DNA of 64,000 nt from the NCBI GenBank assembly GCA_944376335.1, contig CALWCH010000001.1, positions 154,172 through 218,171 of the forward strand, in the 5' to 3' direction. A program made the translations under genes and the position numbers. The notes beneath the pieces were generated by a model. It was not told where the DNA came from. It ran no database searches and worked only from the letters and a program-made list of their open reading frames with translations. This stretch comes from an uncultured Clostridia bacterium. GTDB lineage: Bacteria > Bacillota > Clostridia > Christensenellales > Borkfalkiaceae. Shown one piece after another: positions 1 to 64,000 of this stretch. The stretch's first letter is position 1. Every line of letters begins with the position of its first letter.

Positions 1-226
1 CGGCTTCTTCGTCACCAATCAAAACCGCGCGCTTCTCTTCAACGAGGACGGCACCCCGACCGCCCGCACGGGCAAAATTTTGGCGGCGACCCCCATGAAG
101 AAGTTCGGCGAGGTGGACGATCTTTTGGGTGCGCTCTTGTGGCTTGCCGATGACGGGGCAAGCGGCTTTGTAACGGGAATTACCGTTCCCGTCGACGGCG
201 GCTTCTCGGCATACAGCGGGGTTTGA
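1..226 (+). CDS. uxuB: SDR-family oxidoreductase, probably D-mannonate oxidoreductase (fructuronate reductase), 3' end only
   Basis: Only the C-terminal 74 residues are in the window, read from base 2 to the TGA at 224-226. The end VTGITVPVDGGFSAYSGV is the classic C-terminus of short-chain dehydrogenases, where the substrate loop closes with a PVDGG turn. The three next genes complete the glucuronate pathway (uxaC, uxuA, eda). The inferred role is therefore NADH-dependent reduction of D-fructuronate to D-mannonate, as by the SDR-type UxuB (YjmF) of Bacillus. The Rossmann GxxxGxG motif and the YxxxK active site lie outside the window, so the substrate assignment rests on context. There is a 33-nt gap to uxaC. 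Confidence 0.75.
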   Translation, partial: GFFVTNQNRALLFNEDGTPTARTGKILAATPMKKFGEVDDLLGALLWLADDGASGFVTGITVPVDGGFSAYSGV

Positions 227-259
227 GGTTGCATTCATCGCGCCATACGGGGTAACACT

Positions 260-1585
260 ATGACCTTCTTTAACGATAATCTGCTGCTCTACACCGACGC
301 AGCGCGGGAAATCTATTCCGAAGTCCGCAATCTTCCCATCATCGACTATCACTGTCATCTCGACCAAAACAAAATTCGCGATGACGCCCGTTTTGCAAAC
401 ATCGGCGAATTGTGGCTTTCGGGCGATCACTACAAGTGGCGCGCGATGCGCCTATGTGGGGTGGGGGAGGACCTCATCACGGGAAATGCAAGCTGGCATG
501 ACAAGTTTGTTGCCTATGCAAGCATCGTTCCCCAACTTGCGGGCAACCCACTCTATTATTGGACGCACATGGAGCTAAATCAAGTGTTCGGAATCGACGA
601 ACCCTTGAACGGGGAGAGCGCCGAGCGCATCTATGAAGCCGCCAACGAGAAACTGAAAAACATCTCCGTTTCCACTCTTTTGAAGCAGTATAAAGTGGAA
701 TTTGTCGCAACGACGGACGACCCGTTGGACGACTTAAATGCCCACGGCAAATACGGCGGAACGATCATTGCTCCCACCTTCCGCCCCGACAAATTGTTGT
801 CTTTGGATGAAGAATATCTCACCCGCCTTTCTGAGCTGACGGGGGAGGATACAGGCACATTGGACGGTCTCTTAAAAGCCGCCGAAAAGCGCCTTGAATA
901 CTTCGTATCTCGCGGATGCCGCATTTCCGATCACGGATTTTGCCGTTTTGCACAGTATTATGTCACGCATAGTACTGCCGAAACGCTCTACAAATCGAGG
1001 AAATCTTTGAGCGCCGAGCAAAGAGAACAGCTCTTCGGCTATCTCATTGTCGAGCTTGCAAAGCTCTACAAGAAGCACGATATCATCATGCAGCTGCACT
1101 TTGCGGTCACCCGCAACGTCAACCCCGCGATGTTCCAAAAGTGCGGCGCAGATGCGGGCTTCGACGTCATCGCCACCGCCTCTCCCATCGAGAATGTGAT
1201 CGCATTCTTTGGGCAGCTCTCCGACGACGAACGCCCCGAAACCGTGCTCTATACTTTGAATGACAGCGAGCTCCCCGCCCTTGCCTGCATCACGGGTGCA
1301 TTCCGCCATGTCCGCCTCGGCGCGGCGTGGTGGTTCAATGATACCGTGCAGGGCATTCGCAAAAATCTCTCGACCATCGCCGAATATTCAGCCCTCGGCA
1401 CCAACTTCGGCATGCTCACGGACAGCCGCTCCTTCTCAAGCTACGCCCGCTTCGACTTCTTCCGACGTATTCTTTCCGATTACCTCGGCAATCTTGTCGA
1501 AAAGGGCGAATACGACCTCTCGGCTGCCAAACAGCTTGCCAAAAACGTCTCATACTACAACATCAAGGAGGCACTTAACGTATGA
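260..1585 (+). CDS. uxaC: Glucuronate isomerase
   Basis: This 441-residue protein interconverts D-glucuronate and D-fructuronate (also galacturonate and tagaturonate) in the cytoplasm. The family hallmarks are present: the N-terminal metal-binding PIIDYHCHLD, a central IMQLHFAVTRN, then AAWWFND and the C-terminal LTDSRSFSSYARFDFFRR. The length is a little under the usual 465-470. ATG at 260 follows a weak GGGG about 7 nt upstream. The stop overlaps the next start in ATGA, so uxaC and uxuA are translationally coupled. Because uxuA follows rather than uxaA/uxaB, glucuronate is the likely substrate. Confidence 0.95.
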   Translation: MTFFNDNLLLYTDAAREIYSEVRNLPIIDYHCHLDQNKIRDDARFANIGELWLSGDHYKWRAMRLCGVGEDLITGNASWHDKFVAYASIVPQLAGNPLYYWTHMELNQVFGIDEPLNGESAERIYEAANEKLKNISVSTLLKQYKVEFVATTDDPLDDLNAHGKYGGTIIAPTFRPDKLLSLDEEYLTRLSELTGEDTGTLDGLLKAAEKRLEYFVSRGCRISDHGFCRFAQYYVTHSTAETLYKSRKSLSAEQREQLFGYLIVELAKLYKKHDIIMQLHFAVTRNVNPAMFQKCGADAGFDVIATASPIENVIAFFGQLSDDERPETVLYTLNDSELPALACITGAFRHVRLGAAWWFNDTVQGIRKNLSTIAEYSALGTNFGMLTDSRSFSSYARFDFFRRILSDYLGNLVEKGEYDLSAAKQLAKNVSYYNIKEALNV

Positions 1586-2622
1586 AAATGACCTTCCGCT
1601 GGTATGGGGAGAGCGACAGCATTCCCCTTGAATACATCAAGCAAATTCCCAATATGAGCGGCGTCGTCACGGCCGTCTACGATATCCCCGTCGGCGAAGT
1701 CTGGCCAGAAGAAAAGATCGCCCGCCTCAAGTCTCTTTGCGATAATGCGGACCTCGAAATGGAAGTCATCGAGTCCGTGCCCGTGCACGAGGACATCAAG
1801 CTCGGCAAACCGACGCGCGATCAGCTCATCGCCAACTACGCGCAAACGATTCGCAACCTCGGCAAATTCGGCGTCAAGTGCATCTGCTACAACTTCATGC
1901 CCGTGTTCGATTGGTTCCGCACCGACCTTCATTTCGTCCAAAAAAACGGCAGCGTCTGCCTTGCCTACAAGCATGCTGACTTCGAAAAGCTCGATAAGCA
2001 CAACCTGCGCCTCCCCGGCTGGGATGAAAGCTACACCCCCGCCGAGCTCAACGGCCTTTTAGAAGAGTATAAAAACGCCACGCACGAGCAGCTCTTTTCC
2101 AACCTCGTCTACTTTTTGAACGGCATCATGCCGGCGTGCGACGAGACGGGCATCAACATGGCGATCCACCCCGACGACCCCCCGTGGGATATCTTCGGCC
2201 TTCCCCGCATCGTCACGGGCGAGGGCAGCTACGAGAAGATGATCTCCGCCGTTCCCAACATTCACAACGGCTTCACTTTCTGCACGGGGAGCCTCGGTGC
2301 AGGGCGCTTTAATGACCTTCCCGCAATGGCTGCCAAGTACGCGCAAAGAATTTACTTTGCCCATCTCCGCCAGCTCAAATTCGTCAACGAGACCGACTTC
2401 TACGAAAACGGCCACCAGACGCAGGACGGCAACGTCGACATCTACCATATTGTAAAAGCGCTTGTGGAAAACGGCTTTACGGGCTATGTCCGCCCCGACC
2501 ACGGCCGCAACATCTGGGGCGAGGAAGGCAAACCCGGCTACGGCCTTTACGACCGCGCCCTCGGCGCCACCTACTTAAGCGGTCTCTTCGAGGCAGTCCA
2601 AAAGGAGCAAACCAATGGCTGA
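1582..2622 (+). CDS. uxuA: Mannonate dehydratase
   Basis: A 346-residue UxuA that dehydrates D-mannonate to 2-keto-3-deoxygluconate (KDG), using Mn2+ or Fe2+ in a TIM-barrel. Visible family motifs are the N-terminal MTFRWYG, MAIHPDDPPWDIFGLPRIV with metal and substrate ligands, FCTGSLGAG, the HLR motif, and the C-terminal RPDHGRNIWGE. Length is typical. ATG 1582 has AAGGAGG about 10 nt upstream inside uxaC; a second ATG at 1588 is possible. The gene overlaps uxaC by 4 nt and eda by 8 nt, in one operon. Confidence 0.95.
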   Translation: MKMTFRWYGESDSIPLEYIKQIPNMSGVVTAVYDIPVGEVWPEEKIARLKSLCDNADLEMEVIESVPVHEDIKLGKPTRDQLIANYAQTIRNLGKFGVKCICYNFMPVFDWFRTDLHFVQKNGSVCLAYKHADFEKLDKHNLRLPGWDESYTPAELNGLLEEYKNATHEQLFSNLVYFLNGIMPACDETGINMAIHPDDPPWDIFGLPRIVTGEGSYEKMISAVPNIHNGFTFCTGSLGAGRFNDLPAMAAKYAQRIYFAHLRQLKFVNETDFYENGHQTQDGNVDIYHIVKALVENGFTGYVRPDHGRNIWGEEGKPGYGLYDRALGATYLSGLFEAVQKEQTNG

Positions 2623-3220
2623 CATCTTCGAACAATTCAAAAAGTTCAAACTCATTCCCGTTGTCACCATTCCCAAATTAGAGGACGCAGAGCCCATGCT
2701 CTCCGGCCTTGTGGAAGGGGGGCTTCCCGTCGCGGAGATCTGCTTCCGCACCGACTGCGCGGAGGACGCCATCAAACTTGCCGTAAACAAGTACCCCGAT
2801 ATGCTTGTGGGAGCGGGCACGGTCATCAGCGCCGAGCAGTGCATCCGCGCCATCCATGCGGGGGCAAAGTTTATCGTCTCGCCCGGGCTCTCCGAAGAGG
2901 TCGCACTCGTCTGCCTGCAAAAGGAAATTCCCTACCTTCCCGGCGTCGTCACGCCCACGGAGATCATCAAGGCGATCGCCCTCGGGCTCACCGCCGTCAA
3001 ATTCTTCCCCGCGGAGAGCTTCGGGGGCCTCAAAACCATCAAGGCGCTCTCTGCGGCCTTCCCGCAGCTTACGTTCCTTCCGACGGGCGGCATCAACGAG
3101 AACAACATCTTAGATTACCTCGCCTTCCCCAAAATCGTCGCCTGCGGCGGCAGTTGGATCATGAAGGGGGATATCGCCGCAAACTGCCGCGCCGTGCTTT
3201 CCAAGCTCAACGCATCCTGA
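2615..3220 (+). CDS. eda: KDPG/KHG aldolase
   Basis: A 201-residue class I aldolase that splits 2-keto-3-deoxy-6-phosphogluconate into pyruvate and glyceraldehyde 3-phosphate. The general-base glutamate is E41 in VAEICFRT. The Schiff-base lysine is K129 in LTAVKFFPAE, and the phosphate-binding PTGGIN follows. ATG 2615 has AAGGAG just upstream within uxuA. It is the last gene of the glucuronate operon. KDG kinase is not in this window and must be encoded elsewhere or upstream. The stop codon lies inside a tandem repeat that reiterates the last codons. Confidence 0.95.
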   Translation: MADIFEQFKKFKLIPVVTIPKLEDAEPMLSGLVEGGLPVAEICFRTDCAEDAIKLAVNKYPDMLVGAGTVISAEQCIRAIHAGAKFIVSPGLSEEVALVCLQKEIPYLPGVVTPTEIIKAIALGLTAVKFFPAESFGGLKTIKALSAAFPQLTFLPTGGINENNILDYLAFPKIVACGGSWIMKGDIAANCRAVLSKLNAS

Positions 3221-3282
3221 CGGCACAACGCATCCTGACGGCACAACGCATCCTGACGGCACAACGCATCCTGACGGCACAA
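3211..3282 (+). repeat. Four tandem 18-bp repeats at the eda stop codon
   Basis: The unit CGCATCCTGACGGCACAA occurs four times head to tail (3211, 3229, 3247, 3265), followed by a partial copy. The first copy contains the eda stop. Because the unit is 18 bp, every copy places another TGA in the same frame, so the final residues and stop are reiterated. Replication slippage is the likely origin. Confidence 0.95.
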
Positions 3283-3340
3283 CGCCCTGCGGCACCCTAA
3301 CGCCGCAAACGCAAAAACAGCCTATCCTCCCATCCTCTTA

Positions 3341-3389
3341 AAAAACCGCTCCCGACGAAGGCCAACTCAGCCCACCGAGAGCGGTTTTT
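3341..3389. terminator. Bidirectional intrinsic terminator between eda and tetR
   Basis: AAAAACCGCTC at 3341 pairs with GAGCGGTTTTT ending at 3389, across a loop of about 27 nt. It has an A-run on the left and a T-run on the right, so it can serve both the eda operon and the convergent tetR gene. Confidence 0.8.
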
Positions 3390-3405
3390 ACGCAAAAACA
3401 AAAGT

Positions 3406-4020
3406 CTACTTTGCATTGTCGTCATTTTTCAGGTAGGCAAGCACCAGATCGGCAAGGCGGTTTAGTAGCTCGTCCGAGAACATCATCGCCTTCCCCTCAT
3501 CGGAGAGCGTCTCCGAATACGTCGTATAGCCCGCCAAAATGTGCGTCACGGCGGTCGTCAGCTCCTCGAGCGGCTTGTCCGTGCGGAAGAGCCCGCTCTC
3601 CTGCCCCGCCCGAATCTGCTTTTCAAAGAGCATAATGCGCCCCTGCGCTTCTCCCCTCGCGTGCGGATTGGTGGCGCGGTACACCCCGTGGAGGGAGAGG
3701 AACAGCAGGTCCTCGTGCGCCTCTTCCGAGAGCCGCGAAAACGCGAGGATGGAGTATCGGATGACGCCGTCGGGGGAGTCCGCCTCGGGCGCATCCGCAA
3801 TGCGCGCAAGATAGGAGCGTTCAATGACGCCCTCCATGATGCCGTCCAGCACCTCGTCCACATTGCTGTAGTAGGCATATAGCCGCTGACGGGAGATGCC
3901 CGCCTTTACGGCAAGCTCGCTCATCAGCCCGTCATAGATGCCGTGGGAGAGTATGAGCTTCTTCGCCTCGGTCAAGATCTTTTGGTTGCGCTCGGCGCGC
4001 TGCTGCTCGAATTTGTTCAT
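3406..4020 (-). CDS. TetR/AcrR-family transcriptional regulator
   Basis: A 204-residue repressor-type protein. The N-terminal helix-turn-helix is visible as LILSHGIYDGLMSELAVKAG followed by ISRQRLYAYYSNVDEVLDGI, the usual TetR pattern. The rest is a variable ligand-binding helical domain. The ATG at 4020 (MNKFEQQRAERNQ) is preferred over an upstream TTG at 4026, although neither has a strong ribosome site. It is divergent from the two-gene ABC exporter, and the shared spacer carries an inverted repeat. Local control of the exporter and itself is therefore inferred; the ligand is unknown. Confidence 0.88.
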   Translation of the reverse strand: MNKFEQQRAERNQKILTEAKKLILSHGIYDGLMSELAVKAGISRQRLYAYYSNVDEVLDGIMEGVIERSYLARIADAPEADSPDGVIRYSILAFSRLSEEAHEDLLFLSLHGVYRATNPHARGEAQGRIMLFEKQIRAGQESGLFRTDKPLEELTTAVTHILAGYTTYSETLSDEGKAMMFSDELLNRLADLVLAYLKNDDNAK

Positions 4021-4083
4021 ACGCAAAGTTTATCACAATTTTTTGTTTTCCGCAAGCGATTTCACCAAAAATTATTTACAACC

Positions 4084-4112
4084 TGTCAACTTTTTCCCGA
4101 AAACTGTTGACA
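4084..4112. promoter_or_regulatory. Inverted repeat, candidate TetR operator with divergent -35-like boxes
   Basis: TGTCAAC (4084-4090) and GTTGACA (4106-4112) form a 7-bp inverted repeat with a 15-nt spacer between tetR and the ABC genes. Each arm also contains TTGACA read outward on its strand, so a regulator bound here would cover both -35 regions. TATGAT at 4125 is too close for standard spacing, so the exact -10 boxes are unsure. Confidence 0.5.
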
Positions 4113-4164
4113 AACTGTAAAGTCTATGATGGAATAAGGTCAAGAACGATAAGGAGCGGCAGTT

Positions 4165-5892
4165 ATGTTCAGATTGTTTAAGTATTTGAGGGGAACGGAG
4201 ATCGCCATGTTCGTGGGGCTTCTTCTCTTCCTCGTAGCGCAGATCTTCTGCGACGTCACGCTTCCCACCTACACGGCGGAGATCGTTTCCAAGATGCAGG
4301 CGGGCGCAGCGCCTTCATCCATTTTGGAGACGGGCCTTATCATGCTCGCCTTCGCGGCGGGCAGCGTGCTCGCGACCATCACCGAGACCTTCCTCTCCGC
4401 ACAAATTTCGACGCGCCTCGGGCGGCGGCTGAGAGGGGAGGTGTTCTCCCACATCGTGTACTTTTCCGACCGCGACGCGATGAGCTTCTCGCAGGGTTCG
4501 CTCTTAACGCGCACCACCAACGACGTCCAGCAGGTGGTAACTGCCATGGTCTTAGGCCTCCGCCTCGGCGTGGGCGCGCCCCTCATGGCGGTCATGGCGA
4601 TCGTGAAAATTGCCCAATCGAGCGGAGAGCTCACCCTCGCCACGGGCGTTGCAGTCTTTCTCCTGCTTGCGGGCATCATGGCGATCCTCATGATCGTCCT
4701 TCCCCGCTTCAAGCTCATCCAAAAGCTCACCGACAGGCTCAACGGCACCATGCGCGATACCTTAACGGGCATCCGCGTCGTCCGCGCCTACAACGCCGAG
4801 GACTTTGAGAAGCGGCGCTTCGACGAGGCAAGCGAAGCCTTCGCCAAGAACAACCTCTTTGCAAGCAGGGTGACGGCACTCATGTCGCCTCTCATGCTGC
4901 TCGCCTACAACGGCCTCTCGCTTGCCATCTATTGGCTGGGCTGCTTCATCATCGTGCGCGACAACAACGCCGCCTTCTTCCCCACGATGTTCTCCTTCAC
5001 CCAGCTCGCCTCGCAGGTCATTACGGCGTTCATGGTGCTCGTCATGCTCTTCAACCTCCTGCCCCGCGCGCAGGTCTCCGCCAAGCGTATTTTAGAGGTC
5101 TTGGATAAAAAGTCCTGCATCCTCGACCCTGAGACCCCTCAGGCGTACACCTCGGACGGCAGCATCGAGTTTGACAACGTCTCCGTCGGCTACGGCGGCA
5201 ACCCCGTCCTCTCGGGCCTTTCCTTCCGCGTGGAGAAGGGGCAGACGCTCGCCGTCGTGGGCGGCACGGGTTCGGGCAAGACGACGGTCCTCAAGCTCAT
5301 GCTTCGCTTTTTGGATGCCGAAGAGGGCACCGTCAAGATGGGCGGCGTGCCCGTCAAGGAGCTCACGCAGGCGCAGCTGCGCGGAAGCCTCGGCTACGCC
5401 CCGCAAAAGAGCGTACTTCTCTCGGGCACCATCGGCGGCAATCTCGCCTTCACCGACCCGTCTCTTCCCGAAGCTTCCCTCGAAAGCGCCGCCAAAATTG
5501 CCTGTGCCGACGAGTTCATCGCCGAGAAAGGGGGTTTTTCCGCCCGCGTCGAGCAGGGCGGGCGCAACTTCTCGGGCGGCCAAAGGCAGCGCCTTTCCAT
5601 CGCCCGCGCCGTCGCCAAGCGGCCGCAAATTCTCCTGTTTGACGACAGCTTCTCCGCGCTCGACTTCGCAACGGATGCCAAGGTGCGCGGCAATCTCAAA
5701 AGCGAACTTCCCGATGCCACCAAGGTCATCGTCGCCCAGCGCATCTCCACGGTGCGCGATGCCGACGTCATCGTCGTGCTTGCAGAGGGCAAAATGGCGG
5801 GCGCGGGCACGCACGAAGAACTCATGCAAACCTGCCCCGTCTACCGCGAAATCGCCACATCCCAGCTCTCCGAGGAGGAACTTGCCGTATGA
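4165..5892 (+). CDS. ABC exporter half-transporter with degenerate ATPase site (heterodimer subunit A)
   Basis: This 575-residue protein fuses a six-helix exporter membrane domain (about 1-310) to an ATPase domain (about 335-575). Walker A is GGTGSGKT with K372 and the signature is FSGGQRQ. The catalytic glutamate after Walker B is aspartate (FDDSFSALD, D494), and the switch histidine is glutamine (VAQRIST, Q525). The same two changes mark the non-hydrolysing site in heterodimers such as TM287/288 and BmrCD. ATG 4165 has AAGGAG upstream, and the stop overlaps the partner gene by ATGA. A drug or lipid efflux role is inferred from the family and the divergent TetR gene. Confidence 0.92.
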   Translation: MFRLFKYLRGTEIAMFVGLLLFLVAQIFCDVTLPTYTAEIVSKMQAGAAPSSILETGLIMLAFAAGSVLATITETFLSAQISTRLGRRLRGEVFSHIVYFSDRDAMSFSQGSLLTRTTNDVQQVVTAMVLGLRLGVGAPLMAVMAIVKIAQSSGELTLATGVAVFLLLAGIMAILMIVLPRFKLIQKLTDRLNGTMRDTLTGIRVVRAYNAEDFEKRRFDEASEAFAKNNLFASRVTALMSPLMLLAYNGLSLAIYWLGCFIIVRDNNAAFFPTMFSFTQLASQVITAFMVLVMLFNLLPRAQVSAKRILEVLDKKSCILDPETPQAYTSDGSIEFDNVSVGYGGNPVLSGLSFRVEKGQTLAVVGGTGSGKTTVLKLMLRFLDAEEGTVKMGGVPVKELTQAQLRGSLGYAPQKSVLLSGTIGGNLAFTDPSLPEASLESAAKIACADEFIAEKGGFSARVEQGGRNFSGGQRQRLSIARAVAKRPQILLFDDSFSALDFATDAKVRGNLKSELPDATKVIVAQRISTVRDADVIVVLAEGKMAGAGTHEELMQTCPVYREIATSQLSEEELAV

Positions 5893-7646
5893 AAAACTCG
5901 CTTTTAAAACTTGCGCGCTATTGCAAGCGCCACCTCTTTGCCCTCATCGTCGTACTTTTGTTGAGCGTCGCGGGCGTCTTTCTCACCGTGTATGCAACGA
6001 CGTTTTTGAGCGAACTCACCGACTATATCGACGAAGCCTCCCGCCTCGCAGCTTCTGGCCGCACGATGGCGGAAGTGCTCGACATGGGCAACGTCGTCCG
6101 CCTCTGCGTCATTCTCCTTTGCATGTACGTTGGCTCCGCCGTCTGCACCTACTTCCAGGCGTTCCTGATGGCGGGCGTCAACCAAAAAATCGCTTTAAGG
6201 CTCCGTTCAGATATCTCGGCGAAGGTCAGCCTTCTCCCCATGCGCTACTTCGATACGCACGCCGTGGGCGATACGCTCTCCCGCGTCACCAACGACGTCG
6301 ATACCGTCGCCCAGTCCATGAACGCCTCCGTCGCCACGGCAGTCACCGCCGCCGTGCAGCTCATTATCGTCATCGTCATGATGTTTGCGACCAATTGGCA
6401 GATGACGCTCACCGCCTTTGCCACCGTGCCCTTATCCCTTCTCGTCCTCCTCCTCGTCGTGCGCGTCTCGCAGAAGCACTTCCGCGCCCAGCAGAAGGAA
6501 CTCGGCACCCTCAACGGCAATGCAGAGGAATATTACTCCGCCCTCGAAATTCTGCGTGCCTCCAACGCGGAGGATCGCGCCATTCAGGACTTCGAATCGC
6601 AGAACGCAAAACTGCAGGGGGCGATGTACAAGGCCAACGTGTTCTCGGCGATCTCCCACCCCTTAACGACGTTCATCTCCAAGCTCGGCTACGTCGCCAT
6701 CTGCGTCGTCGGGGGTGTGCTCATGGCGAGCGACGGCACGTCGCTCGGCGAACTCGCCGCCTTCCTCATCTACATCAACCTCTTCCAGTCGCCGCTCTCT
6801 CAGCTCGGCCAGGTCGCAGGGCAATTCCAGATGGCAGCCGCCGCCGCAGGCCGCGTGTTCGAATTTTTGGAAGAGGAAGAGGAACCCCGCGAAACGCCCA
6901 CTGCCGTCATTTCGCCCGAGAACGTGCAAGGGAACGTCACCTTCCAACACATCGGCTTCGGCTACGACCCCGAAAAGCCCGTCATCCACGACTTCTCGGC
7001 AACCGTCAAGGCGGGGCAGAAGGTCGCCATCGTCGGCCCCACGGGCGCAGGCAAGACGACGCTCGTCAACCTTTTAATGCGCTTCTACGAATGCAGCGGC
7101 GATATCCAAATCGACGGCGTCTCCACCAAGGAGATGACCCGCCAAAACGTCCGCGACCTCTTCTCCATGGTGCTCCAAGACGCATGGGTGTTCGAGGGCA
7201 CGCTCAATGAGAACATCCTCTACTGCAAGCAGGATATCACGGAAGAGGAGATCGTCAAAGCCGTCAGAGCCTCGGGCATCTGGCACCTCGTCCGCACGCT
7301 TCCCGATGGGGGAGACACCCTCTTGAAGGACGGCATGCTCTCGGGTGGGCAGAAGCAGCTCATCACCATCGCCCGCGCCATGGTGGACGGCGCCCCCATG
7401 CTCATCTTGGACGAGGCGACGAGCAACGTCGATACCCGCACCGAGCAGATGATCCAGAGCGCGATGGACGCCCTCACCGCGAACAAGACGAGCTTCGTCA
7501 TCGCCCACCGCCTCTCGACGATCAAGAATGCCGACCTCATTCTCGTCCTCGACCACGGCGACATCGTCGAGCAGGGCACCCACGAGGAACTTCTTCGCCG
7601 CGGCGGCTTCTACACCAAGCTCTACAACGCCCAGTTCGCCTCGTAA
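5889..7646 (+). CDS. ABC exporter half-transporter with canonical ATPase site (heterodimer subunit B)
   Basis: A 585-residue partner of the preceding gene. It has an N-terminal six-helix membrane domain and a C-terminal ATPase domain with intact residues: Walker A GPTGAGKT (K389), signature LSGGQKQ, Walker B LILDEATSNVD (D508, E509), and H-loop IAHRLST (H540). Together with the degenerate first subunit this gives one consensus and one non-consensus ATP site. Start and stop of the two genes overlap by 4 nt, so equal synthesis is likely. Substrate cannot be read from sequence. Confidence 0.92.
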   Translation: MKNSLLKLARYCKRHLFALIVVLLLSVAGVFLTVYATTFLSELTDYIDEASRLAASGRTMAEVLDMGNVVRLCVILLCMYVGSAVCTYFQAFLMAGVNQKIALRLRSDISAKVSLLPMRYFDTHAVGDTLSRVTNDVDTVAQSMNASVATAVTAAVQLIIVIVMMFATNWQMTLTAFATVPLSLLVLLLVVRVSQKHFRAQQKELGTLNGNAEEYYSALEILRASNAEDRAIQDFESQNAKLQGAMYKANVFSAISHPLTTFISKLGYVAICVVGGVLMASDGTSLGELAAFLIYINLFQSPLSQLGQVAGQFQMAAAAAGRVFEFLEEEEEPRETPTAVISPENVQGNVTFQHIGFGYDPEKPVIHDFSATVKAGQKVAIVGPTGAGKTTLVNLLMRFYECSGDIQIDGVSTKEMTRQNVRDLFSMVLQDAWVFEGTLNENILYCKQDITEEEIVKAVRASGIWHLVRTLPDGGDTLLKDGMLSGGQKQLITIARAMVDGAPMLILDEATSNVDTRTEQMIQSAMDALTANKTSFVIAHRLSTIKNADLILVLDHGDIVEQGTHEELLRRGGFYTKLYNAQFAS

Positions 7647-7815
7647 GGGAAGGGGAAGATTCCCGCTTCTTCCGAATTTGCACCGCCCCCGCCCGCTCCT
7701 GTAACGCGGGTGAAAGAGGGGAGTGCCCCCTTCTTCCCGCTTCTCTCCCCGCGCGCAGGTACGTTCCGCCCGCGGAGATATTTCAAACAAAAAAGCAAAT
7801 TCAAGCAAAAAACGC

Positions 7816-7845
7816 TTGCCAACGACGCACTCTATCGGGTATAAT
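7816..7845 (+). promoter_or_regulatory. Promoter of tRNA-Ala
   Basis: TTGCCA (7816-7821) and TATAAT (7840-7845) are separated by 18 nt and lie just before the tRNA gene, which starts 12 nt after the -10 box. Confidence 0.75.
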
Positions 7846-7857
7846 ACTCTTACCGAT

Positions 7858-7933
7858 GGGGTTATAGCGCAGTTGGTAGCGCGTTTGAATGGCATTCAAA
7901 AGGTCAGGGGTTCGAATCCCCTTAGCTCCACCA
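7858..7933 (+). tRNA. tRNA-Ala (anticodon GGC)
   Basis: A complete 76-nt cloverleaf. Acceptor GGGGTTA pairs with TAGCTCC using wobble pairs. The anticodon loop ATGGCAT carries GGC, the T-arm is AGGGG-TTCGAAT-CCCCT, and the 3' ACCA is encoded. It reads GCC and GCU alanine codons. It is followed by a terminator and then by tRNA-like scars and a restriction-modification pair, so it looks like an integration hot spot. Confidence 0.95.
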
Positions 7934-7934
7934 G

Positions 7935-7973
7935 AAGCCCGCGGGGGTGCATTGGCACCCCCGCGGGCTTTTC
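7935..7973 (+). terminator. Terminator of tRNA-Ala
   Basis: A perfect 14-bp stem (7937-7950 with 7955-7968, GC-rich, loop ATTG) followed by TTTT directly after the tRNA. Confidence 0.9.
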
Positions 7974-7975
7974 TG

Positions 7976-8123
7976 TGTGGGCTAAGGGGATTCGAACCCC
8001 TTGGTTCGTGTGAGGGCGCAGCCCGAAACTCAGCCGAGGGGACCCCTTCAGGGGTGTCGGCTGAATCCCCGCGGCGCCTTTTTGTGGGCTAAGGTGTAAC
8101 TTCGAACCCCTCGGGTCGTGCGT
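7976..8123. repeat. Two degenerate inverted copies of the tRNA T-arm (integration scars)
   Basis: TGTGGGCTAAGG followed by a TTCGAACCCC block occurs at 7976 and again at 8083. The first copy includes CTAAGGGGATTCGAACCCCT, the exact reverse complement of the tRNA-Ala T-arm and acceptor. Between them lies a stable hairpin (CAGCCGA/TCGGCTG around ACCCC/GGGGT, about 8031-8063). No gene is seen in 7974-8217. The arrangement suggests leftovers of past insertions at this tRNA. Confidence 0.6.
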
Positions 8124-8217
8124 CCGACGCGCGCAAGGAATGCCCGCTTGCGCGAATAGAGTATTCATAATTTGAGCCTCGTGAGAAATTGATAAAGAAT
8201 TATAGTTCTTGTAAGAC

Positions 8218-8246
8218 TTGAAAAAAAGCAGACGTTATGTTATAAT
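8218..8246 (+). promoter_or_regulatory. Promoter of the restriction-modification pair
   Basis: TTGAAA (8218-8223), 17 nt, TATAAT (8241-8246), 28 nt before the methyltransferase ATG. Surrounding DNA is clearly AT-richer than the host genes. Confidence 0.8.
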
Positions 8247-8274
8247 AGTCTCACTAACAAATGTAGGTATGTGA

Positions 8275-9297
8275 ATGTATAAATCGATAGAGTTATTCGC
8301 AGGCGCCGGCGGTTTAGCGCTTGGATTAGAGCAAGCAGGTTTTGAGCACATAGGTCTTGTAGAGTTCAATCATAGTGCGGCAAACACGCTTATGCTCAAC
8401 AGACCACAATGGAATGTCCTTTGCGAAGATATAGCGATTACATCTCAAAGAGACTTGGAGAATGAATTCCATATAAAAAAAGGTGAGCTTGATTTATTAT
8501 CGGGAGGCGCACCCTGTCAGTCATTTAGTTATGCCGGGAAACGTTTGGGATTGCAGGACGTTCGCGGAACAATGTTTTATCATTATGCAACTTTCCTCCA
8601 TAAACTGCAACCAAAGATGTTTTTATTTGAAAATGTCCGGGGGCTCCTTTCGCATGATAAAGGACAAACCTACAAGACGATTTGTGACATCTTTGAAGAT
8701 GAAGGATATGTGATTCAATATGCGGTTTTAAATGCGTGGGATTACGGAGTGCCTCAAAAAAGAGAAAGATTGATCACGATCGGAATACGAAATGATTTGG
8801 CAGAACTATGTCGATTTACTTTTCCGAAAAAATATTCATATAGACCGGTGATGCGCGATGTTAAACTCGACACCGAGCCTTCTAAAGAGGAATGTGTCAG
8901 ATATTCCGACTACAAAGAGAAGATTTTTTCCCTTGTTCCTCCTGGAGGATATTGGAGAGATATACCGCCTGAAATTGCCAAGGAATATATGAAAACGTGT
9001 TGGGACATGGGCGGTGGAAGAACGGGAATTTTACGCCGGATCGGATTGGATGAGCCGTCTTTGACGGTTTTAACAAATCCTGGCATGAAACAAACCGATC
9101 GTTGTCATCCTATCGAAGTCCGTCCGTTTTCTTATCGTGAGAATGCGCGGATACAGACATTCCCCGATGCTTGGGGCTTTTTCGGAACGTTGGCGGAAAA
9201 GTACAAGCAAGTTGGAAATGCGGTGCCTGTCAATTTAGCCAAAGAAATAGGTTTATCCATTAAAAAAACATTGGAGCAGTTATCATGTGGGAATTAA
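8275..9297 (+). CDS. DNA (cytosine-5)-methyltransferase of a type II restriction-modification system
   Basis: A 340-residue m5C methyltransferase. Motif I is FAGAGGLALGLEQAG. Motif IV is GGAPCQSFSYAG with catalytic C81. Motif VI is FENVRG, motif VIII is QKRERL, and the C-terminal motifs are RENARIQTFPD and QVGNAVPVNLA (IX-X). The target-recognition region lies around residues 190-270. The downstream gene matches the Eco47II endonuclease family, so the shared target is predicted to be GGNCC. Codons are AT-rich, unlike both flanks, which points to transfer. It overlaps the nuclease gene by 13 nt, and having the methyltransferase first fits safe establishment. Confidence 0.93.
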   Translation: MYKSIELFAGAGGLALGLEQAGFEHIGLVEFNHSAANTLMLNRPQWNVLCEDIAITSQRDLENEFHIKKGELDLLSGGAPCQSFSYAGKRLGLQDVRGTMFYHYATFLHKLQPKMFLFENVRGLLSHDKGQTYKTICDIFEDEGYVIQYAVLNAWDYGVPQKRERLITIGIRNDLAELCRFTFPKKYSYRPVMRDVKLDTEPSKEECVRYSDYKEKIFSLVPPGGYWRDIPPEIAKEYMKTCWDMGGGRTGILRRIGLDEPSLTVLTNPGMKQTDRCHPIEVRPFSYRENARIQTFPDAWGFFGTLAEKYKQVGNAVPVNLAKEIGLSIKKTLEQLSCGN

Positions 9298-10097
9298 GCT
9301 TTATTGAAGAAGATGATCTCCTTGAGCACGTCAAGCACACCATACAAAAATATGGCGATAAGTTAAAGTCTTTTGACTTAAAACGATTCAATAAAAACAT
9401 TGTAGACCCTATTAAGCTCATATTTGACAAAACAGTTTATCAAGCCTCATGGGAAGAGACCATCAGCAATGAAATCTTCCGTCAGCGCGACAAATCGAAC
9501 AACAATGATATAGGTTATTTTCATCAGAGAATATTTAACTATATCGCGAATTGCCATGTGCCCGATAATGGTCAAGAGGGGGGATGGGATGTCATTTACC
9601 GCCATCCCGACGGCATTGCACTTCCGGACGGCAGTGTTGTGCATACCATCTATGTGGAAATGAAGAACAAGCACAATACGATGAACTCATCCGCTGCGGG
9701 GAAGACGTTTATCAAAATGCAAAATCAGCTTTTGAAAGATGACGATTGCGCTTGTTTTCTCGTAGAGGCGATTGCTAAAAAGTCTCAAAATATAAAATGG
9801 GAAACAACAGTTGACAAGACCTCGGTCAGTCATAAACTTATCCGTCGCGTCAGTATAGACGCATTCTATGCACTTGTTACAGGAGATGACACTGCATTCT
9901 ATAAACTTTGCATGGTATTACCTTCTGTCATTCAAAGAGTGGTAAATACAGAAGGAAACTCTCTGATCCCGCACGACACCGTATTTGAAGAGCTGCAACA
10001 AAAGGCGCGTGAGATGGGTATGGGCTCAGACGACCTTGCAATCGCAATGTCGATCTATATGCTGGGATTTAGTTCATATAAAGGATTTGCATCCTAA
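9285..10097 (+). CDS. Type II restriction endonuclease, Eco47II family (predicted GGNCC)
   Basis: A 270-residue protein recalled as close to the Eco47II/Sau96I-type family. Landmarks are FNKNIVDPIKLIFD, RQRDKSNNNDIGYFHQ, VEMKNKHNTMNSSAAGKT, and FLVEAIAKKSQNI. A PD-(D/E)xK core is suggested by D102 in GGWDV and E125-x-K127 in YVEMKNK. The start overlaps the methyltransferase gene by 13 nt, so the two are cotranscribed. The specificity GGNCC comes from family memory, not from the sequence alone. The AT-rich composition ends within a few bases of its stop codon, at the next GC-rich gene. Confidence 0.88.
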   Translation: MWELSFIEEDDLLEHVKHTIQKYGDKLKSFDLKRFNKNIVDPIKLIFDKTVYQASWEETISNEIFRQRDKSNNNDIGYFHQRIFNYIANCHVPDNGQEGGWDVIYRHPDGIALPDGSVVHTIYVEMKNKHNTMNSSAAGKTFIKMQNQLLKDDDCACFLVEAIAKKSQNIKWETTVDKTSVSHKLIRRVSIDAFYALVTGDDTAFYKLCMVLPSVIQRVVNTEGNSLIPHDTVFEELQQKAREMGMGSDDLAIAMSIYMLGFSSYKGFAS

Positions 10098-10103
10098 CTC
10101 CCC

Positions 10104-10775
10104 ATGCTCACAAACATTCTTTTCGACCTCGACGGCACCCTCACCAACCCCTTCGAAGGTATCACCAATTCCGTCCTCTACGCGCTCCAAAAGTGCGGCA
10201 TTCGGGAAAAAGACCGCCGCAAACTCTCCGCCTTCATCGGCCCGCCCCTTCTCACGTCCTTTCAGGAATTTTACAAGATGACCCCCGAGGAAGCCCGCAC
10301 CGCCGTCACATACTACCGCGAATATTATTCGGAGCAGGGCATCTTCGAAAACGCCGTCATCGACGGCATTCCCGCCCTTTTAAAGGCGCTCAAAGAGCGC
10401 GGCGCCCGCCTCTTTGTCGCAACGTCCAAGCCCGAACTCTTCGCCGAGCGCATCATCTCGCACTATTCTCTCGACAAGTTTATCACCCGCGTGTTCGGGG
10501 CGAGCCTCGACGAGACCCGCATCGAAAAATCGGCAGTCATCGCCTACGCCTTAAAAGAGGGCAGCATCCCGCCCGTAACCGCCCTCATGGTGGGGGACAG
10601 AAAGCACGACATTGCGGGCGCAAAGGCAAACGACATCGCCTCTTTGGGTGTCCTCTTCGGCTTCGGCAGCAGAGAGGAACTCGAGCGGGCGGGCGCGGAC
10701 GCCATCGCCCGCACCCCCGAAGAGGTCCTTTCTCTCATCGAAACTTCGGCGGCACTCGGCCGCCTCGGCTCATAA
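10104..10775 (+). CDS. HAD-family phosphatase (phosphoglycolate-phosphatase-like)
   Basis: A 223-residue HAD hydrolase. Motif I is ILFDLDGT with nucleophile D8 and acid/base D10. Motif II is VATSKPE, and motifs III/IV appear as the lysine region then MVGDRKHDIAGAKAND. The helical cap lies between residues about 15 and 80, as in Gph/PpaX enzymes. Substrate is unknown. The start lies 6 nt after the restriction gene and has no clear ribosome site, as if the insertion replaced its upstream region. The next gene begins 62 nt downstream. Confidence 0.88.
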   Translation: MLTNILFDLDGTLTNPFEGITNSVLYALQKCGIREKDRRKLSAFIGPPLLTSFQEFYKMTPEEARTAVTYYREYYSEQGIFENAVIDGIPALLKALKERGARLFVATSKPELFAERIISHYSLDKFITRVFGASLDETRIEKSAVIAYALKEGSIPPVTALMVGDRKHDIAGAKANDIASLGVLFGFGSREELERAGADAIARTPEEVLSLIETSAALGRLGS

Positions 10776-10837
10776 ACGGGGCAGCAATCTGCCGCCCCAA
10801 AAAAATAACGGCAACCCGCCGCAAAAAGGAGAACATC

Positions 10838-11779
10838 ATGTTTGGTTGGGCATTTTTAGGCACCGGGAACATTGCAGAGCAGGTCGCGGACGAACTCCTT
10901 CTCGAAGAAGGGCTTCATCTCGTCTCCTGCTGGAACCGTACGGGGGAGCGCGCGGAGAAGTTCGCAAAAAAGTACGGCTGCCGCGCCTACGCGACTCCCG
11001 AAGAGGCGCTAAATGCCGAGGGCGTCCACGCCGCCTACATCGCCGTCACGGCGGATAAGCACCTCGACTATATCCGCCTCTGCCTGAACGCCGGCATCCC
11101 CGTCCTCTGCGAAAAGCCCTTCACCGTCAACTCGAAGGAGGCAGAGGAAGCCTTCGCGCTCGCCAAGGAGAAGGGCGTCTACCTCGTCGAGGCGATGTGG
11201 ACGTGGTTCAATGCCCCCGCCCTCACCGTCAAGAGTTGGCTTGAACAGCTCGGTAAGATCAAAAAGGTCACGGCAAAGTACTGCGTGCCTATCTCTTCCA
11301 ACCCCCGCCTTGTCGACCCCGTCCGTCTCGGCGGCGCGCTCGTCGACATCGGCGTCTATCCCATCCGCTATTCTTACGAGCTCTTCGGTGCGCCCAACTC
11401 CATCGTCTGCCAAGGCACCATTGAAGGGGGCGTTGACCACAAGGAGCATATCACCCTCGGCTACGACGGCTTCACGGCCGAACTCTCCGTCAACATGGAC
11501 GAATGGCTGGGCGAAGAGTTCTGTATCGAGGGCGAAAAGGGGAGCATCCGCGTGCCCTTCTTCCACTGCGCCGAGGAAGCCTTCTTCTCGGGCGAAGGGG
11601 AGCAGCACTTCGAGGACAAATCGAAAAAATACGGTGTAGAGCTCCGCCGCGTGAGCGAGGAGATCGCGGCAGGCAAACAGGAGAGTGCCTTCATTTCGCC
11701 AAAGAGCACGCTCGACGTCATGCGCATCCTCGACGAATGTCGCCGCCAGATGGGCCTCGTCTACCCGAGCGAGCAGTAA
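10838..11779 (+). CDS. Gfo/Idh/MocA-family oxidoreductase
   Basis: A 313-residue NAD(P)-dependent dehydrogenase. The N-terminal Rossmann fold begins FLGTGNIAEQVADEL. The family motif LCEKPFTVN supplies the catalytic-site lysine, and YPIRYSYELFG falls in the C-terminal alpha/beta domain. The start at ATG 10838 follows AAAGGAG. Members oxidise sugars, inositols, or dihydrodiols; the substrate cannot be told here. It probably shares a transcript with the HAD gene and ends before a strong terminator. Confidence 0.9.
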   Translation: MFGWAFLGTGNIAEQVADELLLEEGLHLVSCWNRTGERAEKFAKKYGCRAYATPEEALNAEGVHAAYIAVTADKHLDYIRLCLNAGIPVLCEKPFTVNSKEAEEAFALAKEKGVYLVEAMWTWFNAPALTVKSWLEQLGKIKKVTAKYCVPISSNPRLVDPVRLGGALVDIGVYPIRYSYELFGAPNSIVCQGTIEGGVDHKEHITLGYDGFTAELSVNMDEWLGEEFCIEGEKGSIRVPFFHCAEEAFFSGEGEQHFEDKSKKYGVELRRVSEEIAAGKQESAFISPKSTLDVMRILDECRRQMGLVYPSEQ

Positions 11780-11865
11780 CCGCCCGCCGCTTCCCGCGCA
11801 TCTCCTCGGGCGAGCACAAACCCCGTTCCTCACCTCGGGTGCACCCGAAAAACAGCAAAAAACCA

Positions 11866-11906
11866 CGGCCGAAGGGGGCAAAGACCCGCCAATTCGGCCG
11901 TTTTTT
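11866..11906 (+). terminator. Intrinsic terminator after the Gfo/Idh/MocA gene
   Basis: CGGCCGAA (11866-11873) pairs with TTCGGCCG (11893-11900), followed by six T. Confidence 0.85.
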
Positions 11907-11961
11907 GTTCAGTCATATTTGGGTCATAGCGCTGTCACAATAAGTCGTGACGCCGCCCCCG

Positions 11962-11989
11962 TTGCGCTTTTCGGGAAGTGTGGTATAAT
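11962..11989 (+). promoter_or_regulatory. Promoter of the epimerase-like gene
   Basis: TTGCGC (11962-11967), 16 nt, TATAAT (11984-11989). A strong AGGAGG follows at 12000-12005, giving a very short leader. Confidence 0.65.
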
Positions 11990-12013
11990 AATATTGTATA
12001 GGAGGTGACCTTC

Positions 12014-13024
12014 TTGAAGACATATATCATCACGGGCGCCAACGGCTTTTTAGGCAACAACATCGTCCGCGCCCTGCAGACGGAGAACTGCAATATCCGC
12101 GCCCTCGTCTTGCCGGGCGACAAACTTCACTCCCTCGACGGCCTTCGCTGTACCCTCTTCGAAGGCGACGTCACCAAAAAGGAGACCCTCGGCGACATTT
12201 TCACCGTCGAGGACGGCTCGGAAGTTGTCGTCATCCACTGCGCCGCCATCGTCACCATCAAATCGAAATTCAACCAAAAGGTGTACGACGTCAACGTAAA
12301 CGGCGCCCTCAACGTCGCCGAAAAGGCGCTCTCCATCGGCGCACGCCTCATCTATGTGAGCAGCGTCCACGCCATTCCCGAGCGCGGTCAAACGCTCATC
12401 GGCGAAACCAAGGAATTCGATCCCGCCCTCGTCGCCGGCCAATACGCCAAGACCAAGGCGGAGACGGCGAACGCCCTTTTAAAGATGTACCGCGAGCGCG
12501 GGCTCGATGTCGTCATCGTGCATCCCTCGGGCATGCTCGGCCCGCACGACTTCGGAAATTCCCACCTAACGCAGCTCGTCCTCGACTACTGCAACGGAAG
12601 ATTAGGTGCCTGCGTCAAGGGCGGGTACGACTTTGTCGACGTGCGCGACGTCGCTGCGGGCATTATAAGCGCCGCAGAGAGGGGAAGGGCGGGGGAGTGC
12701 TACATCCTCTCCAACCGCAATGCGGCGATCCGCGAGATCTTAGATACCGTCAGCGAAGTGCGCGGCACCAAGAAGATAAAGCTCATGCTCCCCATGTGGC
12801 TCGCCAAGGCGACGGCGCCCCTCTCGGAGGCGTACTACGCGCTCCTGAAGCAGCCGCCCCTCTACACGCGCTATGCACTCTACACCATCACGACGCACGT
12901 TACGTTCACCCACGAAAAGGCGGCAAAGGAGCTCGGTTTTTCTCCTCGTTCCCTGCACCAGACGATCGCCGACACCGTCGCATGGCTTGAAGAGCAGGGC
13001 CGCATCAAGCCCCCCAAACGGTAA
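12014..13024 (+). CDS. NAD(P)-dependent epimerase/dehydratase-like (extended SDR)
   Basis: A 336-residue extended short-chain dehydrogenase: glycine motif ITGANGFLGNNIV at the N-terminus, AAIVTIKSKF, catalytic YAKTK with SSVHAIPE before it, and HPSGMLGP. It resembles dihydroflavonol-reductase-like proteins, and its substrate is unknown. TTG at 12014 is chosen as start because AGGAGG (12000-12005) lies 8 nt before it; the GTG at 12005 overlaps that ribosome site. It is a single-gene unit between a promoter and a terminator. Confidence 0.85.
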   Translation: MKTYIITGANGFLGNNIVRALQTENCNIRALVLPGDKLHSLDGLRCTLFEGDVTKKETLGDIFTVEDGSEVVVIHCAAIVTIKSKFNQKVYDVNVNGALNVAEKALSIGARLIYVSSVHAIPERGQTLIGETKEFDPALVAGQYAKTKAETANALLKMYRERGLDVVIVHPSGMLGPHDFGNSHLTQLVLDYCNGRLGACVKGGYDFVDVRDVAAGIISAAERGRAGECYILSNRNAAIREILDTVSEVRGTKKIKLMLPMWLAKATAPLSEAYYALLKQPPLYTRYALYTITTHVTFTHEKAAKELGFSPRSLHQTIADTVAWLEEQGRIKPPKR

Positions 13025-13034
13025 TTTCACAAAA

Positions 13035-13059
13035 AAACGGAGCCCCGCGGCTCCGTTTT
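13035..13059. terminator. Bidirectional terminator between epimerase-like gene and M18 aminopeptidase
   Basis: AACGGAGCC (13036-13044) pairs with GGCTCCGTT (13049-13057), loop CCGC, flanked by A-run and T-run. It separates two convergent genes. Confidence 0.9.
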
Positions 13060-13062
13060 CTG

Positions 13063-14307
13063 TTATTCTACGATGAGGTCACTACCTTTCGCCCCATAGA
13101 ACGCCGCAAGGCCCTTTAAAAGCTCCAAATAGTCCGCGTGGGCAAACGTCTCCACGGCGGAGTGCATCGCAAGCTGGGCAAGCCCGATATCCGCCATACG
13201 GAGAGGCACTTGCGCGACGGAAACGGGCCCCAGCGTGCCCCCGCTGCGCATATCCGAGCGGTTATAGAAGGTCTGATACTTCACCCCCGCGCGCGAGAAG
13301 ATGCGCTTTACAACGGCGGCGGAGAGCGCGTCCGTGATGTACGCCCCGCCCGCATGGCTCTTCAGAATAATGCCCCCGCCCATCACGGCACGGTTGGTGG
13401 GGTCGCACTTTTCGGGATAGTTGGGATGCACCGAATGGGCATTGTCGAGGGAAAGCAAAAACGATTTAAGGAGCACCTGCTCCCGCTCGCCCTCGGGCAT
13501 CCCTTCCAGAATGCGAGAGAGCACGCTTCTCAAAAAATCGCTGCCCGCGCCCTCCAACGTGCGGCTGCCCACCTCTTCATTGTTGAAGCACACCGCCATG
13601 GAAATGCCCTCCGCGTCCTCACATTCCGCAAGCGAAGCGAGCGACCCCGCCACGCTCGTCAGATTGTCGATGCGCGGCGAAGAGAGAAATTCCCCGTGCT
13701 TTCCGCTCACAAAGGGCTGCTCTGCGGGCGCGGCAAACAGGTCATAGGCAACCGCCCCCTCAAGCCCTTCCACGTCCTCCACGCCCAGCGAATAGAGGGG
13801 AGAGAGCGACTTCTGCGCGTCGGGCGAAAACTTCTCATTCACCGTCCGCTCCATGTGGAAGGCGAGCGAGGGGATCACGATATTCTGCTCGCTCACAAAG
13901 CTCTCGGCGTGCAGCTTGCCGTCCTTCTCCCTCACAATTCGCCCCGCGATCTTCAAGGGCCTGTCGAGGAAGGAATAAAAGATGCTCGCGCCGTAGGGCT
14001 CCACATTCAGCCGCGTGAAGGGGCCATCTGGCCACGCGGAATGTTCCTTCAATTTGAGGGAAGGGGAGTCTGTATGCGTCGCCACGATCTTAAAACAGCT
14101 TCTCTCGTTCATCAAAAAGGCGATGAGCGCGCCGCCCCTTGTCACAAAGTACTTCTTTCCCTGCTCGAGCCGCCAGTTTTCACATTCCAAGAGGCGCTCA
14201 AAGCCCTTGCCCGATAAAAACTCTGCGGCATGTTCCACCGCCTGATAGGCGGTATAGGAGCTCCCCAAAAAGCGGGCGAGCCCTTCGATGTCCTTTAACT
14301 CGTACAT
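13063..14307 (-). CDS. apeB: M18-family aminopeptidase
   Basis: A 414-residue cytoplasmic zinc aminopeptidase releasing N-terminal residues from peptides. M18 motifs are THTDSPSLKLK (first metal histidine), SPRIDNLTS, FNNEEVGSRT (base glutamate and metal ligand), DNAHSVHPNYPEKCDPTNR, and the C-terminal HSAVETFAHADYLELLKGL with the last histidine ligand. The start at 14307 (MYELKDIEG) is preceded by AAAGGAA; a longer reading frame to 14403 lacks such a site. It is a monocistronic minus-strand gene ending at a shared terminator. Confidence 0.92.
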   Translation of the reverse strand: MYELKDIEGLARFLGSSYTAYQAVEHAAEFLSGKGFERLLECENWRLEQGKKYFVTRGGALIAFLMNERSCFKIVATHTDSPSLKLKEHSAWPDGPFTRLNVEPYGASIFYSFLDRPLKIAGRIVREKDGKLHAESFVSEQNIVIPSLAFHMERTVNEKFSPDAQKSLSPLYSLGVEDVEGLEGAVAYDLFAAPAEQPFVSGKHGEFLSSPRIDNLTSVAGSLASLAECEDAEGISMAVCFNNEEVGSRTLEGAGSDFLRSVLSRILEGMPEGEREQVLLKSFLLSLDNAHSVHPNYPEKCDPTNRAVMGGGIILKSHAGGAYITDALSAAVVKRIFSRAGVKYQTFYNRSDMRSGGTLGPVSVAQVPLRMADIGLAQLAMHSAVETFAHADYLELLKGLAAFYGAKGSDLIVE

Positions 14308-14335
14308 AGTCCATTCCTTTTTTGCAATCTTGCCC

Positions 14336-14363
14336 ATTATAGCACATTTCCGTAAAAAAGCAA
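14336..14363 (-). promoter_or_regulatory. Promoter of apeB
   Basis: On the minus strand TTGCTT (14363-14358), 16 nt, TATAAT (14341-14336). The -10 lies 28 nt before the ATG, with the ribosome site between them. Confidence 0.65.
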
Positions 14364-14396
14364 GCGCCTTTGCGGGTGCAAATAAAAGGTCATATC

Positions 14397-14425
14397 TTGA
14401 CAAACCCCCTAAACCATGCTACAAT
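14397..14425 (+). promoter_or_regulatory. Promoter of the GH3 gene, apparently leaderless
   Basis: TTGACA (14397-14402), 17 nt, TACAAT (14420-14425). The ATG at 14432 begins just 6 nt after the -10 box, where transcription itself should start. Confidence 0.75.
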
Positions 14426-14431
14426 AAAGCC

Positions 14432-16849
14432 ATGTTTGAAAAATTTCTTCGCAGTCTGAGAAATCATGTCGTAAAACTCTACATCAAACTTACGGGAAGT
14501 TCGCTTGCCCAGGGCGAAAACATGGCGCCGGAAGGGGAGAGCGCCGCAACGCCCGGCATGGGCGGGCTCCTTTCCCGCGCCGCGGCAGAGGGCGCTGTCC
14601 TGCTCGAAAACGACGGCGTCCTGCCCCTGAAAGGCAAGTTCGCCCTCTTCGGCCGCACGCAAGTCGACAGCTTCTACACGGGCTACGGCTCGGGCGGCGA
14701 CGTCGTCAAGCCCTACCGCGTCAGCATCTTAGACGGCATCTTAAAGGAGCCCGCCCTTTCGCCCGATGCGGAGCTTGTAAAGACCTATCAATCGTGGTCC
14801 AAGGCGCACCCCGTCGACCACGGCTTCTGGGGCAATTGGCCTTTAAACTACCCCGAAATGCCCCTCACCGAAGAGATGGTAAAGTCTGCCGCCGCGCGTG
14901 CAGAGACGGCGGTCATCGTCATCGGCCGCGCCTCGGGCGAGGACAGAGACAATCTTTTGGAAGAGGGGAGCTATTATTTAACGCAGGACGAGCGCCAAAT
15001 GCTCACCCTTGCAAAGAAGTACTTCCAAAAGACGGCGGTCCTTTTAAACATCGGCAGCGTCATCGACTTTGCGTGGATAGACGACTATCGGCCCAACGCC
15101 GTGCTCATCCTCTGGCAGGGCGGCATGGAGGCGGGCACCGCCGCTGCGAAGCTGCTTTCGGGCGCAGTCAACCCCTCGGGCAAGCTCACCGTCTGTATCC
15201 CTAAAACGTACAAGGACTATCCCGCCCAAAACTTCGGCAGCGCCGCCTATACCGAATACACCGAGGACATCTTCGTCGGCTACCGCTATTTCGAAACGTT
15301 CGCAAAGGACAAGGTCCGCTATCCCTTCGGCTACGGCCTCTCCTACACCAAATTTTCCCTCGAGAGCGCCCTCACCTACACGCAGAGCGGCGCCGAGATC
15401 AAAGTCAAAGTCAAAAATATAGGCAGCTGCGCGGGCAAGTGCGTCGTGCAGGCGTATATGCAGAAGCCCTTCGGCAAGGGCGGCAATCCCAAGCGCGAGC
15501 TCGCTTGCTTCCAAAAGACCTCTCTCCTTCCCGCGGGCGGCGAGGAAGAGCTCACGCTCGCCTTTCCCATCTACCGCCTCACGACCTGGGACGACGAGAC
15601 GTCCTCCGACGTCCTTCTGGGCGGCGAGTTCATCTTCTTTGTGGGCGAGGACGTCCGCTCCGCAAAGGAAGTGGGAAGGGTCAAAACGGAAGGGCGCGTT
15701 TTGCGCTACTTCGGCGAGCGCGGCGCTCCCCGCGTTCCCTTCAAGGTATTCCGCGCCGAAAAGAAGGGGGAGGACTACGCCCTCACGATGGCTCCCGTGC
15801 GCCTTGCAAAGGCCGACTTAAAGGCGGAGATGCTCTCCTCGATCCCGCCCGAAAACTTGTGGGAGATCCACGACAACCCCTGTACGTTCGAGGACGTCAA
15901 ATCGGGCAAAGTGCCCCTCCGTGCCTTCGTCGCCCAGCTCTCCTTCGATGAGCTTGAGGCCATCTCCCGCGGCGACTACACGATGAACAGTCCCTTGGGC
16001 CCCGACGGCAACGCGGGCGCGTTCGGCGGCGTGCTCCCTTCCCTCAACCAAAAGGGCGTTCCCCCCGTCATCACGACGGACGGCCCCTCGGGCATCCGCT
16101 TAAAGGCGGCAAGCTCTCTGCTTCCCATCGGCACGCTGCTCGCCTCCACCTTCGACGAGGCGCTCGTCGAGGAAGTCTACGCCGCCGTCGGCAGGGAGAT
16201 GAAGGCGCGCGGCACCGACGTCCTTCTCGCTCCCGGCATGAACATCCAGCAGAGCCCCCTCTGCGGGCGCAACTTCGAGTACTACTCCGAGGACCCCGTC
16301 GTCGCGGGCAAAATTGCGGCAGCCGCCGTCAAGGGGCTGCAGGGCGAGGGCGTCTCGGCGTGCCCCAAGCACTTTGCCTGCAACAATCAGGAATTTAACA
16401 GGAGCGGCCACGATGCCCGCGTCTCCGAGCGTGCCCTCCGCGAAATTTATCTCAAGGGCTTTGAGATCTGCGTGCGCGAGGCAAACCCGCACTGCCTCAT
16501 GACGTCGTATAACAAGATCAACGGCGTATGGGGGCACTACCAATTCGATCTCGTCCGCGGCATTTTGCGCGGTGAGTGGGGCTTCGGCGGCTGCGTCATC
16601 ACCGATTGGTGGATGAAGAGCGCCCGCTGCCCCGAAGACCGCCGCCTCCAAGACAACGCCTACCGCATCCGCGCGGGCGTCAACGTCCTCATGCCCGGGG
16701 GCGGGCACGTCGGCCCCAAAAAGCCGGACGGCACCGTCCTCAAGGCGTACAAAAAGGGCGCGCTCACGCTCGGGGAACTGCGCCGCAACGCCGAGGAAGT
16801 CCTCGCCTTCGTCCTGCACTCTTCGGCGATGGACAGGGAGGGCAAATGA
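14432..16849 (+). CDS. Glycoside hydrolase family 3 with reversed domain order (beta-glucosidase-like)
   Basis: An 805-residue GH3 enzyme in which the usual C-terminal domain comes first (about 44-330, LLENDGVLPLKG). A fibronectin-like segment follows (VRYPFGYGLSYTKF and on). The TIM-barrel domain is last (from about 550: TTDGPSGIR, GRNFEYYSEDP, CPKHFACNNQEFNR, nucleophile D725 in CVITDWW). This circular order is known in some Clostridia enzymes such as those of Ruminococcus. No signal peptide is seen, so it probably acts in the cytoplasm on imported oligosaccharides. ATG 14432 has no ribosome site but lies at the predicted transcription start; ATG 14522 is the alternative. It overlaps the next gene by ATGA. 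Confidence 0.9.
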   Translation: MFEKFLRSLRNHVVKLYIKLTGSSLAQGENMAPEGESAATPGMGGLLSRAAAEGAVLLENDGVLPLKGKFALFGRTQVDSFYTGYGSGGDVVKPYRVSILDGILKEPALSPDAELVKTYQSWSKAHPVDHGFWGNWPLNYPEMPLTEEMVKSAAARAETAVIVIGRASGEDRDNLLEEGSYYLTQDERQMLTLAKKYFQKTAVLLNIGSVIDFAWIDDYRPNAVLILWQGGMEAGTAAAKLLSGAVNPSGKLTVCIPKTYKDYPAQNFGSAAYTEYTEDIFVGYRYFETFAKDKVRYPFGYGLSYTKFSLESALTYTQSGAEIKVKVKNIGSCAGKCVVQAYMQKPFGKGGNPKRELACFQKTSLLPAGGEEELTLAFPIYRLTTWDDETSSDVLLGGEFIFFVGEDVRSAKEVGRVKTEGRVLRYFGERGAPRVPFKVFRAEKKGEDYALTMAPVRLAKADLKAEMLSSIPPENLWEIHDNPCTFEDVKSGKVPLRAFVAQLSFDELEAISRGDYTMNSPLGPDGNAGAFGGVLPSLNQKGVPPVITTDGPSGIRLKAASSLLPIGTLLASTFDEALVEEVYAAVGREMKARGTDVLLAPGMNIQQSPLCGRNFEYYSEDPVVAGKIAAAAVKGLQGEGVSACPKHFACNNQEFNRSGHDARVSERALREIYLKGFEICVREANPHCLMTSYNKINGVWGHYQFDLVRGILRGEWGFGGCVITDWWMKSARCPEDRRLQDNAYRIRAGVNVLMPGGGHVGPKKPDGTVLKAYKKGALTLGELRRNAEEVLAFVLHSSAMDREGK

Positions 16850-17460
16850 TCCTCCGTCTCACGGGCAGGGGCACGAGCTATCGCCCTGCCGACACCGCAG
16901 AACTTTCTCTCACCGTCGGCAGCGTCAACAAGACCTGCGCCCTCGCCTCTCAAGAGGCAAACGCCAAAGTCGCTCGGCTCGAGGAACGTCTCCAAGCGCA
17001 CGGCTTTTCCCCCAAGGCGCTCAAGGCGCTCTCCTTCGACATCTCTCCCCATTATGAGGAGACCCCCGAACACCGCCGCACGCAAGACGGCTATGCCTGC
17101 CGCATCGCCCTCCGCTTCTCCCTCGATTTCACCCCCGATAAGCTCTCTTCCGCGGTCGAAGCCCTCTCCGAAGGCGCAGAGGAACTCTTCATTCACCTCT
17201 CTATAAAGGACACGGAAGGGGCGCGGCGGGAGGCAGTCCGCGCAGCGTGGAAGGACGCATTTTCTCAGGCAAACGCCCTCGCCGCGGCAAGCGGCCTCAA
17301 GGTGGGGGAGGCAAAAGAGGCGTCGCTCGACTTCGGCTCTCCCCGCACCATGAACGTGTTGGGCGCGGCGGCGCTCTCGGCGCGTTCTGCCCCGCTCTCC
17401 TTCACGCCCGACGACGTCCGTCTCGAGGCCACCCTCTCCGTCACATTCGAACTCACTTAA
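16846..17460 (+). CDS. SIMPL-domain (DUF541) protein
   Basis: A 204-residue protein recognised by the DUF541 pattern: starting beta-strand LRLTGRGTSYRPADTAELSLTV, ANAKVARLEERLQAHGF, then YACRIALRFSL and a terminal LEATLSVTFELT. SIMPL proteins of bacteria form oligomeric rings, and their biochemical role is poorly known. No signal peptide is seen. The ATG overlaps the GH3 stop by 4 nt, so expression is coupled to the glycosidase, an unusual pairing with no obvious functional reason. Confidence 0.75.
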   Translation: MILRLTGRGTSYRPADTAELSLTVGSVNKTCALASQEANAKVARLEERLQAHGFSPKALKALSFDISPHYEETPEHRRTQDGYACRIALRFSLDFTPDKLSSAVEALSEGAEELFIHLSIKDTEGARREAVRAAWKDAFSQANALAAASGLKVGEAKEASLDFGSPRTMNVLGAAALSARSAPLSFTPDDVRLEATLSVTFELT

Positions 17461-17470
17461 ACAGCCTTTT

Positions 17471-17508
17471 GGGGCGGCGCGGCGTTCTCTCGAACGCCGC
17501 GCCGCCCC
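17471..17508. terminator. Strong GC hairpin after the GH3/SIMPL operon
   Basis: A perfect 17-bp stem (17471-17487 with 17492-17508, loop TCTC). The T-run is poor, so it may protect the 3' end or terminate weakly. Confidence 0.6.
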
Positions 17509-17581
17509 ATTTCTCTCTGTTCCCACCTTATGCCCGCCCCGTTCTTCGCTCATTCTCGCGGCAGTTTTTTTGTTAAGCCCC

Positions 17582-17610
17582 TTGAAAAGCGCCCCAAACT
17601 ATGCTATAAT
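17582..17610 (+). promoter_or_regulatory. Promoter of the GH13 gene
   Basis: TTGAAA (17582-17587), 17 nt, TATAAT (17605-17610). A conventional leader with AGGAG at 17630 follows. Confidence 0.85.
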
Positions 17611-17643
17611 AGGCTTCAGACTTAAACACAGGAGACCCCCAAA

Positions 17644-18957
17644 ATGTGGTTTGATGAAAGCATGTTCTACCAAATCTACCCGCTCGGGTTCTGCGGCGCA
17701 GAGCGCGAAAACGACTTCGGCGCCGTCCGCCACCGCCTCTCCCTCATCGAGGCGGAGATCTCGCGCCTTCAAGACCTCGGCGTGGGCGCCGTCCTCTTCA
17801 ACCCCTTGTTCGAGAGCGAGCGCCACGGCTACGACACCGTCGATTTCTATAAGATCGACCGCCGCCTCGGCACCAACGAGGAATTCAAAGCCCTCGTCGA
17901 GAAATTCCATTCTGCCGGCATCCGCGTCGTTTTAGACGGCGTCTTCAACCACGTCGGCCGCGCCTTCCCGCCCTTCCAAGAAGTGCTCCAAAAGCGCGAG
18001 GAAACCGACTACCGCTTCTGGTTCAACATCGATTTCCACGGCAACTCTCCCTATAACGACGGCCTCGGCTACGAGAATTGGGAGGGTCATTCCGAGCTCG
18101 TCAAGCTCCGCCTCGAAAACGTCGACCTTCAAAACTATCTCATGGATGCCGTCCGCTTCTGGATCAGAGAATTCAACATCGACGGCCTCCGCCTCGACGT
18201 CTGCTATCTCCTCCCCCCGTGGTTTATGGAGCTCCTCCGCCGCACCGTCAATGCCGAAAAACCCGACTTCTTCCTCGTGGGCGAGGTGATCCACTGCAAC
18301 AACTTCCAAAACAACATCTCCCCCGAGCGCCTCAACTCGATTACCAATTACGAGTGCTTCCGCGGCATGATCTCCGCGTTCAATTCAGAGAACCTCTTCG
18401 AGATCGAAGCCTCCCTCAACCGCCTCTTCTCTTCCGAGCCCTGGGCACTCTACACGGGCAAGCGCATGCTCAACTTCGTCGATAATCACGATGTCCTCCG
18501 CGCCTACACCGCCCTCAAGGAGAAGCGCAACCTGCTCAATCTCTATACGCTGCTCTTCACGATGCCCGGCATTCCGTGCGTCTACTACGGCTCGGAATTC
18601 GGCGCGGAGGGGGATAAGTCCGACCTCGATTACAAACTTCGCCCCTACATCGGCGACATCGACAAGACCGCCCATCCCGTGCTCGTCGAACGCATCAAGC
18701 TCCTCGCGAAAATCAGGAAGGGGAGCCGCGCCCTCTGCTACGGCACCTACAAAAAGGCGACCATCATGAATCGTAACTTCTCCTTCGTGCGCGAGTTCGA
18801 GGGCGAGCGCATCATCGTCGCCATCAACATCGAGGACCACGACTGCACCATCCGCGTCGAGGAAGCGGAGGGAACAGACCTTCTCACGGGGCAGGTCAGG
18901 AATCTCAACGACATCTACCTCCCGCCCTTCACCGCCTGCATCTATCGCAAAAACTGA
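17644..18957 (+). CDS. Alpha-amylase-family glycoside hydrolase (GH13)
   Basis: A 437-residue GH13 (beta/alpha)8 enzyme. The conserved regions are VVLDGVFNHVG (I), GLRLDVCY with nucleophile D185 (II), LVGEVIH with acid/base E214 (III), and FVDNHD with D283 (IV). The short size, lack of a signal peptide, and lack of N-terminal carbohydrate module suggest a cytoplasmic maltooligosaccharide-type enzyme. The exact specificity is open. ATG 17644 follows AGGAG with 9 nt spacing. It is monocistronic, between its own promoter and terminator. Confidence 0.9.
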   Translation: MWFDESMFYQIYPLGFCGAERENDFGAVRHRLSLIEAEISRLQDLGVGAVLFNPLFESERHGYDTVDFYKIDRRLGTNEEFKALVEKFHSAGIRVVLDGVFNHVGRAFPPFQEVLQKREETDYRFWFNIDFHGNSPYNDGLGYENWEGHSELVKLRLENVDLQNYLMDAVRFWIREFNIDGLRLDVCYLLPPWFMELLRRTVNAEKPDFFLVGEVIHCNNFQNNISPERLNSITNYECFRGMISAFNSENLFEIEASLNRLFSSEPWALYTGKRMLNFVDNHDVLRAYTALKEKRNLLNLYTLLFTMPGIPCVYYGSEFGAEGDKSDLDYKLRPYIGDIDKTAHPVLVERIKLLAKIRKGSRALCYGTYKKATIMNRNFSFVREFEGERIIVAINIEDHDCTIRVEEAEGTDLLTGQVRNLNDIYLPPFTACIYRKN

Positions 18958-18995
18958 AAAATCGAAATTCCAATATACTATAATTTACATTTGCA

Positions 18996-19026
18996 CAGCC
19001 GAACACTTCCGTTCGGCTGCGCATTT
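18996..19026 (+). terminator. Terminator of the GH13 gene
   Basis: CAGCCGAAC (18996-19004) pairs with GTTCGGCTG (19011-19019), loop ACTTCC, then CGCATTTTT. Confidence 0.85.
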
Positions 19027-19111
19027 TTATAAAAGAACTTAACAAAAGCAAATGCAATAAGGTCACTTTGTGAACAAACAGGCACAAAAACACTAAAATT
19101 TCTTAAATTAC

Positions 19112-19124
19112 GGGGGGGGGGGGG
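19112..19124 (+). repeat. Homopolymer of 13 G in an AT-rich intergenic region
   Basis: A run of 13 guanines stands in otherwise AT-rich noncoding DNA (19027-19230), about 107 bp upstream of the -35 box of the surface-protein operon. Such tracts change length by slippage and can vary promoter activity. The rest of this stretch shows no gene. Confidence 0.9.
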
Positions 19125-19230
19125 TATATGTAGAGTATTTAAAATTGTAAAATTCTCCCGCATCATGTAAAATTTGTCAATAAAGCGAAAAATTTTCATC
19201 TTTCAAAAGCATATTTTTTTCTTAAAGGAA

Positions 19231-19259
19231 TTGACAGCGCCTTTTCCTCGTGCTATAAT
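19231..19259 (+). promoter_or_regulatory. Promoter of the SipW/TasA-like surface operon
   Basis: Consensus TTGACA (19231-19236), 17 nt, TATAAT (19254-19259). The mRNA leader of about 150 nt has two possible hairpins (GCATTT/AAAGTGC near 19320, and TGAAAG/CTTTCA bracketing 19364-19402), the second ending just before the GGGAGGAG ribosome site. Confidence 0.88.
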
Positions 19260-19413
19260 AATTCCACGATGAAGCAATTCATCGGCATATTTTCATTTTC
19301 CGAAAGCTCTCCTGTCGGCGCATTTCCGCAAAGTGCGTCGGCGTGAGCGCATTAAAACGAACTGATGAAAGAGCCGGACCTCTGCCATACGGGCCGCCTT
19401 TCAGGGAGGAGAA

Positions 19414-20718
19414 ATGGACTATAAGCCCGAGAGGGACACGCTCTCAGGATCGGAGGACCTGCAGCCCGCCGAGTCCTTTGCCGCACCGTCGGCAGAGGCG
19501 GTAGGGGAGCAGACTTCTTCGCCGTGTCCCGCACAGACGCCGCTCACCCAACTTCATGCACCCCAAGACGAGGCATACGCTCCCGTCGATGGTGCCGATC
19601 TCGCGCCCGAAGCCGCAGACTGCCCCGCCCCTCAAGACGGGGATTTCGGCGTGCCTTCCGAAGAGCCCCTCCCTTCCGCAGAAGGGGAGCCCGCCGCGCC
19701 CGTTGAGGAAACATCTCAGGGATCGCCCGAGGTTCAGGCTGCCGAGAGCGCGGGAGCGCCTGCCGCGGCTGGCGCGAAGCCCGTTCCCAAGCAGCACAGG
19801 GTGCGGGACGCCATCGTCATCACGGTGACGGTCATCCTCATCGTGCTGCTTTTGCCGCTGCTTTGCATCAACCTGACGCTCATCATCAAGTCGAGCATCA
19901 ATCCCGATGTGCCGCCCGATATCTTCGGTACCGCATTTCTCGCCGTGGAAGTCGACAGCATGGAGGGCGACGCGGAGGACTGCTTCGGCACGGGCGACCT
20001 CATCTGCATCGACCTTCTCACGCCCGAAGAGATCCGGGAACTGGGGGAGGGCAGTATCGTCAGCTTCCGCTCTTCGGACGGCGTGTACGTGTCGCTGCGC
20101 ATCGTCGAGGTCACGAAAAATCAGGCGGGGGAGACGACCGCCTTCGGCGTCATCGGCGACAACGACGTCATCGAGGGCGTCACCATTCCCTACACCATCT
20201 CCCCGGAGAGCGTCATCGGCGTCGTCACGAACAGCATCGACGGCCTCGGCGGCTTTGCGATGTTCCTGCAGACGCCCGTCGGCGTGCTCGTGTTCGTGGG
20301 CATTCCCGTCGTCCTGTATGTCATCTACGACATCATCCGCATCTCCATCGACAGCCGCAAGAAGCGTGCCGCCGAGGAGGCGAGACTGCGCGAAAAGGAC
20401 GAGGAGATCGCCCGTCTCAAGGCGATGGTCTCCGTCCCGGGTGCGGGCGAAGTGCCCGCCGAAGTTCCCGCGGAGGCCGAAGTCCCTGCGGAAGTGCCCG
20501 AAGAGGTGACCGAGGAAGTGCCTGCGGAGGCAGCCGTGGAAGCGCCCGCCGATAGCGAAGTGCCCGCGGAAATGCCCGCAGGACTTCCCGAAGAGTTTGA
20601 AATGCCCGCCGAAGTGCCCGAAGGGGAGCTTGCTCCCGAAGAGGCGCCCGCGGAAGAAATTGCGGAAGAGATCCCCGCACCTGTGCTCGAGGCCGCGGAG
20701 CCTCCCGTGGAGGGGTAA
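19414..20718 (+). CDS. SipW-like S26B signal peptidase paralogue lacking the catalytic histidine
   Basis: A 434-residue protein of unusual build. An acidic Pro/Ala/Glu-rich N-terminal tail (1-128) is followed by TM1 (about 132-158), an S26B-like outer domain (about 165-287), TM2 (about 288-310), a charged coiled-coil-like stretch (312-340), and a long VPAE-rich acidic tail. The domain aligns with the SipW encoded at 22570: the serine motif DSMEG (S182), the GDND aspartate (D249), and the pre-TM2 QTPVG are kept. The catalytic histidine of THRIVE is leucine (SLRIVE, L228). It may therefore be a noncatalytic partner, scaffold, or chaperone for signal-peptide processing. It has a GGGAGGAG ribosome site and is first gene of the operon. 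Confidence 0.75.
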   Translation: MDYKPERDTLSGSEDLQPAESFAAPSAEAVGEQTSSPCPAQTPLTQLHAPQDEAYAPVDGADLAPEAADCPAPQDGDFGVPSEEPLPSAEGEPAAPVEETSQGSPEVQAAESAGAPAAAGAKPVPKQHRVRDAIVITVTVILIVLLLPLLCINLTLIIKSSINPDVPPDIFGTAFLAVEVDSMEGDAEDCFGTGDLICIDLLTPEEIRELGEGSIVSFRSSDGVYVSLRIVEVTKNQAGETTAFGVIGDNDVIEGVTIPYTISPESVIGVVTNSIDGLGGFAMFLQTPVGVLVFVGIPVVLYVIYDIIRISIDSRKKRAAEEARLREKDEEIARLKAMVSVPGAGEVPAEVPAEAEVPAEVPEEVTEEVPAEAAVEAPADSEVPAEMPAGLPEEFEMPAEVPEGELAPEEAPAEEIAEEIPAPVLEAAEPPVEG

Positions 20719-20737
20719 CGCCCTCCCGAAAGACCGA

Positions 20738-20787
20738 TTGCGAAACCGACCTGCCGCCATACCGGGTCGGTTTGCAAATAAATTTTT
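20738..20787 (+). promoter_or_regulatory. Hairpin with T-run between operon genes 1 and 2 (attenuator or processing stem)
   Basis: TTGCGAAACCGACC (20738-20751) pairs with GGTCGGTTTGCAA (20765-20777) with one bulged G, followed by AATAAATTTTT. It sits just before the ribosome site of the TasA-like gene. It could terminate part of the transcripts or stabilise a processed 5' end. Confidence 0.55.
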
Positions 20788-20802
20788 AAAGGAGAATATA
20801 AC

Positions 20803-21390
20803 ATGGAAAGATCAGATAAGAAGCGCATCCTGACCAAGATCCTCGTCGTGATCGCCGCTCTGACGCTTCTGAGCTGCTGCTTCCTCGGCAGTACGTTTGC
20901 GAAATACGTGACGTCTGCAAGCGGTACCGGCAGTGTTCCCATCGCACTTTGGGATATCGATGTAACGAATAATGCCCAAACTTCGCTTACGTTTGATAAG
21001 CTTTCGCCTGCTGTTAGCGACAGTACGAATTCTACAGGCAGCAAAGATGTAATTATTATCACCAATAACAGTGATGTTGCGGCAACTGTTTCTTATACGG
21101 CTACCGTTAGTCCGAAGTGGAGAACGAGTGCGGAAAGCGATCCTCAGTTCGAATCGTACTCAGGACAATTCCAAAATGTCTTTTCTGTCACCGTTTCTAA
21201 TAGTGCAGGGGATTTAGTTTTGGATGCCAAGAACGGAACTGCAGATTCCCTTACGCTTTCTGCTGTGGTAACCTGGACAACGCTTAATGACGATGTCGAT
21301 ACCTGGTACGGCATTTGGCTTGAAAGTGTCACCGTCACGTTCAACTTCACCGCAACGCAGTCTTCCGAACTTCCTACCGCCCAACCATAA
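20803..21390 (+). CDS. TasA/camelysin-like secreted protein with SipW-type signal
   Basis: A 195-residue protein with a positively charged start, a hydrophobic segment (11-29), and the motif GSTFAKYVTS, comparable to GTWAAF at the SipW cleavage region of TasA. The mature part is a single beta-rich domain with IIITNNSDVAATVSYTATV, typical of TasA/CalY strands, and ends VTVTFNFTAT. It is the best candidate for a fibre-forming matrix subunit processed by the SipW at 22570. AAAGGAG precedes ATG 20803. Codons are more T-ending and AT-rich than neighbours, and a strong terminator follows, both as expected of a variable or highly made surface subunit. Confidence 0.7.
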   Translation: MERSDKKRILTKILVVIAALTLLSCCFLGSTFAKYVTSASGTGSVPIALWDIDVTNNAQTSLTFDKLSPAVSDSTNSTGSKDVIIITNNSDVAATVSYTATVSPKWRTSAESDPQFESYSGQFQNVFSVTVSNSAGDLVLDAKNGTADSLTLSAVVTWTTLNDDVDTWYGIWLESVTVTFNFTATQSSELPTAQP

Positions 21391-21429
21391 CCAAACCTAA
21401 AATCTCAAATCCATACATTTGAGGCAATT

Positions 21430-21484
21430 TTAAAGGGAGAGCCGCGCCGCTGGTATGGCGGCGGCGGGGCTGCCTCTTTTAAAT
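21430..21484 (+). terminator. Terminator-like hairpin after the TasA-like gene
   Basis: A long imperfect stem (TTAAAGGGAG... with ...CCTCTTTTAA, GC-rich core CCGCGCCGC/GCGGCGGCGG). It would let the TasA-like message exceed the downstream genes. A small stem CTCAAAT/ATTTGAG lies just before it. Confidence 0.6.
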
Positions 21485-21571
21485 TTCCTTGTCTTGAATT
21501 GCGTCCCGAAAATAAGCACTCTCTTTAGTCCATACCCGCAGGCAGATGTGCCCGTGCGGAAGGGGGGGAAT

Positions 21572-22573
21572 ATGACCGATTTTGAACATCTCGGCCCCGA
21601 TGAGGGCGGGAACGTTTTGCCCGACGAGGGCGAACGCGACATCGCCTCGGCGCCCGCCGAGGAACAAGCGGCACCCGAAGTGTCCGCTGAAGAACAGGCA
21701 GCGCCCGAAGCAGCGCCTTCGGAAGCGCCCGAAGAACAAACTATTTCTTCCGAAAACAACGCGGAGGAGCCCGCGGAGGCTTCTCATGCGCAGAATATCC
21801 CCGAGGGGAAACTCCCGAGGCGCGGCAAGGCATTTGCAGGCGACGGCCGCCGCATGGGGAAAGTCAAAAAAAGTGTGTGGTACGATGAAGCCGGCAACCG
21901 CCTCGGCGAGTTCGTCAAAGAGGGCGCGCACGTCCTCTTCCGCGACGGCGAGAGGAAGCTCGGCTATGTCGATGCCGATCATAACGTCTTTACAAACGAG
22001 CATGAGCACCTTGCCATCATCCGTCCCTTCGAACGGATGTGGTTCTTGTTGCCGCTCGCTTTTTTGTTGCTCGTCACCATCATCACGGGCGTCGTCAGCT
22101 CCTTCTTCGTGCTGCGCTCGAATGCGGACGACATCCCCGTGTTCCGCATCACCGATACGGAGGGCACCGACTGGGAGTTCATCGAGAACCTTCCCATCTT
22201 TGAGAACGATTACTTCGACGTGGACGCCATCGTCCCCGGCATGAGCGGCTCCTACCGTTTCATTCTCGAAAACCTCAACGACTACTCCCTTGACTACGAC
22301 CTCGTCTGCACCGAGGAGAACGACTTCGGCATCGACATCCGCTTCCGCCTCCTGCGCGACGGCCACTACCTCACCGCGGAGGAGGGCTACGACGACATCG
22401 AGAACATGGAGTACGACCTCACCATCATGGGCGGTTCGTCGCAGTACTTCGTGCTCGAATGGTACTGGGCGGACGACGACCCAGTCGACACCAACGCGGG
22501 TGAAAACGGCGCGGAGTACACCTTCACGCTCACCATCACGGCGGTCAAGCAAGAGGAAGGGGAGGCTGCATGA
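21572..22573 (+). CDS. Membrane protein with acidic cytoplasmic tail and TasA-like outer domain
   Basis: A 333-residue protein not matched to a named family. Residues 1-80 are an acidic Ala/Pro/Glu-rich tail like that of operon gene 1. Residues about 95-145 form a small domain (WYDEAGNRLGEFVKEGAHVL). One TM follows (about 153-175), then a beta-rich outer domain with PGMSGSYRFILENLNDYSLDYDL, resembling TasA/camelysin strand patterns. It lacks the cleavage motif, so it likely stays membrane-anchored and could tether fibres. ATG 21572 with AAGGGGGG is chosen over an upstream frame start. Its stop overlaps the sipW start by ATGA. Confidence 0.65.
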   Translation: MTDFEHLGPDEGGNVLPDEGERDIASAPAEEQAAPEVSAEEQAAPEAAPSEAPEEQTISSENNAEEPAEASHAQNIPEGKLPRRGKAFAGDGRRMGKVKKSVWYDEAGNRLGEFVKEGAHVLFRDGERKLGYVDADHNVFTNEHEHLAIIRPFERMWFLLPLAFLLLVTIITGVVSSFFVLRSNADDIPVFRITDTEGTDWEFIENLPIFENDYFDVDAIVPGMSGSYRFILENLNDYSLDYDLVCTEENDFGIDIRFRLLRDGHYLTAEEGYDDIENMEYDLTIMGGSSQYFVLEWYWADDDPVDTNAGENGAEYTFTLTITAVKQEEGEAA

Positions 22574-23115
22574 AGCGGGCGCTCTCCGTCCTGTCCATCG
22601 TCCTCCGCGTCGTCCTCATCGCCCTTGTCGGCATTTTGCTCATCTACAACATCTATGTGATGGTCGCAAAGCTCGCCTTCAAGCAGCAGATGCCCGTCTT
22701 TTTGGGCTTTGCGACGGCGGCGGTCCTCTCGGGCAGCATGGAACCCGCCATCAATACGGGCGACTACATCGTCACCCTCGCGAAGGACGGCTACGAAGTG
22801 GGCGATATCGTCATGTATGAAAACGACGGCAGCTACACCACCCACCGCATCGTGGAGGAGACCGAGGAGGGCTTCCGCACGATGGGGGACAACAACGGCG
22901 GGTCCGTCGACCCGTGGATCGTCCATGAAGAGGACATCGTGGGGGAAGTGGTGCTCGTCCTGCGCGGCTTCGGCAGCGTTGCCGCATTCTTTCAGACCCC
23001 CTTGGGGATGTTCATCATCGTCATCGCGGCGGCGCTCATCTGGGTGCTGTGTGACTTTTTGAGCCGCAGAAACAAAAAAGACAAAAAGGAGGAAAGCCAT
23101 GAGGCGGAACCTTGA
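22570..23115 (+). CDS. sipW: Signal peptidase I, SipW type (S26B)
   Basis: A 181-residue ER-type signal peptidase. TM1 is about 10-35. The catalytic serine is S56 in LSGSMEPAI, the histidine H92 in TTHRIVEE, and the aspartates are D107 in MGDNN and D114. A second TM (about 145-165) is followed by a charged tail. The Ser-His-Asp set matches Bacillus SipW (S47, H87, D106), which trims TasA and TapA. It is translationally coupled at both ends: ATGA with the upstream gene and a 17-nt overlap with the next. The likely substrates are the operon's own T-[FY]-[AG]-[KR]-Y proteins. Confidence 0.88.
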   Translation: MKRALSVLSIVLRVVLIALVGILLIYNIYVMVAKLAFKQQMPVFLGFATAAVLSGSMEPAINTGDYIVTLAKDGYEVGDIVMYENDGSYTTHRIVEETEEGFRTMGDNNGGSVDPWIVHEEDIVGEVVLVLRGFGSVAAFFQTPLGMFIIVIAAALIWVLCDFLSRRNKKDKKEESHEAEP

Positions 23116-24622
23116 CGCATCCGTTCCTTCGGGTGCGGAAAAAACGCAATATCCGCTGATGAAATATCTCAGCCTGCTTCTCGCCGTGACGCTTCTCTTC
23201 TCCGGCGTGACGTTCGCACGCTATTTCACCGGCGGCGCGGTCTATTCCTCCGTCGGCATCGCAGCCTTTGATGCGACCTATTCCATCGACCGCATCAATG
23301 CGACATCGTTCGGCAATCAGGCCTATTGGATCGAGACGGGCAATTCCGGTTACGTCCCGCAGGGCGAAAACACCGCCATCACCGTGGGCATCACCTTGAA
23401 GAACAACGGCGACACCGACGTGCATCCCACCCTCCACTTGGAGGGGCCCGCCGACTATTGGGACAACATCGCCCTGCAGTTCTCCACGTCCCGAAACATC
23501 GCCGTGGAGACCGTCCTCACCCCGCAGTTCGTCATCGCCGACCTCATGAAAGAGAGGAAAGTGATAGAAGAGGACGACCCCAACTACGGGAAGGAGCATT
23601 ATATCGAGTACGGGGACTATAAAACGTGGGACAACGAGCCCTGGCTGACGGGGGAACCCTCCGAGGATACGGACGAAGGCTCCGAAGGTTCGGGCGAAGG
23701 CTCCGAAGGTTCGGGCGAAACTCCCGAGAATGAGATCGGTTACTCCGACGACTTCGACCCCTTGGGCGACGTGACCGCACAGCTCACCCTGAACGGCGGC
23801 CTTACGGAGAATGATGACGGTACCGTCGAAGGCTCCGTCACGGCAACTTGGGGCGAAAGCAACGAGAACACTTTGACCATCTCCGCGAAAGAGGAGACGC
23901 GCGACTATTCCGTCGGGTTCGTCCGCGAGGACGACAACGGCCTTCTCTCGCCCATCTACGTCGACTGCAAAAAGGAGATGACCATCTATTCCATCGACAT
24001 CGACCTCGCCGCCCTCAAAGTAGCCGCAAAGCAGGGCGAGGGGGCGAGCACGCAGCCCATCGTCGTCTGGCTCACCTGGACGAACGCCGCCCCCAACAAC
24101 TCCCAAGAAGCAAAAGAGGATTTTTGGACGCAGCTGGCGCAAGGGGAGTCGTTTAAGATCGAGAGCAACGGCGATGAGATAGACATCACGGGCTATCACT
24201 TCGACGTCTCGGGCATTCCCGTGACCGACGCGAGCGGCGAACCCGTGACCGATGAAAACGGCAGCCTGACCGGCGAAACGACCACCGTCCGCGTCAAGCA
24301 GACGTTCGTCGAAAATGCAGACGGAACGGCGGGGGAACTTCAGACCGAATACTTCCACGTCGAGACCCTCGAGGGCGATGACGGTGCCTACGCTCACCCG
24401 CTTATGAAGGTAGAGGGGCAAGAGAACATCTATAAATGCGATAACGCTGACCCCGTCTATGTCAGCCTCAAAGATATCGACGGCACCTTCGCCGGGAACG
24501 ATGTCAACATGATCCGCTACGAGACCGATCAACAAGCGAATATCACCTACGCGCCCATCCAGCAGCGCGCATTCGGCGTGCGCTTTTCCGCGACGTTCGT
24601 GCAAAGCTCGGAGCGGCCCTGA
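23099..24622 (+). CDS. Large secreted surface protein with SipW-type signal
   Basis: A 507-residue protein. After a short polar start comes a hydrophobic segment (about 22-38) ending VTFARYFTGG, the same motif as in the TasA-like protein. The mature part has TasA-like strands (AITVGITLKNNGDTDVHPTLHL), a Ser/Gly/Glu linker with a perfect two-copy repeat (residues about 194-207), and further beta-rich regions. There is no LPXTG or C-terminal TM. AAGGAGG lies before ATG 23099 within sipW. A role as accessory fibre or anchoring protein is inferred from operon context only. Confidence 0.7.
   Translation: MRRNLDASVPSGAEKTQYPLMKYLSLLLAVTLLFSGVTFARYFTGGAVYSSVGIAAFDATYSIDRINATSFGNQAYWIETGNSGYVPQGENTAITVGITLKNNGDTDVHPTLHLEGPADYWDNIALQFSTSRNIAVETVLTPQFVIADLMKERKVIEEDDPNYGKEHYIEYGDYKTWDNEPWLTGEPSEDTDEGSEGSGEGSEGSGETPENEIGYSDDFDPLGDVTAQLTLNGGLTENDDGTVEGSVTATWGESNENTLTISAKEETRDYSVGFVREDDNGLLSPIYVDCKKEMTIYSIDIDLAALKVAAKQGEGASTQPIVVWLTWTNAAPNNSQEAKEDFWTQLAQGESFKIESNGDEIDITGYHFDVSGIPVTDASGEPVTDENGSLTGETTTVRVKQTFVENADGTAGELQTEYFHVETLEGDDGAYAHPLMKVEGQENIYKCDNADPVYVSLKDIDGTFAGNDVNMIRYETDQQANITYAPIQQRAFGVRFSATFVQSSERP
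23678..23719 (+). repeat. Two tandem 21-bp repeats in the surface-protein linker
   Basis: Two identical 21-bp units (23678-23698 and 23699-23719) encode GSEGSGE twice. The unit is in frame, so changes in copy number would lengthen or shorten the linker without a frameshift. Confidence 0.9.
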
Positions 24623-24637
24623 GCATAAGGAGCAGCT

Positions 24638-27600
24638 ATGAAAGAAAAGACAAGGAAAATTCTCATCATGGCCGTGATGGCGGCGCTCATCATCTCGCTG
24701 ATGGCGGCGTCGCTTTGCTATACCTTTACCTACGGCCGCTACTCGGGCGGCAGGCTGGACGACAACAGCACCTACGACGACCTCATCGACTTCGTCGGCG
24801 CAACGGCGTTCGAAGTCAGAACGCCCGACGAGTTCGTCAACGCCGTCGAAAACGGCTACTCCTACATCAAGATCGCGGATAACGCCGAAAAGCCCTTCGT
24901 GATTAACAACGACATCGCCGATGTCTACACCAACCTCGTCCTCGACGTCAACGGTACGACCGTCATCCGCAACAGCCGCAACCCCGTCCTCGACGTCCGC
25001 CGCAGCATCTCCGTCGTCCTCGTCTACGACTCTTCGGAGGAGGGCTCGGGCGGCTTCTACAACCCCGTCGGCTCCGCTCTGCAGACGAGCGGCGGCTCTC
25101 TCACCGTCGGCTCGGGCGTCTACGAAAGCGGCCCCAAGAGCAGCGTAACCTCCACGCTCCCCACAGCAGGCTCCGCCTACCTCGTCACGCGAACAGACCG
25201 CAAGAGCACCTACGGCTCGGCAAGCCAAGTCACCGATTTGCCCCTTATTTCCGAGCCGGCGGAGAGAGCCATCGGCGACGTTTATCTGGAAACAACGCCA
25301 ACCGGCTATAACTCCCTCATCACAGCCGACACCTACCTTCTCTACACCGAAGTCCAAAACGCCTTCGTGGGCAGCGGCCAAACTGCCGATGGCACCATCC
25401 CCGACTCCTCCGCCCCCGCCGACCCCGACAACCCCGTCGTCTTCCAGTCCGGTCAGCTCTACATCAACTGCGAGAAATTTACGGTGGAGGGAGACACTGA
25501 GACAACGACCTACTCTGCTGACGCCTTCAACCCCGTCTGCAACGTCGCCTCGTGCGATTTCTACTACTATTATCCCGTCGGAGCGGAGGGTACGAAGGAA
25601 TCTCCTCAGACCTACGCCGTCGTCTACGGCTATAACGACGTCAACTCCCTCGCCAAAACCGAGGACACCGACCTCACCGAATACGAAGGCGGCACGCAGC
25701 TCGTCTGGCCCTATGCCGCCATCCGCTCGGTAAGAGACGGCACCGTCGGCGGCAACACGCACGCGCGCGGCGGCGCGTTCACGACCAACTTCGGCACCGA
25801 CAACACCTACGGCATCCTCTCCGTCGGCGGCGAAATGACCGTCGGCACCGAAAGCGCCACCGCCCCGCCCACCTTCACGGCAGTGGGGGAGGGCACCTGC
25901 ATCGGCATGTCCGCGCAGACCGGCGACACCCTCACCATCGCCAGCGGCACCTTCTCGTCCGAGGTGGGCGACACCATCCTCATGCGCGGCGGCGAAATGA
26001 CCGTCACCGGCGGCACCTTCACAAAGAGCGGCAACAAAGCCCGCCCCTCGGGCGGCTTAGAAGATATCGAAGCCTCCCGCACCGCACTCATTCACATGCT
26101 CGGCGGCGAACTTACCATCGACGGCACCGTCACGGGTGACGAAACCAACCCCGTCTACTCCGTCAACATGACGGCAGAGAGCCCCAACAATACCCCGCTC
26201 ACCAACGTCTTCGGCATCTACAGTGCAGAGGACGACACTTCCGGAAGGGCAGCGGCAGGCACCGTCTCCGTCTCCGGCTGCAGGATCGCCGTCCACGGCA
26301 CCTATTCCGCGGGCGTCCTTTCCTCCGCAGGCACGGTCAACCTCGGCGGCACGGCGGCGGGCAAGGCCGAGACCAACATCACCGTCAATAACAGCATTTC
26401 AAACAACCTTCTCACTTCCTCCGCGGTGAGCTCCGAAGGCGGCACCATCAACCTCAATAACACCGTCAATATCACGTCCGACTCCCTCGGCATCACGGCG
26501 CGCGGCACGATCACCGTCAACGGCGGCACGACGAAGGTAAATACCCCTAACGCCACGGGCGTCTATGTCAACAGCGGCACGCTGACGGTCAAGAACAACG
26601 CAACGCTCACGGTAGACAGCGCGATTTCCAACGCTTCTTACAGTTGGGTCACGCCCCCGGGAACGAGCGAACCTACGAACGCTCCCAACATCTACAACGG
26701 TGTATATGTGCAGAACGGCTCGCTGAACTCCAACGGCACCCTCAACGTTACCTTCACGGGCGTGCAGAGCGATGATGTGGATATGGGGAATAATAGCGAT
26801 TTGAGCTATGTTAGCCGTTGGATTGATGGTAGCCGGGTTCTCGTAAGCGATGACGTTTACCGCAATTTCCAGGTCAAGAGCTATGCCGTGCGCGTAGAGG
26901 GCAGCAATCAAGTTGACACGGAAGGGAATCCAATCGATAAAGTCACCATCGCGGCGGGAAGCATCACTAACTCGGTCGGCGGCGGCGTGCTCGTCAACGG
27001 CGGCACGGTGACGTTGGGTGCAGCGGTTACAGACAATGATGGGACTGTAACTCGCTCCGGCCCCACGGTCTCGGCAACAGGCCCAGGTTATTACAATGAT
27101 ACTCCCTATGCCCCTTCCGATTCTACTGCGCAAAACTGGCAGTATTATGTTCCGAGCTCAGGCGGCGAGGCGGTCAAGATTGTGGGCGGCACGCTTACGA
27201 TTCACGGAGGCAATTATTCGGCAGAACAGGGCAACGGCATTTTGGTCAACGGCGGCACGAGCAATATTTACGGCGGCACCTTCATCGGGAACGATAAGTA
27301 TCATACCGAAGGGGAGAATAACCCTCAGGCAGGCCCTGGAGCATCTTATGCCTTTAAGGTCCTCAATGGTACGGCGAACGTTTATGGCGGCAATTTCACC
27401 ATAAAGGAAGGCGGTACTGGCAGCGGTGCATTTGTAACAGGTAGCCCTGCCTCCGGCTCAACGGCAGCGATCTATGCAGCGGCTAATATCTACGGCGGCA
27501 GCTTTGTGGTGAGTGAGGGCGTCGGCGGCGGCCAAGCTGGCTTTAGTGTGCTCAAATACGCGACTGTTACATTTGAGACTGACAATAACGCCGATATTCA

Positions 27601-28186
27601 GGTGGCGGGTGACGCAGCGGGCATGACCGTCGAGAAAACGAGCGGCAATTCCAACGCGACCATTAACATCAACGGCGGCACGTTTAAAAGTACTAACAAT
27701 GAACGTGGAAACAGCGACGGCATTTGGTACGGCAACGGAACGACAAAGGTAAATATCACCGCGGGTCAATTTACGGGCGCCAATCGCTCAGGATTTTACT
27801 TTGACGCGAACTCGTGGAATGAAGGGGAAAACAAAGGCAATGTCCAAATCTACGGCGGTACGTTTATAGGGAATCCAGGTTCAAGAGGGGGAGGCTCTTA
27901 TTATGTAAACGGTGCCATCGGTGCGGATTCGGAACGTGCTGGCAGCGGCCTAGGACACGAAATCCAAGTCTCCGACATTGTCGTCTACACCGGCAACACA
28001 TATGCAACGCATATCTATTACTCCAATGATTCTCAAAACATTGGAACTACCGGAACAGCGTTTACAAAAATTGTGGACGATCTGGAAGAGGCAGACAGAT
28101 GGGGTGAATTTGGTGCTGCAGACTTCCGCAATAATTATAAAATCAACCAAACCACTTGCTGCTATGTAAGAGTGGATATTGCATAA
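24638..28186 (+). CDS. Giant beta-helix surface protein with SipW-type signal
   Basis: An 1182-residue protein. The hydrophobic segment (8-27) ends FTYGRYSGGR, a third variant of the operon's signal motif. The rest is a right-handed-beta-helix type repeat region with over a dozen turns such as GGEMTVTGGTF, VNGGTVTLG, IYGGTFIG, and ININGGTFKS. No sortase motif, TM, or cell-wall-binding repeat is visible, so attachment may need the other operon products. AAGGAG precedes ATG 24638. From about base 26,700 the codons shift to AT-richer use, suggesting a mosaic origin. Adhesin or matrix scaffold is the likeliest role. Confidence 0.7.
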   Translation: MKEKTRKILIMAVMAALIISLMAASLCYTFTYGRYSGGRLDDNSTYDDLIDFVGATAFEVRTPDEFVNAVENGYSYIKIADNAEKPFVINNDIADVYTNLVLDVNGTTVIRNSRNPVLDVRRSISVVLVYDSSEEGSGGFYNPVGSALQTSGGSLTVGSGVYESGPKSSVTSTLPTAGSAYLVTRTDRKSTYGSASQVTDLPLISEPAERAIGDVYLETTPTGYNSLITADTYLLYTEVQNAFVGSGQTADGTIPDSSAPADPDNPVVFQSGQLYINCEKFTVEGDTETTTYSADAFNPVCNVASCDFYYYYPVGAEGTKESPQTYAVVYGYNDVNSLAKTEDTDLTEYEGGTQLVWPYAAIRSVRDGTVGGNTHARGGAFTTNFGTDNTYGILSVGGEMTVGTESATAPPTFTAVGEGTCIGMSAQTGDTLTIASGTFSSEVGDTILMRGGEMTVTGGTFTKSGNKARPSGGLEDIEASRTALIHMLGGELTIDGTVTGDETNPVYSVNMTAESPNNTPLTNVFGIYSAEDDTSGRAAAGTVSVSGCRIAVHGTYSAGVLSSAGTVNLGGTAAGKAETNITVNNSISNNLLTSSAVSSEGGTINLNNTVNITSDSLGITARGTITVNGGTTKVNTPNATGVYVNSGTLTVKNNATLTVDSAISNASYSWVTPPGTSEPTNAPNIYNGVYVQNGSLNSNGTLNVTFTGVQSDDVDMGNNSDLSYVSRWIDGSRVLVSDDVYRNFQVKSYAVRVEGSNQVDTEGNPIDKVTIAAGSITNSVGGGVLVNGGTVTLGAAVTDNDGTVTRSGPTVSATGPGYYNDTPYAPSDSTAQNWQYYVPSSGGEAVKIVGGTLTIHGGNYSAEQGNGILVNGGTSNIYGGTFIGNDKYHTEGENNPQAGPGASYAFKVLNGTANVYGGNFTIKEGGTGSGAFVTGSPASGSTAAIYAAANIYGGSFVVSEGVGGGQAGFSVLKYATVTFETDNNADIQVAGDAAGMTVEKTSGNSNATININGGTFKSTNNERGNSDGIWYGNGTTKVNITAGQFTGANRSGFYFDANSWNEGENKGNVQIYGGTFIGNPGSRGGGSYYVNGAIGADSERAGSGLGHEIQVSDIVVYTGNTYATHIYYSNDSQNIGTTGTAFTKIVDDLEEADRWGEFGAADFRNNYKINQTTCCYVRVDIA

Positions 28187-28206
28187 TAAAAATTTTTCCG
28201 AGACGG

Positions 28207-28236
28207 GGCAAAATCGGTTGCTATTTTTGCCGTTTT
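28207..28236 (+). terminator. Terminator of the surface operon
   Basis: GGCAAAA (28207-28213) pairs with TTTTGCC ending at 28231, followed by GTTTTCC. It overlaps the promoter of the tRNA-Ser gene. Confidence 0.6.
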
Positions 28237-28246
28237 CCTGTAAAAT
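28218..28246 (+). promoter_or_regulatory. Promoter of tRNA-Ser
   Basis: TTGCTA (28218-28223), 17 nt, TAAAAT (28241-28246), 13 nt before the tRNA. Confidence 0.65.
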
Positions 28247-28259
28247 GTCTCATGCACCT

Positions 28260-28349
28260 GCAGAGATGGCGGAGCGGCTGAACGCGCACGATTCGAAATC
28301 GTGTTAGGCAGTGATGTCTACCAGGGTTCAAATCCCTGTCTCTGCGCCA
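28260..28349 (+). tRNA. tRNA-Ser (anticodon CGA)
   Basis: A 90-nt class II tRNA with a long variable arm. Acceptor GCAGAGA pairs with TCTCTGC. The anticodon stem CACGA/TCGTG holds loop TTCGAAA with anticodon CGA. The T-arm is CAGGG-TTCAAAT-CCCTG, and GCCA is encoded. Its 3' 59 bases form the attachment site of the adjoining integrative element, whose insertion kept the tRNA intact. Confidence 0.95.
28291..28349 (+). repeat. Left attachment site (59-bp direct repeat within tRNA-Ser)
   Basis: Begins ATTCGAAATCGTG in the anticodon loop and runs to the encoded CCA. It is identical to 30982-31040. Confidence 0.92.
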
Positions 28350-28371
28350 AACATTTTGAAAAGGCCATGTT

Positions 28372-29262
28372 TCATACATGGTCTTTTTTCATGCTCGAAA
28401 AGCCTGAATCGGGGTGTAAACTGAACTTCGCGGCCTCTTTTCGCTTGTGTCGGTCTAAAACGTGCGTATAAATATTGAGCGTAATATTTGGCGTGGAATG
28501 CCCCACAAGCTGTTGGCAGACACTAACACTGATTTCGCTCTCCGCACATCGGGTCACGAACGTGTGCCGAAGCTCGTGAAAGTGGTGCGCAGGGCAATAT
28601 TTTTTGAACACTTGGCTCACATAGGAGACATTATAGGGAAAAATGCGGCCGTCCTTGCACTCAAAGCGGGTGCCTCGGTCTCTTTTCTGCTGTTCCGCTT
28701 GCCGACGGAGCACTTCTTTGAGCTCTTCGGAGAGAGGAAAACAGCGGTAGCTGTCCTCGGTTTTGGTGCCGCGGATGACGATGAGCTCTTCCTTCCAATT
28801 CACGTCCGACCACTTCAAAGCGCAAATCTCGGCGCGGCGGGCTCCCGTGAGGGCGGCGAACCAAAAGAGTTGCTCCATGCGGTCACCTTTGATAGCCTCG
28901 AAAAAAGCGTCCTGTTCCTCGATGGTGAGTGCCTCGCTCTTTTTCTTGCGGTACTTCACGGGCTGGGCATTCTCCATTACGTTGCGCGAGAGGAGCTCGA
29001 CCTGCACGGCCTTCTTGAACGCGCTGTGCCACACTTGGCGGGCGTACTTGCGTTGCCTCGGCGCCTTGACGGAAGAGAGGGCGCTGTCTGCCGTGAGCAC
29101 GTTGACCTCATCGAGGGGAAGCTCTTTGAACCATGCGGGCGTATGCAGGCGCAGGATCTGCTCGATATTGCGCACGCTGTTTGCGGCAAGGTCTTGCTTA
29201 TAGGTGATGAACCAAAAGTCGAGCCACTCGCCGACTGTTGGCATGGTGTTGAAGTCGAACAT
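28372..29262 (-). CDS. int: Tyrosine recombinase (integrase)
   Basis: A 296-residue phage-type integrase. An N-terminal SAM-like arm domain (about 1-95) precedes the catalytic domain. Catalytic residues are visible in TGARRAEICALKW (first Arg), RGTKTEDS (Lys), HELRHTF (His-x-x-Arg), QLVGHST (His), and LNIYTHV (nucleophile Tyr). It begins close to the left attachment site and reads toward the tRNA. The start at 29262 has no ribosome site, and TATAAT lies only 3 nt before it, so the true start or cotranscription with rep is unsettled. Confidence 0.92.
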   Translation of the reverse strand: MFDFNTMPTVGEWLDFWFITYKQDLAANSVRNIEQILRLHTPAWFKELPLDEVNVLTADSALSSVKAPRQRKYARQVWHSAFKKAVQVELLSRNVMENAQPVKYRKKKSEALTIEEQDAFFEAIKGDRMEQLFWFAALTGARRAEICALKWSDVNWKEELIVIRGTKTEDSYRCFPLSEELKEVLRRQAEQQKRDRGTRFECKDGRIFPYNVSYVSQVFKKYCPAHHFHELRHTFVTRCAESEISVSVCQQLVGHSTPNITLNIYTHVLDRHKRKEAAKFSLHPDSGFSSMKKDHV

Positions 29263-29350
29263 TGCATTATACCATAGGCATATAGGCTATTAGAGGGGAG
29301 CTTCTCTTCTGCTCGCGATTGAGGAGACGGGAAACACGGCTTGCACGGGT

Positions 29351-30172
29351 CTATGCGCGTCTTTTAGGCTGAATACAGGGGCTCGCCCCTGTACCCCGAT
29401 GGGGGCTCTTGCGCCTTGCAGAGGGCTTCTCGGGGCGTCTCCTGCAAGTAATGCGGGTATAGGTGACAACGCCGTAGTATTCGCTTTCGTAAGAGGAAGT
29501 GAACACGTCCACGACGTCCTCGAGGGCGGCAAGTTCTTCCGCGATGGCCTCTTCATCGGTGAGCACTTCGGGGGCGTTGAGGCCGTGGCTCATGGAGTAG
29601 CACTTGCGGCCGATGAGGCGCTCGTCCATGTTCTCTTTGGTCATGTACTTGGAGACATAAGCGCCCACGTTTTGGGCGTTGTCGGTGCGGTTGAGCTTGA
29701 TAAAGCCTTTGCCCCACACTTTGGCAAGGGCGTTGACGTCGACGAAGGGAAGGTCACAGACGAGATGGAAGTGAACGGCTCCGCGCGTTTGGAACTCGAT
29801 GACGCAGACGTAGCGGATATGACCGAAGCGAAAGGAAAGGCGTTTCGTGAAGCGGTTGAAGTCAGCCCATGCGCGGTCTAAGTCGGTGACGTTCTCGGCG
29901 AAGGTGAGCGTGAGGAACTTATCCAAAGCGGGGTTGGCGTTGATGGTGCGGCAGACCTTTTGGCGGGCGCGGTTGGCAGTCTTGCGGCGGTTGTCCTGCT
30001 TGACTTCGGCAGAAGTCAGTAAGGCGGCGGCACGTCCTTTGCGGGCTCCTCCGCCTTTGAGCACGGGCTCCTCATAGTCATACACCTCGACGACATTCCC
30101 CGAGCGGATGAGCTTGCGCGAGAAGCACTTCCTCGGCGGGATATGCGGTTGTAGGTTGTTAAGCCTCTTCAC
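29351..30172 (-). CDS. rep: Two-tyrosine HUH replication initiator (phiX174 gpA/filamentous-phage gp2-like)
   Basis: A 273-residue rolling-circle type initiator. Motif 1 is FLTLTFAEN (86-94). Motif 2 is VHFHLV with the metal-binding H134-x-H136. Motif 3 is AYVSKYMTK with Y172 and Y176, the Y-x-x-K-Y spacing of phiX174 gpA and gokushovirus replication proteins. It nicks one strand and joins it covalently to tyrosine. GTG at 30172 is preceded by GGAGAA on the minus strand. It presumably replicates the excised circle. A phiX-like nick sequence lies upstream on the same strand. Confidence 0.85.
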   Translation of the reverse strand: MKRLNNLQPHIPPRKCFSRKLIRSGNVVEVYDYEEPVLKGGGARKGRAAALLTSAEVKQDNRRKTANRARQKVCRTINANPALDKFLTLTFAENVTDLDRAWADFNRFTKRLSFRFGHIRYVCVIEFQTRGAVHFHLVCDLPFVDVNALAKVWGKGFIKLNRTDNAQNVGAYVSKYMTKENMDERLIGRKCYSMSHGLNAPEVLTDEEAIAEELAALEDVVDVFTSSYESEYYGVVTYTRITCRRRPEKPSARRKSPHRGTGASPCIQPKRRA

Positions 30173-30337
30173 AAATTCTCCAAATAAATACCTTAAATCA
30201 AGTTAAGCGGGCGCGGGGAGCCGCGCCCCCCGCTGACCCCCCACAGGGGAGCGTTCAGGCGGGGGGGAGCGGAAGCTCTCCCTCGCCCCGGGGTACCCTA
30301 CCATTGCAAAGTGCAATACAAGCGGGACGAGATGTTT

Positions 30338-30390
30338 CTATAATATCAAGGGCAAAGGCAAAGCCTTTGCGGGGTAGATGCAAAGGCTTT
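30338..30390 (-). other. Candidate nick site and origin of the integrative element
   Basis: On the minus strand 30350-30338 reads CTTGATATTATAG, sharing CTTGATATTA with the phiX174 gpA nick region. Next to it are overlapping hairpins: AAAGCCTTTGC (30360-30370) with GCAAAGGCTTT (30380-30390), and an alternative pairing GCAAAGGC/GCCTTTGC just before. The rest of 30173-30330 holds GC-rich stems near 30205-30295 and no gene. Confidence 0.5.
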
Positions 30391-30399
30391 ACGGAGAAT

Positions 30400-30516
30400 T
30401 TGTAGGCGGCGACCTACAATATGAAATTGGCGCTTTATCTACCCCATATCTCCTACAAATGTAGGATAATGAGATTATACTCCCATGATAGTAGGAAGTC
30501 AAGCATTTTTCCTACT
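30400..30516. promoter_or_regulatory. Three GTAGG-type palindromes, candidate operators for the XRE regulator
   Basis: Palindromes TTGTAGG(6 nt)CCTACAA at 30400-30419, TCCTACAAATGTAGGA at 30451-30466, and AGTAGGAA(11 nt)TTCCTACT at 30490-30516 share the core GTAGG/CCTAC. The last lies directly before the -10 box TATAAT (30524-30529) of the regulator gene, as expected of autorepression. Confidence 0.6.
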
Positions 30517-30536
30517 TTTGTGGTATAATTTTTATC

Positions 30537-30947
30537 ATGGAAGATATTATGATAAGAACAGGAAAAGGAAGAGGCGAATTTGTAGACGATATCCGTATTA
30601 TGACGGCATTTGCCATGAGCTTAAGAAAGTTGCGGAAAGCAAGAGGGCTCTCCTTAGTGGCCTTAGGGAAAAACACAGGCATACCAAATCAAACACTCTC
30701 GACGTATGAAAACGGAAAGCGGATACCTTCTATCACACAGGCGTTCCGCATAGTAAACTATTTCGGATATACGATTGAGGACTTCATCATGAACGGGCTC
30801 GGCCTATTAGAGCCAGACCTCTTGGAACGAGATGAAATATCTCATCCCGATTATCCATGCTATGCACTGTCGGAGGACGAAGCGCGAGAAATGATAATAT
30901 CAGATAATCTCGCAGAAATCATGGAGCGACGGAAGCGGAAAAATTAG
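30537..30947 (+). CDS. XRE-family transcriptional regulator of the integrative element
   Basis: A 136-residue protein with a Cro/CI-type helix-turn-helix (about 28-82): MSLRKLRKARGLSLVALGKN, PNQTLSTYENGKRIPS, and FRIVNYFGYTIEDFI. The C-terminal part is short and charged, without a LexA-like peptidase motif. It is divergent from rep and int across the operator and origin region and probably controls lysogeny-like maintenance. ATG 30537 is only 7 nt after TATAAT, fitting a leaderless mRNA as for lambda cI; ATG 30549, with GGAAGA before it, is the alternative start. Confidence 0.85.
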   Translation: MEDIMIRTGKGRGEFVDDIRIMTAFAMSLRKLRKARGLSLVALGKNTGIPNQTLSTYENGKRIPSITQAFRIVNYFGYTIEDFIMNGLGLLEPDLLERDEISHPDYPCYALSEDEAREMIISDNLAEIMERRKRKN

Positions 30948-30981
30948 TTTTCTAATATTTAAGCCGCAAATTATTCAGCAT

Positions 30982-31040
30982 ATTCGAAATCGTGTTAGGC
31001 AGTGATGTCTACCAGGGTTCAAATCCCTGTCTCTGCGCCA
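30982..31040 (+). repeat. Right attachment site (59-bp direct repeat)
   Basis: Identical to the 3' 59 bases of tRNA-Ser, followed by what should be the original tRNA terminator. Confidence 0.92.
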
Positions 31041-31041
31041 C

Positions 31042-31076
31042 AAAAAACGGGATGGCATTCGCCATCCCGTTTTTTG
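31042..31076 (+). terminator. Displaced tRNA-Ser terminator
   Basis: CGGGATGGC (31048-31056) pairs with GCCATCCCG (31061-31069), loop ATTC, with A6 and T6 flanks. It directly follows the right attachment site, so before integration it lay behind the tRNA. Confidence 0.88.
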
Positions 31077-31088
31077 TTACCCGACTAT

Positions 31089-31465
31089 GACAGGGATTTG
31101 AGGGTGGAGGCGCGAACGAGAGTGAGCGGTTTGCGCGCGAATTGCAGGATAACAGATTGGCACGGCGCAAACTGAACAGCCCGGTGGGCTGTTCACCGGG
31201 GCGCGCCGCCAAAGGCGCAAATCCCTGTCTTTTTGGCTTACGCCAGCTCTTTTTTTTGGCTTGAGACAGGGATTTCTTTTTTTAATAGGGCTCCCGCAAA
31301 AGATTGCGAAGCAAGATTTTGTGGGAAGAGGAGCAGCACCCGCGCTAAACGGGCAGTTTGCGGCAGCAAACTGTCTAAGAGGCAAGGGTTGCTGCGACGA
31401 GTCTCTGCGCCACGAAAAGGGAGTTGGCTTACGCCAGCTCTTTTTTTGGCTTGAGACAGGGAGAG
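31089..31465. repeat. Cluster of short tRNA-Ser 3'-end fragments in both orientations
   Basis: Fragments of the T-arm/acceptor (TCAAATCCCTGTCTC...CCA) recur: inverted at 31089-31101 and 31263-31275, direct at 31218-31230, acceptor plus CCA at 31401-31412, and inverted at about 31453-31462. A block of about 40 bp (GGCTTACGCCAGCTCT, T-run, GGCTTGAGACAGGGA) is present twice, near 31234 and 31427. A hairpin GAACAGCCC/GGGCTGTTC lies near 31172-31192. No gene is seen in 31077-31512. Confidence 0.7.
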
Positions 31466-31500
31466 GGGGCGCGGCGGCCTTTCGGCCGCCGCGCCCCTCT
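31462..31500. terminator. GC-rich hairpin at the end of the ADH-TetR operon
   Basis: A near-perfect stem of about 17 bp (loop TTTC) lies just past the minus-strand tetR stop. There is no long T-run, but its position suits an operon end. Confidence 0.55.
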
Positions 31501-31512
31501 AAACTCAAAGCT

Positions 31513-32142
31513 CTAAACTCTCAACTCTAAACTCTCAACAAGCTTCTCCACGAGCGCCTTTACAAGCTCGCCCACGCTCATGCGGGGGTAGCGCGCGCCC
31601 GCCTCGTCCATCGCCTGAATTTGTTTTGGCGTCGCCTCGGCATAGGGATACGCGCCGAGCAGGAAGGGGTACAGCGCAAACACAAAGCCCTCCGCCTCTT
31701 CCTCGTCCGCCCCCGTGTGCACCATGAGGCACCGCCTTACTGCGTCCATCGACGCCCCGTACGCCCGCTTAAACTCGACGAGCGCCTCAAAGCGGCTGCC
31801 CGCTTCCATGTCGAATAAGTTCATCGAAAGCAGCTTGAGCATGCACTTTCGCTTCTCCAAGAGCGCGGAAAACCTCTCCGCAAACCCCGCGCGGTCCTTG
31901 GGGCGCTCTGCAAGCGCATTCAGATCTTCCGTCCACGCAAGGTACTCCCGCTTGAGCAGCGCCAAAAAGATCTCTTCCTTCGAGGCAAAGTAGTTATAGA
32001 TGGATGTGCGCGTAAACGAGGTATGCTGCGCAAGTTTCAAAATGGTGATATCCTTATAGGGCATCACCTCATAGAGTTCCGCGCACGCGTCCAAAATTTC
32101 CTCGTATCGGCTCATCGCATGCGCTTCGCTGGCCTTAGACAT
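31513..32142 (-). CDS. TetR-family regulator of the adjacent alcohol dehydrogenase
   Basis: A 209-residue TetR protein. The N-terminal helix-turn-helix is YKDITILKLAQHTSFTRTSIYNYFASKEEIF, and the C-terminal ligand domain follows. It lies 10 nt after the dehydrogenase gene on the same strand. The common promoter carries two TGACA/TGTCA palindromes, so it likely represses its own operon. GAGG is 7 nt before the ATG at 32142. The C-terminal codons run into a short CTCTAAACTC-type repeat. Its inducer may be an aldehyde or alcohol substrate, which is inference. Confidence 0.88.
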   Translation of the reverse strand: MSKASEAHAMSRYEEILDACAELYEVMPYKDITILKLAQHTSFTRTSIYNYFASKEEIFLALLKREYLAWTEDLNALAERPKDRAGFAERFSALLEKRKCMLKLLSMNLFDMEAGSRFEALVEFKRAYGASMDAVRRCLMVHTGADEEEAEGFVFALYPFLLGAYPYAEATPKQIQAMDEAGARYPRMSVGELVKALVEKLVESLELRV

Positions 32143-32152
32143 ACGCCGCCTC

Positions 32153-33322
32153 TTACAGGCTCTCGCGGAAGATCTCTCTCATCTCTTCCTTCGAAAGGAC
32201 CTTGTAGCCGCCCTCCATCACGAGCGTCGCCTTCACCAGCTCGTCGAGCATGCCCTCGTTCGCGCCGAGCTCCGTAATATTCATCACAAGCCCTAACTCC
32301 TTCATCCAAGCCTCCATTTTTGCAAGACCCTCGTTCGCGATTTCCTCATCCGTTTTCCCTTCGCCGTTCACATCCCAAACGTTCTTTGCAAACCGCACGA
32401 ACTTTTCAAGGCCGTAGGGCATGATGTGGCGGTAGTAGGGGAGGGACACGGCGGCGAGCGTCATGCCGTGCGTCGCATCGGTGAGCGCGCCCACCGCTTG
32501 GCCCAGCATATGCACTTCCCAGTCGGTATCCTTGCCGCACGCAATGAGCGTGTTGAGCGCCCACGTCGCCGTCCACATGATGTTGGAGCGCGCCTCATAA
32601 TTCTGCATATCTTTATTTGCAATGCGCGAGGAATGAATGAGCGAGCGCATCAGCCCCTCTGCAAGGTAGTCGCTCGTGTTGTCGTCCGTGCCCGAGAAGT
32701 ACTGCTCGCAGATGTGGTTGAAGATGTCGTAGATGCCCGCGACCATCTGATAGTGGGGGAGCGTCAGCGTGTAGGTGGGGTCGAGCACCGAGAAGCGGGG
32801 CATCACGCTCTCATCCGCAAACACATGCCCGATCTTGAGCTTCTGTTCACGGTTGGTAATAACGGCGCCCGCGTTCATCTCCGAGCCCGTGCCCACCATC
32901 GTGAGGACGCACCCGAGGGGCACCACTTCACACGTCGGCTCATCGAAGCGGAGATAGTACTTCTCCCACGGGTCCTCGTCGCAGTGGACGGACACGGCGA
33001 GCGCCTTCGTGTAGTCGCACACCGACCCGCCGCCCACGGCAAGCAGAAAGTCCGCCTTATGCGCCCTTGCGATCTCCATGCCCTCGTAGAGTTTCTCGAG
33101 CGTGGGGTTGGGCATCACGCCCGCGATCTCCGCAACGTCCTTTCCGCACTCCTTCAGAATTTCGATGACCGCATCATAGATGCCGTTCTTCTTGATGGAC
33201 CCGCCGCCATACACGAGCACCACGTTCTTTCCGTACTTTGCAAGTTCGCCTTTCAGGTACTTCAAAGAGCCTTCGCCGAAGTACAGTTTGGTGGGGTTGC
33301 AGTAGCTGAAATTACCAAGCAT
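32153..33322 (-). CDS. Iron-containing alcohol dehydrogenase, butanol-dehydrogenase/YqhD-like
   Basis: A 389-residue group III alcohol dehydrogenase reducing aldehydes with NAD(P)H. It begins FSYCNPTKLYFGEGSL, typical of BdhA/YqhD. The nucleotide-binding GGGSVCDYTKA, VGTGSEMNAGAVITN, and metal-binding positions near IFNHICEQYF and ATHGMTLAAVSLPYYRH follow. AGGAGG stands 12 nt before ATG 33322. It is first in a two-gene operon with a TetR regulator, so aldehyde detoxification or redox balance under substrate control is likely. Confidence 0.92.
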   Translation of the reverse strand: MLGNFSYCNPTKLYFGEGSLKYLKGELAKYGKNVVLVYGGGSIKKNGIYDAVIEILKECGKDVAEIAGVMPNPTLEKLYEGMEIARAHKADFLLAVGGGSVCDYTKALAVSVHCDEDPWEKYYLRFDEPTCEVVPLGCVLTMVGTGSEMNAGAVITNREQKLKIGHVFADESVMPRFSVLDPTYTLTLPHYQMVAGIYDIFNHICEQYFSGTDDNTSDYLAEGLMRSLIHSSRIANKDMQNYEARSNIMWTATWALNTLIACGKDTDWEVHMLGQAVGALTDATHGMTLAAVSLPYYRHIMPYGLEKFVRFAKNVWDVNGEGKTDEEIANEGLAKMEAWMKELGLVMNITELGANEGMLDELVKATLVMEGGYKVLSKEEMREIFRESL

Positions 33323-33345
33323 ATTGAATTTCCTCCTAAAAAATC

Positions 33346-33395
33346 TGACAGTGTGTCATTTTTTATAGTATACTACTATTCTGACACAGTGTCAA
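33346..33395 (-). promoter_or_regulatory. ADH-TetR promoter with two palindromic operators
   Basis: Minus-strand TTGACA (33395-33390), 17 nt, TATACT (33372-33367). Palindrome TGACACAGTGTCA (33382-33394) covers the -35, and TGACAGTGTGTCA (33346-33358) covers the transcription start. Binding at both would shut the promoter. Confidence 0.82.
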
Positions 33396-33449
33396 CGGTT
33401 TTTCGGATATTTTTGGCACAAAAAATGTCAAAAATCACCGTTCAAACGC

Positions 33450-33478
33450 TTGACTTTTTTCAGAAAAAGCGCTAAAAT
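33450..33478 (+). promoter_or_regulatory. Promoter of the T-box/trpB2 unit
   Basis: TTGACT (33450-33455), 17 nt, TAAAAT (33473-33478), about 8 nt before the T-box leader. Confidence 0.8.
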
Positions 33479-33485
33479 GAGCCCA

Positions 33486-33754
33486 TAAACCGATGAGGTG
33501 AAGTAGTAGCGGGCACAATTTGAGCCTACAGAGAGCCTTCGTTTGCTGGAAGTAAGGCGGCTCAAAGCGCGTGAATGGATCACCGAGGGCGGCGGCAAAA
33601 GGGTCAAAATTGGCTCCAAGTAGTTGTCGACGGGGCTTTCCCGTTACAGAAAGAGGGCATCAACAGCGTGCCTAAAAAGAGGCGGCATTAGCCGTAAAAT
33701 CGGGTGGCAACACGGAAAATCTTCGTCCCGAACGAACGATTTCCGTGTTTTTTG
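33486..33754 (+). promoter_or_regulatory. T-box riboswitch with tryptophan specifier
   Basis: Stem I starts near GATGAGGTGA. The AGTA motif (33502-33505) faces GAA-TGG-A, giving the loop-E fold with specifier TGG (33576-33578), the Trp codon, and TCACC closes the stem. The T-box element GGGTGGCAACACGG (33702-33715) follows. The terminator pairs ACACGGAAAATC (33710-33721) with GATTTCCGTGT (33738-33748) plus T-run. Uncharged tRNA-Trp would favour antitermination and raise expression of the downstream trpB2. Note TGGCAAC in place of the usual TGGNACC. Confidence 0.85.
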
Positions 33755-33789
33755 TTACAAATTTTATTATTTTATTAGGAGGAAACACT

Positions 33790-35175
33790 ATGAACACCAA
33801 CATCCCGTACAAGATCTATCTTTCCGAAGATGAGATGCCCAAGTTCTGGTATAATGTCAAAGCGCACATGAAAGGCGGCCACGAGCCCTTCCTCAACCCC
33901 GCCACGGGCGAGCCCTGCACGAAACAGGACCTTTCCGCCGTCTTCTGCGACGACTGCATCGACCAAGAGCTCAACGATAAGGACGAATTAATTGAAATTC
34001 CCGAAGAAATTCGCAATTTCTACAAAATGTATCGCCCCTCCCCCCTCGTCCGCGCTTATTGTCTTGAGCGTTTATTGGGTACTCCTGCCGAAATTTACTA
34101 CAAATTCGAAGGGAATAATACGTCTGGTTCGCATAAATTGAACTCTGCGGCGGCGCAGGCGTATTATGCGAAGAAACAGGGGCTCACCTCTATTACGACG
34201 GAGACGGGCGCGGGCCAGTGGGGCACGGCGCTTGCGATGGCGGCCGCCTACTTCGGCCTCGACCTCGATGTCTACATGGTCAAGGTCTCCTACGAGCAGA
34301 AGCCCTTCCGCCGCGAAGTCATCCGCACCTACGGCGCCAACGTCGTCCCTTCGCCTTCGACAACGACCGCCGCGGGCAGAAAAATTTTGGAAGAACACCC
34401 CGGCACGGGCGGCTCCCTCGGCTGCGCCATCTCGGAGGCCGTCGAAAAGGCCACGCAGACCCCCAACTGCCGCTATGTGCTGGGCTCGGTCCTCGACCAC
34501 GTCCTTCTCCATCAGTCCATCATCGGGCAGGAGTGCAAGATCGCCATGGATAAGTACGGCATCAAGCCCGACCTCATCATCGGCTGTGCGGGCGGCGGCT
34601 CCAACCTCGGCGGTCTCATCTCGCCCTTCATGGGGGAGAAGCTGGACGGCAAGAACAATATCGACATCCTCGCCGTGGAGCCTGCGAGCTGTCCTTCGCT
34701 CACGCGCGGCAAGTACGCCTACGACTTCTGTGACTCGGCGCGCACCACGCCTCTTGCCAAGATGTATACGCTGGGCTGCGGGTTCATGCCCTCGCCCAAC
34801 CACGCTGGCGGCCTGCGCTATCACGGCATGAGCCCTGTCCTTTCCCGCCTTTATCACGACGGGTATATGCGTGCGACGAGTGTCGAGCAGACCAAGGTGT
34901 TCGAGGCGGCCGTCAAGTTCGCCCGCTGCGAGGGCATTCTTCCTGCTCCCGAAAGCGCACACGCCATCCGCGTTGCGATGGACGAGGCGCTGAAGTGCCG
35001 CGAGGAGGGCAAGAAGAAGGTCATTCTCTTCGGGCTCACGGGCACGGGTTACTTCGACATGACCGCCTACAAGAGCTACAACGACGGCGCGATGACGGAC
35101 ACCATTCCCACCGACGAGGACCTTAAAAAGGGCTTCGAGACCATCCCCAAGTGCAAAGCAAACGAGAATATCTGA
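33790..35175 (+). CDS. trpB2: Tryptophan synthase beta chain 2 (TrpB2), stand-alone
   Basis: A 461-residue PLP enzyme condensing indole with serine. The Schiff-base lysine is K116 in GNNTSGSHKLNSA. The substrate region ETGAGQWGTALAMAA, the PLP-phosphate loop CAGGGSNLGG, and the C-terminal LTGTGYFDM match the TrpB2 type, which is longer than TrpB1 and has an extended N-terminus. No trpA lies nearby, so indole salvage is plausible. ATG 33790 follows AGGAGG; an upstream in-frame start at 33745 lies in the T-box terminator and is rejected. A Trp-specific T-box controls it. Confidence 0.92.
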   Translation: MNTNIPYKIYLSEDEMPKFWYNVKAHMKGGHEPFLNPATGEPCTKQDLSAVFCDDCIDQELNDKDELIEIPEEIRNFYKMYRPSPLVRAYCLERLLGTPAEIYYKFEGNNTSGSHKLNSAAAQAYYAKKQGLTSITTETGAGQWGTALAMAAAYFGLDLDVYMVKVSYEQKPFRREVIRTYGANVVPSPSTTTAAGRKILEEHPGTGGSLGCAISEAVEKATQTPNCRYVLGSVLDHVLLHQSIIGQECKIAMDKYGIKPDLIIGCAGGGSNLGGLISPFMGEKLDGKNNIDILAVEPASCPSLTRGKYAYDFCDSARTTPLAKMYTLGCGFMPSPNHAGGLRYHGMSPVLSRLYHDGYMRATSVEQTKVFEAAVKFARCEGILPAPESAHAIRVAMDEALKCREEGKKKVILFGLTGTGYFDMTAYKSYNDGAMTDTIPTDEDLKKGFETIPKCKANENI

Positions 35176-35189
35176 AATTTCCCCCATAA

Positions 35190-35222
35190 GAGAGCCGCTG
35201 CGGAAATTCCGCAGCGGCTTTT
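35190..35222 (+). terminator. Terminator of trpB2
   Basis: GCCGCTGCGG (35194-35203) pairs with CCGCAGCGGC (35209-35218), followed by TTTT. Confidence 0.9.
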
Positions 35223-35244
35223 CATAAAATTTTAGTTTCAGGGG

Positions 35245-35273
35245 TTGACAAGGGAGAGATTCTATGTTATTAT
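35245..35273 (+). promoter_or_regulatory. Promoter of the small lipoprotein gene
   Basis: TTGACA (35245-35250), 17 nt, TATTAT (35268-35273). Confidence 0.7.
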
Positions 35274-35306
35274 AAAATTACAAACTATATCATAAGTAGA
35301 GAAGAT

Positions 35307-35708
35307 ATGAAGCGGTTGAAAACGGTACTCTGTGCAATGCTCGTTTTTGTTCTCGGGCTCGTATGCCTTGCGGCTTGCGGCGGCGCAAAGGAAGGGGTGT
35401 ATAAGTTTTCGTATATGAGGATGACGGAAGGCGCGACGACGATCGAGATCAGGGCAGGCGAGAGTTACCTGGGCATCATTTTCAGCGAAGACGCCTTCGT
35501 CATCGAACTCAAAGAGGACGGAACGGCAACTGCGAGCATCGACATGTTCGGGCAGCAGGAAACAGTGAATGGCACTTGGGCGGTGAATGCTGAGGATAAG
35601 AAGAAGGTGGACATCACCTTTGACGGAGCGCCGGCAACCTTTGAATATGACGGCAAGACGCTTTACGGCTCAATGGACGGCACGGAGTTCGAACTTGTAA
35701 AACAATAA
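35307..35708 (+). CDS. Small lipoprotein of unknown function
   Basis: A 133-residue protein with a lipoprotein signal (positively charged start, hydrophobic 8-20) and lipobox CLAAC with the lipid-bearing cysteine at about 24. The mature part is a small beta-rich domain (IELKEDGTATASIDMFG, NGTWAVNAEDKKKVDITFDG, then GKTLYGSMDGTEFEL) reminiscent of small lipocalin-like repeat domains in Clostridia. It is expected on the outer face of the membrane. It has its own promoter and terminator and no functional clue from neighbours. Confidence 0.8.
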   Translation: MKRLKTVLCAMLVFVLGLVCLAACGGAKEGVYKFSYMRMTEGATTIEIRAGESYLGIIFSEDAFVIELKEDGTATASIDMFGQQETVNGTWAVNAEDKKKVDITFDGAPATFEYDGKTLYGSMDGTEFELVKQ

Positions 35709-35713
35709 CAAAG

Positions 35714-35745
35714 GGGAGCCGAGGCAGAGCGCCGCGGCTCTTTTT
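35714..35745 (+). terminator. Terminator of the lipoprotein gene
   Basis: GAGCCG (35714-35719) pairs with CGGCTC (35733-35738), then seven T. Confidence 0.82.
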
Positions 35746-35778
35746 TTGCGCTCTTGAAGGGGTGTGGGCGCGAAATAC

Positions 35779-35807
35779 TTGACGAAAGGGGGGAGATGTG
35801 CTATTCT
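35779..35807 (+). promoter_or_regulatory. Promoter of aspS
   Basis: TTGACG (35779-35784), 17 nt, TATTCT (35802-35807). Confidence 0.75.
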
Positions 35808-35838
35808 TTTTGAGAAAAAAACAACAAAGGACATTGCC

Positions 35839-37590
35839 ATGTTTTACAGAACTCATAACTGCGGCGAACTGCGCGATACCGACGCCGGCAAGCGCGTCAA
35901 ACTTGCGGGCTGGCTCGACAGCAAGCGCGACAAGGGCGGCCTTCTCTTTGCCGTCCTCCGAGACTTCTACGGCACCACGCAGGTGGTCTGCTCCGAGGAG
36001 CCCTGCCTCTCCCAAATGCGCGACATTCCCACCGAATCGACGGTCAGCGTCGAGGGCACCGTCGTCCTGCGCTCTGCGCCCAACGATAAGCTCCCCACCG
36101 GCCTCATCGAAATTATTCCCGAGAAAATCGAAGTTTTGGGCCGCCGCTCCGTGCAGGCGCTGCCCTTCGAGGTCTCACACTCCACCGACGCGGGCGAGGA
36201 CGCGCGCCTCAAGTACCGCTTCCTCGACCTTCGTAACCCCGCCGTGCGCGACAAGATCATTTTGCGCTCCAAGATTGTTGCAGATCTTCGCAAGCTCATG
36301 ACCGAGCGCGGCTTTTACGAGATCAACACGCCCATCCTCACGAGTTCCTCGCCCGAGGGCGCGCGCGACTATATCGTTCCCAGCCGCATCTATCCCGGGG
36401 AGTTCTACGCGCTTCCGCAGGCGCCCCAGCAGTACAAGCAGCTTCTGATGTGCTCGGGGTTCGACAAGTACTTCCAGATCGCGCCCTGCTTCCGCGACGA
36501 GGACGCCCGCGCCGACCGCTCGCCCGGCGAGTTCTATCAGCTGGATATCGAGATGGCATTCGCGACGCAGGAGGACGTGTTTGAGGTGCTCGAAGGGGTG
36601 CTTCCGCCCGTGTTTGCCAAGTATTCGGGCTGGGATGCCGACAAGCCGCCCTTCCGCCGCGTGGCTTACAGAGATGCGCTCGAGACGTACGGTACGGACA
36701 AGCCCGACCTTCGCAACCCCCTCGTCGTCAAGGACATCACCGACCTTGTGGAGGGCTGCGGCTTCCAGGCGTTTGAAGGCAAGCGAGTGAAGGCGATCGC
36801 CGTCAACGGCGTCAACGTCGCCCGCAAGTGGATCGACAAGACCGCCGAGGAATTCAAAGTCAAGACGGAGGGCGGCGCCATGTTCTGGTTCAAGCTGGAC
36901 GAGAACGGCGTGCCTTCGGGCGGCATTGCGAAGTTTGTTGCAGAGCGCATCGAAGCTCTCAAGGAGCGGCTTGCGCTCGAGAAGGGGGCGTTTGTCGCCG
37001 TCATCGCAGAGGAAAAGCTCGGCCTCGTCCAGAAGCGCGCGGGCGTGCTGCGCACCATGCTGGGCACGGGGCTCGATTTACTTGAAAAGAACGTCTACCG
37101 CTTCTGCTGGATCGTCGACTTCCCCATGTATGAGATCGGCGAGGAGAGCGGCGAGCTCGAATTCTGCCACAATCCTTTCTCCATGCCGCAGGGCGGGATG
37201 AAGGCGCTCGAGGAGCAGGACCCCTTGGAAGTGCTCGCCTACCAGTACGACATCGTATGCAACGGCGTGGAGCTTTCCTCGGGCGCGGTCCGTAACCACG
37301 ACCCCGAGATCATGCTCAAGGCCTTCTCGCTCGTCGGGATGGGCAAGGAGGATGTCGTCAAGAAGTTCCCCGCCCTCTACAACGCTTTTGAGTACGGCGC
37401 GCCCCCGCACGCGGGCGTGGCGCCCGGCGTCGACCGCATGGTCATGCTCATCTCGGATACCGTCAACATCCGCGAAGTCATCGCCTTCCCCATGAATGCG
37501 AAAGCGCGCGACCTTTTGATGAATGCACCCTCGCCCGTGGAGCAGAAGCAGCTCGACGACGTGCACATCAAGATCGTCGAAAAGAAATAA
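35839..37590 (+). CDS. aspS: Aspartyl-tRNA synthetase
   Basis: A 583-residue class II synthetase. It has an N-terminal anticodon-binding OB fold (about 1-105, FYRTHNCGELR...VKLAGWLDSKRDKGG), motif 1 near FYEINTPILTSSSPEGARDY, motif 2 CFRDEDARADRSPGEFYQLDIEM, a GAD-type insertion (about 280-420), and motif 3 GAPPHAGVAPGVDRMVM. The motif-2 loop reads SPGEFYQLD rather than the common QPEFTQID. ATG 35839 with AAAGGA is preferred to an upstream in-frame start at 35764. It is monocistronic. Whether it also charges tRNA-Asn cannot be told. Confidence 0.95.
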   Translation: MFYRTHNCGELRDTDAGKRVKLAGWLDSKRDKGGLLFAVLRDFYGTTQVVCSEEPCLSQMRDIPTESTVSVEGTVVLRSAPNDKLPTGLIEIIPEKIEVLGRRSVQALPFEVSHSTDAGEDARLKYRFLDLRNPAVRDKIILRSKIVADLRKLMTERGFYEINTPILTSSSPEGARDYIVPSRIYPGEFYALPQAPQQYKQLLMCSGFDKYFQIAPCFRDEDARADRSPGEFYQLDIEMAFATQEDVFEVLEGVLPPVFAKYSGWDADKPPFRRVAYRDALETYGTDKPDLRNPLVVKDITDLVEGCGFQAFEGKRVKAIAVNGVNVARKWIDKTAEEFKVKTEGGAMFWFKLDENGVPSGGIAKFVAERIEALKERLALEKGAFVAVIAEEKLGLVQKRAGVLRTMLGTGLDLLEKNVYRFCWIVDFPMYEIGEESGELEFCHNPFSMPQGGMKALEEQDPLEVLAYQYDIVCNGVELSSGAVRNHDPEIMLKAFSLVGMGKEDVVKKFPALYNAFEYGAPPHAGVAPGVDRMVMLISDTVNIREVIAFPMNAKARDLLMNAPSPVEQKQLDDVHIKIVEKK

Positions 37591-37605
37591 ATGCCATAAA
37601 GTTTT

Positions 37606-37634
37606 GCAAAACGGTGCCGAAGGGCGCCGTTTTT
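37606..37634 (+). terminator. Terminator of aspS
   Basis: AAACGGTGCC pairs with GGCGCCGTTT through one G-T wobble, loop GAAG, followed by T-run. Confidence 0.85.
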
Positions 37635-37666
37635 GATAAAAGAGAGATAGGACAACGCTTCCCCCT

Positions 37667-37674
37667 CATACCAT
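37667..37674 (+). promoter_or_regulatory. Possible sigma-E type -10 element before sigK
   Basis: CATACCAT resembles the sigma-E -10 consensus CATACAnT and lies 31 nt before the sigK ATG. An upstream GAGATAG could be the -35, but spacing is 16 nt rather than about 14, so this is tentative. Confidence 0.35.
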
Positions 37675-37705
37675 AATAATGCCGCACCTGCGGCGGGGAG
37701 GGGAG

Positions 37706-38404
37706 ATGTTCGCGTTTTTGTATGCAGTCCTTTGCAAGCTGTTCTTCTTTACGGGCGCCGTGGGGGAGGGGAGCTACCCGAGGCCGCTCTCTGCGGAAGA
37801 GGAAGAGAGGTGCTTAAAGCTCGCGCGGGCGGGGGATACGGCGGCGCGCGAGAAGCTCATCCGCCACAACATGCGGCTCGTCGTGCACATAGTCAAGAAG
37901 TACACAGGCGCGGCGGAGACGGACGACATGATCTCGGTGGGGAGCATCGGGCTCATCAAGGCCATCAATACCTTTGAGCCCGGCCGAGGCACCCGCCTTG
38001 CAACGTACACCGCCCGCTGCGTGGAGAATGAGATTTTGATGCTCATCCGCGCGGGGAAGAAGCACAAGAATACGCTGTCGCTCTCCGACCCCGTCGGCAC
38101 CGACAAGGACGGCAATGAGCTCACCATCATGGACCTTCTCTATGAGAAGGAGGATGCGGTGTTTGAGAATGTGGAGCAGTCCTTCCTCAAAGGGAAGTTT
38201 CTCTCCGCCGTCAAGACGCTCTTGAATGAGCGGGAGCGGGAGATCGTGTGCCTTCGATACGGCCTGACGGGCGGCGCGCCGCTGCCGCAGCGGGAGGTCG
38301 CCAAAAAACTGAAGATTTCGCGCTCCTATGTTTCGCGCATCGAAAAGCGCGCCCTTCTAAAACTCAAGGAGGGGCTGAGACGGGAGGACTTTTTCGGGGA
38401 GTGA
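37706..38404 (+). CDS. sigK: RNA polymerase sporulation sigma factor, SigK type
   Basis: A 232-residue sigma-70 factor. A hydrophobic N-terminal segment (MFAFLYAVLCKLFFFTGAV) fits a pro-sequence removed on activation in the mother cell. Region 2 is HNMRLVVHIVKKYTGAAETDDMISVGSIGLIKAINTFEPGRGTRLATYTARCVENEIL, and region 4 carries PQREVAKKLKISRSYVSRIEKRAL. These match SigK more closely than SigE/F/G. The gene is intact, without a skin element. ATG 37706 has GGGGAGGGG just upstream. Its presence implies endospore formation. Confidence 0.88.
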   Translation: MFAFLYAVLCKLFFFTGAVGEGSYPRPLSAEEEERCLKLARAGDTAAREKLIRHNMRLVVHIVKKYTGAAETDDMISVGSIGLIKAINTFEPGRGTRLATYTARCVENEILMLIRAGKKHKNTLSLSDPVGTDKDGNELTIMDLLYEKEDAVFENVEQSFLKGKFLSAVKTLLNEREREIVCLRYGLTGGAPLPQREVAKKLKISRSYVSRIEKRALLKLKEGLRREDFFGE

Positions 38405-38508
38405 GGGGGAGTGGGGGGAAGCAAGGGGCGCCCGCTGCGGAAGCGGCGGCGCACTTCGGCGGGAGAGGCGGGGGAGAGCCGCACTCAAAAATCGCCCGCC
38501 AAAATCAC

Positions 38509-38537
38509 TTTACAAAGAGGGCGTTTTGCTTTATAAT
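38509..38537 (+). promoter_or_regulatory. Promoter of the rRNA methyltransferase gene, apparently leaderless
   Basis: TTTACA (38509-38514), 17 nt, TATAAT (38532-38537). The ATG starts 7 nt after the -10 box and has no ribosome site. Confidence 0.75.
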
Positions 38538-38544
38538 TTTCGGT

Positions 38545-39423
38545 ATGATAGCACTTGCCGACAACTGGAAGGACTATTCCGTCATTGCGACGGGCGACGG
38601 GTACAAGCTCGAGCGCTGGAAGGACGTCGTGCTGCTCCGCCCCGACCCGCAGGTCATCTGGAGCGCACAGCGCGACCTCTTTTCCTACCCCGATCTTTCC
38701 GCCGTCTATAAAAGGAATAAGGGGAACGGCGGGGGCGGCGGCTTCTGGGAGTATAAAAAGGAGCTGCCCGCGGAGTGGAACATCTCCTATCGCGACCTCA
38801 CCTTTCGCGTCCATCCCATGAACTTTAAGCACACGGGGCTCTTCCCCGAGCAGGCGGTGCATTGGGATAAGACGTCCGCCCTCATCAAGGGGGCTGTCGG
38901 GAAGGGAAGGAAGATCAAAGTTTTGAATCTCTTCGCCTATACGGGCGGGGCGAGCGTGGCGATGGCCAAGGCGGGCGCGGAAGTCACGCATGTGGACGCC
39001 GCCAAGAACATGGTGGAGCGCGCGGGCGAGAATGCGCGGCTCTCGGGCATAATGAGCGGCATCCGCTATATCGTGGACGACTGCAAGAAGTTCGTCGCGC
39101 GGGAAATTCGAAGGGGCAACCGCTATGATGCGGTGGTCATGGACCCTCCCTCCTACGGGCGGGGGCCGGGGGGCGAGCTGTGGAAGATCGAGACGGAGCT
39201 CTATCCGCTTGTGATGCAGTGCGCGCAGCTCCTTTCCGAAGAGCCGCTCTTTTTTCTCATCAACAGCTATACGACGGGCCTGCAGCCTGCCGTTCTGAAC
39301 AATATTTTAACGCTGTGCCTCAAGGGGCGGAAGGGGAGCATCGACTCCTACGAGGTGGGGCTGCCCACCGAAGAGGGCATCGCCCTTCCGTGCGGCGCGG
39401 GAGGAATGTACGTCAATGACTGA
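38545..39423 (+). CDS. Class I SAM-dependent methyltransferase, RlmI/RlmK-like (23S rRNA)
   Basis: A 292-residue methyltransferase. The SAM-binding motif is VLNLFAYTGGASVAMAKAGAEVTHVDAAKNMVE (about 130-162). The catalytic DPPSYGRGPGG follows, as in RlmI/RlmL C-terminal domains that make 5-methylcytosine or m7G in 23S rRNA; the N-terminal LADNWKDYSVIATGDG is typical of Clostridia members. ATG 38545 fits homologue starts but has no ribosome site and lies at the predicted transcription start. It overlaps the next pseudouridine synthase gene by 8 nt, forming an rRNA-modification unit. Confidence 0.85.
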   Translation: MIALADNWKDYSVIATGDGYKLERWKDVVLLRPDPQVIWSAQRDLFSYPDLSAVYKRNKGNGGGGGFWEYKKELPAEWNISYRDLTFRVHPMNFKHTGLFPEQAVHWDKTSALIKGAVGKGRKIKVLNLFAYTGGASVAMAKAGAEVTHVDAAKNMVERAGENARLSGIMSGIRYIVDDCKKFVAREIRRGNRYDAVVMDPPSYGRGPGGELWKIETELYPLVMQCAQLLSEEPLFFLINSYTTGLQPAVLNNILTLCLKGRKGSIDSYEVGLPTEEGIALPCGAGGMYVND

Positions 39424-40132
39424 CATCGAAAGAGAGGACGAGCTTACCATCCTCTATGAGGACAACCATCTCATCGTGGTGATGAAGCCGCAGAACCTTG
39501 CGTCCTGCCCCGACGAAAGCGGGGATAGTAACCTTCTCGACAAGGTGCGCGAATACATCAAGACGGCCTACAATAAGCCCGGGAATGTGTATGTCGGGCT
39601 TGTGCACCGCCTCGACCGCCCCACGGGCGGCGTGATGGTGTTCGCAAAGACGAGCAAGGCCGCGGGAAGGCTGGGCGAGCAGATGAAGACGGGCGACTTC
39701 GAGAAGAAGTACCTCGCCGTCCTCAACGGCTGCCCGCACAGCGAGCAGGGCACGCTTGTAAACTACCTCAAGAAGAACACCGTCAATAATATGGTATATC
39801 TCTGCACGCAGGGAACGGACGGGGCAAAGCTCGCCTCGCTCGACTACCACATCCTGGAGAAGAAGGACCCGCTCGCGCTCTGCGACATCACGCTGCACAC
39901 GGGCAGGAGCCATCAGATCCGCGTGCAGATGGCGGGCATCGCGCATCCCGTTTTCGGCGATATGCGCTACGGCGGGGAGCGCGCGCAGAAGGGCAAGCTC
40001 GCCCTTTGGGCGTATTCTCTGAGCTTCACGCACCCCGTCACCAAGGAGCGGATGCGGTTCATGCTCGAGCCGCCCAAAAACGAGGCGCCGTGGAATAAGT
40101 TCGACATCGCAAGGGCGATGGCCGTTGAGTGA
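39416..40132 (+). CDS. RluA-family pseudouridine synthase, no S4 domain
   Basis: A 238-residue enzyme converting uridine to pseudouridine in rRNA or tRNA. The RluA motif HRLDRPTGG holds the catalytic aspartate. EKKYLAVLNG, DITLHTGRSHQIRVQMA, and GHP-like AHPVFGDMRYGG are also family features. It lacks the N-terminal S4 domain found in RluC/D. It overlaps the upstream methyltransferase by 8 nt, so the pair probably acts on the same kind of RNA. The target site is unknown. Confidence 0.9.
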   Translation: MTDIEREDELTILYEDNHLIVVMKPQNLASCPDESGDSNLLDKVREYIKTAYNKPGNVYVGLVHRLDRPTGGVMVFAKTSKAAGRLGEQMKTGDFEKKYLAVLNGCPHSEQGTLVNYLKKNTVNNMVYLCTQGTDGAKLASLDYHILEKKDPLALCDITLHTGRSHQIRVQMAGIAHPVFGDMRYGGERAQKGKLALWAYSLSFTHPVTKERMRFMLEPPKNEAPWNKFDIARAMAVE

Positions 40133-40212
40133 GCGCGGGCGTCCTCCGAGGGCGATTTCGGGCGGGGGAAGTTTGAAAATTTAATTTTCTTTTCTACACG
40201 GCTTGTTACCGC

Positions 40213-40241
40213 TTGACGGGCGCAAAAATTTTGTGTAAAAT
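40213..40241 (+). promoter_or_regulatory. Promoter of the membrane-anchored surface protein gene
   Basis: TTGACG (40213-40218), 17 nt, TAAAAT (40236-40241). The leader of about 100 nt has hairpins (TTGGGG/CCCCAA near 40300 and TGCGGAC/TGTCCGCA near 40325) just before the ribosome site. Confidence 0.75.
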
Positions 40242-40346
40242 AGTTAGGTGAATGCGCTGTCGGCATCTGTATGGCGCAGGAAATTGGGGTCTCCCCAAGG
40301 CAAGAACACTTTGCGGACGCTGTTTGTCCGCACGGAGCAAGGTTAC

Positions 40347-42617
40347 ATGACTAAGAGTAAATTGAGAACGATCACCATCGCGGCGCTGAGCCTTTTGATT
40401 GCGCTGCTTTTGAGCTTGGCGGCTGGCCTCGTCATGCCCCGCTATGCCGCATCGGCCGAGGAGTACAGGCCCTCGAATATCTTCTCTTCGGGCACGAGCA
40501 CGACCATCGGCCCTTCCGAAGAGGGGGAGACGGAGTATCTCGCCTTCTCGCATGCGGGAGACGGTGCGGCTGCATACTTCCGCCGCGACCTTGCCATCAA
40601 GTGGCATGCATCTCAGGAAGAGGCTAGTTATTTCTCCCTCACGCTCGCCTTCCCCGAGGTGAATTTCTCCGAGTACACCATCTCCTTTGAAAGCGAGGAG
40701 GAGAATATCTCCGAAGAGGAGCTTTCCAGTAATTCGCTCGTCTTTGTAAACGGCGAGGACGGGGCAACCGCCCACGTCGTCAATGCCGCGGGCGAGGACG
40801 GCGAAGCGGTCGAGGTCGACCTTTCGGGCGATGTGGAGATCACGTTCGATGAGGCAGATTGCACATACGGCGAATTCTCCGTCTATGTGAACGCTGCGAA
40901 AGTGGGTACGTTCACCAACATCGGCGGGTACTACATGGAGTACATCTCCTCGGCGTCCGACAACCCCAGAACGCCCATCACCTTTGAGGCGACGGAGCTT
41001 TCGGGCGACTCTCAGACGGTCCTCGTCAAGCAGCTCAACGGCCAGTCCTTCGAACTCAACGAGGGCGGCAATGTCGTCGACGATACGGCGCCCGTGCTCG
41101 TTTTGAACAGCGACGTCTATCCCTTCCGTCTCGGGCAGAAGTTCTCGCTTGACTATGAGGCGATCGACGTGTGCGATTCCTCTGTGACCGTCACCCGCGA
41201 GTACTATGTGGCGAAGGCGGGTGAGGACGGCGCATATGCGGCTCCCACCGATGACGACTACGATACGCTGACCACTTCCACCTGGTTCATGCCTTCTGCG
41301 GACAGCGAAGAGGAAGTACAGTACGTCTCCATCCGTTTCACGCTCGATGACGGGCGCGACAATGCCGATGAGACGGAAGAGCCCGTCTATCTCGTCTGGT
41401 ATGCGGCAGAGGGGGCTTCCGTCACCCTCGGCACCGACGACAATGCGACCGACTACATCAAGGTCGACCGTGCGCAGGAGGGCCCCGTCTATAACGGCCT
41501 CACGGCGACGGCGACGACGGTGGACGGCCGTCCTTCGGGCGAGAACGTGAAGGATGCCGATACCGAGGACGCTGACGGCGACGGCGACACCGAGGAGGCG
41601 CTCCTCGACGTGCTCACGGCGCAGTATCAGGAGGCGGCCGACAGGGCCGCGGAGAACGCCAGTGCGGGCGAAGGGGCATACTTCTATCTTCCTTCCCTCC
41701 GCGGGCTCATCTCTTCGCCCTCGTGCGACTACCGCGATCTCACCTTCAACGTCTACTACTATTCGCAGAGTCAGACCGAGGACGATACGGCATCTTCCGC
41801 CGTCTCCCTCGACTACAATGAACTCCGCTTTGAGATCGACGAGCCCGGCCGCTATGTGTTCCGCGTGATCGCAAGCGACAACGCGAGCAACGGCATGAAT
41901 TACTACTACGACGGCCAGCTCGTGAACGTTGCGTCGGGCAACGTGTGGGAGATCGAGGAAATTCCCGAATTCTCCTTCACCGTGGGTTACGACGGCGCGC
42001 GCATCACCGACCCCGAAGAGCAGGAGCTCGGCTACCGTGAGTCGGTGTATGAGCTCGAGGATTTCGAGATCATCGCCGTGCCCGGCTATGAGACGGAATA
42101 TGAGCTCTTCCGCATCGACGAGGACAGCCTTCCCGGAGATTTGAGGAATACGTCCTACTCCTCCCTCGTTTCCAATGCAAAGGAATACTTCGACGGCGAG
42201 TGGGCGCAGTACCTCATTGCCATCCGTCCTTACAACAGCGACGTGACCGAGGACGATCCCCTCTGGGACCGCACGGATAACCGCTATGAGTGGGACAGCG
42301 AGGACCTCACCTTTGTTCCCAACGAGGCGGGCTACTATGTGGTCAAGCTCACCGTGACCGAGCCCTCCATCCCCGGCCGCACCGTGACCGCTTATCAGGT
42401 CATCGACGTGCGCAACCCCATCGACCCGCTCCCCGACGCCACCTACTGGCTGGAGAACAACGTCGCTGCAGTCGTGCTGTTCTGCATCTCGGGCGTGCTG
42501 CTCATCGTGCTTGTCGCACTCTTTGTTATCAAGCCCAAGAAGAGCGTCGATGAAGTGGATGTGAAGTCGCTCAAGGGCACGAAGAAAGATAAGAAGGACG
42601 ACGAGAAGAAAGACTAA
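40347..42617 (+). CDS. Large membrane-anchored surface protein of unknown function
   Basis: A 756-residue protein I do not recognise. It has a signal peptide (hydrophobic about 8-25, likely cleavage AASA before EEYRPS), a long acidic beta-rich outer region with Ig-like stretches (SFELNEGGNVVDDTAPVLVLNS, AGYYVVKLTVTEPSIPGRTVTAYQVIDV), and a C-terminal TM (about 706-728) followed by a Lys/Asp-rich cytoplasmic tail. Many Asp/Glu residues may bind calcium. ATG 40347 has GGAG upstream. An in-frame GTG at 40248, 6 nt past the -10 box, would add 33 residues and is less likely. It is monocistronic. Confidence 0.75.
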   Translation: MTKSKLRTITIAALSLLIALLLSLAAGLVMPRYAASAEEYRPSNIFSSGTSTTIGPSEEGETEYLAFSHAGDGAAAYFRRDLAIKWHASQEEASYFSLTLAFPEVNFSEYTISFESEEENISEEELSSNSLVFVNGEDGATAHVVNAAGEDGEAVEVDLSGDVEITFDEADCTYGEFSVYVNAAKVGTFTNIGGYYMEYISSASDNPRTPITFEATELSGDSQTVLVKQLNGQSFELNEGGNVVDDTAPVLVLNSDVYPFRLGQKFSLDYEAIDVCDSSVTVTREYYVAKAGEDGAYAAPTDDDYDTLTTSTWFMPSADSEEEVQYVSIRFTLDDGRDNADETEEPVYLVWYAAEGASVTLGTDDNATDYIKVDRAQEGPVYNGLTATATTVDGRPSGENVKDADTEDADGDGDTEEALLDVLTAQYQEAADRAAENASAGEGAYFYLPSLRGLISSPSCDYRDLTFNVYYYSQSQTEDDTASSAVSLDYNELRFEIDEPGRYVFRVIASDNASNGMNYYYDGQLVNVASGNVWEIEEIPEFSFTVGYDGARITDPEEQELGYRESVYELEDFEIIAVPGYETEYELFRIDEDSLPGDLRNTSYSSLVSNAKEYFDGEWAQYLIAIRPYNSDVTEDDPLWDRTDNRYEWDSEDLTFVPNEAGYYVVKLTVTEPSIPGRTVTAYQVIDVRNPIDPLPDATYWLENNVAAVVLFCISGVLLIVLVALFVIKPKKSVDEVDVKSLKGTKKDKKDDEKKD

Positions 42618-42643
42618 GTTTGAGGACTCATCAATTGTAAATA

Positions 42644-42717
42644 GAGAGGGAACGGAGTTTTGACTCCGTTCCCTCTCCGTTTGGGGCGGCGGCGCACAGT
42701 TTGTGCGCCGCCGCCCG
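42644..42717 (+). terminator. Two consecutive hairpins after the surface protein gene
   Basis: The first is AGAGGGAACGGAGT (42644-42657) with ACTCCGTTCCCTCT (42663-42676). The second is a 15-bp GC-only type stem around GTT near 42684-42716. T-runs are weak. Confidence 0.65.
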
Positions 42718-42816
42718 CCCCTATTGCGGCAGCGTTCGGGAAGCGGCGGGCAGAGGCGGGACCGTCCGCGCATAAAAATGACGGGGCGGGGCAAACTGCA
42801 TGGCAGGAGGTATCCG

Positions 42817-43062
42817 ATGGTCATAGCAAATCTCATCTCTTATATTTTAGTGCTTGTCGGGGCGCTCAACTGGGGCATCTACGGGCTGTTCGACTTCAAT
42901 TTGGTGTCGGCGGTCTTTCAGGGCCCCAGGACGGTGGGCTCCATCGTCGTCTATTCGCTCATCGCGGTGGCGGCGATCTGGCTCATCATCTCGCCCATCA
43001 TCACGAACGGGATGCTCAAACTGCAGGGCGACCGTGTGGCGCGCGAACAGCATCACGCCTGA
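42817..43062 (+). CDS. DUF378 small membrane protein
   Basis: An 81-residue protein with two TM segments (about 5-25 and 43-62). The family signature LVGALNWGIYGLFDFNLVSAVF identifies DUF378 (YuzA-like), whose function is unknown. ATG 42817 follows AGGAGG with 6 nt spacing; the longer in-frame upstream sequence is arginine-rich and noncoding-like. A terminator follows before feoA. Confidence 0.85.
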   Translation: MVIANLISYILVLVGALNWGIYGLFDFNLVSAVFQGPRTVGSIVVYSLIAVAAIWLIISPIITNGMLKLQGDRVAREQHHA

Positions 43063-43083
43063 AAGGGCAGTTTACAAGCAAAT

Positions 43084-43122
43084 ATGCGGGGAGGAATAAT
43101 TTGCGTTCCCCCCGCATTTTTT
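43084..43122 (+). terminator. Terminator between the DUF378 gene and feoA
   Basis: ATGCGGGG (43084-43091) pairs with CCCCGCAT (43110-43117), ending in six T. Confidence 0.82.
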
Positions 43123-43156
43123 ATTGCAAAACGCCCTTGCGGGCGGGGGAGGGGAG

Positions 43157-43378
43157 ATGCGGCTTTCGGACGGTACGGCGGGCACAAGGGGGCGCGTGAC
43201 GGCGCTTACGGGGGAAGAGGCGCTGCGTTCCCGTCTTGCGGCGCTCGGGGTGAGGACAGGGGAGCAGGTCGGGCTCTTGAAGGTCTCCCCCCTGAAGCGC
43301 ACCTTTCTTGTAAGGACAAGGGAGAGCGTGTTTGCGCTCTCGCGGGAGGCGGCGGAGTGCATCGAGGTGGAAGGGTGA
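43157..43378 (+). CDS. feoA: Ferrous iron transport protein A
   Basis: A 73-residue SH3-like FeoA. It has RGRVTALTGEEALRSRLAALGVRTGEQVGLLKVSPL and a final VFALSREAAECIEV, as in the family. It is thought to bind and modulate the FeoB transporter at the membrane. ATG 43157 has GGGGAG directly upstream. Its stop overlaps the feoB GTG by 4 nt. Confidence 0.9.
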   Translation: MRLSDGTAGTRGRVTALTGEEALRSRLAALGVRTGEQVGLLKVSPLKRTFLVRTRESVFALSREAAECIEVEG

Positions 43379-45168
43379 GACAATTGCTGCTTTTGGGCAA
43401 TCCCAATGCGGGCAAGAGCACGCTTTTTAACGCGCTGACGGGCGGGCATGCGCGCGTCGGCAACTGGCACGGCGTGACGGTGACGGCGCTTGAGGGCGAG
43501 GCTTCGCTCGGGGGCAGGCGGGTGACGGTGTGCGATCTGCCCGGGGTGTATGCGGCAGAAGGCCTCAGTATGGAGGAGCGCGCCGCGTGTGCGTACATAG
43601 AGGGGCACCCCGAGGCGGTCGTCTGCCTCGTTGCGGAATGCGGGGCGCTTGAGAGGGCGCTGGCGCTCGGGGAGGCGCTTGCCGAGGGGAGAAGGGCGGT
43701 GCTCGTCCTCACCAAAAGGAGACAGTTTGAAAGACGGGGCGGGAGAGCGGATGCGGGCGGGCTTCAACGGCTGCTCGGCATTCCCGTGCTCGATGCGGAG
43801 GGGCTTTCGCCGCGCGCTCTCAAAGAGAGAATGGGGGAGGCGGTTGGCCGTTCTTCGCCCTTTCAAGCGCCGAAGGGGGCGCTTGCAGAGGCGGTCTATC
43901 GGCCCGCAGAGGCGAGACTGACAAAGCTCGACAGGGTGCTATTAAACCCGCTTGGGGCGGCGGTGACGTTTGTTCTGCTGCTGGCGGGGGCGTTCTTTCT
44001 CACCTTCTCGCCGTATGGCATTGGCGGGTATTTGAAGGGGCTTATCGAAGCGCTCTTTTCGGAAGAATTGTATGCGCTTTCGCAGCGCATCCCTTCGCCC
44101 GTTCTGCGCTCCTTCGTGGGGGATGCGATCTGTAAGAGCATCGGGGGCGTGCTGTGCTTTTTGCCGCAGATCGGGATGCTCTTTTTGTTCCTCACCCTGC
44201 TTGAAGAGAGCGGGCTTCTATCCCGCCTCGCCTTTTGGACGGACGGCACTCTGCAGAGGGTGGGGTTGAGCGGACGGGCGGTGTTTTCCCTCTTGATGGG
44301 TTTCGGGTGCACGGCGGCGGCCGTCCTCTCGACGCGCGGCCTCGAGGACAGGAAGATGCAGCGGCGGGTCATTCTCGCCCTTCCCTATCTCTCGTGCAGT
44401 GCAAAGCTGCCCGTCTACCTTACGCTGGCGGCCTCCTTCTTCGAGAATGCGTTTTTGGCTGCCGTCCTTCTGTATGGGCTCGGGGTGGGGCTGGCGTTTT
44501 TGGTGCTCGTGCTGTTGGGGGGAGAAAAGCCCGCGCCCTTTGTGCTCGAATTTGCGCCGCTGCAGCTGCCCGATGCGAAAACCACCCTGAAAGCCTTGTG
44601 TTTTCAGCTCAAACAGTTTATAATAAAGCTCGGGACGGTCATTCTCGCCTTCTTTGTCCTCTCGTGGCTGCTGTCGTCCTTCGACTTTTCGCTGCGGTTC
44701 TGCTCGGCGGAGGAGAGCATGCTGGCTTCCCTCTGCGGCGGCCTCAGTTGGCTGTTTGCGCCCATCGGCATGGGGGACTGGCGCATTGCGTATGCCGCGC
44801 TCTCGGGGCTTGTCGCCAAGGAGAATGTGGCGGGCGCGCTGGAGCTCTTTTTCCCCGCTTTTCCCTTTGGGGCAAGGAGCGCGTTTGCGCTCGCCGTGTT
44901 TGTGCTCACGTCTTCGCCCTGCGTCTCGGCGATCGCCGCCTCCTGCAGGGAGGTGGGGCTCGGGCGGGCTTTGGCTTACGCCGCCCTGCAGACGGGTTCG
45001 GCGCTCATATTAAGTTACTTCGTCTACTTTCTCACGGGCGAGGGGTGGGGCATCGCGCTGCCGCTCGTCTTGCTCGCTATTCTACTCTTGTGCTTTTGGA
45101 GGTCGCTCCGTGCGGGAATACACCGTTACCGAGGAAAGCTCGCTCAAAAATTTCACCGACGCGCATGA
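43375..45168 (+). CDS. feoB: Ferrous iron transporter FeoB, divergent short form
   Basis: A 597-residue GTPase-coupled Fe(II) transporter. The G domain has G1 GNPNAGKST, G2 around GNWHGVTVT, and G3 DLPG. The G4 position reads LTKRRQ instead of N-x-x-D, so guanine selection may be altered. The membrane part (from about 185) keeps the Gate motifs in modified form: FGCTAAAVLSTR for the usual GCNVPAI, and LPYLSCSAKLPVY. It is shorter than typical 650-770-residue FeoB. GTG 43375 couples to feoA. The end overlaps the pseudouridine synthase gene by 59 nt. Confidence 0.88.
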   Translation: MRQLLLLGNPNAGKSTLFNALTGGHARVGNWHGVTVTALEGEASLGGRRVTVCDLPGVYAAEGLSMEERAACAYIEGHPEAVVCLVAECGALERALALGEALAEGRRAVLVLTKRRQFERRGGRADAGGLQRLLGIPVLDAEGLSPRALKERMGEAVGRSSPFQAPKGALAEAVYRPAEARLTKLDRVLLNPLGAAVTFVLLLAGAFFLTFSPYGIGGYLKGLIEALFSEELYALSQRIPSPVLRSFVGDAICKSIGGVLCFLPQIGMLFLFLTLLEESGLLSRLAFWTDGTLQRVGLSGRAVFSLLMGFGCTAAAVLSTRGLEDRKMQRRVILALPYLSCSAKLPVYLTLAASFFENAFLAAVLLYGLGVGLAFLVLVLLGGEKPAPFVLEFAPLQLPDAKTTLKALCFQLKQFIIKLGTVILAFFVLSWLLSSFDFSLRFCSAEESMLASLCGGLSWLFAPIGMGDWRIAYAALSGLVAKENVAGALELFFPAFPFGARSAFALAVFVLTSSPCVSAIAASCREVGLGRALAYAALQTGSALILSYFVYFLTGEGWGIALPLVLLAILLLCFWRSLRAGIHRYRGKLAQKFHRRA

Positions 45169-45922
45169 CGCGCAGGCGTCCTTTGCCTTTCGCGCCCTCT
45201 TAAAGCGGCGGGATATCCGCGTCAACGGAAAAAAGACGGGGGAAGATGTGTCCCTGCGTGCGGGGGACAGGGTGCAGTACTTTCTTTCGCCCGCCGAGGA
45301 AGGGCGCACCGCCTTTACGATCCTCTATGAGGATGAGGACGTCGTCGTTGTTGACAAGGAGAGCGGCGTAAATTCCGAGGCCGTGTTCGAAGCGCTTTCA
45401 AAGGCGGGGGCGTGCTATTTCCTGCACCGGCTGGACAGGAACACCGAGGGTGTTATGATCTTTGCAAAGACGCGGGCGGCGGCGGATGAGCTCCTTCTCG
45501 CCTTCCGCGAGCGGAGAGCGGAGAAGCACTATCTCGCCCTCGTGAAGGGGCGTTTTGCGGAAAGGCACGCCGTCCTGCATGCCTATCTCAAAAAGGACGC
45601 TGCGGCCTCGCGCGTGCGCGTTTCGATGCGGAGAGAGGGGGAGCCCATCACGACGGAGTACCGCGTCTTAAAGGAAGGGGAGGGCGTGAGTTTACTTGAC
45701 ATCACCCTGCACACGGGCAAGACGCACCAGATCCGCGCGCACCTTGCCTATTTGGGGCACCCCGTCCTCGGGGATACCAAGTACGGCGAGAAAGCCCTGA
45801 ACGAGAGGCTGCACCTCACGCGGCAGAGGCTGCTTGCAAAGCGCCTGTGCTTTACGGGGCTGAAGGGGCTCGCCCGCCTCAACGGGAAGGAGTTCTGCTC
45901 GCACAAGTCCATGGACCTTTGA
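45110..45922 (+). CDS. RluA-family pseudouridine synthase with S4-like N-terminus
   Basis: A 270-residue pseudouridine synthase of the RluC/D type. An S4-like RNA-binding start (FRALLKRRDIRVNGKKTGEDVSLRAGDRVQYF) precedes the catalytic domain with FLHRLDRNTEG holding the nucleophilic aspartate, then EKHYLALVKG, DITLHTGKTHQIRAHLAYLGHP, and GDTKYG. GTG 45110 is supported by GGAGGT 7 nt upstream, placing the start inside feoB. Its modified site is not determinable; 23S rRNA is usual. Confidence 0.9.
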   Translation: MREYTVTEESSLKNFTDAHDAQASFAFRALLKRRDIRVNGKKTGEDVSLRAGDRVQYFLSPAEEGRTAFTILYEDEDVVVVDKESGVNSEAVFEALSKAGACYFLHRLDRNTEGVMIFAKTRAAADELLLAFRERRAEKHYLALVKGRFAERHAVLHAYLKKDAAASRVRVSMRREGEPITTEYRVLKEGEGVSLLDITLHTGKTHQIRAHLAYLGHPVLGDTKYGEKALNERLHLTRQRLLAKRLCFTGLKGLARLNGKEFCSHKSMDL

Positions 45923-45950
45923 AGGGCGCCGAAAGGCGCTCTCCTTTTGT
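45922..45950 (+). terminator. Terminator after feoAB-pseudouridine synthase
   Basis: GGGCGCC pairs with GGCGCTC around GAAA, followed by TCCTTTTG. Confidence 0.65.
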
Positions 45951-46038
45951 AAAAAAGCGCGGAAAAGTGAGAAAATTTACATGTGTAAATGAGATTTTAC
46001 AATTTTTTACGTTTTTGTTACAAATCCATGAAAAACAA

Positions 46039-46068
46039 GTGACAAGTGGGTGCTATAATTGCTATAAT
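46039..46068 (+). promoter_or_regulatory. Promoter of the phosphate-transport operon
   Basis: GTGACA (46039-46044), 18 nt, TATAAT (46063-46068). A second TATAAT at 46054 overlaps. The region 45951-46134 is AT-rich and has no gene; a Pho-box could not be singled out. Confidence 0.55.
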
Positions 46069-46134
46069 AAACATAATGGGAAAACGATCGACCCCTGAAA
46101 AATTTTACGTTACAGAGTACGAAGGAGAAGTACG

Positions 46135-47805
46135 GTGATCGAAATCATTGAAACCATTATGTTGCTCCTGGGCGGCCTCGGCGCCTTCCTTGCCGGCATG
46201 GAGATCATGTCGGACAGCATGTCCCGCCTCGCCCACGGAGAGCTGAGGCGCATGCTCAACAAGACGGCGGGCAACCGCTTTGCGGGCGTCGGCATCGGCG
46301 CAGCCGTCACGATGATCATTCAGAGCTCGTCGGCAACGACGGTCATGGTCGTCGGCCTCGTGAATGCGGGCATTCTGACGCTCTTCCAGGCGACTTCCAT
46401 CATCATGGGCGCCAACATCGGTACCACCATCACGGCGTGGATCGCCTCGCTGGGCAGCCTCGACGTGTCGGTGTTCCTGCTCCTGTTTGCCGTCGTGGGC
46501 GTGTTCATGAACATGCTCTCGAAAAGGGAGAAGGTCAAGCTCATCGGCAACACCTTAACGGGTATCGGCCTCGTGTTTGTCGGCCTCAACGTCATGTCGA
46601 CCGCGATGGACCCCGACCTTCATCCCGAACTCATGGGCGTCCTAGAAGAGGCGCTCGCCGTCGTTCAAAATCCCTTCCTGCTTCTGCTCATCGGCGCTGT
46701 GGCGACGGGCATCATCCAGTCCTCCTCGGCCGTCACGAGTATTGTCGTCGTGCTTGCAACGAGCGGCGTGCTCATCGGCGGCACGGGCGACGGCGTGTAT
46801 TACGTCGTCATCGGTTCCAACATCGGCACCTGCGTGACGGCGCTCTTGTCCTCGATCGGCGCGCAGTCGAATGCAAGAAGGGCTGCCGTCATCCACCTTC
46901 TCTTCAACTGCTTCGGCGCCATCATCTTCACCACCTTCCTGCTCATATGGGGCGCGTTCGGCACGTCCTTCCAGGATACCGTCTTAAACGTCATCTTCCC
47001 CGAGAACTACCAGTTCCAGATCGCCTTCTTCCACACGCTCTTCAACGTGACGTGTACCATCCTGTTCCTGCCCTTCATCAAGTGCTTCGTGTGGCTTGCG
47101 AACCACATCGTGCCCGAGAAGAAGGGGGCGGGGAAAGCGGCGGAGGAGCTGCTCACCGAGCCCGACGAGCGTTTACTCCGCAATCCTTCCGTCGGTCTTG
47201 CGTATCTCTATCAGGAGACGGGCAAGCTCTTCGGCTACTCCAAGGCGACGCTGGATGAGGCGTTCAATGCCTTCTTAAAGAAGGATATGTCGGTGACGAA
47301 GGACGTCAACGACCGCAATGTGGAGATCGCGCAGATGAGCAAGCAGGAAGTTGCCTACCTTGTAAAACTCTCTGCAAACTCCCTCGTGATGGAGGAAGAA
47401 AAGACCATCTCTTCGCTCCATTACGTTTTAAACGACATCGTGCGTATCGGCGAACTTGCCGACAACGTCACCAAATATACCGGGCATTATGTGAACGACG
47501 GCCTGCACTTCTCTTCCGAATTCTTGGAGATGCTCAAAGGCATGTACGAGAAGATCGAAAAGCTCTACTCGCTCTCTTTAGAGGCGTTTACCAACAAGGA
47601 CTTCTTGAAGCTCCGCGAAGTGGACGCCGTCGAGGATGAGATCGACAACGAACGCCGCCGCCTTGTCTCGACGCACATCCAGCGCCTCAACGAGGGCAGG
47701 TGCCAGCCGCAGAACTCGAGCATCTTCATCAACCTTGTCGGGAACCTCGAGCGTGCCGCCGACCACATCACATACATTGCCCATTCCATCGAACAAAATC
47801 AGTGA
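46135..47805 (+). CDS. Na/Pi cotransporter family protein with PhoU-like C-terminal domain
   Basis: A 556-residue sodium-phosphate cotransporter (NptA/YjbB type). Two inverted QSSSA repeats typify the family: MIIQSSSATTVMVVGLVNAG and GIIQSSSAVTSIVVVLAT. They lie in a membrane part with about eight helices (1-330). The cytoplasmic C-terminal half (about 350-556) is helical and PhoU-like, ending in RAADHITYIAHSIEQ. GTG 46135 has AAGGAGAA upstream. Downstream are a response regulator and histidine kinase, so phosphate control is likely. Confidence 0.92.
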   Translation: MIEIIETIMLLLGGLGAFLAGMEIMSDSMSRLAHGELRRMLNKTAGNRFAGVGIGAAVTMIIQSSSATTVMVVGLVNAGILTLFQATSIIMGANIGTTITAWIASLGSLDVSVFLLLFAVVGVFMNMLSKREKVKLIGNTLTGIGLVFVGLNVMSTAMDPDLHPELMGVLEEALAVVQNPFLLLLIGAVATGIIQSSSAVTSIVVVLATSGVLIGGTGDGVYYVVIGSNIGTCVTALLSSIGAQSNARRAAVIHLLFNCFGAIIFTTFLLIWGAFGTSFQDTVLNVIFPENYQFQIAFFHTLFNVTCTILFLPFIKCFVWLANHIVPEKKGAGKAAEELLTEPDERLLRNPSVGLAYLYQETGKLFGYSKATLDEAFNAFLKKDMSVTKDVNDRNVEIAQMSKQEVAYLVKLSANSLVMEEEKTISSLHYVLNDIVRIGELADNVTKYTGHYVNDGLHFSSEFLEMLKGMYEKIEKLYSLSLEAFTNKDFLKLREVDAVEDEIDNERRRLVSTHIQRLNEGRCQPQNSSIFINLVGNLERAADHITYIAHSIEQNQ

Positions 47806-47837
47806 CGCCCGTAGTTTAGGCGTCTTGGAGGGGTAAC

Positions 47838-48488
47838 GTGACAAATAAAGTCTATCTTCTTGAAGACGACAGGAGCATCTGCGAGCTCGTCAAGTGCACC
47901 TTGGAGCTGAGCAGCATCGACTGTGAGTACTTTACGACCGTCAAGGAATTTAACGAGGCAATGGAGCGGAGAGTGCCCGAAGTGGCGCTTTTAGACATCA
48001 TGCTCACGGACGGCGACGGGGTGGAGGTCTTGAAACAGGTCAAGGCAAGGCACCCCGAAGTGAGCGTCATCATGCTCTCGGCGCTCTCCAAGGAGACGGA
48101 CAAGGTGCGGGGCCTCAACGCGGGCGCGGACGACTACATCGCCAAGCCCTTCGGCGTTTTGGAGCTCGTCGCGCGGGTGAATGCCGCCCTTCGCCGCACC
48201 TCCAAGTTCTCCGTCCTCAAGGTGGGGGAGCTTGAAATGAACTTCGACAACATGACCGTCGTCTACCGCGGGAAGCCCTTGACTCTCAACAACAAGGAGT
48301 TTCAGCTTTTGAAGTACTGCGCCGCCAACGAGGGGAAGGTGCTCACGCGCGACACCCTTCTCACCGAGGTGTGGGGGTACGACGACGGCGAGACGCGCAC
48401 GCTCGACAATCACGTTGCCCGCCTGAGAAAGCTGGGGCTCAATTTCGAGACGGTGTTCGGCGTCGGATACCGCTTTATCGCGGGCTGA
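47838..48488 (+). CDS. OmpR/PhoB-type response regulator
   Basis: A 216-residue two-domain regulator. The receiver has acidic pair E9-D10-D11, phosphoacceptor D53 in ALLDIMLTDGDG, and K in YIAKPFG. The winged-helix DNA-binding domain (about 125-216) contains LNNKEFQLLKYCAANEGKVLTRDTLL, TRTLDNHVARLRKL, and VFGVGYRF. GTG 47838 follows GGAGGGG. It lies between the phosphate transporter and its kinase in one operon, suggesting a PhoB-like job. Confidence 0.9.
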   Translation: MTNKVYLLEDDRSICELVKCTLELSSIDCEYFTTVKEFNEAMERRVPEVALLDIMLTDGDGVEVLKQVKARHPEVSVIMLSALSKETDKVRGLNAGADDYIAKPFGVLELVARVNAALRRTSKFSVLKVGELEMNFDNMTVVYRGKPLTLNNKEFQLLKYCAANEGKVLTRDTLLTEVWGYDDGETRTLDNHVARLRKLGLNFETVFGVGYRFIAG

Positions 48489-48502
48489 AAAGAGGAAAGA
48501 CG

Positions 48503-49858
48503 ATGAAAAAACGTATCCTTTGGACGGGAGTGCTGATCAGTGCGATCGCACTCATCGTCTTTTCTTTTATCTCTGCAGAGCTCTACTACAAGAGAAGCCT
48601 CCGCTATACCGAGGACGATCTCAAGATGTATATGGAGCGCTTCGACAGCTCGCTCACCGTTAACGGGCTGACGGAGGAATACGCCCGCGCGCTCTCCGAC
48701 GAGCTGTTCGGGGCGCGCATCACCTTTCTGAACGAAAACGGCGATCTCATCTGTGATACAGTGGACGAGGACGCGGAGTCGCGTGCGGACCGCCCCGAGG
48801 TGCGGGAAGCCATGCGGGAAGGGGAGGGGTTTGATGCACGGCAGTCTTCGACGCTCCGCATCGACTACTCCTACTACTGCCGCCAATTTCAGGGCGGGGC
48901 GTATTATGTGCGCATCGCCATCCCCACGCAGTCGCTCATGGACGTGTATTTGAGCTCCTTTCCCGTCGTGTTCACCTTTCTTTTGTTAGATCTCGCGGGG
49001 TGCGTGCTCGTGACGTACCTCTTTACGAGCTTTATTCTAAAGCCCGTTGAGGTCCTCGTGATGGACGCGGCGCGGGGGAAGCGCATCAAGGCGGACTGCC
49101 CCGAGCTGGAGACGCTCGCAAACCTCATGAACCGCATGAACGACGACGCGAAATTGCAGATGGAGCGCATTGCGGAGGAGAAGGAGCTCGTCGTCAAGGC
49201 GCAGCAATCGAAAAACGACTTCATCGCCAACATCACGCACGAGATGAACACGCCGCTCACGTCAATCAAGGGGTTTGCAGAGCTTTTGGCGGCGGGGGCG
49301 CTCACGGGGGAGGCGGCGCAGCGCGCGGCGCAGACCGTGCTGCATCAGAGCGAGCGGCTCACCAACCTCGTCGCCTCCATCATCAACTACAACGAGATCG
49401 ACAGCGACGATCTGCCCACCTACGAAGTCAATGCCTCCAAGGTCGCTTTGGAGCTTCTAGAGACGCTGGCGCCCGCCATACAGGAGCGGCACATCACCCT
49501 CTATACGCACATCGACGAGGACGTGCTCTTGGAGAGCCGTCAGGAGCGCGTGACGGAGATCTTCGGCAACCTGATAAGAAACGCCATCCGCTATAACCGC
49601 GACGGGGGCACGCTCACCGTGGCGCTCACGAGGACGGAGTTTTCCGTCGAGGACACGGGCATCGGCATTGCCAAGGAGAATTTGGAGCGCATCTTCGACA
49701 GGTTCTTCACCGTCGACAAGTCGCACAGCGGCAAGGGCGGCGGCTTCGGGCTGGGGCTGTCCGTCGTGAGAAAGCTGTGCAGGAAAGCGGGCTGGTGGAT
49801 CAGCGTGGAGAGCGAAGTGGGCAAGGGCTCCAAGTTTACCGTCACCTTCACGCGATAA
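48503..49858 (+). CDS. Sensor histidine kinase, PhoR-like
   Basis: A 451-residue membrane kinase. TM1 is about 8-28, an outer sensor loop is about 29-155, and TM2 is about 158-182. A HisKA domain with the phosphorylated H246 in FIANITHEMNTPLTSIKGF follows. The ATPase domain has N-box EIFGNLIRNAIRYN, G1 VEDTGIGIAKENLERIF, and G2 GGGFGLGLSVV. ATG 48503 is preceded by AGAGGAAAG; an upstream in-frame start within the regulator gene is rejected. It pairs with the adjacent regulator. Confidence 0.92.
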   Translation: MKKRILWTGVLISAIALIVFSFISAELYYKRSLRYTEDDLKMYMERFDSSLTVNGLTEEYARALSDELFGARITFLNENGDLICDTVDEDAESRADRPEVREAMREGEGFDARQSSTLRIDYSYYCRQFQGGAYYVRIAIPTQSLMDVYLSSFPVVFTFLLLDLAGCVLVTYLFTSFILKPVEVLVMDAARGKRIKADCPELETLANLMNRMNDDAKLQMERIAEEKELVVKAQQSKNDFIANITHEMNTPLTSIKGFAELLAAGALTGEAAQRAAQTVLHQSERLTNLVASIINYNEIDSDDLPTYEVNASKVALELLETLAPAIQERHITLYTHIDEDVLLESRQERVTEIFGNLIRNAIRYNRDGGTLTVALTRTEFSVEDTGIGIAKENLERIFDRFFTVDKSHSGKGGGFGLGLSVVRKLCRKAGWWISVESEVGKGSKFTVTFTR

Positions 49859-49883
49859 AAGCGTTCGAACAAACAAAAACTTC

Positions 49884-49912
49884 TTGCAATTCCCATCTTC
49901 AGATGGTATAAT
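49884..49912 (+). promoter_or_regulatory. Promoter of the GH51 gene
   Basis: TTGCAA (49884-49889), 17 nt, TATAAT (49907-49912). Confidence 0.75.
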
Positions 49913-49986
49913 GAAGGCGGTACGGGGTTCCCGTGCCGCATTTTGATGCGCTCGAAAAGCAATGCGGGCGCAGGGAGTAAGAAGAG

Positions 49987-51918
49987 ATGAAGATCACCAT
50001 CCGCGAGGAAGGGAAGTACACCGCAGGCGGCGAGGGCGTTGGCGTCTTTTTTGAGGACCTCAACTACTGCCTCGACGGCGGCCTCTATGCCGAGATGCTG
50101 GAGAACAGAAACTTCGAGGCGAAGGACGTCCACGGCGAGTGGGATAAGTATATCGTCGACAACGACGGCAGCTACGGCTGGACGCCGACGGGCGCGGGCG
50201 TCGCGCTGAAGATCAAGTGGGATCGCCCGCTCTTTATCGAGAACCCGCACTATCTGCGCCTCACCGTCGAGAAGGCGGGCGAGGGCGTCAAGAACAAGGC
50301 ATACGACGGCATCTATCTTCAAAAGGGGATGGGGTACACCGTCTCCTTCTATGCGCGCTCGTATGACTATAAGAAGAAGCTCATCGTCGGCGTGTTCGAC
50401 GGGGGCAAGGCGGTCATCGCAAAGAAGGTGCGCCTCCGCCCCGACGGCAAGTGGCACCGCTATGAATTTCATTTGAAGAGCCGCGTCGACCTCGACAGGG
50501 GTTCCTTCGAGGTGCGCATGACGGACGCGGGCGCCATCCATGTGGACTGCTTCTCCATGATGCCCGACAACGCGGTGAAGGGCATCTTCCGCCGCGACCT
50601 TGCCGAGCTCGTGCGCGACTTGAAGCCCAAGTTCGTGCGCTTCCCCGGGGGGTGCGTCGTCGAGGGGAACAACCTTCAGAACAGGTATCTTTGGAAGCTT
50701 TCGGTGGGGCAGAAGGAGCGCCGCCGCCACAACTGGAACCGCTGGGCGGTGCACGGCGTGTGCGCGGAGAACAACTTCAAGACGCCCTTCTCGCACTACG
50801 GACAGACGCTGGGCGTGGGGTACTATGAGTACTTCCTTCTCTGCGAGTGCCTGGGTGCAAAGCCGCTGCCCGTCGTCAGCGTGGGCATCGCCTGCCAATA
50901 TATGTCGACGGAGTATGTGCCGCTCGACGACCCCAAGCTCGAAGTGTATATCCAGGAGGCCTTGGACCTCGTGGAGTTTGCAAACGGCGGCGAGGATACC
51001 GTCTGGGGCAAGGTGCGCTGCGAGATGGGGCACCCCAAGCCCTTCGGCCTCGAATACCTCGGCGTGGGCAATGAGCAGTGGGAGGACAACGGCAACGAGT
51101 TCTACAAGCGCTTTGAGCTCTTCGAAAAGCGCATCCATGAGAAGTATCCCAAACTCAAGATCATCGGCACGGTCGGCCCGACGGTGGACACCCCCTCCCA
51201 TAAGAGCGCGTGGGCGTGGACGAAGGAGAATCTTCAAAAAAATCCCGACTTCGTGTATGCCTCCGACGAGCACTTCTATGCCTCGCCCGAGTGGCTGTAT
51301 GCGCACGCACATATGTATGACGACTATCCCCAAAACTGCCGCGTATATGCGGGCGAGTATGCCGCGCATGTGCCCGGCTCGGGCTGCGCGGGCTTCAATG
51401 CGCCGCAGGCCAACGTGTGGGAGGGCGCGCTCGCCGAAGCTGCCTTTATGACGGGCATGGAGCGCAATTCCGACGTCGTCGTCATGTCGTCGTACGCGCC
51501 GCTGTTTGCGCGCCTCGGCTATACGCAGTGGAGCCCCGACCTCATCTGGTTTGACGGCAAGCGCGCGTATAAGACGGTCAACTACTATGTGCAGCAGCTC
51601 TATAGCCTGTTTACGGGCAGCACCGTCTTGAACTGCGAGGCGGAAGAGGGGCTCTTTGCCTCGGCGACCGAGCTTGAGGGCCTTGTCTATGTCAAGGTGG
51701 TCAACCCCTCCGAAAACGAGGTCGAGGCGGAGTTTGAGGGCGACTTCGACTTCGGTGAGCTCACCCGCATCATCCGCATGGCGGGAGAGCTTTCGACGTA
51801 CAACACCATCGACGAGCCCGAAAAGCTCGTGCCCGAGGACGTTGCGCCCACCGCGCCCCGCTCTTTGACGCTCCCCCCGCACAGCTTCCATGTACTCATC
51901 TTCCATAAGTCCAACTGA
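49987..51918 (+). CDS. Alpha-L-arabinofuranosidase-type enzyme, GH51
   Basis: A 643-residue GH51 enzyme removing arabinofuranosyl units from arabinan or arabinoxylan fragments. An N-terminal carbohydrate-binding-like beta region (about 60-190) precedes the TIM-barrel. FVRFPGGCVVEGN, acid/base E363 in GVGNEQWEDNG, and nucleophile E457 in VYAGEYAAH are visible. The C-terminal beta-sandwich ends LTLPPHSFHVLIFH. No signal peptide suggests cytoplasmic action on imported oligomers. AGGGAG lies before ATG 49987. It is a single gene with its own promoter and terminator. Confidence 0.9.
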   Translation: MKITIREEGKYTAGGEGVGVFFEDLNYCLDGGLYAEMLENRNFEAKDVHGEWDKYIVDNDGSYGWTPTGAGVALKIKWDRPLFIENPHYLRLTVEKAGEGVKNKAYDGIYLQKGMGYTVSFYARSYDYKKKLIVGVFDGGKAVIAKKVRLRPDGKWHRYEFHLKSRVDLDRGSFEVRMTDAGAIHVDCFSMMPDNAVKGIFRRDLAELVRDLKPKFVRFPGGCVVEGNNLQNRYLWKLSVGQKERRRHNWNRWAVHGVCAENNFKTPFSHYGQTLGVGYYEYFLLCECLGAKPLPVVSVGIACQYMSTEYVPLDDPKLEVYIQEALDLVEFANGGEDTVWGKVRCEMGHPKPFGLEYLGVGNEQWEDNGNEFYKRFELFEKRIHEKYPKLKIIGTVGPTVDTPSHKSAWAWTKENLQKNPDFVYASDEHFYASPEWLYAHAHMYDDYPQNCRVYAGEYAAHVPGSGCAGFNAPQANVWEGALAEAAFMTGMERNSDVVVMSSYAPLFARLGYTQWSPDLIWFDGKRAYKTVNYYVQQLYSLFTGSTVLNCEAEEGLFASATELEGLVYVKVVNPSENEVEAEFEGDFDFGELTRIIRMAGELSTYNTIDEPEKLVPEDVAPTAPRSLTLPPHSFHVLIFHKSN

Positions 51919-51921
51919 CCG

Positions 51922-51948
51922 AAAACGGAGCCGAAAAGCTCCGTTTTT
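51922..51948 (+). terminator. Terminator of the GH51 gene
   Basis: AACGGAGC (51924-51931) pairs with GCTCCGTT (51938-51945), followed by T-run. Confidence 0.88.
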
Positions 51949-51988
51949 ATGCTTTTTTGAGGGGCGGGGGAAATCTCCCCCGAAACGA

Positions 51989-52017
51989 TTGACTTGACGG
52001 GCAAAACGCATTATAAT
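51989..52017 (+). promoter_or_regulatory. Promoter of the glutamine synthetase operon
   Basis: TTGACT (51989-51994), 17 nt, TATAAT (52012-52017). GAAAGGAG precedes the start codon. Confidence 0.82.
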
Positions 52018-52077
52018 GGATAGGAACGATTGTAAAATTGCCGTATTCTGTACCGCGGCGAGGAAAGGAGACCTTGC

Positions 52078-54156
52078 ATGAACGTGACCGAGCTGTTCGG
52101 GAGCAATGTATTTAACGACGAAGTCATGAAAAACCTGCTGCCCAAGGAGGTGTATGTCTCCCTGCGCAGGACCATCGATACGGGCGCGCCGCTCGACAGC
52201 TCCATTGCGAGCGCCGTCGCGAACGCCATGAAGGACTGGGCGGTGAGCAAGGGCGCCACGCACTATACGCACTGGTTCCAGCCCCTCACCAACCTGACGG
52301 CGGAGAAGCACGACAGCTTTATCGAGCCGTCGGGCGACAAGGTCATCATGCAGCTGACGGGAAAATCTCTCATCGTGGGCGAGCCCGACGCCTCCTCCTT
52401 CCCTTCGGGCGGAACGCGCGCCACCTTCTCTGCCCGCGGCTACACGGCGTGGGATCCGACTTCCCCCGCCTTTGTGAAAGAGGGCACGCTGTGTATCCCG
52501 ACGGTGTTCGTCTCCTATACGGGCGAGACGCTGGATAAAAAGGCGCCCCTTTTAAAGTCGATGACCGCCATCGACGCGCAGGCAAAGAGGCTTCTGCGCC
52601 TGTTTGGCATCGAGTGCAAGAAGGTCGCAACGACGGTCGGACCCGAGCAGGAGTACTTTCTCATCGACGAGAAGGTCTACGAGGCGAGGAAGGACTTGGT
52701 TTTGACGGGCAGAACGCTCTTCGGGGCGCGCCCGCCGCGCGGGCAGGAGATGGAGGATCATTACTTCGGTACGCTCAAGCCGCGCATCTCCGAATTCATG
52801 CGAGATTTGGACGAGACGCTGTGGAAGTATGGCATCTTTGCAAAGACCAAGCACAACGAAGTTGCGCCCGCGCAGCATGAGCTTGCGCCCGTGTTTACGA
52901 CGACCAACGTCGCCGTGGACGACAATCAGCTCACGATGGAGCTCATGAAGAAGGTCGCAAAGCGGCACGGCCTTGTGTGCCTGCTGCATGAGAAGCCCTT
53001 CGAATACATCAACGGTTCGGGCAAGCACAACAACTGGTCGGTCTCCACCGACACGGGGCTGAATTTGTTGGACCCCGGCGAAACGCCCGAGAATAACCGC
53101 CTGTTTATGCTCGTCCTCGCCTGCGTCATCGCGGCGGTCGACAGATATCAGGGGGTACTTCGCGCCTGCGTTGCCTCGGCGGGGAACGATCACCGTCTCG
53201 GGGCAGACGAAGCGCCGCCCGCCATCGTCTCGGTGTATCTCGGCGATCAGCTGGGCGCCATCGTCGATTCCATCGTCCTCGGCCGCGAGTATGTGCCGAA
53301 GAAGGCGATCCCCGGCTCCATCGGCGTGCCCGAGTCGCCCATCTTCCCCATCGACACGACGGACAGAAACCGCACGTCGCCCTTTGCCTTTACGGGCAAC
53401 AAGTTTGAATTCCGCATGCTGGGCTCGATGGCGTCCGTCGCCGACCCCAACATCGTCTTAAACACCATCGTTGCGGAGCTCTTTTCGGAAGCGGTGGAGG
53501 CGCTCTCCCGTGCGAAGGACTTCGATTCGGAGTGCAGGAAGTTCACCGAGAAGCTCTTAAAGAAGCACTACCGCATCATCTTCAACTACAACGGCTACGG
53601 CCCCGATTGGGAGCCCGAGGCGGAGCGGAGGGGACTACTCAACAACAAGACGACCGCCGACGCCGTGCCCGAGTTCTTCAAACAGGAGAACATCGACGTC
53701 TTTGTGCATCAGGGCGTCTATACCGAGAAGGAAGTCATCGCCCGCGCCAACATTCAGCTCGAGAATTACATCAAGAGCATCCGCATCGAGGCGCTCACGA
53801 TGGCCGAGATGGCACGGCAGGACGTCTACCCCGCCGTCAACGGGTATCTGACCGAGCTCCTGGGGGCAATTGAAGCGAAACGCGCCGTCTCCGAGAAGTT
53901 CCCCGTCGGCGAGGATATGAAGATCGCCGAACAGCTTGCGGTGATGAACGACGCGATGATGTCCGCCGTTGCCAAGCTTGAAAAGGACCTTACAGAGATG
54001 CCCGAGGGCGAGCGGCCCGCCTCGCAGAAGATGGCGCACGTTGTGCTGCCCGATATGGAGCAAGTCAGGCGCATCGTCGACGGCATGGAGAGGCTCTGCT
54101 CCTCCGACTATTGGCCTTACCCCACCTATACCGATATCCTCTATTCCGTAAAATAA
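52078..54156 (+). CDS. glnA: Glutamine synthetase type III
   Basis: A 692-residue GSIII, much longer than type I. It makes glutamine from glutamate, ammonia, and ATP. The N-terminal [30 protein letters not shown], and [21 protein letters not shown] are GSIII-specific. The metal and ammonia sites appear in [13 protein letters not shown] and QHELAPVF, and ATP-binding in GKHNNWS. The C-terminal helical extension includes [21 protein letters not shown]. Ribosome site AAAGGAG. It abuts dut with no gap. Type III enzymes are common in Bacteroides, cyanobacteria, and some Clostridia. Confidence 0.95.
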
Positions 54157-54588
54157 ATGAAAGTCAACGTAAAAAAACTTAGTGAGGGCGCGCGGCTGCC
54201 CGTCTACGGCTCGGAATACGCCGCGGGAGCAGATCTGTTTGCCCTCGAAGGCACGGAGATCCCCGCAGGGGAGACGCGCTTTGTGCATACGGGCATCGCC
54301 ATCGAGCTGGAAAAGGGCACGGTGGGGCTCGTGTATGCAAGGAGCGGGCTTGCCTGCAAGCAGGACCTCGCTCCCGCCAACAAGGTGGGGGTCATCGACT
54401 GCGACTACCGCGGCGAGGTGATGGTCGCCCTGCACAACCACGGGAAGGAGACGCGCACCGTTGAAGCGGGAGATCGCATCGCCCAGCTCGTTGTGGCGCC
54501 CGTCTACCGCGCAGAATTTGAAGAGGCGGAAGCGCTCTCTTCTACCGTCCGCGGCGAGGGCGGGTTCGGCTCCACGGGGAAAAACTGA
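54157..54588 (+). CDS. dut: dUTP diphosphatase
   Basis: A 143-residue trimeric dUTPase that hydrolyses dUTP to dUMP and pyrophosphate. The five motifs are visible: AAGADLFA (I), ARSGLA (II), GVIDCDYRGEV (III, with the catalytic aspartate), GDRIAQLVV (IV), and the C-terminal RGEGGFGSTG (V). It starts directly after the glnA stop and its last base overlaps the trmB start. Confidence 0.95.
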   Translation: MKVNVKKLSEGARLPVYGSEYAAGADLFALEGTEIPAGETRFVHTGIAIELEKGTVGLVYARSGLACKQDLAPANKVGVIDCDYRGEVMVALHNHGKETRTVEAGDRIAQLVVAPVYRAEFEEAEALSSTVRGEGGFGSTGKN

Positions 54589-55283
54589 TGAGAATGCGCA
54601 GAAAACGCAACCTCGAACCTCGGCTCGAGGCGTGCGCGGATATTTTGGCGGCGCGCGGCGTCCCCATGAAGGACTTGAAGCAGGCGGCGGAGGAATACCG
54701 CGCCCTGTTTGACTACGAGAAGCTCTTTGGCAACTCTAACCCCGTGCGGCTGGAGATCGGCTGCGGCAACGGCGGCTTTATTGCAGAGGCCGCAAAGCGG
54801 GAGCCGAACGTCAATTTTCTTGCGGTGGAGATCATCTCCAACGTCATCGTGACGGCGATGGAGCGCATCAAGAAGGAGAATATCAAAAACGTCCGCTTTT
54901 TGAATATCCCCGCAGAAGTCCTCCCCTGTTTTGTGCCCGAGAAGAGCATCGAGACCATCTACTTGAACTTTTCGACGCCGCTTCCCGGCAGCACGCATGC
55001 CCGCCAGCGGCTCACCTCGCCCCGCTTTTTGGCGATCTATAAGGAGCTGCTCGAAGAAGAGGGCACGCTCATCCAAAAGACGGACAGCGAGGACTTCTTT
55101 GACTATTCCATCGAACAGCTTCTAACGCACGGGTTTGCGGTTGCGGAGGTCACGCGCGACCTTCACAACAGCGACGCCGCGAAGGACAACATCGTCACCG
55201 AGTACGAACGGCAGTTCGTCGGGCAGGGGAAGCCCATCTTCCGTTTGCTTGCCCGACTCAATCATAAGGAGGAAATATTATGA
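54588..55283 (+). CDS. trmB: tRNA (guanine-N7)-methyltransferase with altered active-site motif
   Basis: A 231-residue TrmB that methylates G46 of tRNAs. The N-terminal MRMRRKRNLEPRL, SAM-binding LEIGCGNGGFIAEAA, AVEIISN, and the C-terminal TDSEDFFDYS and VTEYERQFVGQGKPIFRL are family features. The signature NFSDPWPKKRH is here NFSTPLPGSTH. The conserved aspartate, tryptophan, and lysine are replaced, so activity or specificity may differ. It starts at the dut stop and overlaps the next ADH gene by 4 nt. Confidence 0.85.
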   Translation: MRMRRKRNLEPRLEACADILAARGVPMKDLKQAAEEYRALFDYEKLFGNSNPVRLEIGCGNGGFIAEAAKREPNVNFLAVEIISNVIVTAMERIKKENIKNVRFLNIPAEVLPCFVPEKSIETIYLNFSTPLPGSTHARQRLTSPRFLAIYKELLEEEGTLIQKTDSEDFFDYSIEQLLTHGFAVAEVTRDLHNSDAAKDNIVTEYERQFVGQGKPIFRLLARLNHKEEIL

Positions 55284-56392
55284 ATTTCGGGTACTATATG
55301 CCGACGCGAGTCGTCCTCGGCAGAAATTGTGTGGCGGCGCATGCGGAGCTTTTGGCCCCGCTCGGCAAGCACGCGCTCATCGTGACGGGCAGAAGCTCCG
55401 CCTTCAATGGGGCGCTCATGGACGTGATGACGGTGCTGAATGCGAACGGGCAGGAGGCGACCGTCTTTGACCGCGTCACGCCCAACCCGACCATTCCCGT
55501 CGTCCGCGAGGGGCTCTCTCTCCTGAAGAGTGCGGGGGCAGACTTTATCATTGCCATCGGCGGAGGCTCTCCCATGGACGCGGCGAAGGCGATTGCGCTC
55601 TTAGCCGTGCAGGATCGCCCCGACGAGCAGATCTTTGCGGGCGGCTATGCCCCCGAGGCGCTCCCCATGGCGCACATCCCCACGACGGCGGGCACGGGCA
55701 GCGAAGTCACGCCCTACTCCATCCTCACCAACGACGTGAAGGAGACCAAGACGAGCATTACCTCGCCCGCGCTCTTCCCGCGCGTTGCCTTCCTCGACGG
55801 CAAATATATGGCGCAGCTCAGCCCCGAAGTTTCGCTGAATACGGCGCTCGACGCGCTCTCGCACGCCGTTGAGAGCATGCTCTCGAGAAATGCCATTCCG
55901 CTCTCGAATACCCTCTCCGAAGAGGCCATCGAGCTCATCGTGCCGCTGCTTGGCAAGGCACAGGTGGGGCGCATGACGCTCGAGGAGCGGGATACCCTGC
56001 TGTATGCCTCCATGCTTGCGGGCATGGCCATTGCGCAGAGCGGTACGACCGCCGTGCACGGCATGGGGTATGCGCTCACCTATTTCCACAACATCCCGCA
56101 CGGCAGGGCGAATGCGCTGCTGCTCGGCGAGACGCTGCGGCTGTGCGAAGAAAAGAAACTGCGCGCGCTCAATCATATCCTCGCCGCCTTCCACGCGCCC
56201 CTCGACGGCGTGACTTCCCTTCTCGACGCCCTTCTCGGCAAGCGGGAGGAGATCGCGAAGGAAGAGCTCGAGGCATACGCCGCGCGCGCCATGAGCAATA
56301 AAAATATCAAGAAGTCTGTGTACGAGCCCACCTTCGACGAGGTGCGCCGCATCTACTTGCAGTCCTTCGGCTACGATGCAGACGAAGAGTAA
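55280..56392 (+). CDS. Iron-containing alcohol dehydrogenase
   Basis: A 370-residue group III alcohol dehydrogenase. It has VVLGRNCV at the N-terminus, the nucleotide loop AIGGGSPMDAAKAIA, IPTTAGTGSEVTPYSI, and metal ligands in ALDALSHAVESML and MGYALTYFHNIPHGRANALLL. It is shorter and distinct from the BdhA-like protein at 32153. AAGGAGG precedes ATG 55280, which overlaps the trmB stop. Substrate unknown; there is no evident link to the nucleotide and tRNA genes upstream. Confidence 0.9.
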   Translation: MNFGYYMPTRVVLGRNCVAAHAELLAPLGKHALIVTGRSSAFNGALMDVMTVLNANGQEATVFDRVTPNPTIPVVREGLSLLKSAGADFIIAIGGGSPMDAAKAIALLAVQDRPDEQIFAGGYAPEALPMAHIPTTAGTGSEVTPYSILTNDVKETKTSITSPALFPRVAFLDGKYMAQLSPEVSLNTALDALSHAVESMLSRNAIPLSNTLSEEAIELIVPLLGKAQVGRMTLEERDTLLYASMLAGMAIAQSGTTAVHGMGYALTYFHNIPHGRANALLLGETLRLCEEKKLRALNHILAAFHAPLDGVTSLLDALLGKREEIAKEELEAYAARAMSNKNIKKSVYEPTFDEVRRIYLQSFGYDADEE

Positions 56393-56400
56393 GGTCTTTT

Positions 56401-57825
56401 GTGGCAGTATTCAATCAAGTTTTAACCGTCTTTAATCAGGTCGTCATCGGCGTCGTGACGTTCGCGTTCGCCGTGCAGGTCATCTATCTGCTTCTCTTCT
56501 TTGTTCCCGCGCGTAAAATAGCGCCCGCGAAGAGCAAGCACAAGTTCGCCATTGTCGTCTCGGCACACAACGAGGAGGCAGTGCTCCCCGTCGCGCTCAA
56601 GAGCCTCATGCACTTGAAGTACCCCAAGGAGCTTTATCGCGTGTTCGTCATTGCGGATAACTGCACCGACCGCACGGCGGAAATTGCAAGGCGCATGGGG
56701 GCGTTCGTCATCGAGCGGCAGGAAGAGGACCCCAAAAAGCGCAACGTGGGGTATGCGCTCAATTATGCGCTCCCCATTATCCTGGAGGCGTATCCCGACG
56801 TGGAGGCGTTCGTGCGGTTTGATGCGGACAACATTCTGCACCCCGACTATCTCCTTCGCATGAACGACGCCTTTGACGGCGGCGCGGTGCTGGCGAGAGG
56901 GTACAACCACGCGACCAACATCACGCAGAACGTCATCGCGGGCGTCTCGGGCCTTTGGTATATCCGTGACTGCCGCTTCAACTGCCAGGCGCGTTCGGCG
57001 CTCGGCATCGGCCAGATGATGGTGGGCGGCGGCATGATGTTCGCGGCCTCCCTCATCAAAGAATACGGCTGGACGGAGACGGGCATGAGCGAGGACGCCG
57101 AATTCACGATGGATATGCTCTTAAAGAAGCATAAGGCCGTCTATGTGAAGGATGCGATCATCTATGAGGAACAGCCCAGCACGTTCACCGACCTCTTTAA
57201 GCGCAACTGCCGCATCGGTCACGGGTCGTTCAAGCTCTTCTTTACGCACGGACTCAAGTGCTTTTTCAAGTTCTTCGTCTCGCTGCGCTACAGCCTGCTC
57301 GACATCTCCCTCTCCATGATGTTCATGCCCATCGCGGTGGTGCTGGTATTTTGGTTTCCCATCTACTACATATACCTCACCATCTTCCACTTCGCCTCGG
57401 GCGGGAGTTTCGACCCGACGGGTCTTTGCACCGACTGCGGGTTCTTCGTCACCTATCAGGGCATGGAGCTGAATGTGTTCACCTTCATCGGCTGGATCCT
57501 GCTCTTTGCCTTCCTCATCCCCTTCATCGCGCAGGCCGTGCTCGTGTATGTGCTCGACTTCAAGCGCATCGGCATGAGCTTTTGGAAGGTACTGCCGTCC
57601 ATCATCACCTTCCCGCTCTTTATGGTGGTGTATGCGGCGGGCATCGCGCTGGGGTCGGTCTCCAATCCCAAGTGGAAGTCTGCAAAGCGCAGCGCCTACT
57701 ACGACGAGAGCTTTGTAAAGACAATGGAAGCGGCGACGGGCGCGCCCTTTGAACGGGACGCCAAGGCGATCGCGGCGGCGTATCTTTCCGACGATCCGCC
57801 TAAAGACCGCCTCCCGGGTGCATAA
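56401..57825 (+). CDS. Membrane glycosyltransferase, GT2 family
   Basis: A 474-residue processive-type GT2 enzyme. An N-terminal TM (about 15-35) precedes the cytoplasmic GT-A domain: IVVSAHNEEAVLP, VIADNCTDRTAEIAR, the DxD in VRFDADNILHPDYL, and catalytic SEDAEFTMD. A RNCRIGHGSF stretch replaces the Q-x-x-R-W motif. Three or more TM segments follow (about 285-445). It could build an exopolysaccharide or cell-envelope polymer. GTG 56401 lies 8 nt after the ADH stop. It ends at a bidirectional terminator. Confidence 0.85.
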   Translation: MAVFNQVLTVFNQVVIGVVTFAFAVQVIYLLLFFVPARKIAPAKSKHKFAIVVSAHNEEAVLPVALKSLMHLKYPKELYRVFVIADNCTDRTAEIARRMGAFVIERQEEDPKKRNVGYALNYALPIILEAYPDVEAFVRFDADNILHPDYLLRMNDAFDGGAVLARGYNHATNITQNVIAGVSGLWYIRDCRFNCQARSALGIGQMMVGGGMMFAASLIKEYGWTETGMSEDAEFTMDMLLKKHKAVYVKDAIIYEEQPSTFTDLFKRNCRIGHGSFKLFFTHGLKCFFKFFVSLRYSLLDISLSMMFMPIAVVLVFWFPIYYIYLTIFHFASGGSFDPTGLCTDCGFFVTYQGMELNVFTFIGWILLFAFLIPFIAQAVLVYVLDFKRIGMSFWKVLPSIITFPLFMVVYAAGIALGSVSNPKWKSAKRSAYYDESFVKTMEAATGAPFERDAKAIAAAYLSDDPPKDRLPGA

Positions 57826-57842
57826 AATCAAATGCAAATCAT

Positions 57843-57876
57843 GAGGGCCTCCCCAAACAGGGGAGACCCTCTTTTA
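57843..57876. terminator. Bidirectional terminator between the GT2 gene and radA
   Basis: GAGGGCCTCCCC pairs with GGGGAGACCCTC (one mismatch), loop AAACA, followed by CTTTTA. It serves two convergent operons. Confidence 0.8.
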
Positions 57877-57887
57877 CTTGTCAAGTT

Positions 57888-59255
57888 TTATTTGGAAGGG
57901 AAGAGCGCCTTGATCATCTGCGAGACGTAGGAGACGGGGATAAGCTCGATCTTGTCTTTGAACTTCTCGCACGCCTTCAGGTTTTTGGCGGGGAGGATGA
58001 CGCGCTTGAAGCCCATCTTGAGGCATTCGTTGACGCGCTTTTCCGCAAAGCTGACGCTTCTGACTTCCCCCGTGAGCCCCACTTCGCCGAAGAGGGCGGT
58101 ATAGCGGTCGATGGGGATCATGCGTTCAGCGCTTGCAAGGGCAGCCGTGACGGCGAGGTCGGCGCTGGGCTCTGAAAGTTTGATGCCGCCCATCGCGTTG
58201 AGGTAGATGTCCTGACTTGCAAGGGGCATGCCGCAGCGCTTTTCGAGCACGGCGACAAGCACGATGAGGCGGTTTAAGTCGATGCCCAAGGACATGCGGC
58301 GGGGGAGCCCGTAGGAAGTCTTGGTCATGAGCGTCTGGATCTCCACCATCATGCAGCGGTTGCCCGTTTCGCTGGGGGTGACGGCTGCGCCCGCCGCCTC
58401 GCCGCGCGTCTCGGAGAGGAAGATGGAGGAGTAGTCGGAGACGCCCAAGACGCCCTTATCGCTCATTTCGAACACGCCCACCTCCTGCACCGAGCCGAAG
58501 CGGTTCTTGACGGCGCGTAAAATTTTGAAGTTCTCCGTGCGCTCGCCCTCGAAGTAGAGGACGGTGTCCATGATGTGTTCGAGCACCTTGGGGCCTGCGA
58601 GCGTACCCTCCTTCGTCACATGCCCGACGAGGAAGAAGGTGATGCCGCGCGACTTTGCAATGCGCATGAGGCGCGCCGCGCACTCTCTCACCTGCCCGAC
58701 GCTGCCCGCCGCCGAGCTTAAAGCCTCGGTGTAGACCGCCTGAATGGAGTCGATGATGACGTATTCCGCCTCGGAAATGGCCTCTTCGGCGTTGTCGAGA
58801 CAGGTCTCGTTGAGAAGCAGCATGTCGCCGCCTCCCACGCCCAGCCGTTCGCAGCGGAGTTTGACTTGCGAGCAGCTCTCCTCGGCGGAGAGATAGAGGA
58901 CTTTGTGCTCCCTTGCAAGGTGCGCCGCCACTTGGGTGAGGAGGGTGGACTTGCCGACGCCCGGGTCGCCGCCCACGAGGACGAGCGAGCCTTTGACGAT
59001 GCCGCCGCCGAGGACGATGTCGAGCTCGCGGATGCCCGAAGAGATGCGCTCGAATTTTTCGTACTGCACCTCTTTGAGAGGCGTGGGGCGGGTGGAGTTG
59101 AGGCGGAAGGCGCTCTGCGTCTTTTTTGTGGGCGCAGGGGCGAGGGGTTCCTCCGCAAAGGTATTGAACTTGCCGCACTCGGGGCAGCGGCCCAGCCACT
59201 TGGGCGAGGTGTACCCGCATTCGCTGCATACAAATTGTGTGGTCGCTTTTGCCAT
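57888..59255 (-). CDS. radA: DNA repair protein RadA
   Basis: A 455-residue RadA/Sms. An N-terminal zinc finger (C10, C13, C24, C27) is followed by a RecA-like ATPase with GGDPGVGKSTLL, the RadA-specific KNRFGS, and a C-terminal Lon-like domain containing PSADLAVTAALASA. It promotes branch migration in recombinational repair. AAGGAG lies before ATG 59255. It is last in the minus-strand operon after ispDF, 9 nt downstream. Confidence 0.95.
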   Translation of the reverse strand: MAKATTQFVCSECGYTSPKWLGRCPECGKFNTFAEEPLAPAPTKKTQSAFRLNSTRPTPLKEVQYEKFERISSGIRELDIVLGGGIVKGSLVLVGGDPGVGKSTLLTQVAAHLAREHKVLYLSAEESCSQVKLRCERLGVGGGDMLLLNETCLDNAEEAISEAEYVIIDSIQAVYTEALSSAAGSVGQVRECAARLMRIAKSRGITFFLVGHVTKEGTLAGPKVLEHIMDTVLYFEGERTENFKILRAVKNRFGSVQEVGVFEMSDKGVLGVSDYSSIFLSETRGEAAGAAVTPSETGNRCMMVEIQTLMTKTSYGLPRRMSLGIDLNRLIVLVAVLEKRCGMPLASQDIYLNAMGGIKLSEPSADLAVTAALASAERMIPIDRYTALFGEVGLTGEVRSVSFAEKRVNECLKMGFKRVILPAKNLKACEKFKDKIELIPVSYVSQMIKALFPSK

Positions 59256-59264
59256 AACTGCTCC

Positions 59265-60380
59265 TTAATTTGCTTTGAGAAGGGCGGCCGCATATACGGT
59301 GATGCCCCTGCCCTCGCCCACATAGCCCAATTTTTCGTTGGTGCCCGCCGCGATGCCCACCTCGGACGGGGAGAGGGCGAGGGCGGCGGCGAGGCCCTTT
59401 TTCATCTCCTCGATGTAGGGGGAGAGGCGGGGGCGCTCCGCAAGCACGGAGACGCTCACGTTCTTGGGCGCGAGGCCGCGCTCTTTGAGAAGGCGCATGA
59501 CCTCTTTTAAAAGCTGCATGCTGTCGGCATTTGCAAAGCGCTCGTCGGTGTCGGGGAAGTAATAGCCGATGTCGCGAAGGCCCGCCGCGGAAAGGAGCGC
59601 ATCCATCACGGCGTGGACGAGCACGTCGCCGTCGCTGTGGGCGACAAGGCCGCTCGTTGAAGGAATTTTCACGCCCGCGAGGGTGATGAAGGGCTGCGCT
59701 TTCCCGAAGGCGTGGGTGTCGACGCCGAAGCCGACGCGCTCAAAGGGCGCAAAATCTTCGGCATACGTCAGTTTTTTATTGCCCTTCTCCCCCGAAAAGA
59801 GGCGGGGCGGGGCGACGTACTGCGCAAAGAGCCCGCTCTCGTCCGTGAAGGAGCTGAGCGTTCCCGCCGCATCTGCCCGATAGAAAGCGGTGCGGAGGGC
59901 GTCCGTATAAAAGCCCTGCGGGGTCTGGACGGTGAAGACGATGTCTCTCGGCGGCACGGCGGCGATGCAGCCGTCGCGGGCGAGGACGGTGGTGTCCGTC
60001 GCGGGGAGCGAGCAGACGCCGCTGCCGTATTGTTTGACGCTCTCGATGCAATTTCGGATGATATTTTTCGAAACGAAGGGGCGGGCTGCGTCGTGGACGA
60101 GGACGATGTCGCCCTTGGCCTCTATTAAGGCGTTGAAAACACTCTCTTCCCGCGTCGCCCCGCCCTTTACCGTGCGGGCATGGGGGTAGGGGGCAAGCAG
60201 CTTTTGGATGGCAGCCTCGTCCTCTTTTCGGCAGGGGATGAGAAGTTCGTCGGCTTCCTCGGAAAATGCCGAAAGGGAGTAAGAGAGCACGGGCAGGCCG
60301 TTTAAGGGGCGGAGAATTTTATTTTCCGAAAAGCCCGCCCTCTCGCCGCTGCCGCCCGCGGGCAGGATGGCGGTGATCAC
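59265..60380 (-). CDS. ispDF: Bifunctional IspD/IspF isoprenoid enzyme
   Basis: A 371-residue fusion of two steps of the MEP pathway. The IspD part (about 1-215) makes CDP-ME with AILPAGGSGERAGFSENKI and VHDAARPFVS. The IspF part (about 216-371) cyclises CDP-ME-2-phosphate, with GVDTHAF holding the first zinc ligands, AHSDGDVLVHAVMDALLSA, and TDERFANADSM. Fused enzymes are known in several bacteria. Its ATG overlaps the S4 gene stop by 4 nt. Confidence 0.95.
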   Translation of the reverse strand: MITAILPAGGSGERAGFSENKILRPLNGLPVLSYSLSAFSEEADELLIPCRKEDEAAIQKLLAPYPHARTVKGGATREESVFNALIEAKGDIVLVHDAARPFVSKNIIRNCIESVKQYGSGVCSLPATDTTVLARDGCIAAVPPRDIVFTVQTPQGFYTDALRTAFYRADAAGTLSSFTDESGLFAQYVAPPRLFSGEKGNKKLTYAEDFAPFERVGFGVDTHAFGKAQPFITLAGVKIPSTSGLVAHSDGDVLVHAVMDALLSAAGLRDIGYYFPDTDERFANADSMQLLKEVMRLLKERGLAPKNVSVSVLAERPRLSPYIEEMKKGLAAALALSPSEVGIAAGTNEKLGYVGEGRGITVYAAALLKAN

Positions 60381-60619
60381 GGCAGTACCTCATAAAGAGA
60401 GCTCGCCTCGTCTTTTTTCACCGTCTCCTTAAGTTCGAGCACTTTAAAGCGCATGGTGCCCGCCGCGTAGGCAAGTTCGACTTCGTCGCCGACTTTGAGG
60501 CGGTAGGAAGGCTTGACCTGCTTGCCGTTGACGCTGATCTTCCCGGCATCTGCGGCCTCCTGGGCGAGCGTCCTGCGCTTTAAGATGCGCGATACCTTTA
60601 AGAATTTGTCGATGCGCAT
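60377..60619 (-). CDS. S4-domain RNA-binding protein (RqcP/YabO-like)
   Basis: An 80-residue protein made of one S4 domain: MRIDKFLKVSRILKRRTLAQ, AGKISVNGKQVKPSYRLKVGDEVEL. It matches RqcP (YabO/Hsp15-like), which joins RqcH in alanine tailing of stalled nascent chains on 50S subunits. ATG 60619 is preceded by GGGAGA; a longer in-frame upstream stretch runs through the divergent promoter and is rejected. It is the first gene of the ispDF-radA operon. Confidence 0.85.
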   Translation of the reverse strand: MRIDKFLKVSRILKRRTLAQEAADAGKISVNGKQVKPSYRLKVGDEVELAYAAGTMRFKVLELKETVKKDEASSLYEVLP

Positions 60620-60668
60620 GGTTTTCTCCCGAATGAAAAAATTTTTTTGCGTTTGACCGTAAAACCCG

Positions 60669-60697
60669 TTGACAAAATTTTGCCCGTAGGGTATAAT
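60669..60697 (+). promoter_or_regulatory. Consensus promoter for rpoB
   Basis: TTGACA (60669-60674), 17 nt, TATAAT (60692-60697), a perfect housekeeping promoter. A weaker TATACT at 60897-60902 might be a second start nearer the gene. Confidence 0.82.
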
Positions 60698-60703
60698 GGC
60701 ATA

Positions 60704-60953
60704 CTGTATCATTATGCTCGGTGACTGTGCGCTCGCCCCTGAAAACGGGGAAAAACGCAGGAAAATCTTGAGCTTTTCGGGCGGTTTACGCCCTTGCTGC
60801 TCCCGCTATTATACCGCATTTTGGCGCGGTTGTAAAGGGGGATGGGGGAGCTTTTTGCGGCAATTTCGGACATTTCGATTTTTATCGATGAAAAGATATA
60901 CTCGGTAGATCGTGGGTAGATAGACAACGAAACAAGAAGGAGTATTTTGACGG
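60704..60953 (+). other. Long structured leader of rpoB
   Basis: About 250 nt separate the promoter from rpoB. Small stems are visible: CCCC/GGGG near 60740, GGGCG/CGCCC near 60780, ACCGC/GCGGT near 60815, and TCGAT/ATCGA near 60880. No known riboswitch or ribosomal-protein leader is recognised. A 70-codon open frame here is judged noncoding. AGAAGGAG precedes the rpoB start. Confidence 0.5.

Positions 60954-64000
<3,047 letters not shown>

What the first reader, a model, noticed from the sequence alone, without database searches (positions are those of the whole stretch)
19414..28186. Six-gene SipW/TasA-like surface operon with its own processing enzymes
From one consensus promoter the order is: SipW-like protein, TasA-like small protein, TasA-like membrane protein, true SipW, a 507-residue surface protein, and an 1182-residue beta-helix protein. 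Three secreted products end their hydrophobic signal with STFAKY, VTFARY, or FTYGRY, a shared T-[FY]-[AG]-[KR]-Y pattern that would suit a dedicated SipW. Several genes overlap by 4-17 nt. In Bacillus, SipW-TasA-TapA makes amyloid-like matrix fibres. Here the set is larger, with giant substrates, no sortase signals, and an extra peptidase paralogue. I infer a biofilm or adhesion fibre system not matching the described tapA-sipW-tasA form.
Basis: partly seen in the sequence, partly recalled or inferred. Interest (0 to 1): 0.82.

Follow-up and report, generated by a model that had tools for sequence, protein, structure and literature searches.

The report
Conserved SipW-processed surface fibre operon
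An uncultured relative of Candidatus Gallimonas carries a conserved six-gene set that probably exports and assembles a protein surface fibre, using one working and one apparently dead signal peptidase; it resembles, but is not, the biofilm-fibre genes of Bacillus.

Summary
The six genes are real and in the stated order. They form a conserved module: marker gene P3 occurs in 13 of 103 genomes of the genus (own included), and all 13 show this gene order, one cut by a contig end and one split over two contigs. Five genomes of other genera have the complete order, four in two other families.

Corrections: only P4 keeps the Ser-His dyad. P1 is a degenerate SipW paralogue here (His to Leu), in a clade of seven species whose dyads are all broken. 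It still evolves under constraint (dN/dS 0.13 in one core, 0.19 in another pair; 0.47 for the window's pair), recalling dead SipA of streptococcal pili. "TasA-like" is not shown as homology: neither the mature P2 profile nor the SipW-substrate signal model supports it. P3 is a membrane-anchored paralogue of P2 without a cleavage motif.

Extra: P2 looks like an exchanged allelic cassette, and in 8 of 18 operons (not this one) the promoter spacer holds a G7-G10 tract, suggesting phase variation. Fibre formation is inferred. New variant of a known kind.

The parts
19112..19124 (.). run of 13 G upstream of the promoter; in 8 of 18 related operons a G7-G10 tract lies inside the -35/-10 spacer instead
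19231..19259 (+). operon promoter TTGACA-17-TATAAT with extended -10
   Evidence: aligned with three relatives
19414..20718 (+). P1: SipW-lineage signal-peptidase paralogue with long Pro/Ala/Glu-rich tails (cytoplasmic by inference); Ser182 kept, catalytic His replaced by Leu228; predicted pseudo-peptidase
   Evidence: NF046067 E 9.4e-13, below its cut-off; dN/dS
20803..21390 (+). P2: proposed major secreted subunit; signal with T-F-A-K-Y at 20893-20907; mature part highly divergent between close relatives
21431..21480 (+). strong hairpin after P2 with a short U-rich tail, alignable in four relatives; candidate partial terminator or mRNA-stabilising end
21572..22573 (+). P3: beta domain (84-151), one predicted TM helix (156-182), ectodomain homologous to P2; no cleavage motif; proposed membrane anchor or acceptor
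22570..23115 (+). P4: SipW/ER-type signal peptidase with Ser56, His92, Asp107 intact
   Evidence: TIGR02228 75.5 bits over cut-off 51.85
23099..24622 (+). P5: large secreted protein with motif T-F-A-R-Y at 23210-23224; N-terminal region related to P2
24638..28186 (+). P6: giant Gly-rich repeat protein (beta-helix by look of the sequence only, fold not predicted), motif T-Y-G-R-Y at 24728-24742
   Evidence: no Pfam or NCBIfam hit at E <= 1, no PDB sequence hit at E <= 1

Best explanation
A conserved export-and-assembly operon for a proteinaceous surface fibre. P4, the intact SipW-type peptidase, cuts P2, P5 and P6 just after the small residue of [TS]-x-[AGSQ]-[KR]-[YF]. P2 is the main subunit: after cutting, its free N-terminal stretch (low confidence in the monomer model) could complement a neighbouring beta-sandwich, as in TasA. 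P3 carries the same ectodomain on an uncut membrane helix and would anchor or start the fibre. P1, a SipW paralogue without its catalytic His, would bind precursors or signal peptides without cutting, a role like that proposed for SipA in streptococcal pili. P5 and P6 are the large surface or adhesive components. Shown: gene order, conservation, residue loss, constraint, P2-P3 homology. Inferred: cutting site, polymerisation, anchoring, role of P1, adhesion.
For: Same order in 13 of 13 genus genomes with P3 and in 5 genomes of other genera. P2: 35 of 35 aligned members carry T-[FLY]-A-[KR]-Y; P5 15 of 16 and P6 15 of 16 fit the wider motif, P3 0 of 17 (caveats in the Full report section). P4 keeps Ser and His in 13 of 13. 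The P1 dyad is broken in 7 of 13, one clade in the tree (91/84), with dN/dS 0.128 in the core of one pair and 0.193 in another. P2-P3 ectodomain homology without signal: hhalign 95.3%, E 2.4e-8. P3 model: beta domain, TM helix, beta ectodomain. SipA lacks catalytic residues yet is essential for pilus polymerisation (PMC4049620, abstract and passages). BsaA polymers need SipW in C. perfringens, with a predicted readthrough terminator after bsaA (PMC7395162, abstract and passages).
Against: No solved structure clearly matches P2 or P3: Foldseek gave nothing at E <= 0.001, and TasA is not among the 50 matches listed for either. Mature P2 shows no profile similarity to camelysin-family proteins of the order, and TIGR04088 does not hit the operon's signals. 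The P2 model has modest confidence (pLDDT 77.7, pTM 0.61). Constraint on dead P1 is weaker elsewhere: whole P1 0.346 in G081/G062, 0.373 and core 0.466 in the window/G034 pair; single pair estimates, untested for significance. Six of 13 genus operons and all 5 complete ones outside the genus keep an intact P1 dyad, so a dead P1 is not a feature of the whole system. 90 of 103 genus genomes lack P3.
Confidence: 0.55

Rival explanations
1. A surface-display module without a fibre: P4 simply matures three separate secreted proteins, with P6 as the main adhesin or glycan-binding protein and P2 as a monomeric coat or decoy.
For: No polymerisation evidence; P2 does not match TasA by sequence or among the listed fold matches; P6 is by far the largest product and comes last in every operon where the complete order was seen.
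Against: Homologous ectodomains of P2 and membrane-anchored P3, tandem P2 copies in two species and a hairpin after P2 fit an abundant subunit with an anchor.
Confidence: 0.27
2. P1 and P4 divide the substrates: P1 is a second working peptidase, in this genome by other catalytic residues.
For: Ser, His and Asp of P1 are intact in 6 of 13 genus operons and in the 5 complete operons outside the genus; the window's P1 keeps Ser182.
Against: In the window clade the His is Leu or Tyr in 6 of 7, and the Ser is Ala or Asp in 3 of 7 (Phe in 2 more by the Met-anchored reading), while constraint persists in two pairs.
Confidence: 0.12
3. A carbohydrate-use locus: the operon works with the alpha-amylase upstream.
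For: An alpha-amylase gene lies directly upstream (Pfam E 2.1e-47); a frame with the same start also precedes the operon in G034 and G062.
Against: A separate promoter, and no such frame in the 3 kb held upstream in G017.
Confidence: 0.05

Closest known systems
tapA-sipW-tasA of Bacillus subtilis
   Same: SipW-type peptidase beside secreted substrates; a helper protein beside the subunit; the T-x-A-type signal end is a likeness recalled from TasA, not tested
   Different: six genes; no TapA; no PF12389 or TIGR04088 hit; uncut membrane paralogue P3; paralogous P1; giant P5 and P6
sipW-bsaABCRSD of Clostridium perfringens (PMC7395162, abstract and passages read)
   Same: sipW operon in Clostridia, several secreted products, a predicted terminator with readthrough after the first subunit (here a hairpin after P2)
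   Different: no two-component genes among the six; P1, P3 and P6 have no counterpart named in the passages read; homology of P2 and BsaA not tested
SipA of Streptococcus pyogenes pili (PMC4049620, abstract and passages read)
   Same: signal-peptidase relative that lost catalytic residues, kept in a surface-fibre gene set
   Different: SipA serves sortase-built pili and belongs to the Ser-Lys type; P1 is of the SipW/ER type in a set whose products in the window lack LPxTG-like ends
B. cereus sipW-tasA/calY/capP (PMC13082335, passages read)
   Same: sortase-independent filaments with several SipW substrates and an assembly factor
   Different: CapP is a secreted DUF4047 protein, not a pseudo-peptidase

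Membership tests
TasA/camelysin (PF12389) | subunit matches PF12389 | tested here: not met
   no PF12389 hit for P1-P6 at E <= 1 or among the families listed for 35 P2 members at E <= 0.1; mature profiles hhalign 0.2%
TasA/camelysin (PF12389) | SipW-cognate signal (TIGR04088) | tested here: not met
   own-genome search at E <= 10 gave 4 places, none in the window; two over cut-off, both on C7
tapA-sipW-tasA operon | TapA (TIGR04087) present | tested here: not met
   no TIGR04087 hit for P1-P6 at E <= 1; 3 of 35 P2 members weakly, best E 0.0011, the window's P2 none
TasA/camelysin (PF12389) | donor-strand polymer | not testable with these tools
   needs structure of fibres
SipW/ER-type signal peptidase (P4) | family profile over cut-off | tested here: met
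   TIGR02228 75.5 against 51.85
SipW equivalog of Bacillus (NF046067) | score over the curated cut-off of 190 | tested here: not met
   P4 63.9, P1 48.1 bits
SipW/ER-type signal peptidase (P4) | Ser-His dyad | tested here: met
   13 of 13 P4
SipW/ER-type signal peptidase (P1) | Ser-His dyad | tested here: not met
   window: Ser kept, His to Leu; dyad broken in 7 of 13 species
SipA-like pilus pseudo-peptidase | loss of catalytic residues with retained constraint | tested here: met
   clear in two pairs, weak for the window pair (core 0.466)
SipA-like pilus pseudo-peptidase | sortase pilus context | tested here: inconclusive
   no LPxT[GAS] in the last 50 residues of the operon proteins picked in seven loci (that pick missed some genes) or of the window's P2, P5, P6 by eye; the genome was not searched for sortases
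C. perfringens BsaA | sequence homology to BsaA | not tested
   BsaA sequence was not fetched

The most novel reading that the evidence does not exclude
A sortase-independent Gram-positive fibre system found complete in three families of this order, whose major subunit is a swapped, hypervariable cassette, whose promoter is phase-varied by a poly-G spacer in many species, and whose assembly in one clade uses a signal peptidase turned into a non-cutting assembly factor.
Probability: 0.3. Interest if true: 0.78.

Novelty: new variant of a known kind. Interest (0 to 1): 0.62.

Why it matters
SipW-dependent fibres have, to my knowledge, been studied mainly in Bacillus and C. perfringens. A conserved larger version in uncultured Clostridia would show a second design with a membrane-bound subunit paralogue and a peptidase that lost its dyad yet stayed, giving a natural series (intact to dead P1) for asking what a dead signal peptidase does in fibre assembly. 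A variable subunit and, in relatives, a possibly phase-variable promoter would mark it as exposed to host or phage selection.

Tried and rejected
TasA identity of P2: the first profile comparison with four PF12389-family proteins of the order gave 81.8%, but with 15 rows (12 distinct; three genes appear in two overlapping loci) and the signal peptides removed it fell to 0.2%, so the likeness was the signal. PDB sequence searches with P2, P3 and P6 profiles gave no meaningful match. Riboswitch in the 5' leader: no Rfam match over the gathering score there. The hairpin as a dispersed repeat: one place only in the genome with up to 2 mismatches. Two-peptidase reading for this genome: held unlikely because of the lost His. 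'M-x-G in place of M-E-P' as a mark of dead enzymes: rejected, since P4s with an intact dyad also have it. Paper searches for SipW with pseudoenzyme or with Christensenella found none; other papers may exist outside the library.

Full report
The window lies in a draft genome (1.75 Mb, 44 contigs, 86.4% complete).

Observation. All six frames exist at the stated positions. The promoter matches 12 of 12 bases with an extended -10. Junctions: 84, 181, -4, -17 and +15 nt, so only two overlap.

Conservation. A profile of P3 found 13 of 103 genomes of the genus, the window's own included. In all 13 the order is P1-P2-P3-P4-P5-P6. G022 ends inside P5 at a contig end and its P4 is broken in the held sequence; P6 of G078 and G077 is cut by the end of the stretch fetched; G001 is split over two contigs (P1 and three P2; P3 to P6), so its middle junction is not seen; G001 and G076 have three tandem P2 genes. 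In the order, 23 of 396 sampled genomes matched; I fetched 20 of the 23 regions (the window's own, G442 and G376 were not fetched). Five show the complete order: G269, G237, G225, G345 (two other families; the last three of one genus) and G407 (same family, other genus). G389 has P3-P6 up to a contig end. The rest are partial or rearranged, for instance P5-P6-P2-P3-P4 in transcription order in G274. In the class, 10 of 391 matched, the window's own genome included. The system is thus patchy: 90 of 103 genus genomes show no P3, some of them incomplete. The later counts over 17 or 18 operons leave out G389 and the partial or rearranged clusters.

Signals. All 35 P2 members aligned carry T-[FLY]-A-[KR]-Y. 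In the 17 operons the wider motif was found in 19 of 19 P2, 15 of 16 P5 and, by the script, 16 of 16 P6 (one P6, of G407, begins with V). The missing P5 (G345) came from my wrong coordinate; one search shows SLARY there. One counted P6 (G076) was a wrong place: its site is TYGLY, as, so the true count is 15 of 16. P3 has no such site (0 of 17). The 15 camelysin-family rows (12 distinct) end their signals with other letters (such as TFAWF, TFALF, TLAYF), none with [KR]-Y. TIGR04088 finds two C7 proteins over its cut-off but nothing in the window.

Peptidases. P4 has Ser56, His92 and Asp107. P1 aligns with SipW but has Leu at the His position. Across 13 species P1 keeps Ser, His and Asp in 6. 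In the other 7 the dyad is broken: the His is Leu or Tyr in 6; the seventh, G017, has a His whose place depends on the alignment (one residue early, in register with a one-residue insert), but its Ser is Asp. The Ser is Ala in G081 and G062; in G001 and G076 it is Phe if the Met is taken as anchor, while searches align Ser and Thr there ahead of an insert. The window and G034 keep Ser. P1 and P4 form separate groups in a 54-row tree (100/93), and the broken P1s one clade (91/84; 89% of bootstrap trees). dN/dS: G081/G062 core 0.128 (181 codons), whole P1 0.346; G001/G076 whole 0.193 (dS only 0.043); window/G034 whole 0.373, core 0.466; for comparison, intact P1 of G075/G071 0.256. All are below 1, most clearly in the first core and the second pair; none was tested for significance. 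SipA is the published parallel (PMC4049620, abstract and passages).

P2 and P3. Their ectodomains are homologous (hhalign 97.0%, E 8.4e-11; 95.3%, E 2.4e-8 without signals); with the smaller first alignments the same comparison had given only 1.8%. The P2 model (pLDDT 77.7, pTM 0.61) is a helix, a stretch at 31-49 mostly under pLDDT 50, and a beta-rich part. P3 (pLDDT 79.6, pTM 0.52) has a beta domain, a long helix taken as the TM segment and a beta ectodomain. Foldseek gave no match at E <= 0.001; weak P3 matches include donor-strand pilins (CfaB, PapA, FimG) among many other beta proteins. P5 shares its N-terminal 85 columns with P2 (96.7%), signal region included.

Variation. In G081/G062, P1, P3 and P4 are 87-96% identical in DNA and the P2 signal 96%, but mature P2 only 56%. 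In the window/G034 pair mature P2 is 53%, between a 92% signal and a 94% hairpin; P1 there is 75%. In G071/G075 the P2 region is 90-100% identical while flanking windows are 33-76%. P2 synonymous divergence is likewise out of line with its neighbours in these pairs. This fits exchange of P2 alleles by recombination; no recombination test was run.

Expression. The hairpin after P2 is strong in five aligned operons (z -1.8 to -3.8). By a simple scan it is the strongest hairpin after any gene in 15 of 17 operons, not in G075 and G077 (G022 has two gaps only, and the scan runs into coding sequence at short gaps, as after P2 of G078). In 8 of 18 operons (6 of 13 in the genus, 2 of 5 outside) a G7-G10 tract lies within the -35/-10 spacer, giving spacers of 16-18 nt (two of them with imperfect -10 boxes); the near pairs G081/G062 and G001/G076 differ in tract length. 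In the window the tract (G13) lies upstream of the -35 and not in the spacer, so phase variation is not claimed for this genome. The 13 genomes hold 1346 near-perfect promoters (sum) and 25 poly-G ones, 6 of them this operon's and a seventh in the P1-P2 gap of G071 (the spacer ranges of the two patterns differ). Assembly errors in G runs cannot be excluded. A precedent in a gut commensal is G-tract slippage that switches pilus gene clusters in Bifidobacterium breve, there inside a gene (PMC9187656, abstract and passages).

Mechanism, steps marked. Shown: order, conservation, residue loss, constraint, P2-P3 homology. Inferred: cutting by P4, polymer, anchoring by P3, P1 as assembly factor, adhesion by P5 and P6. 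TasA polymerises by an N-terminal donor strand and TapA is held to start it (PMC9674648, PMC10151520, abstracts and passages); that this applies here is by analogy. The catalytic Ser and His of SipW are named from general knowledge.

Check of this report: on recounting I corrected the P1 residue table (G017, G001, G076), the number of poly-G sites looked at (31) and the PF12389 status of the C7 proteins. None of these changes the odds.

Noticed in passing
G-handle genomes of the genus; own genome G000:C6:20788-20817 (L155): Poly-G tracts inside sigma-70 spacers are common in the genus: 63 of 103 genomes have at least one, reversed-pattern control zero in the rows shown. Of 31 sites in the 30 loci fetched (one part of all matches), by eye about 13 precede lipoprotein-like genes, 2 type IV pilin-like genes and 3 this operon; possible genus-wide phase-variable surface genes.
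   Followed up: partly
window 28260-31040: tRNA-Ser(cga) followed by a small integrated element (tyrosine integrase PF00589, replication protein PF23343, a likely XRE-type regulator by eye); the last 59 bases at the tRNA 3' end (28291-28349) are repeated at 30982-31040.
   Followed up: partly
G000:C7 about 50.4-54.1 kb (L035): A second SipW-type locus in the same genome with three secreted proteins (TFALF, TFAWF, TFAWF), two matching PF12389 (one over its cut-off), and a SipW-like peptidase.
   Followed up: partly
L033 and L057: Three tandem P2 genes instead of one.
   Followed up: no
G071:C6:32107-32133 (L141): A poly-G promoter-like site on the operon's strand in the 1053-nt gap between P1 and P2.
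   Followed up: no
window 33484-33733: T-box leader (108.5 bits).
   Followed up: no
L034 7882-9303: The N-terminal part of this P3 frame reads through repeated peptide stretches that look like translated intergenic repeats.
   Followed up: no
L163 (G521:C17): Four P3-like places within about 5 kb in a genome outside this order.
   Followed up: no
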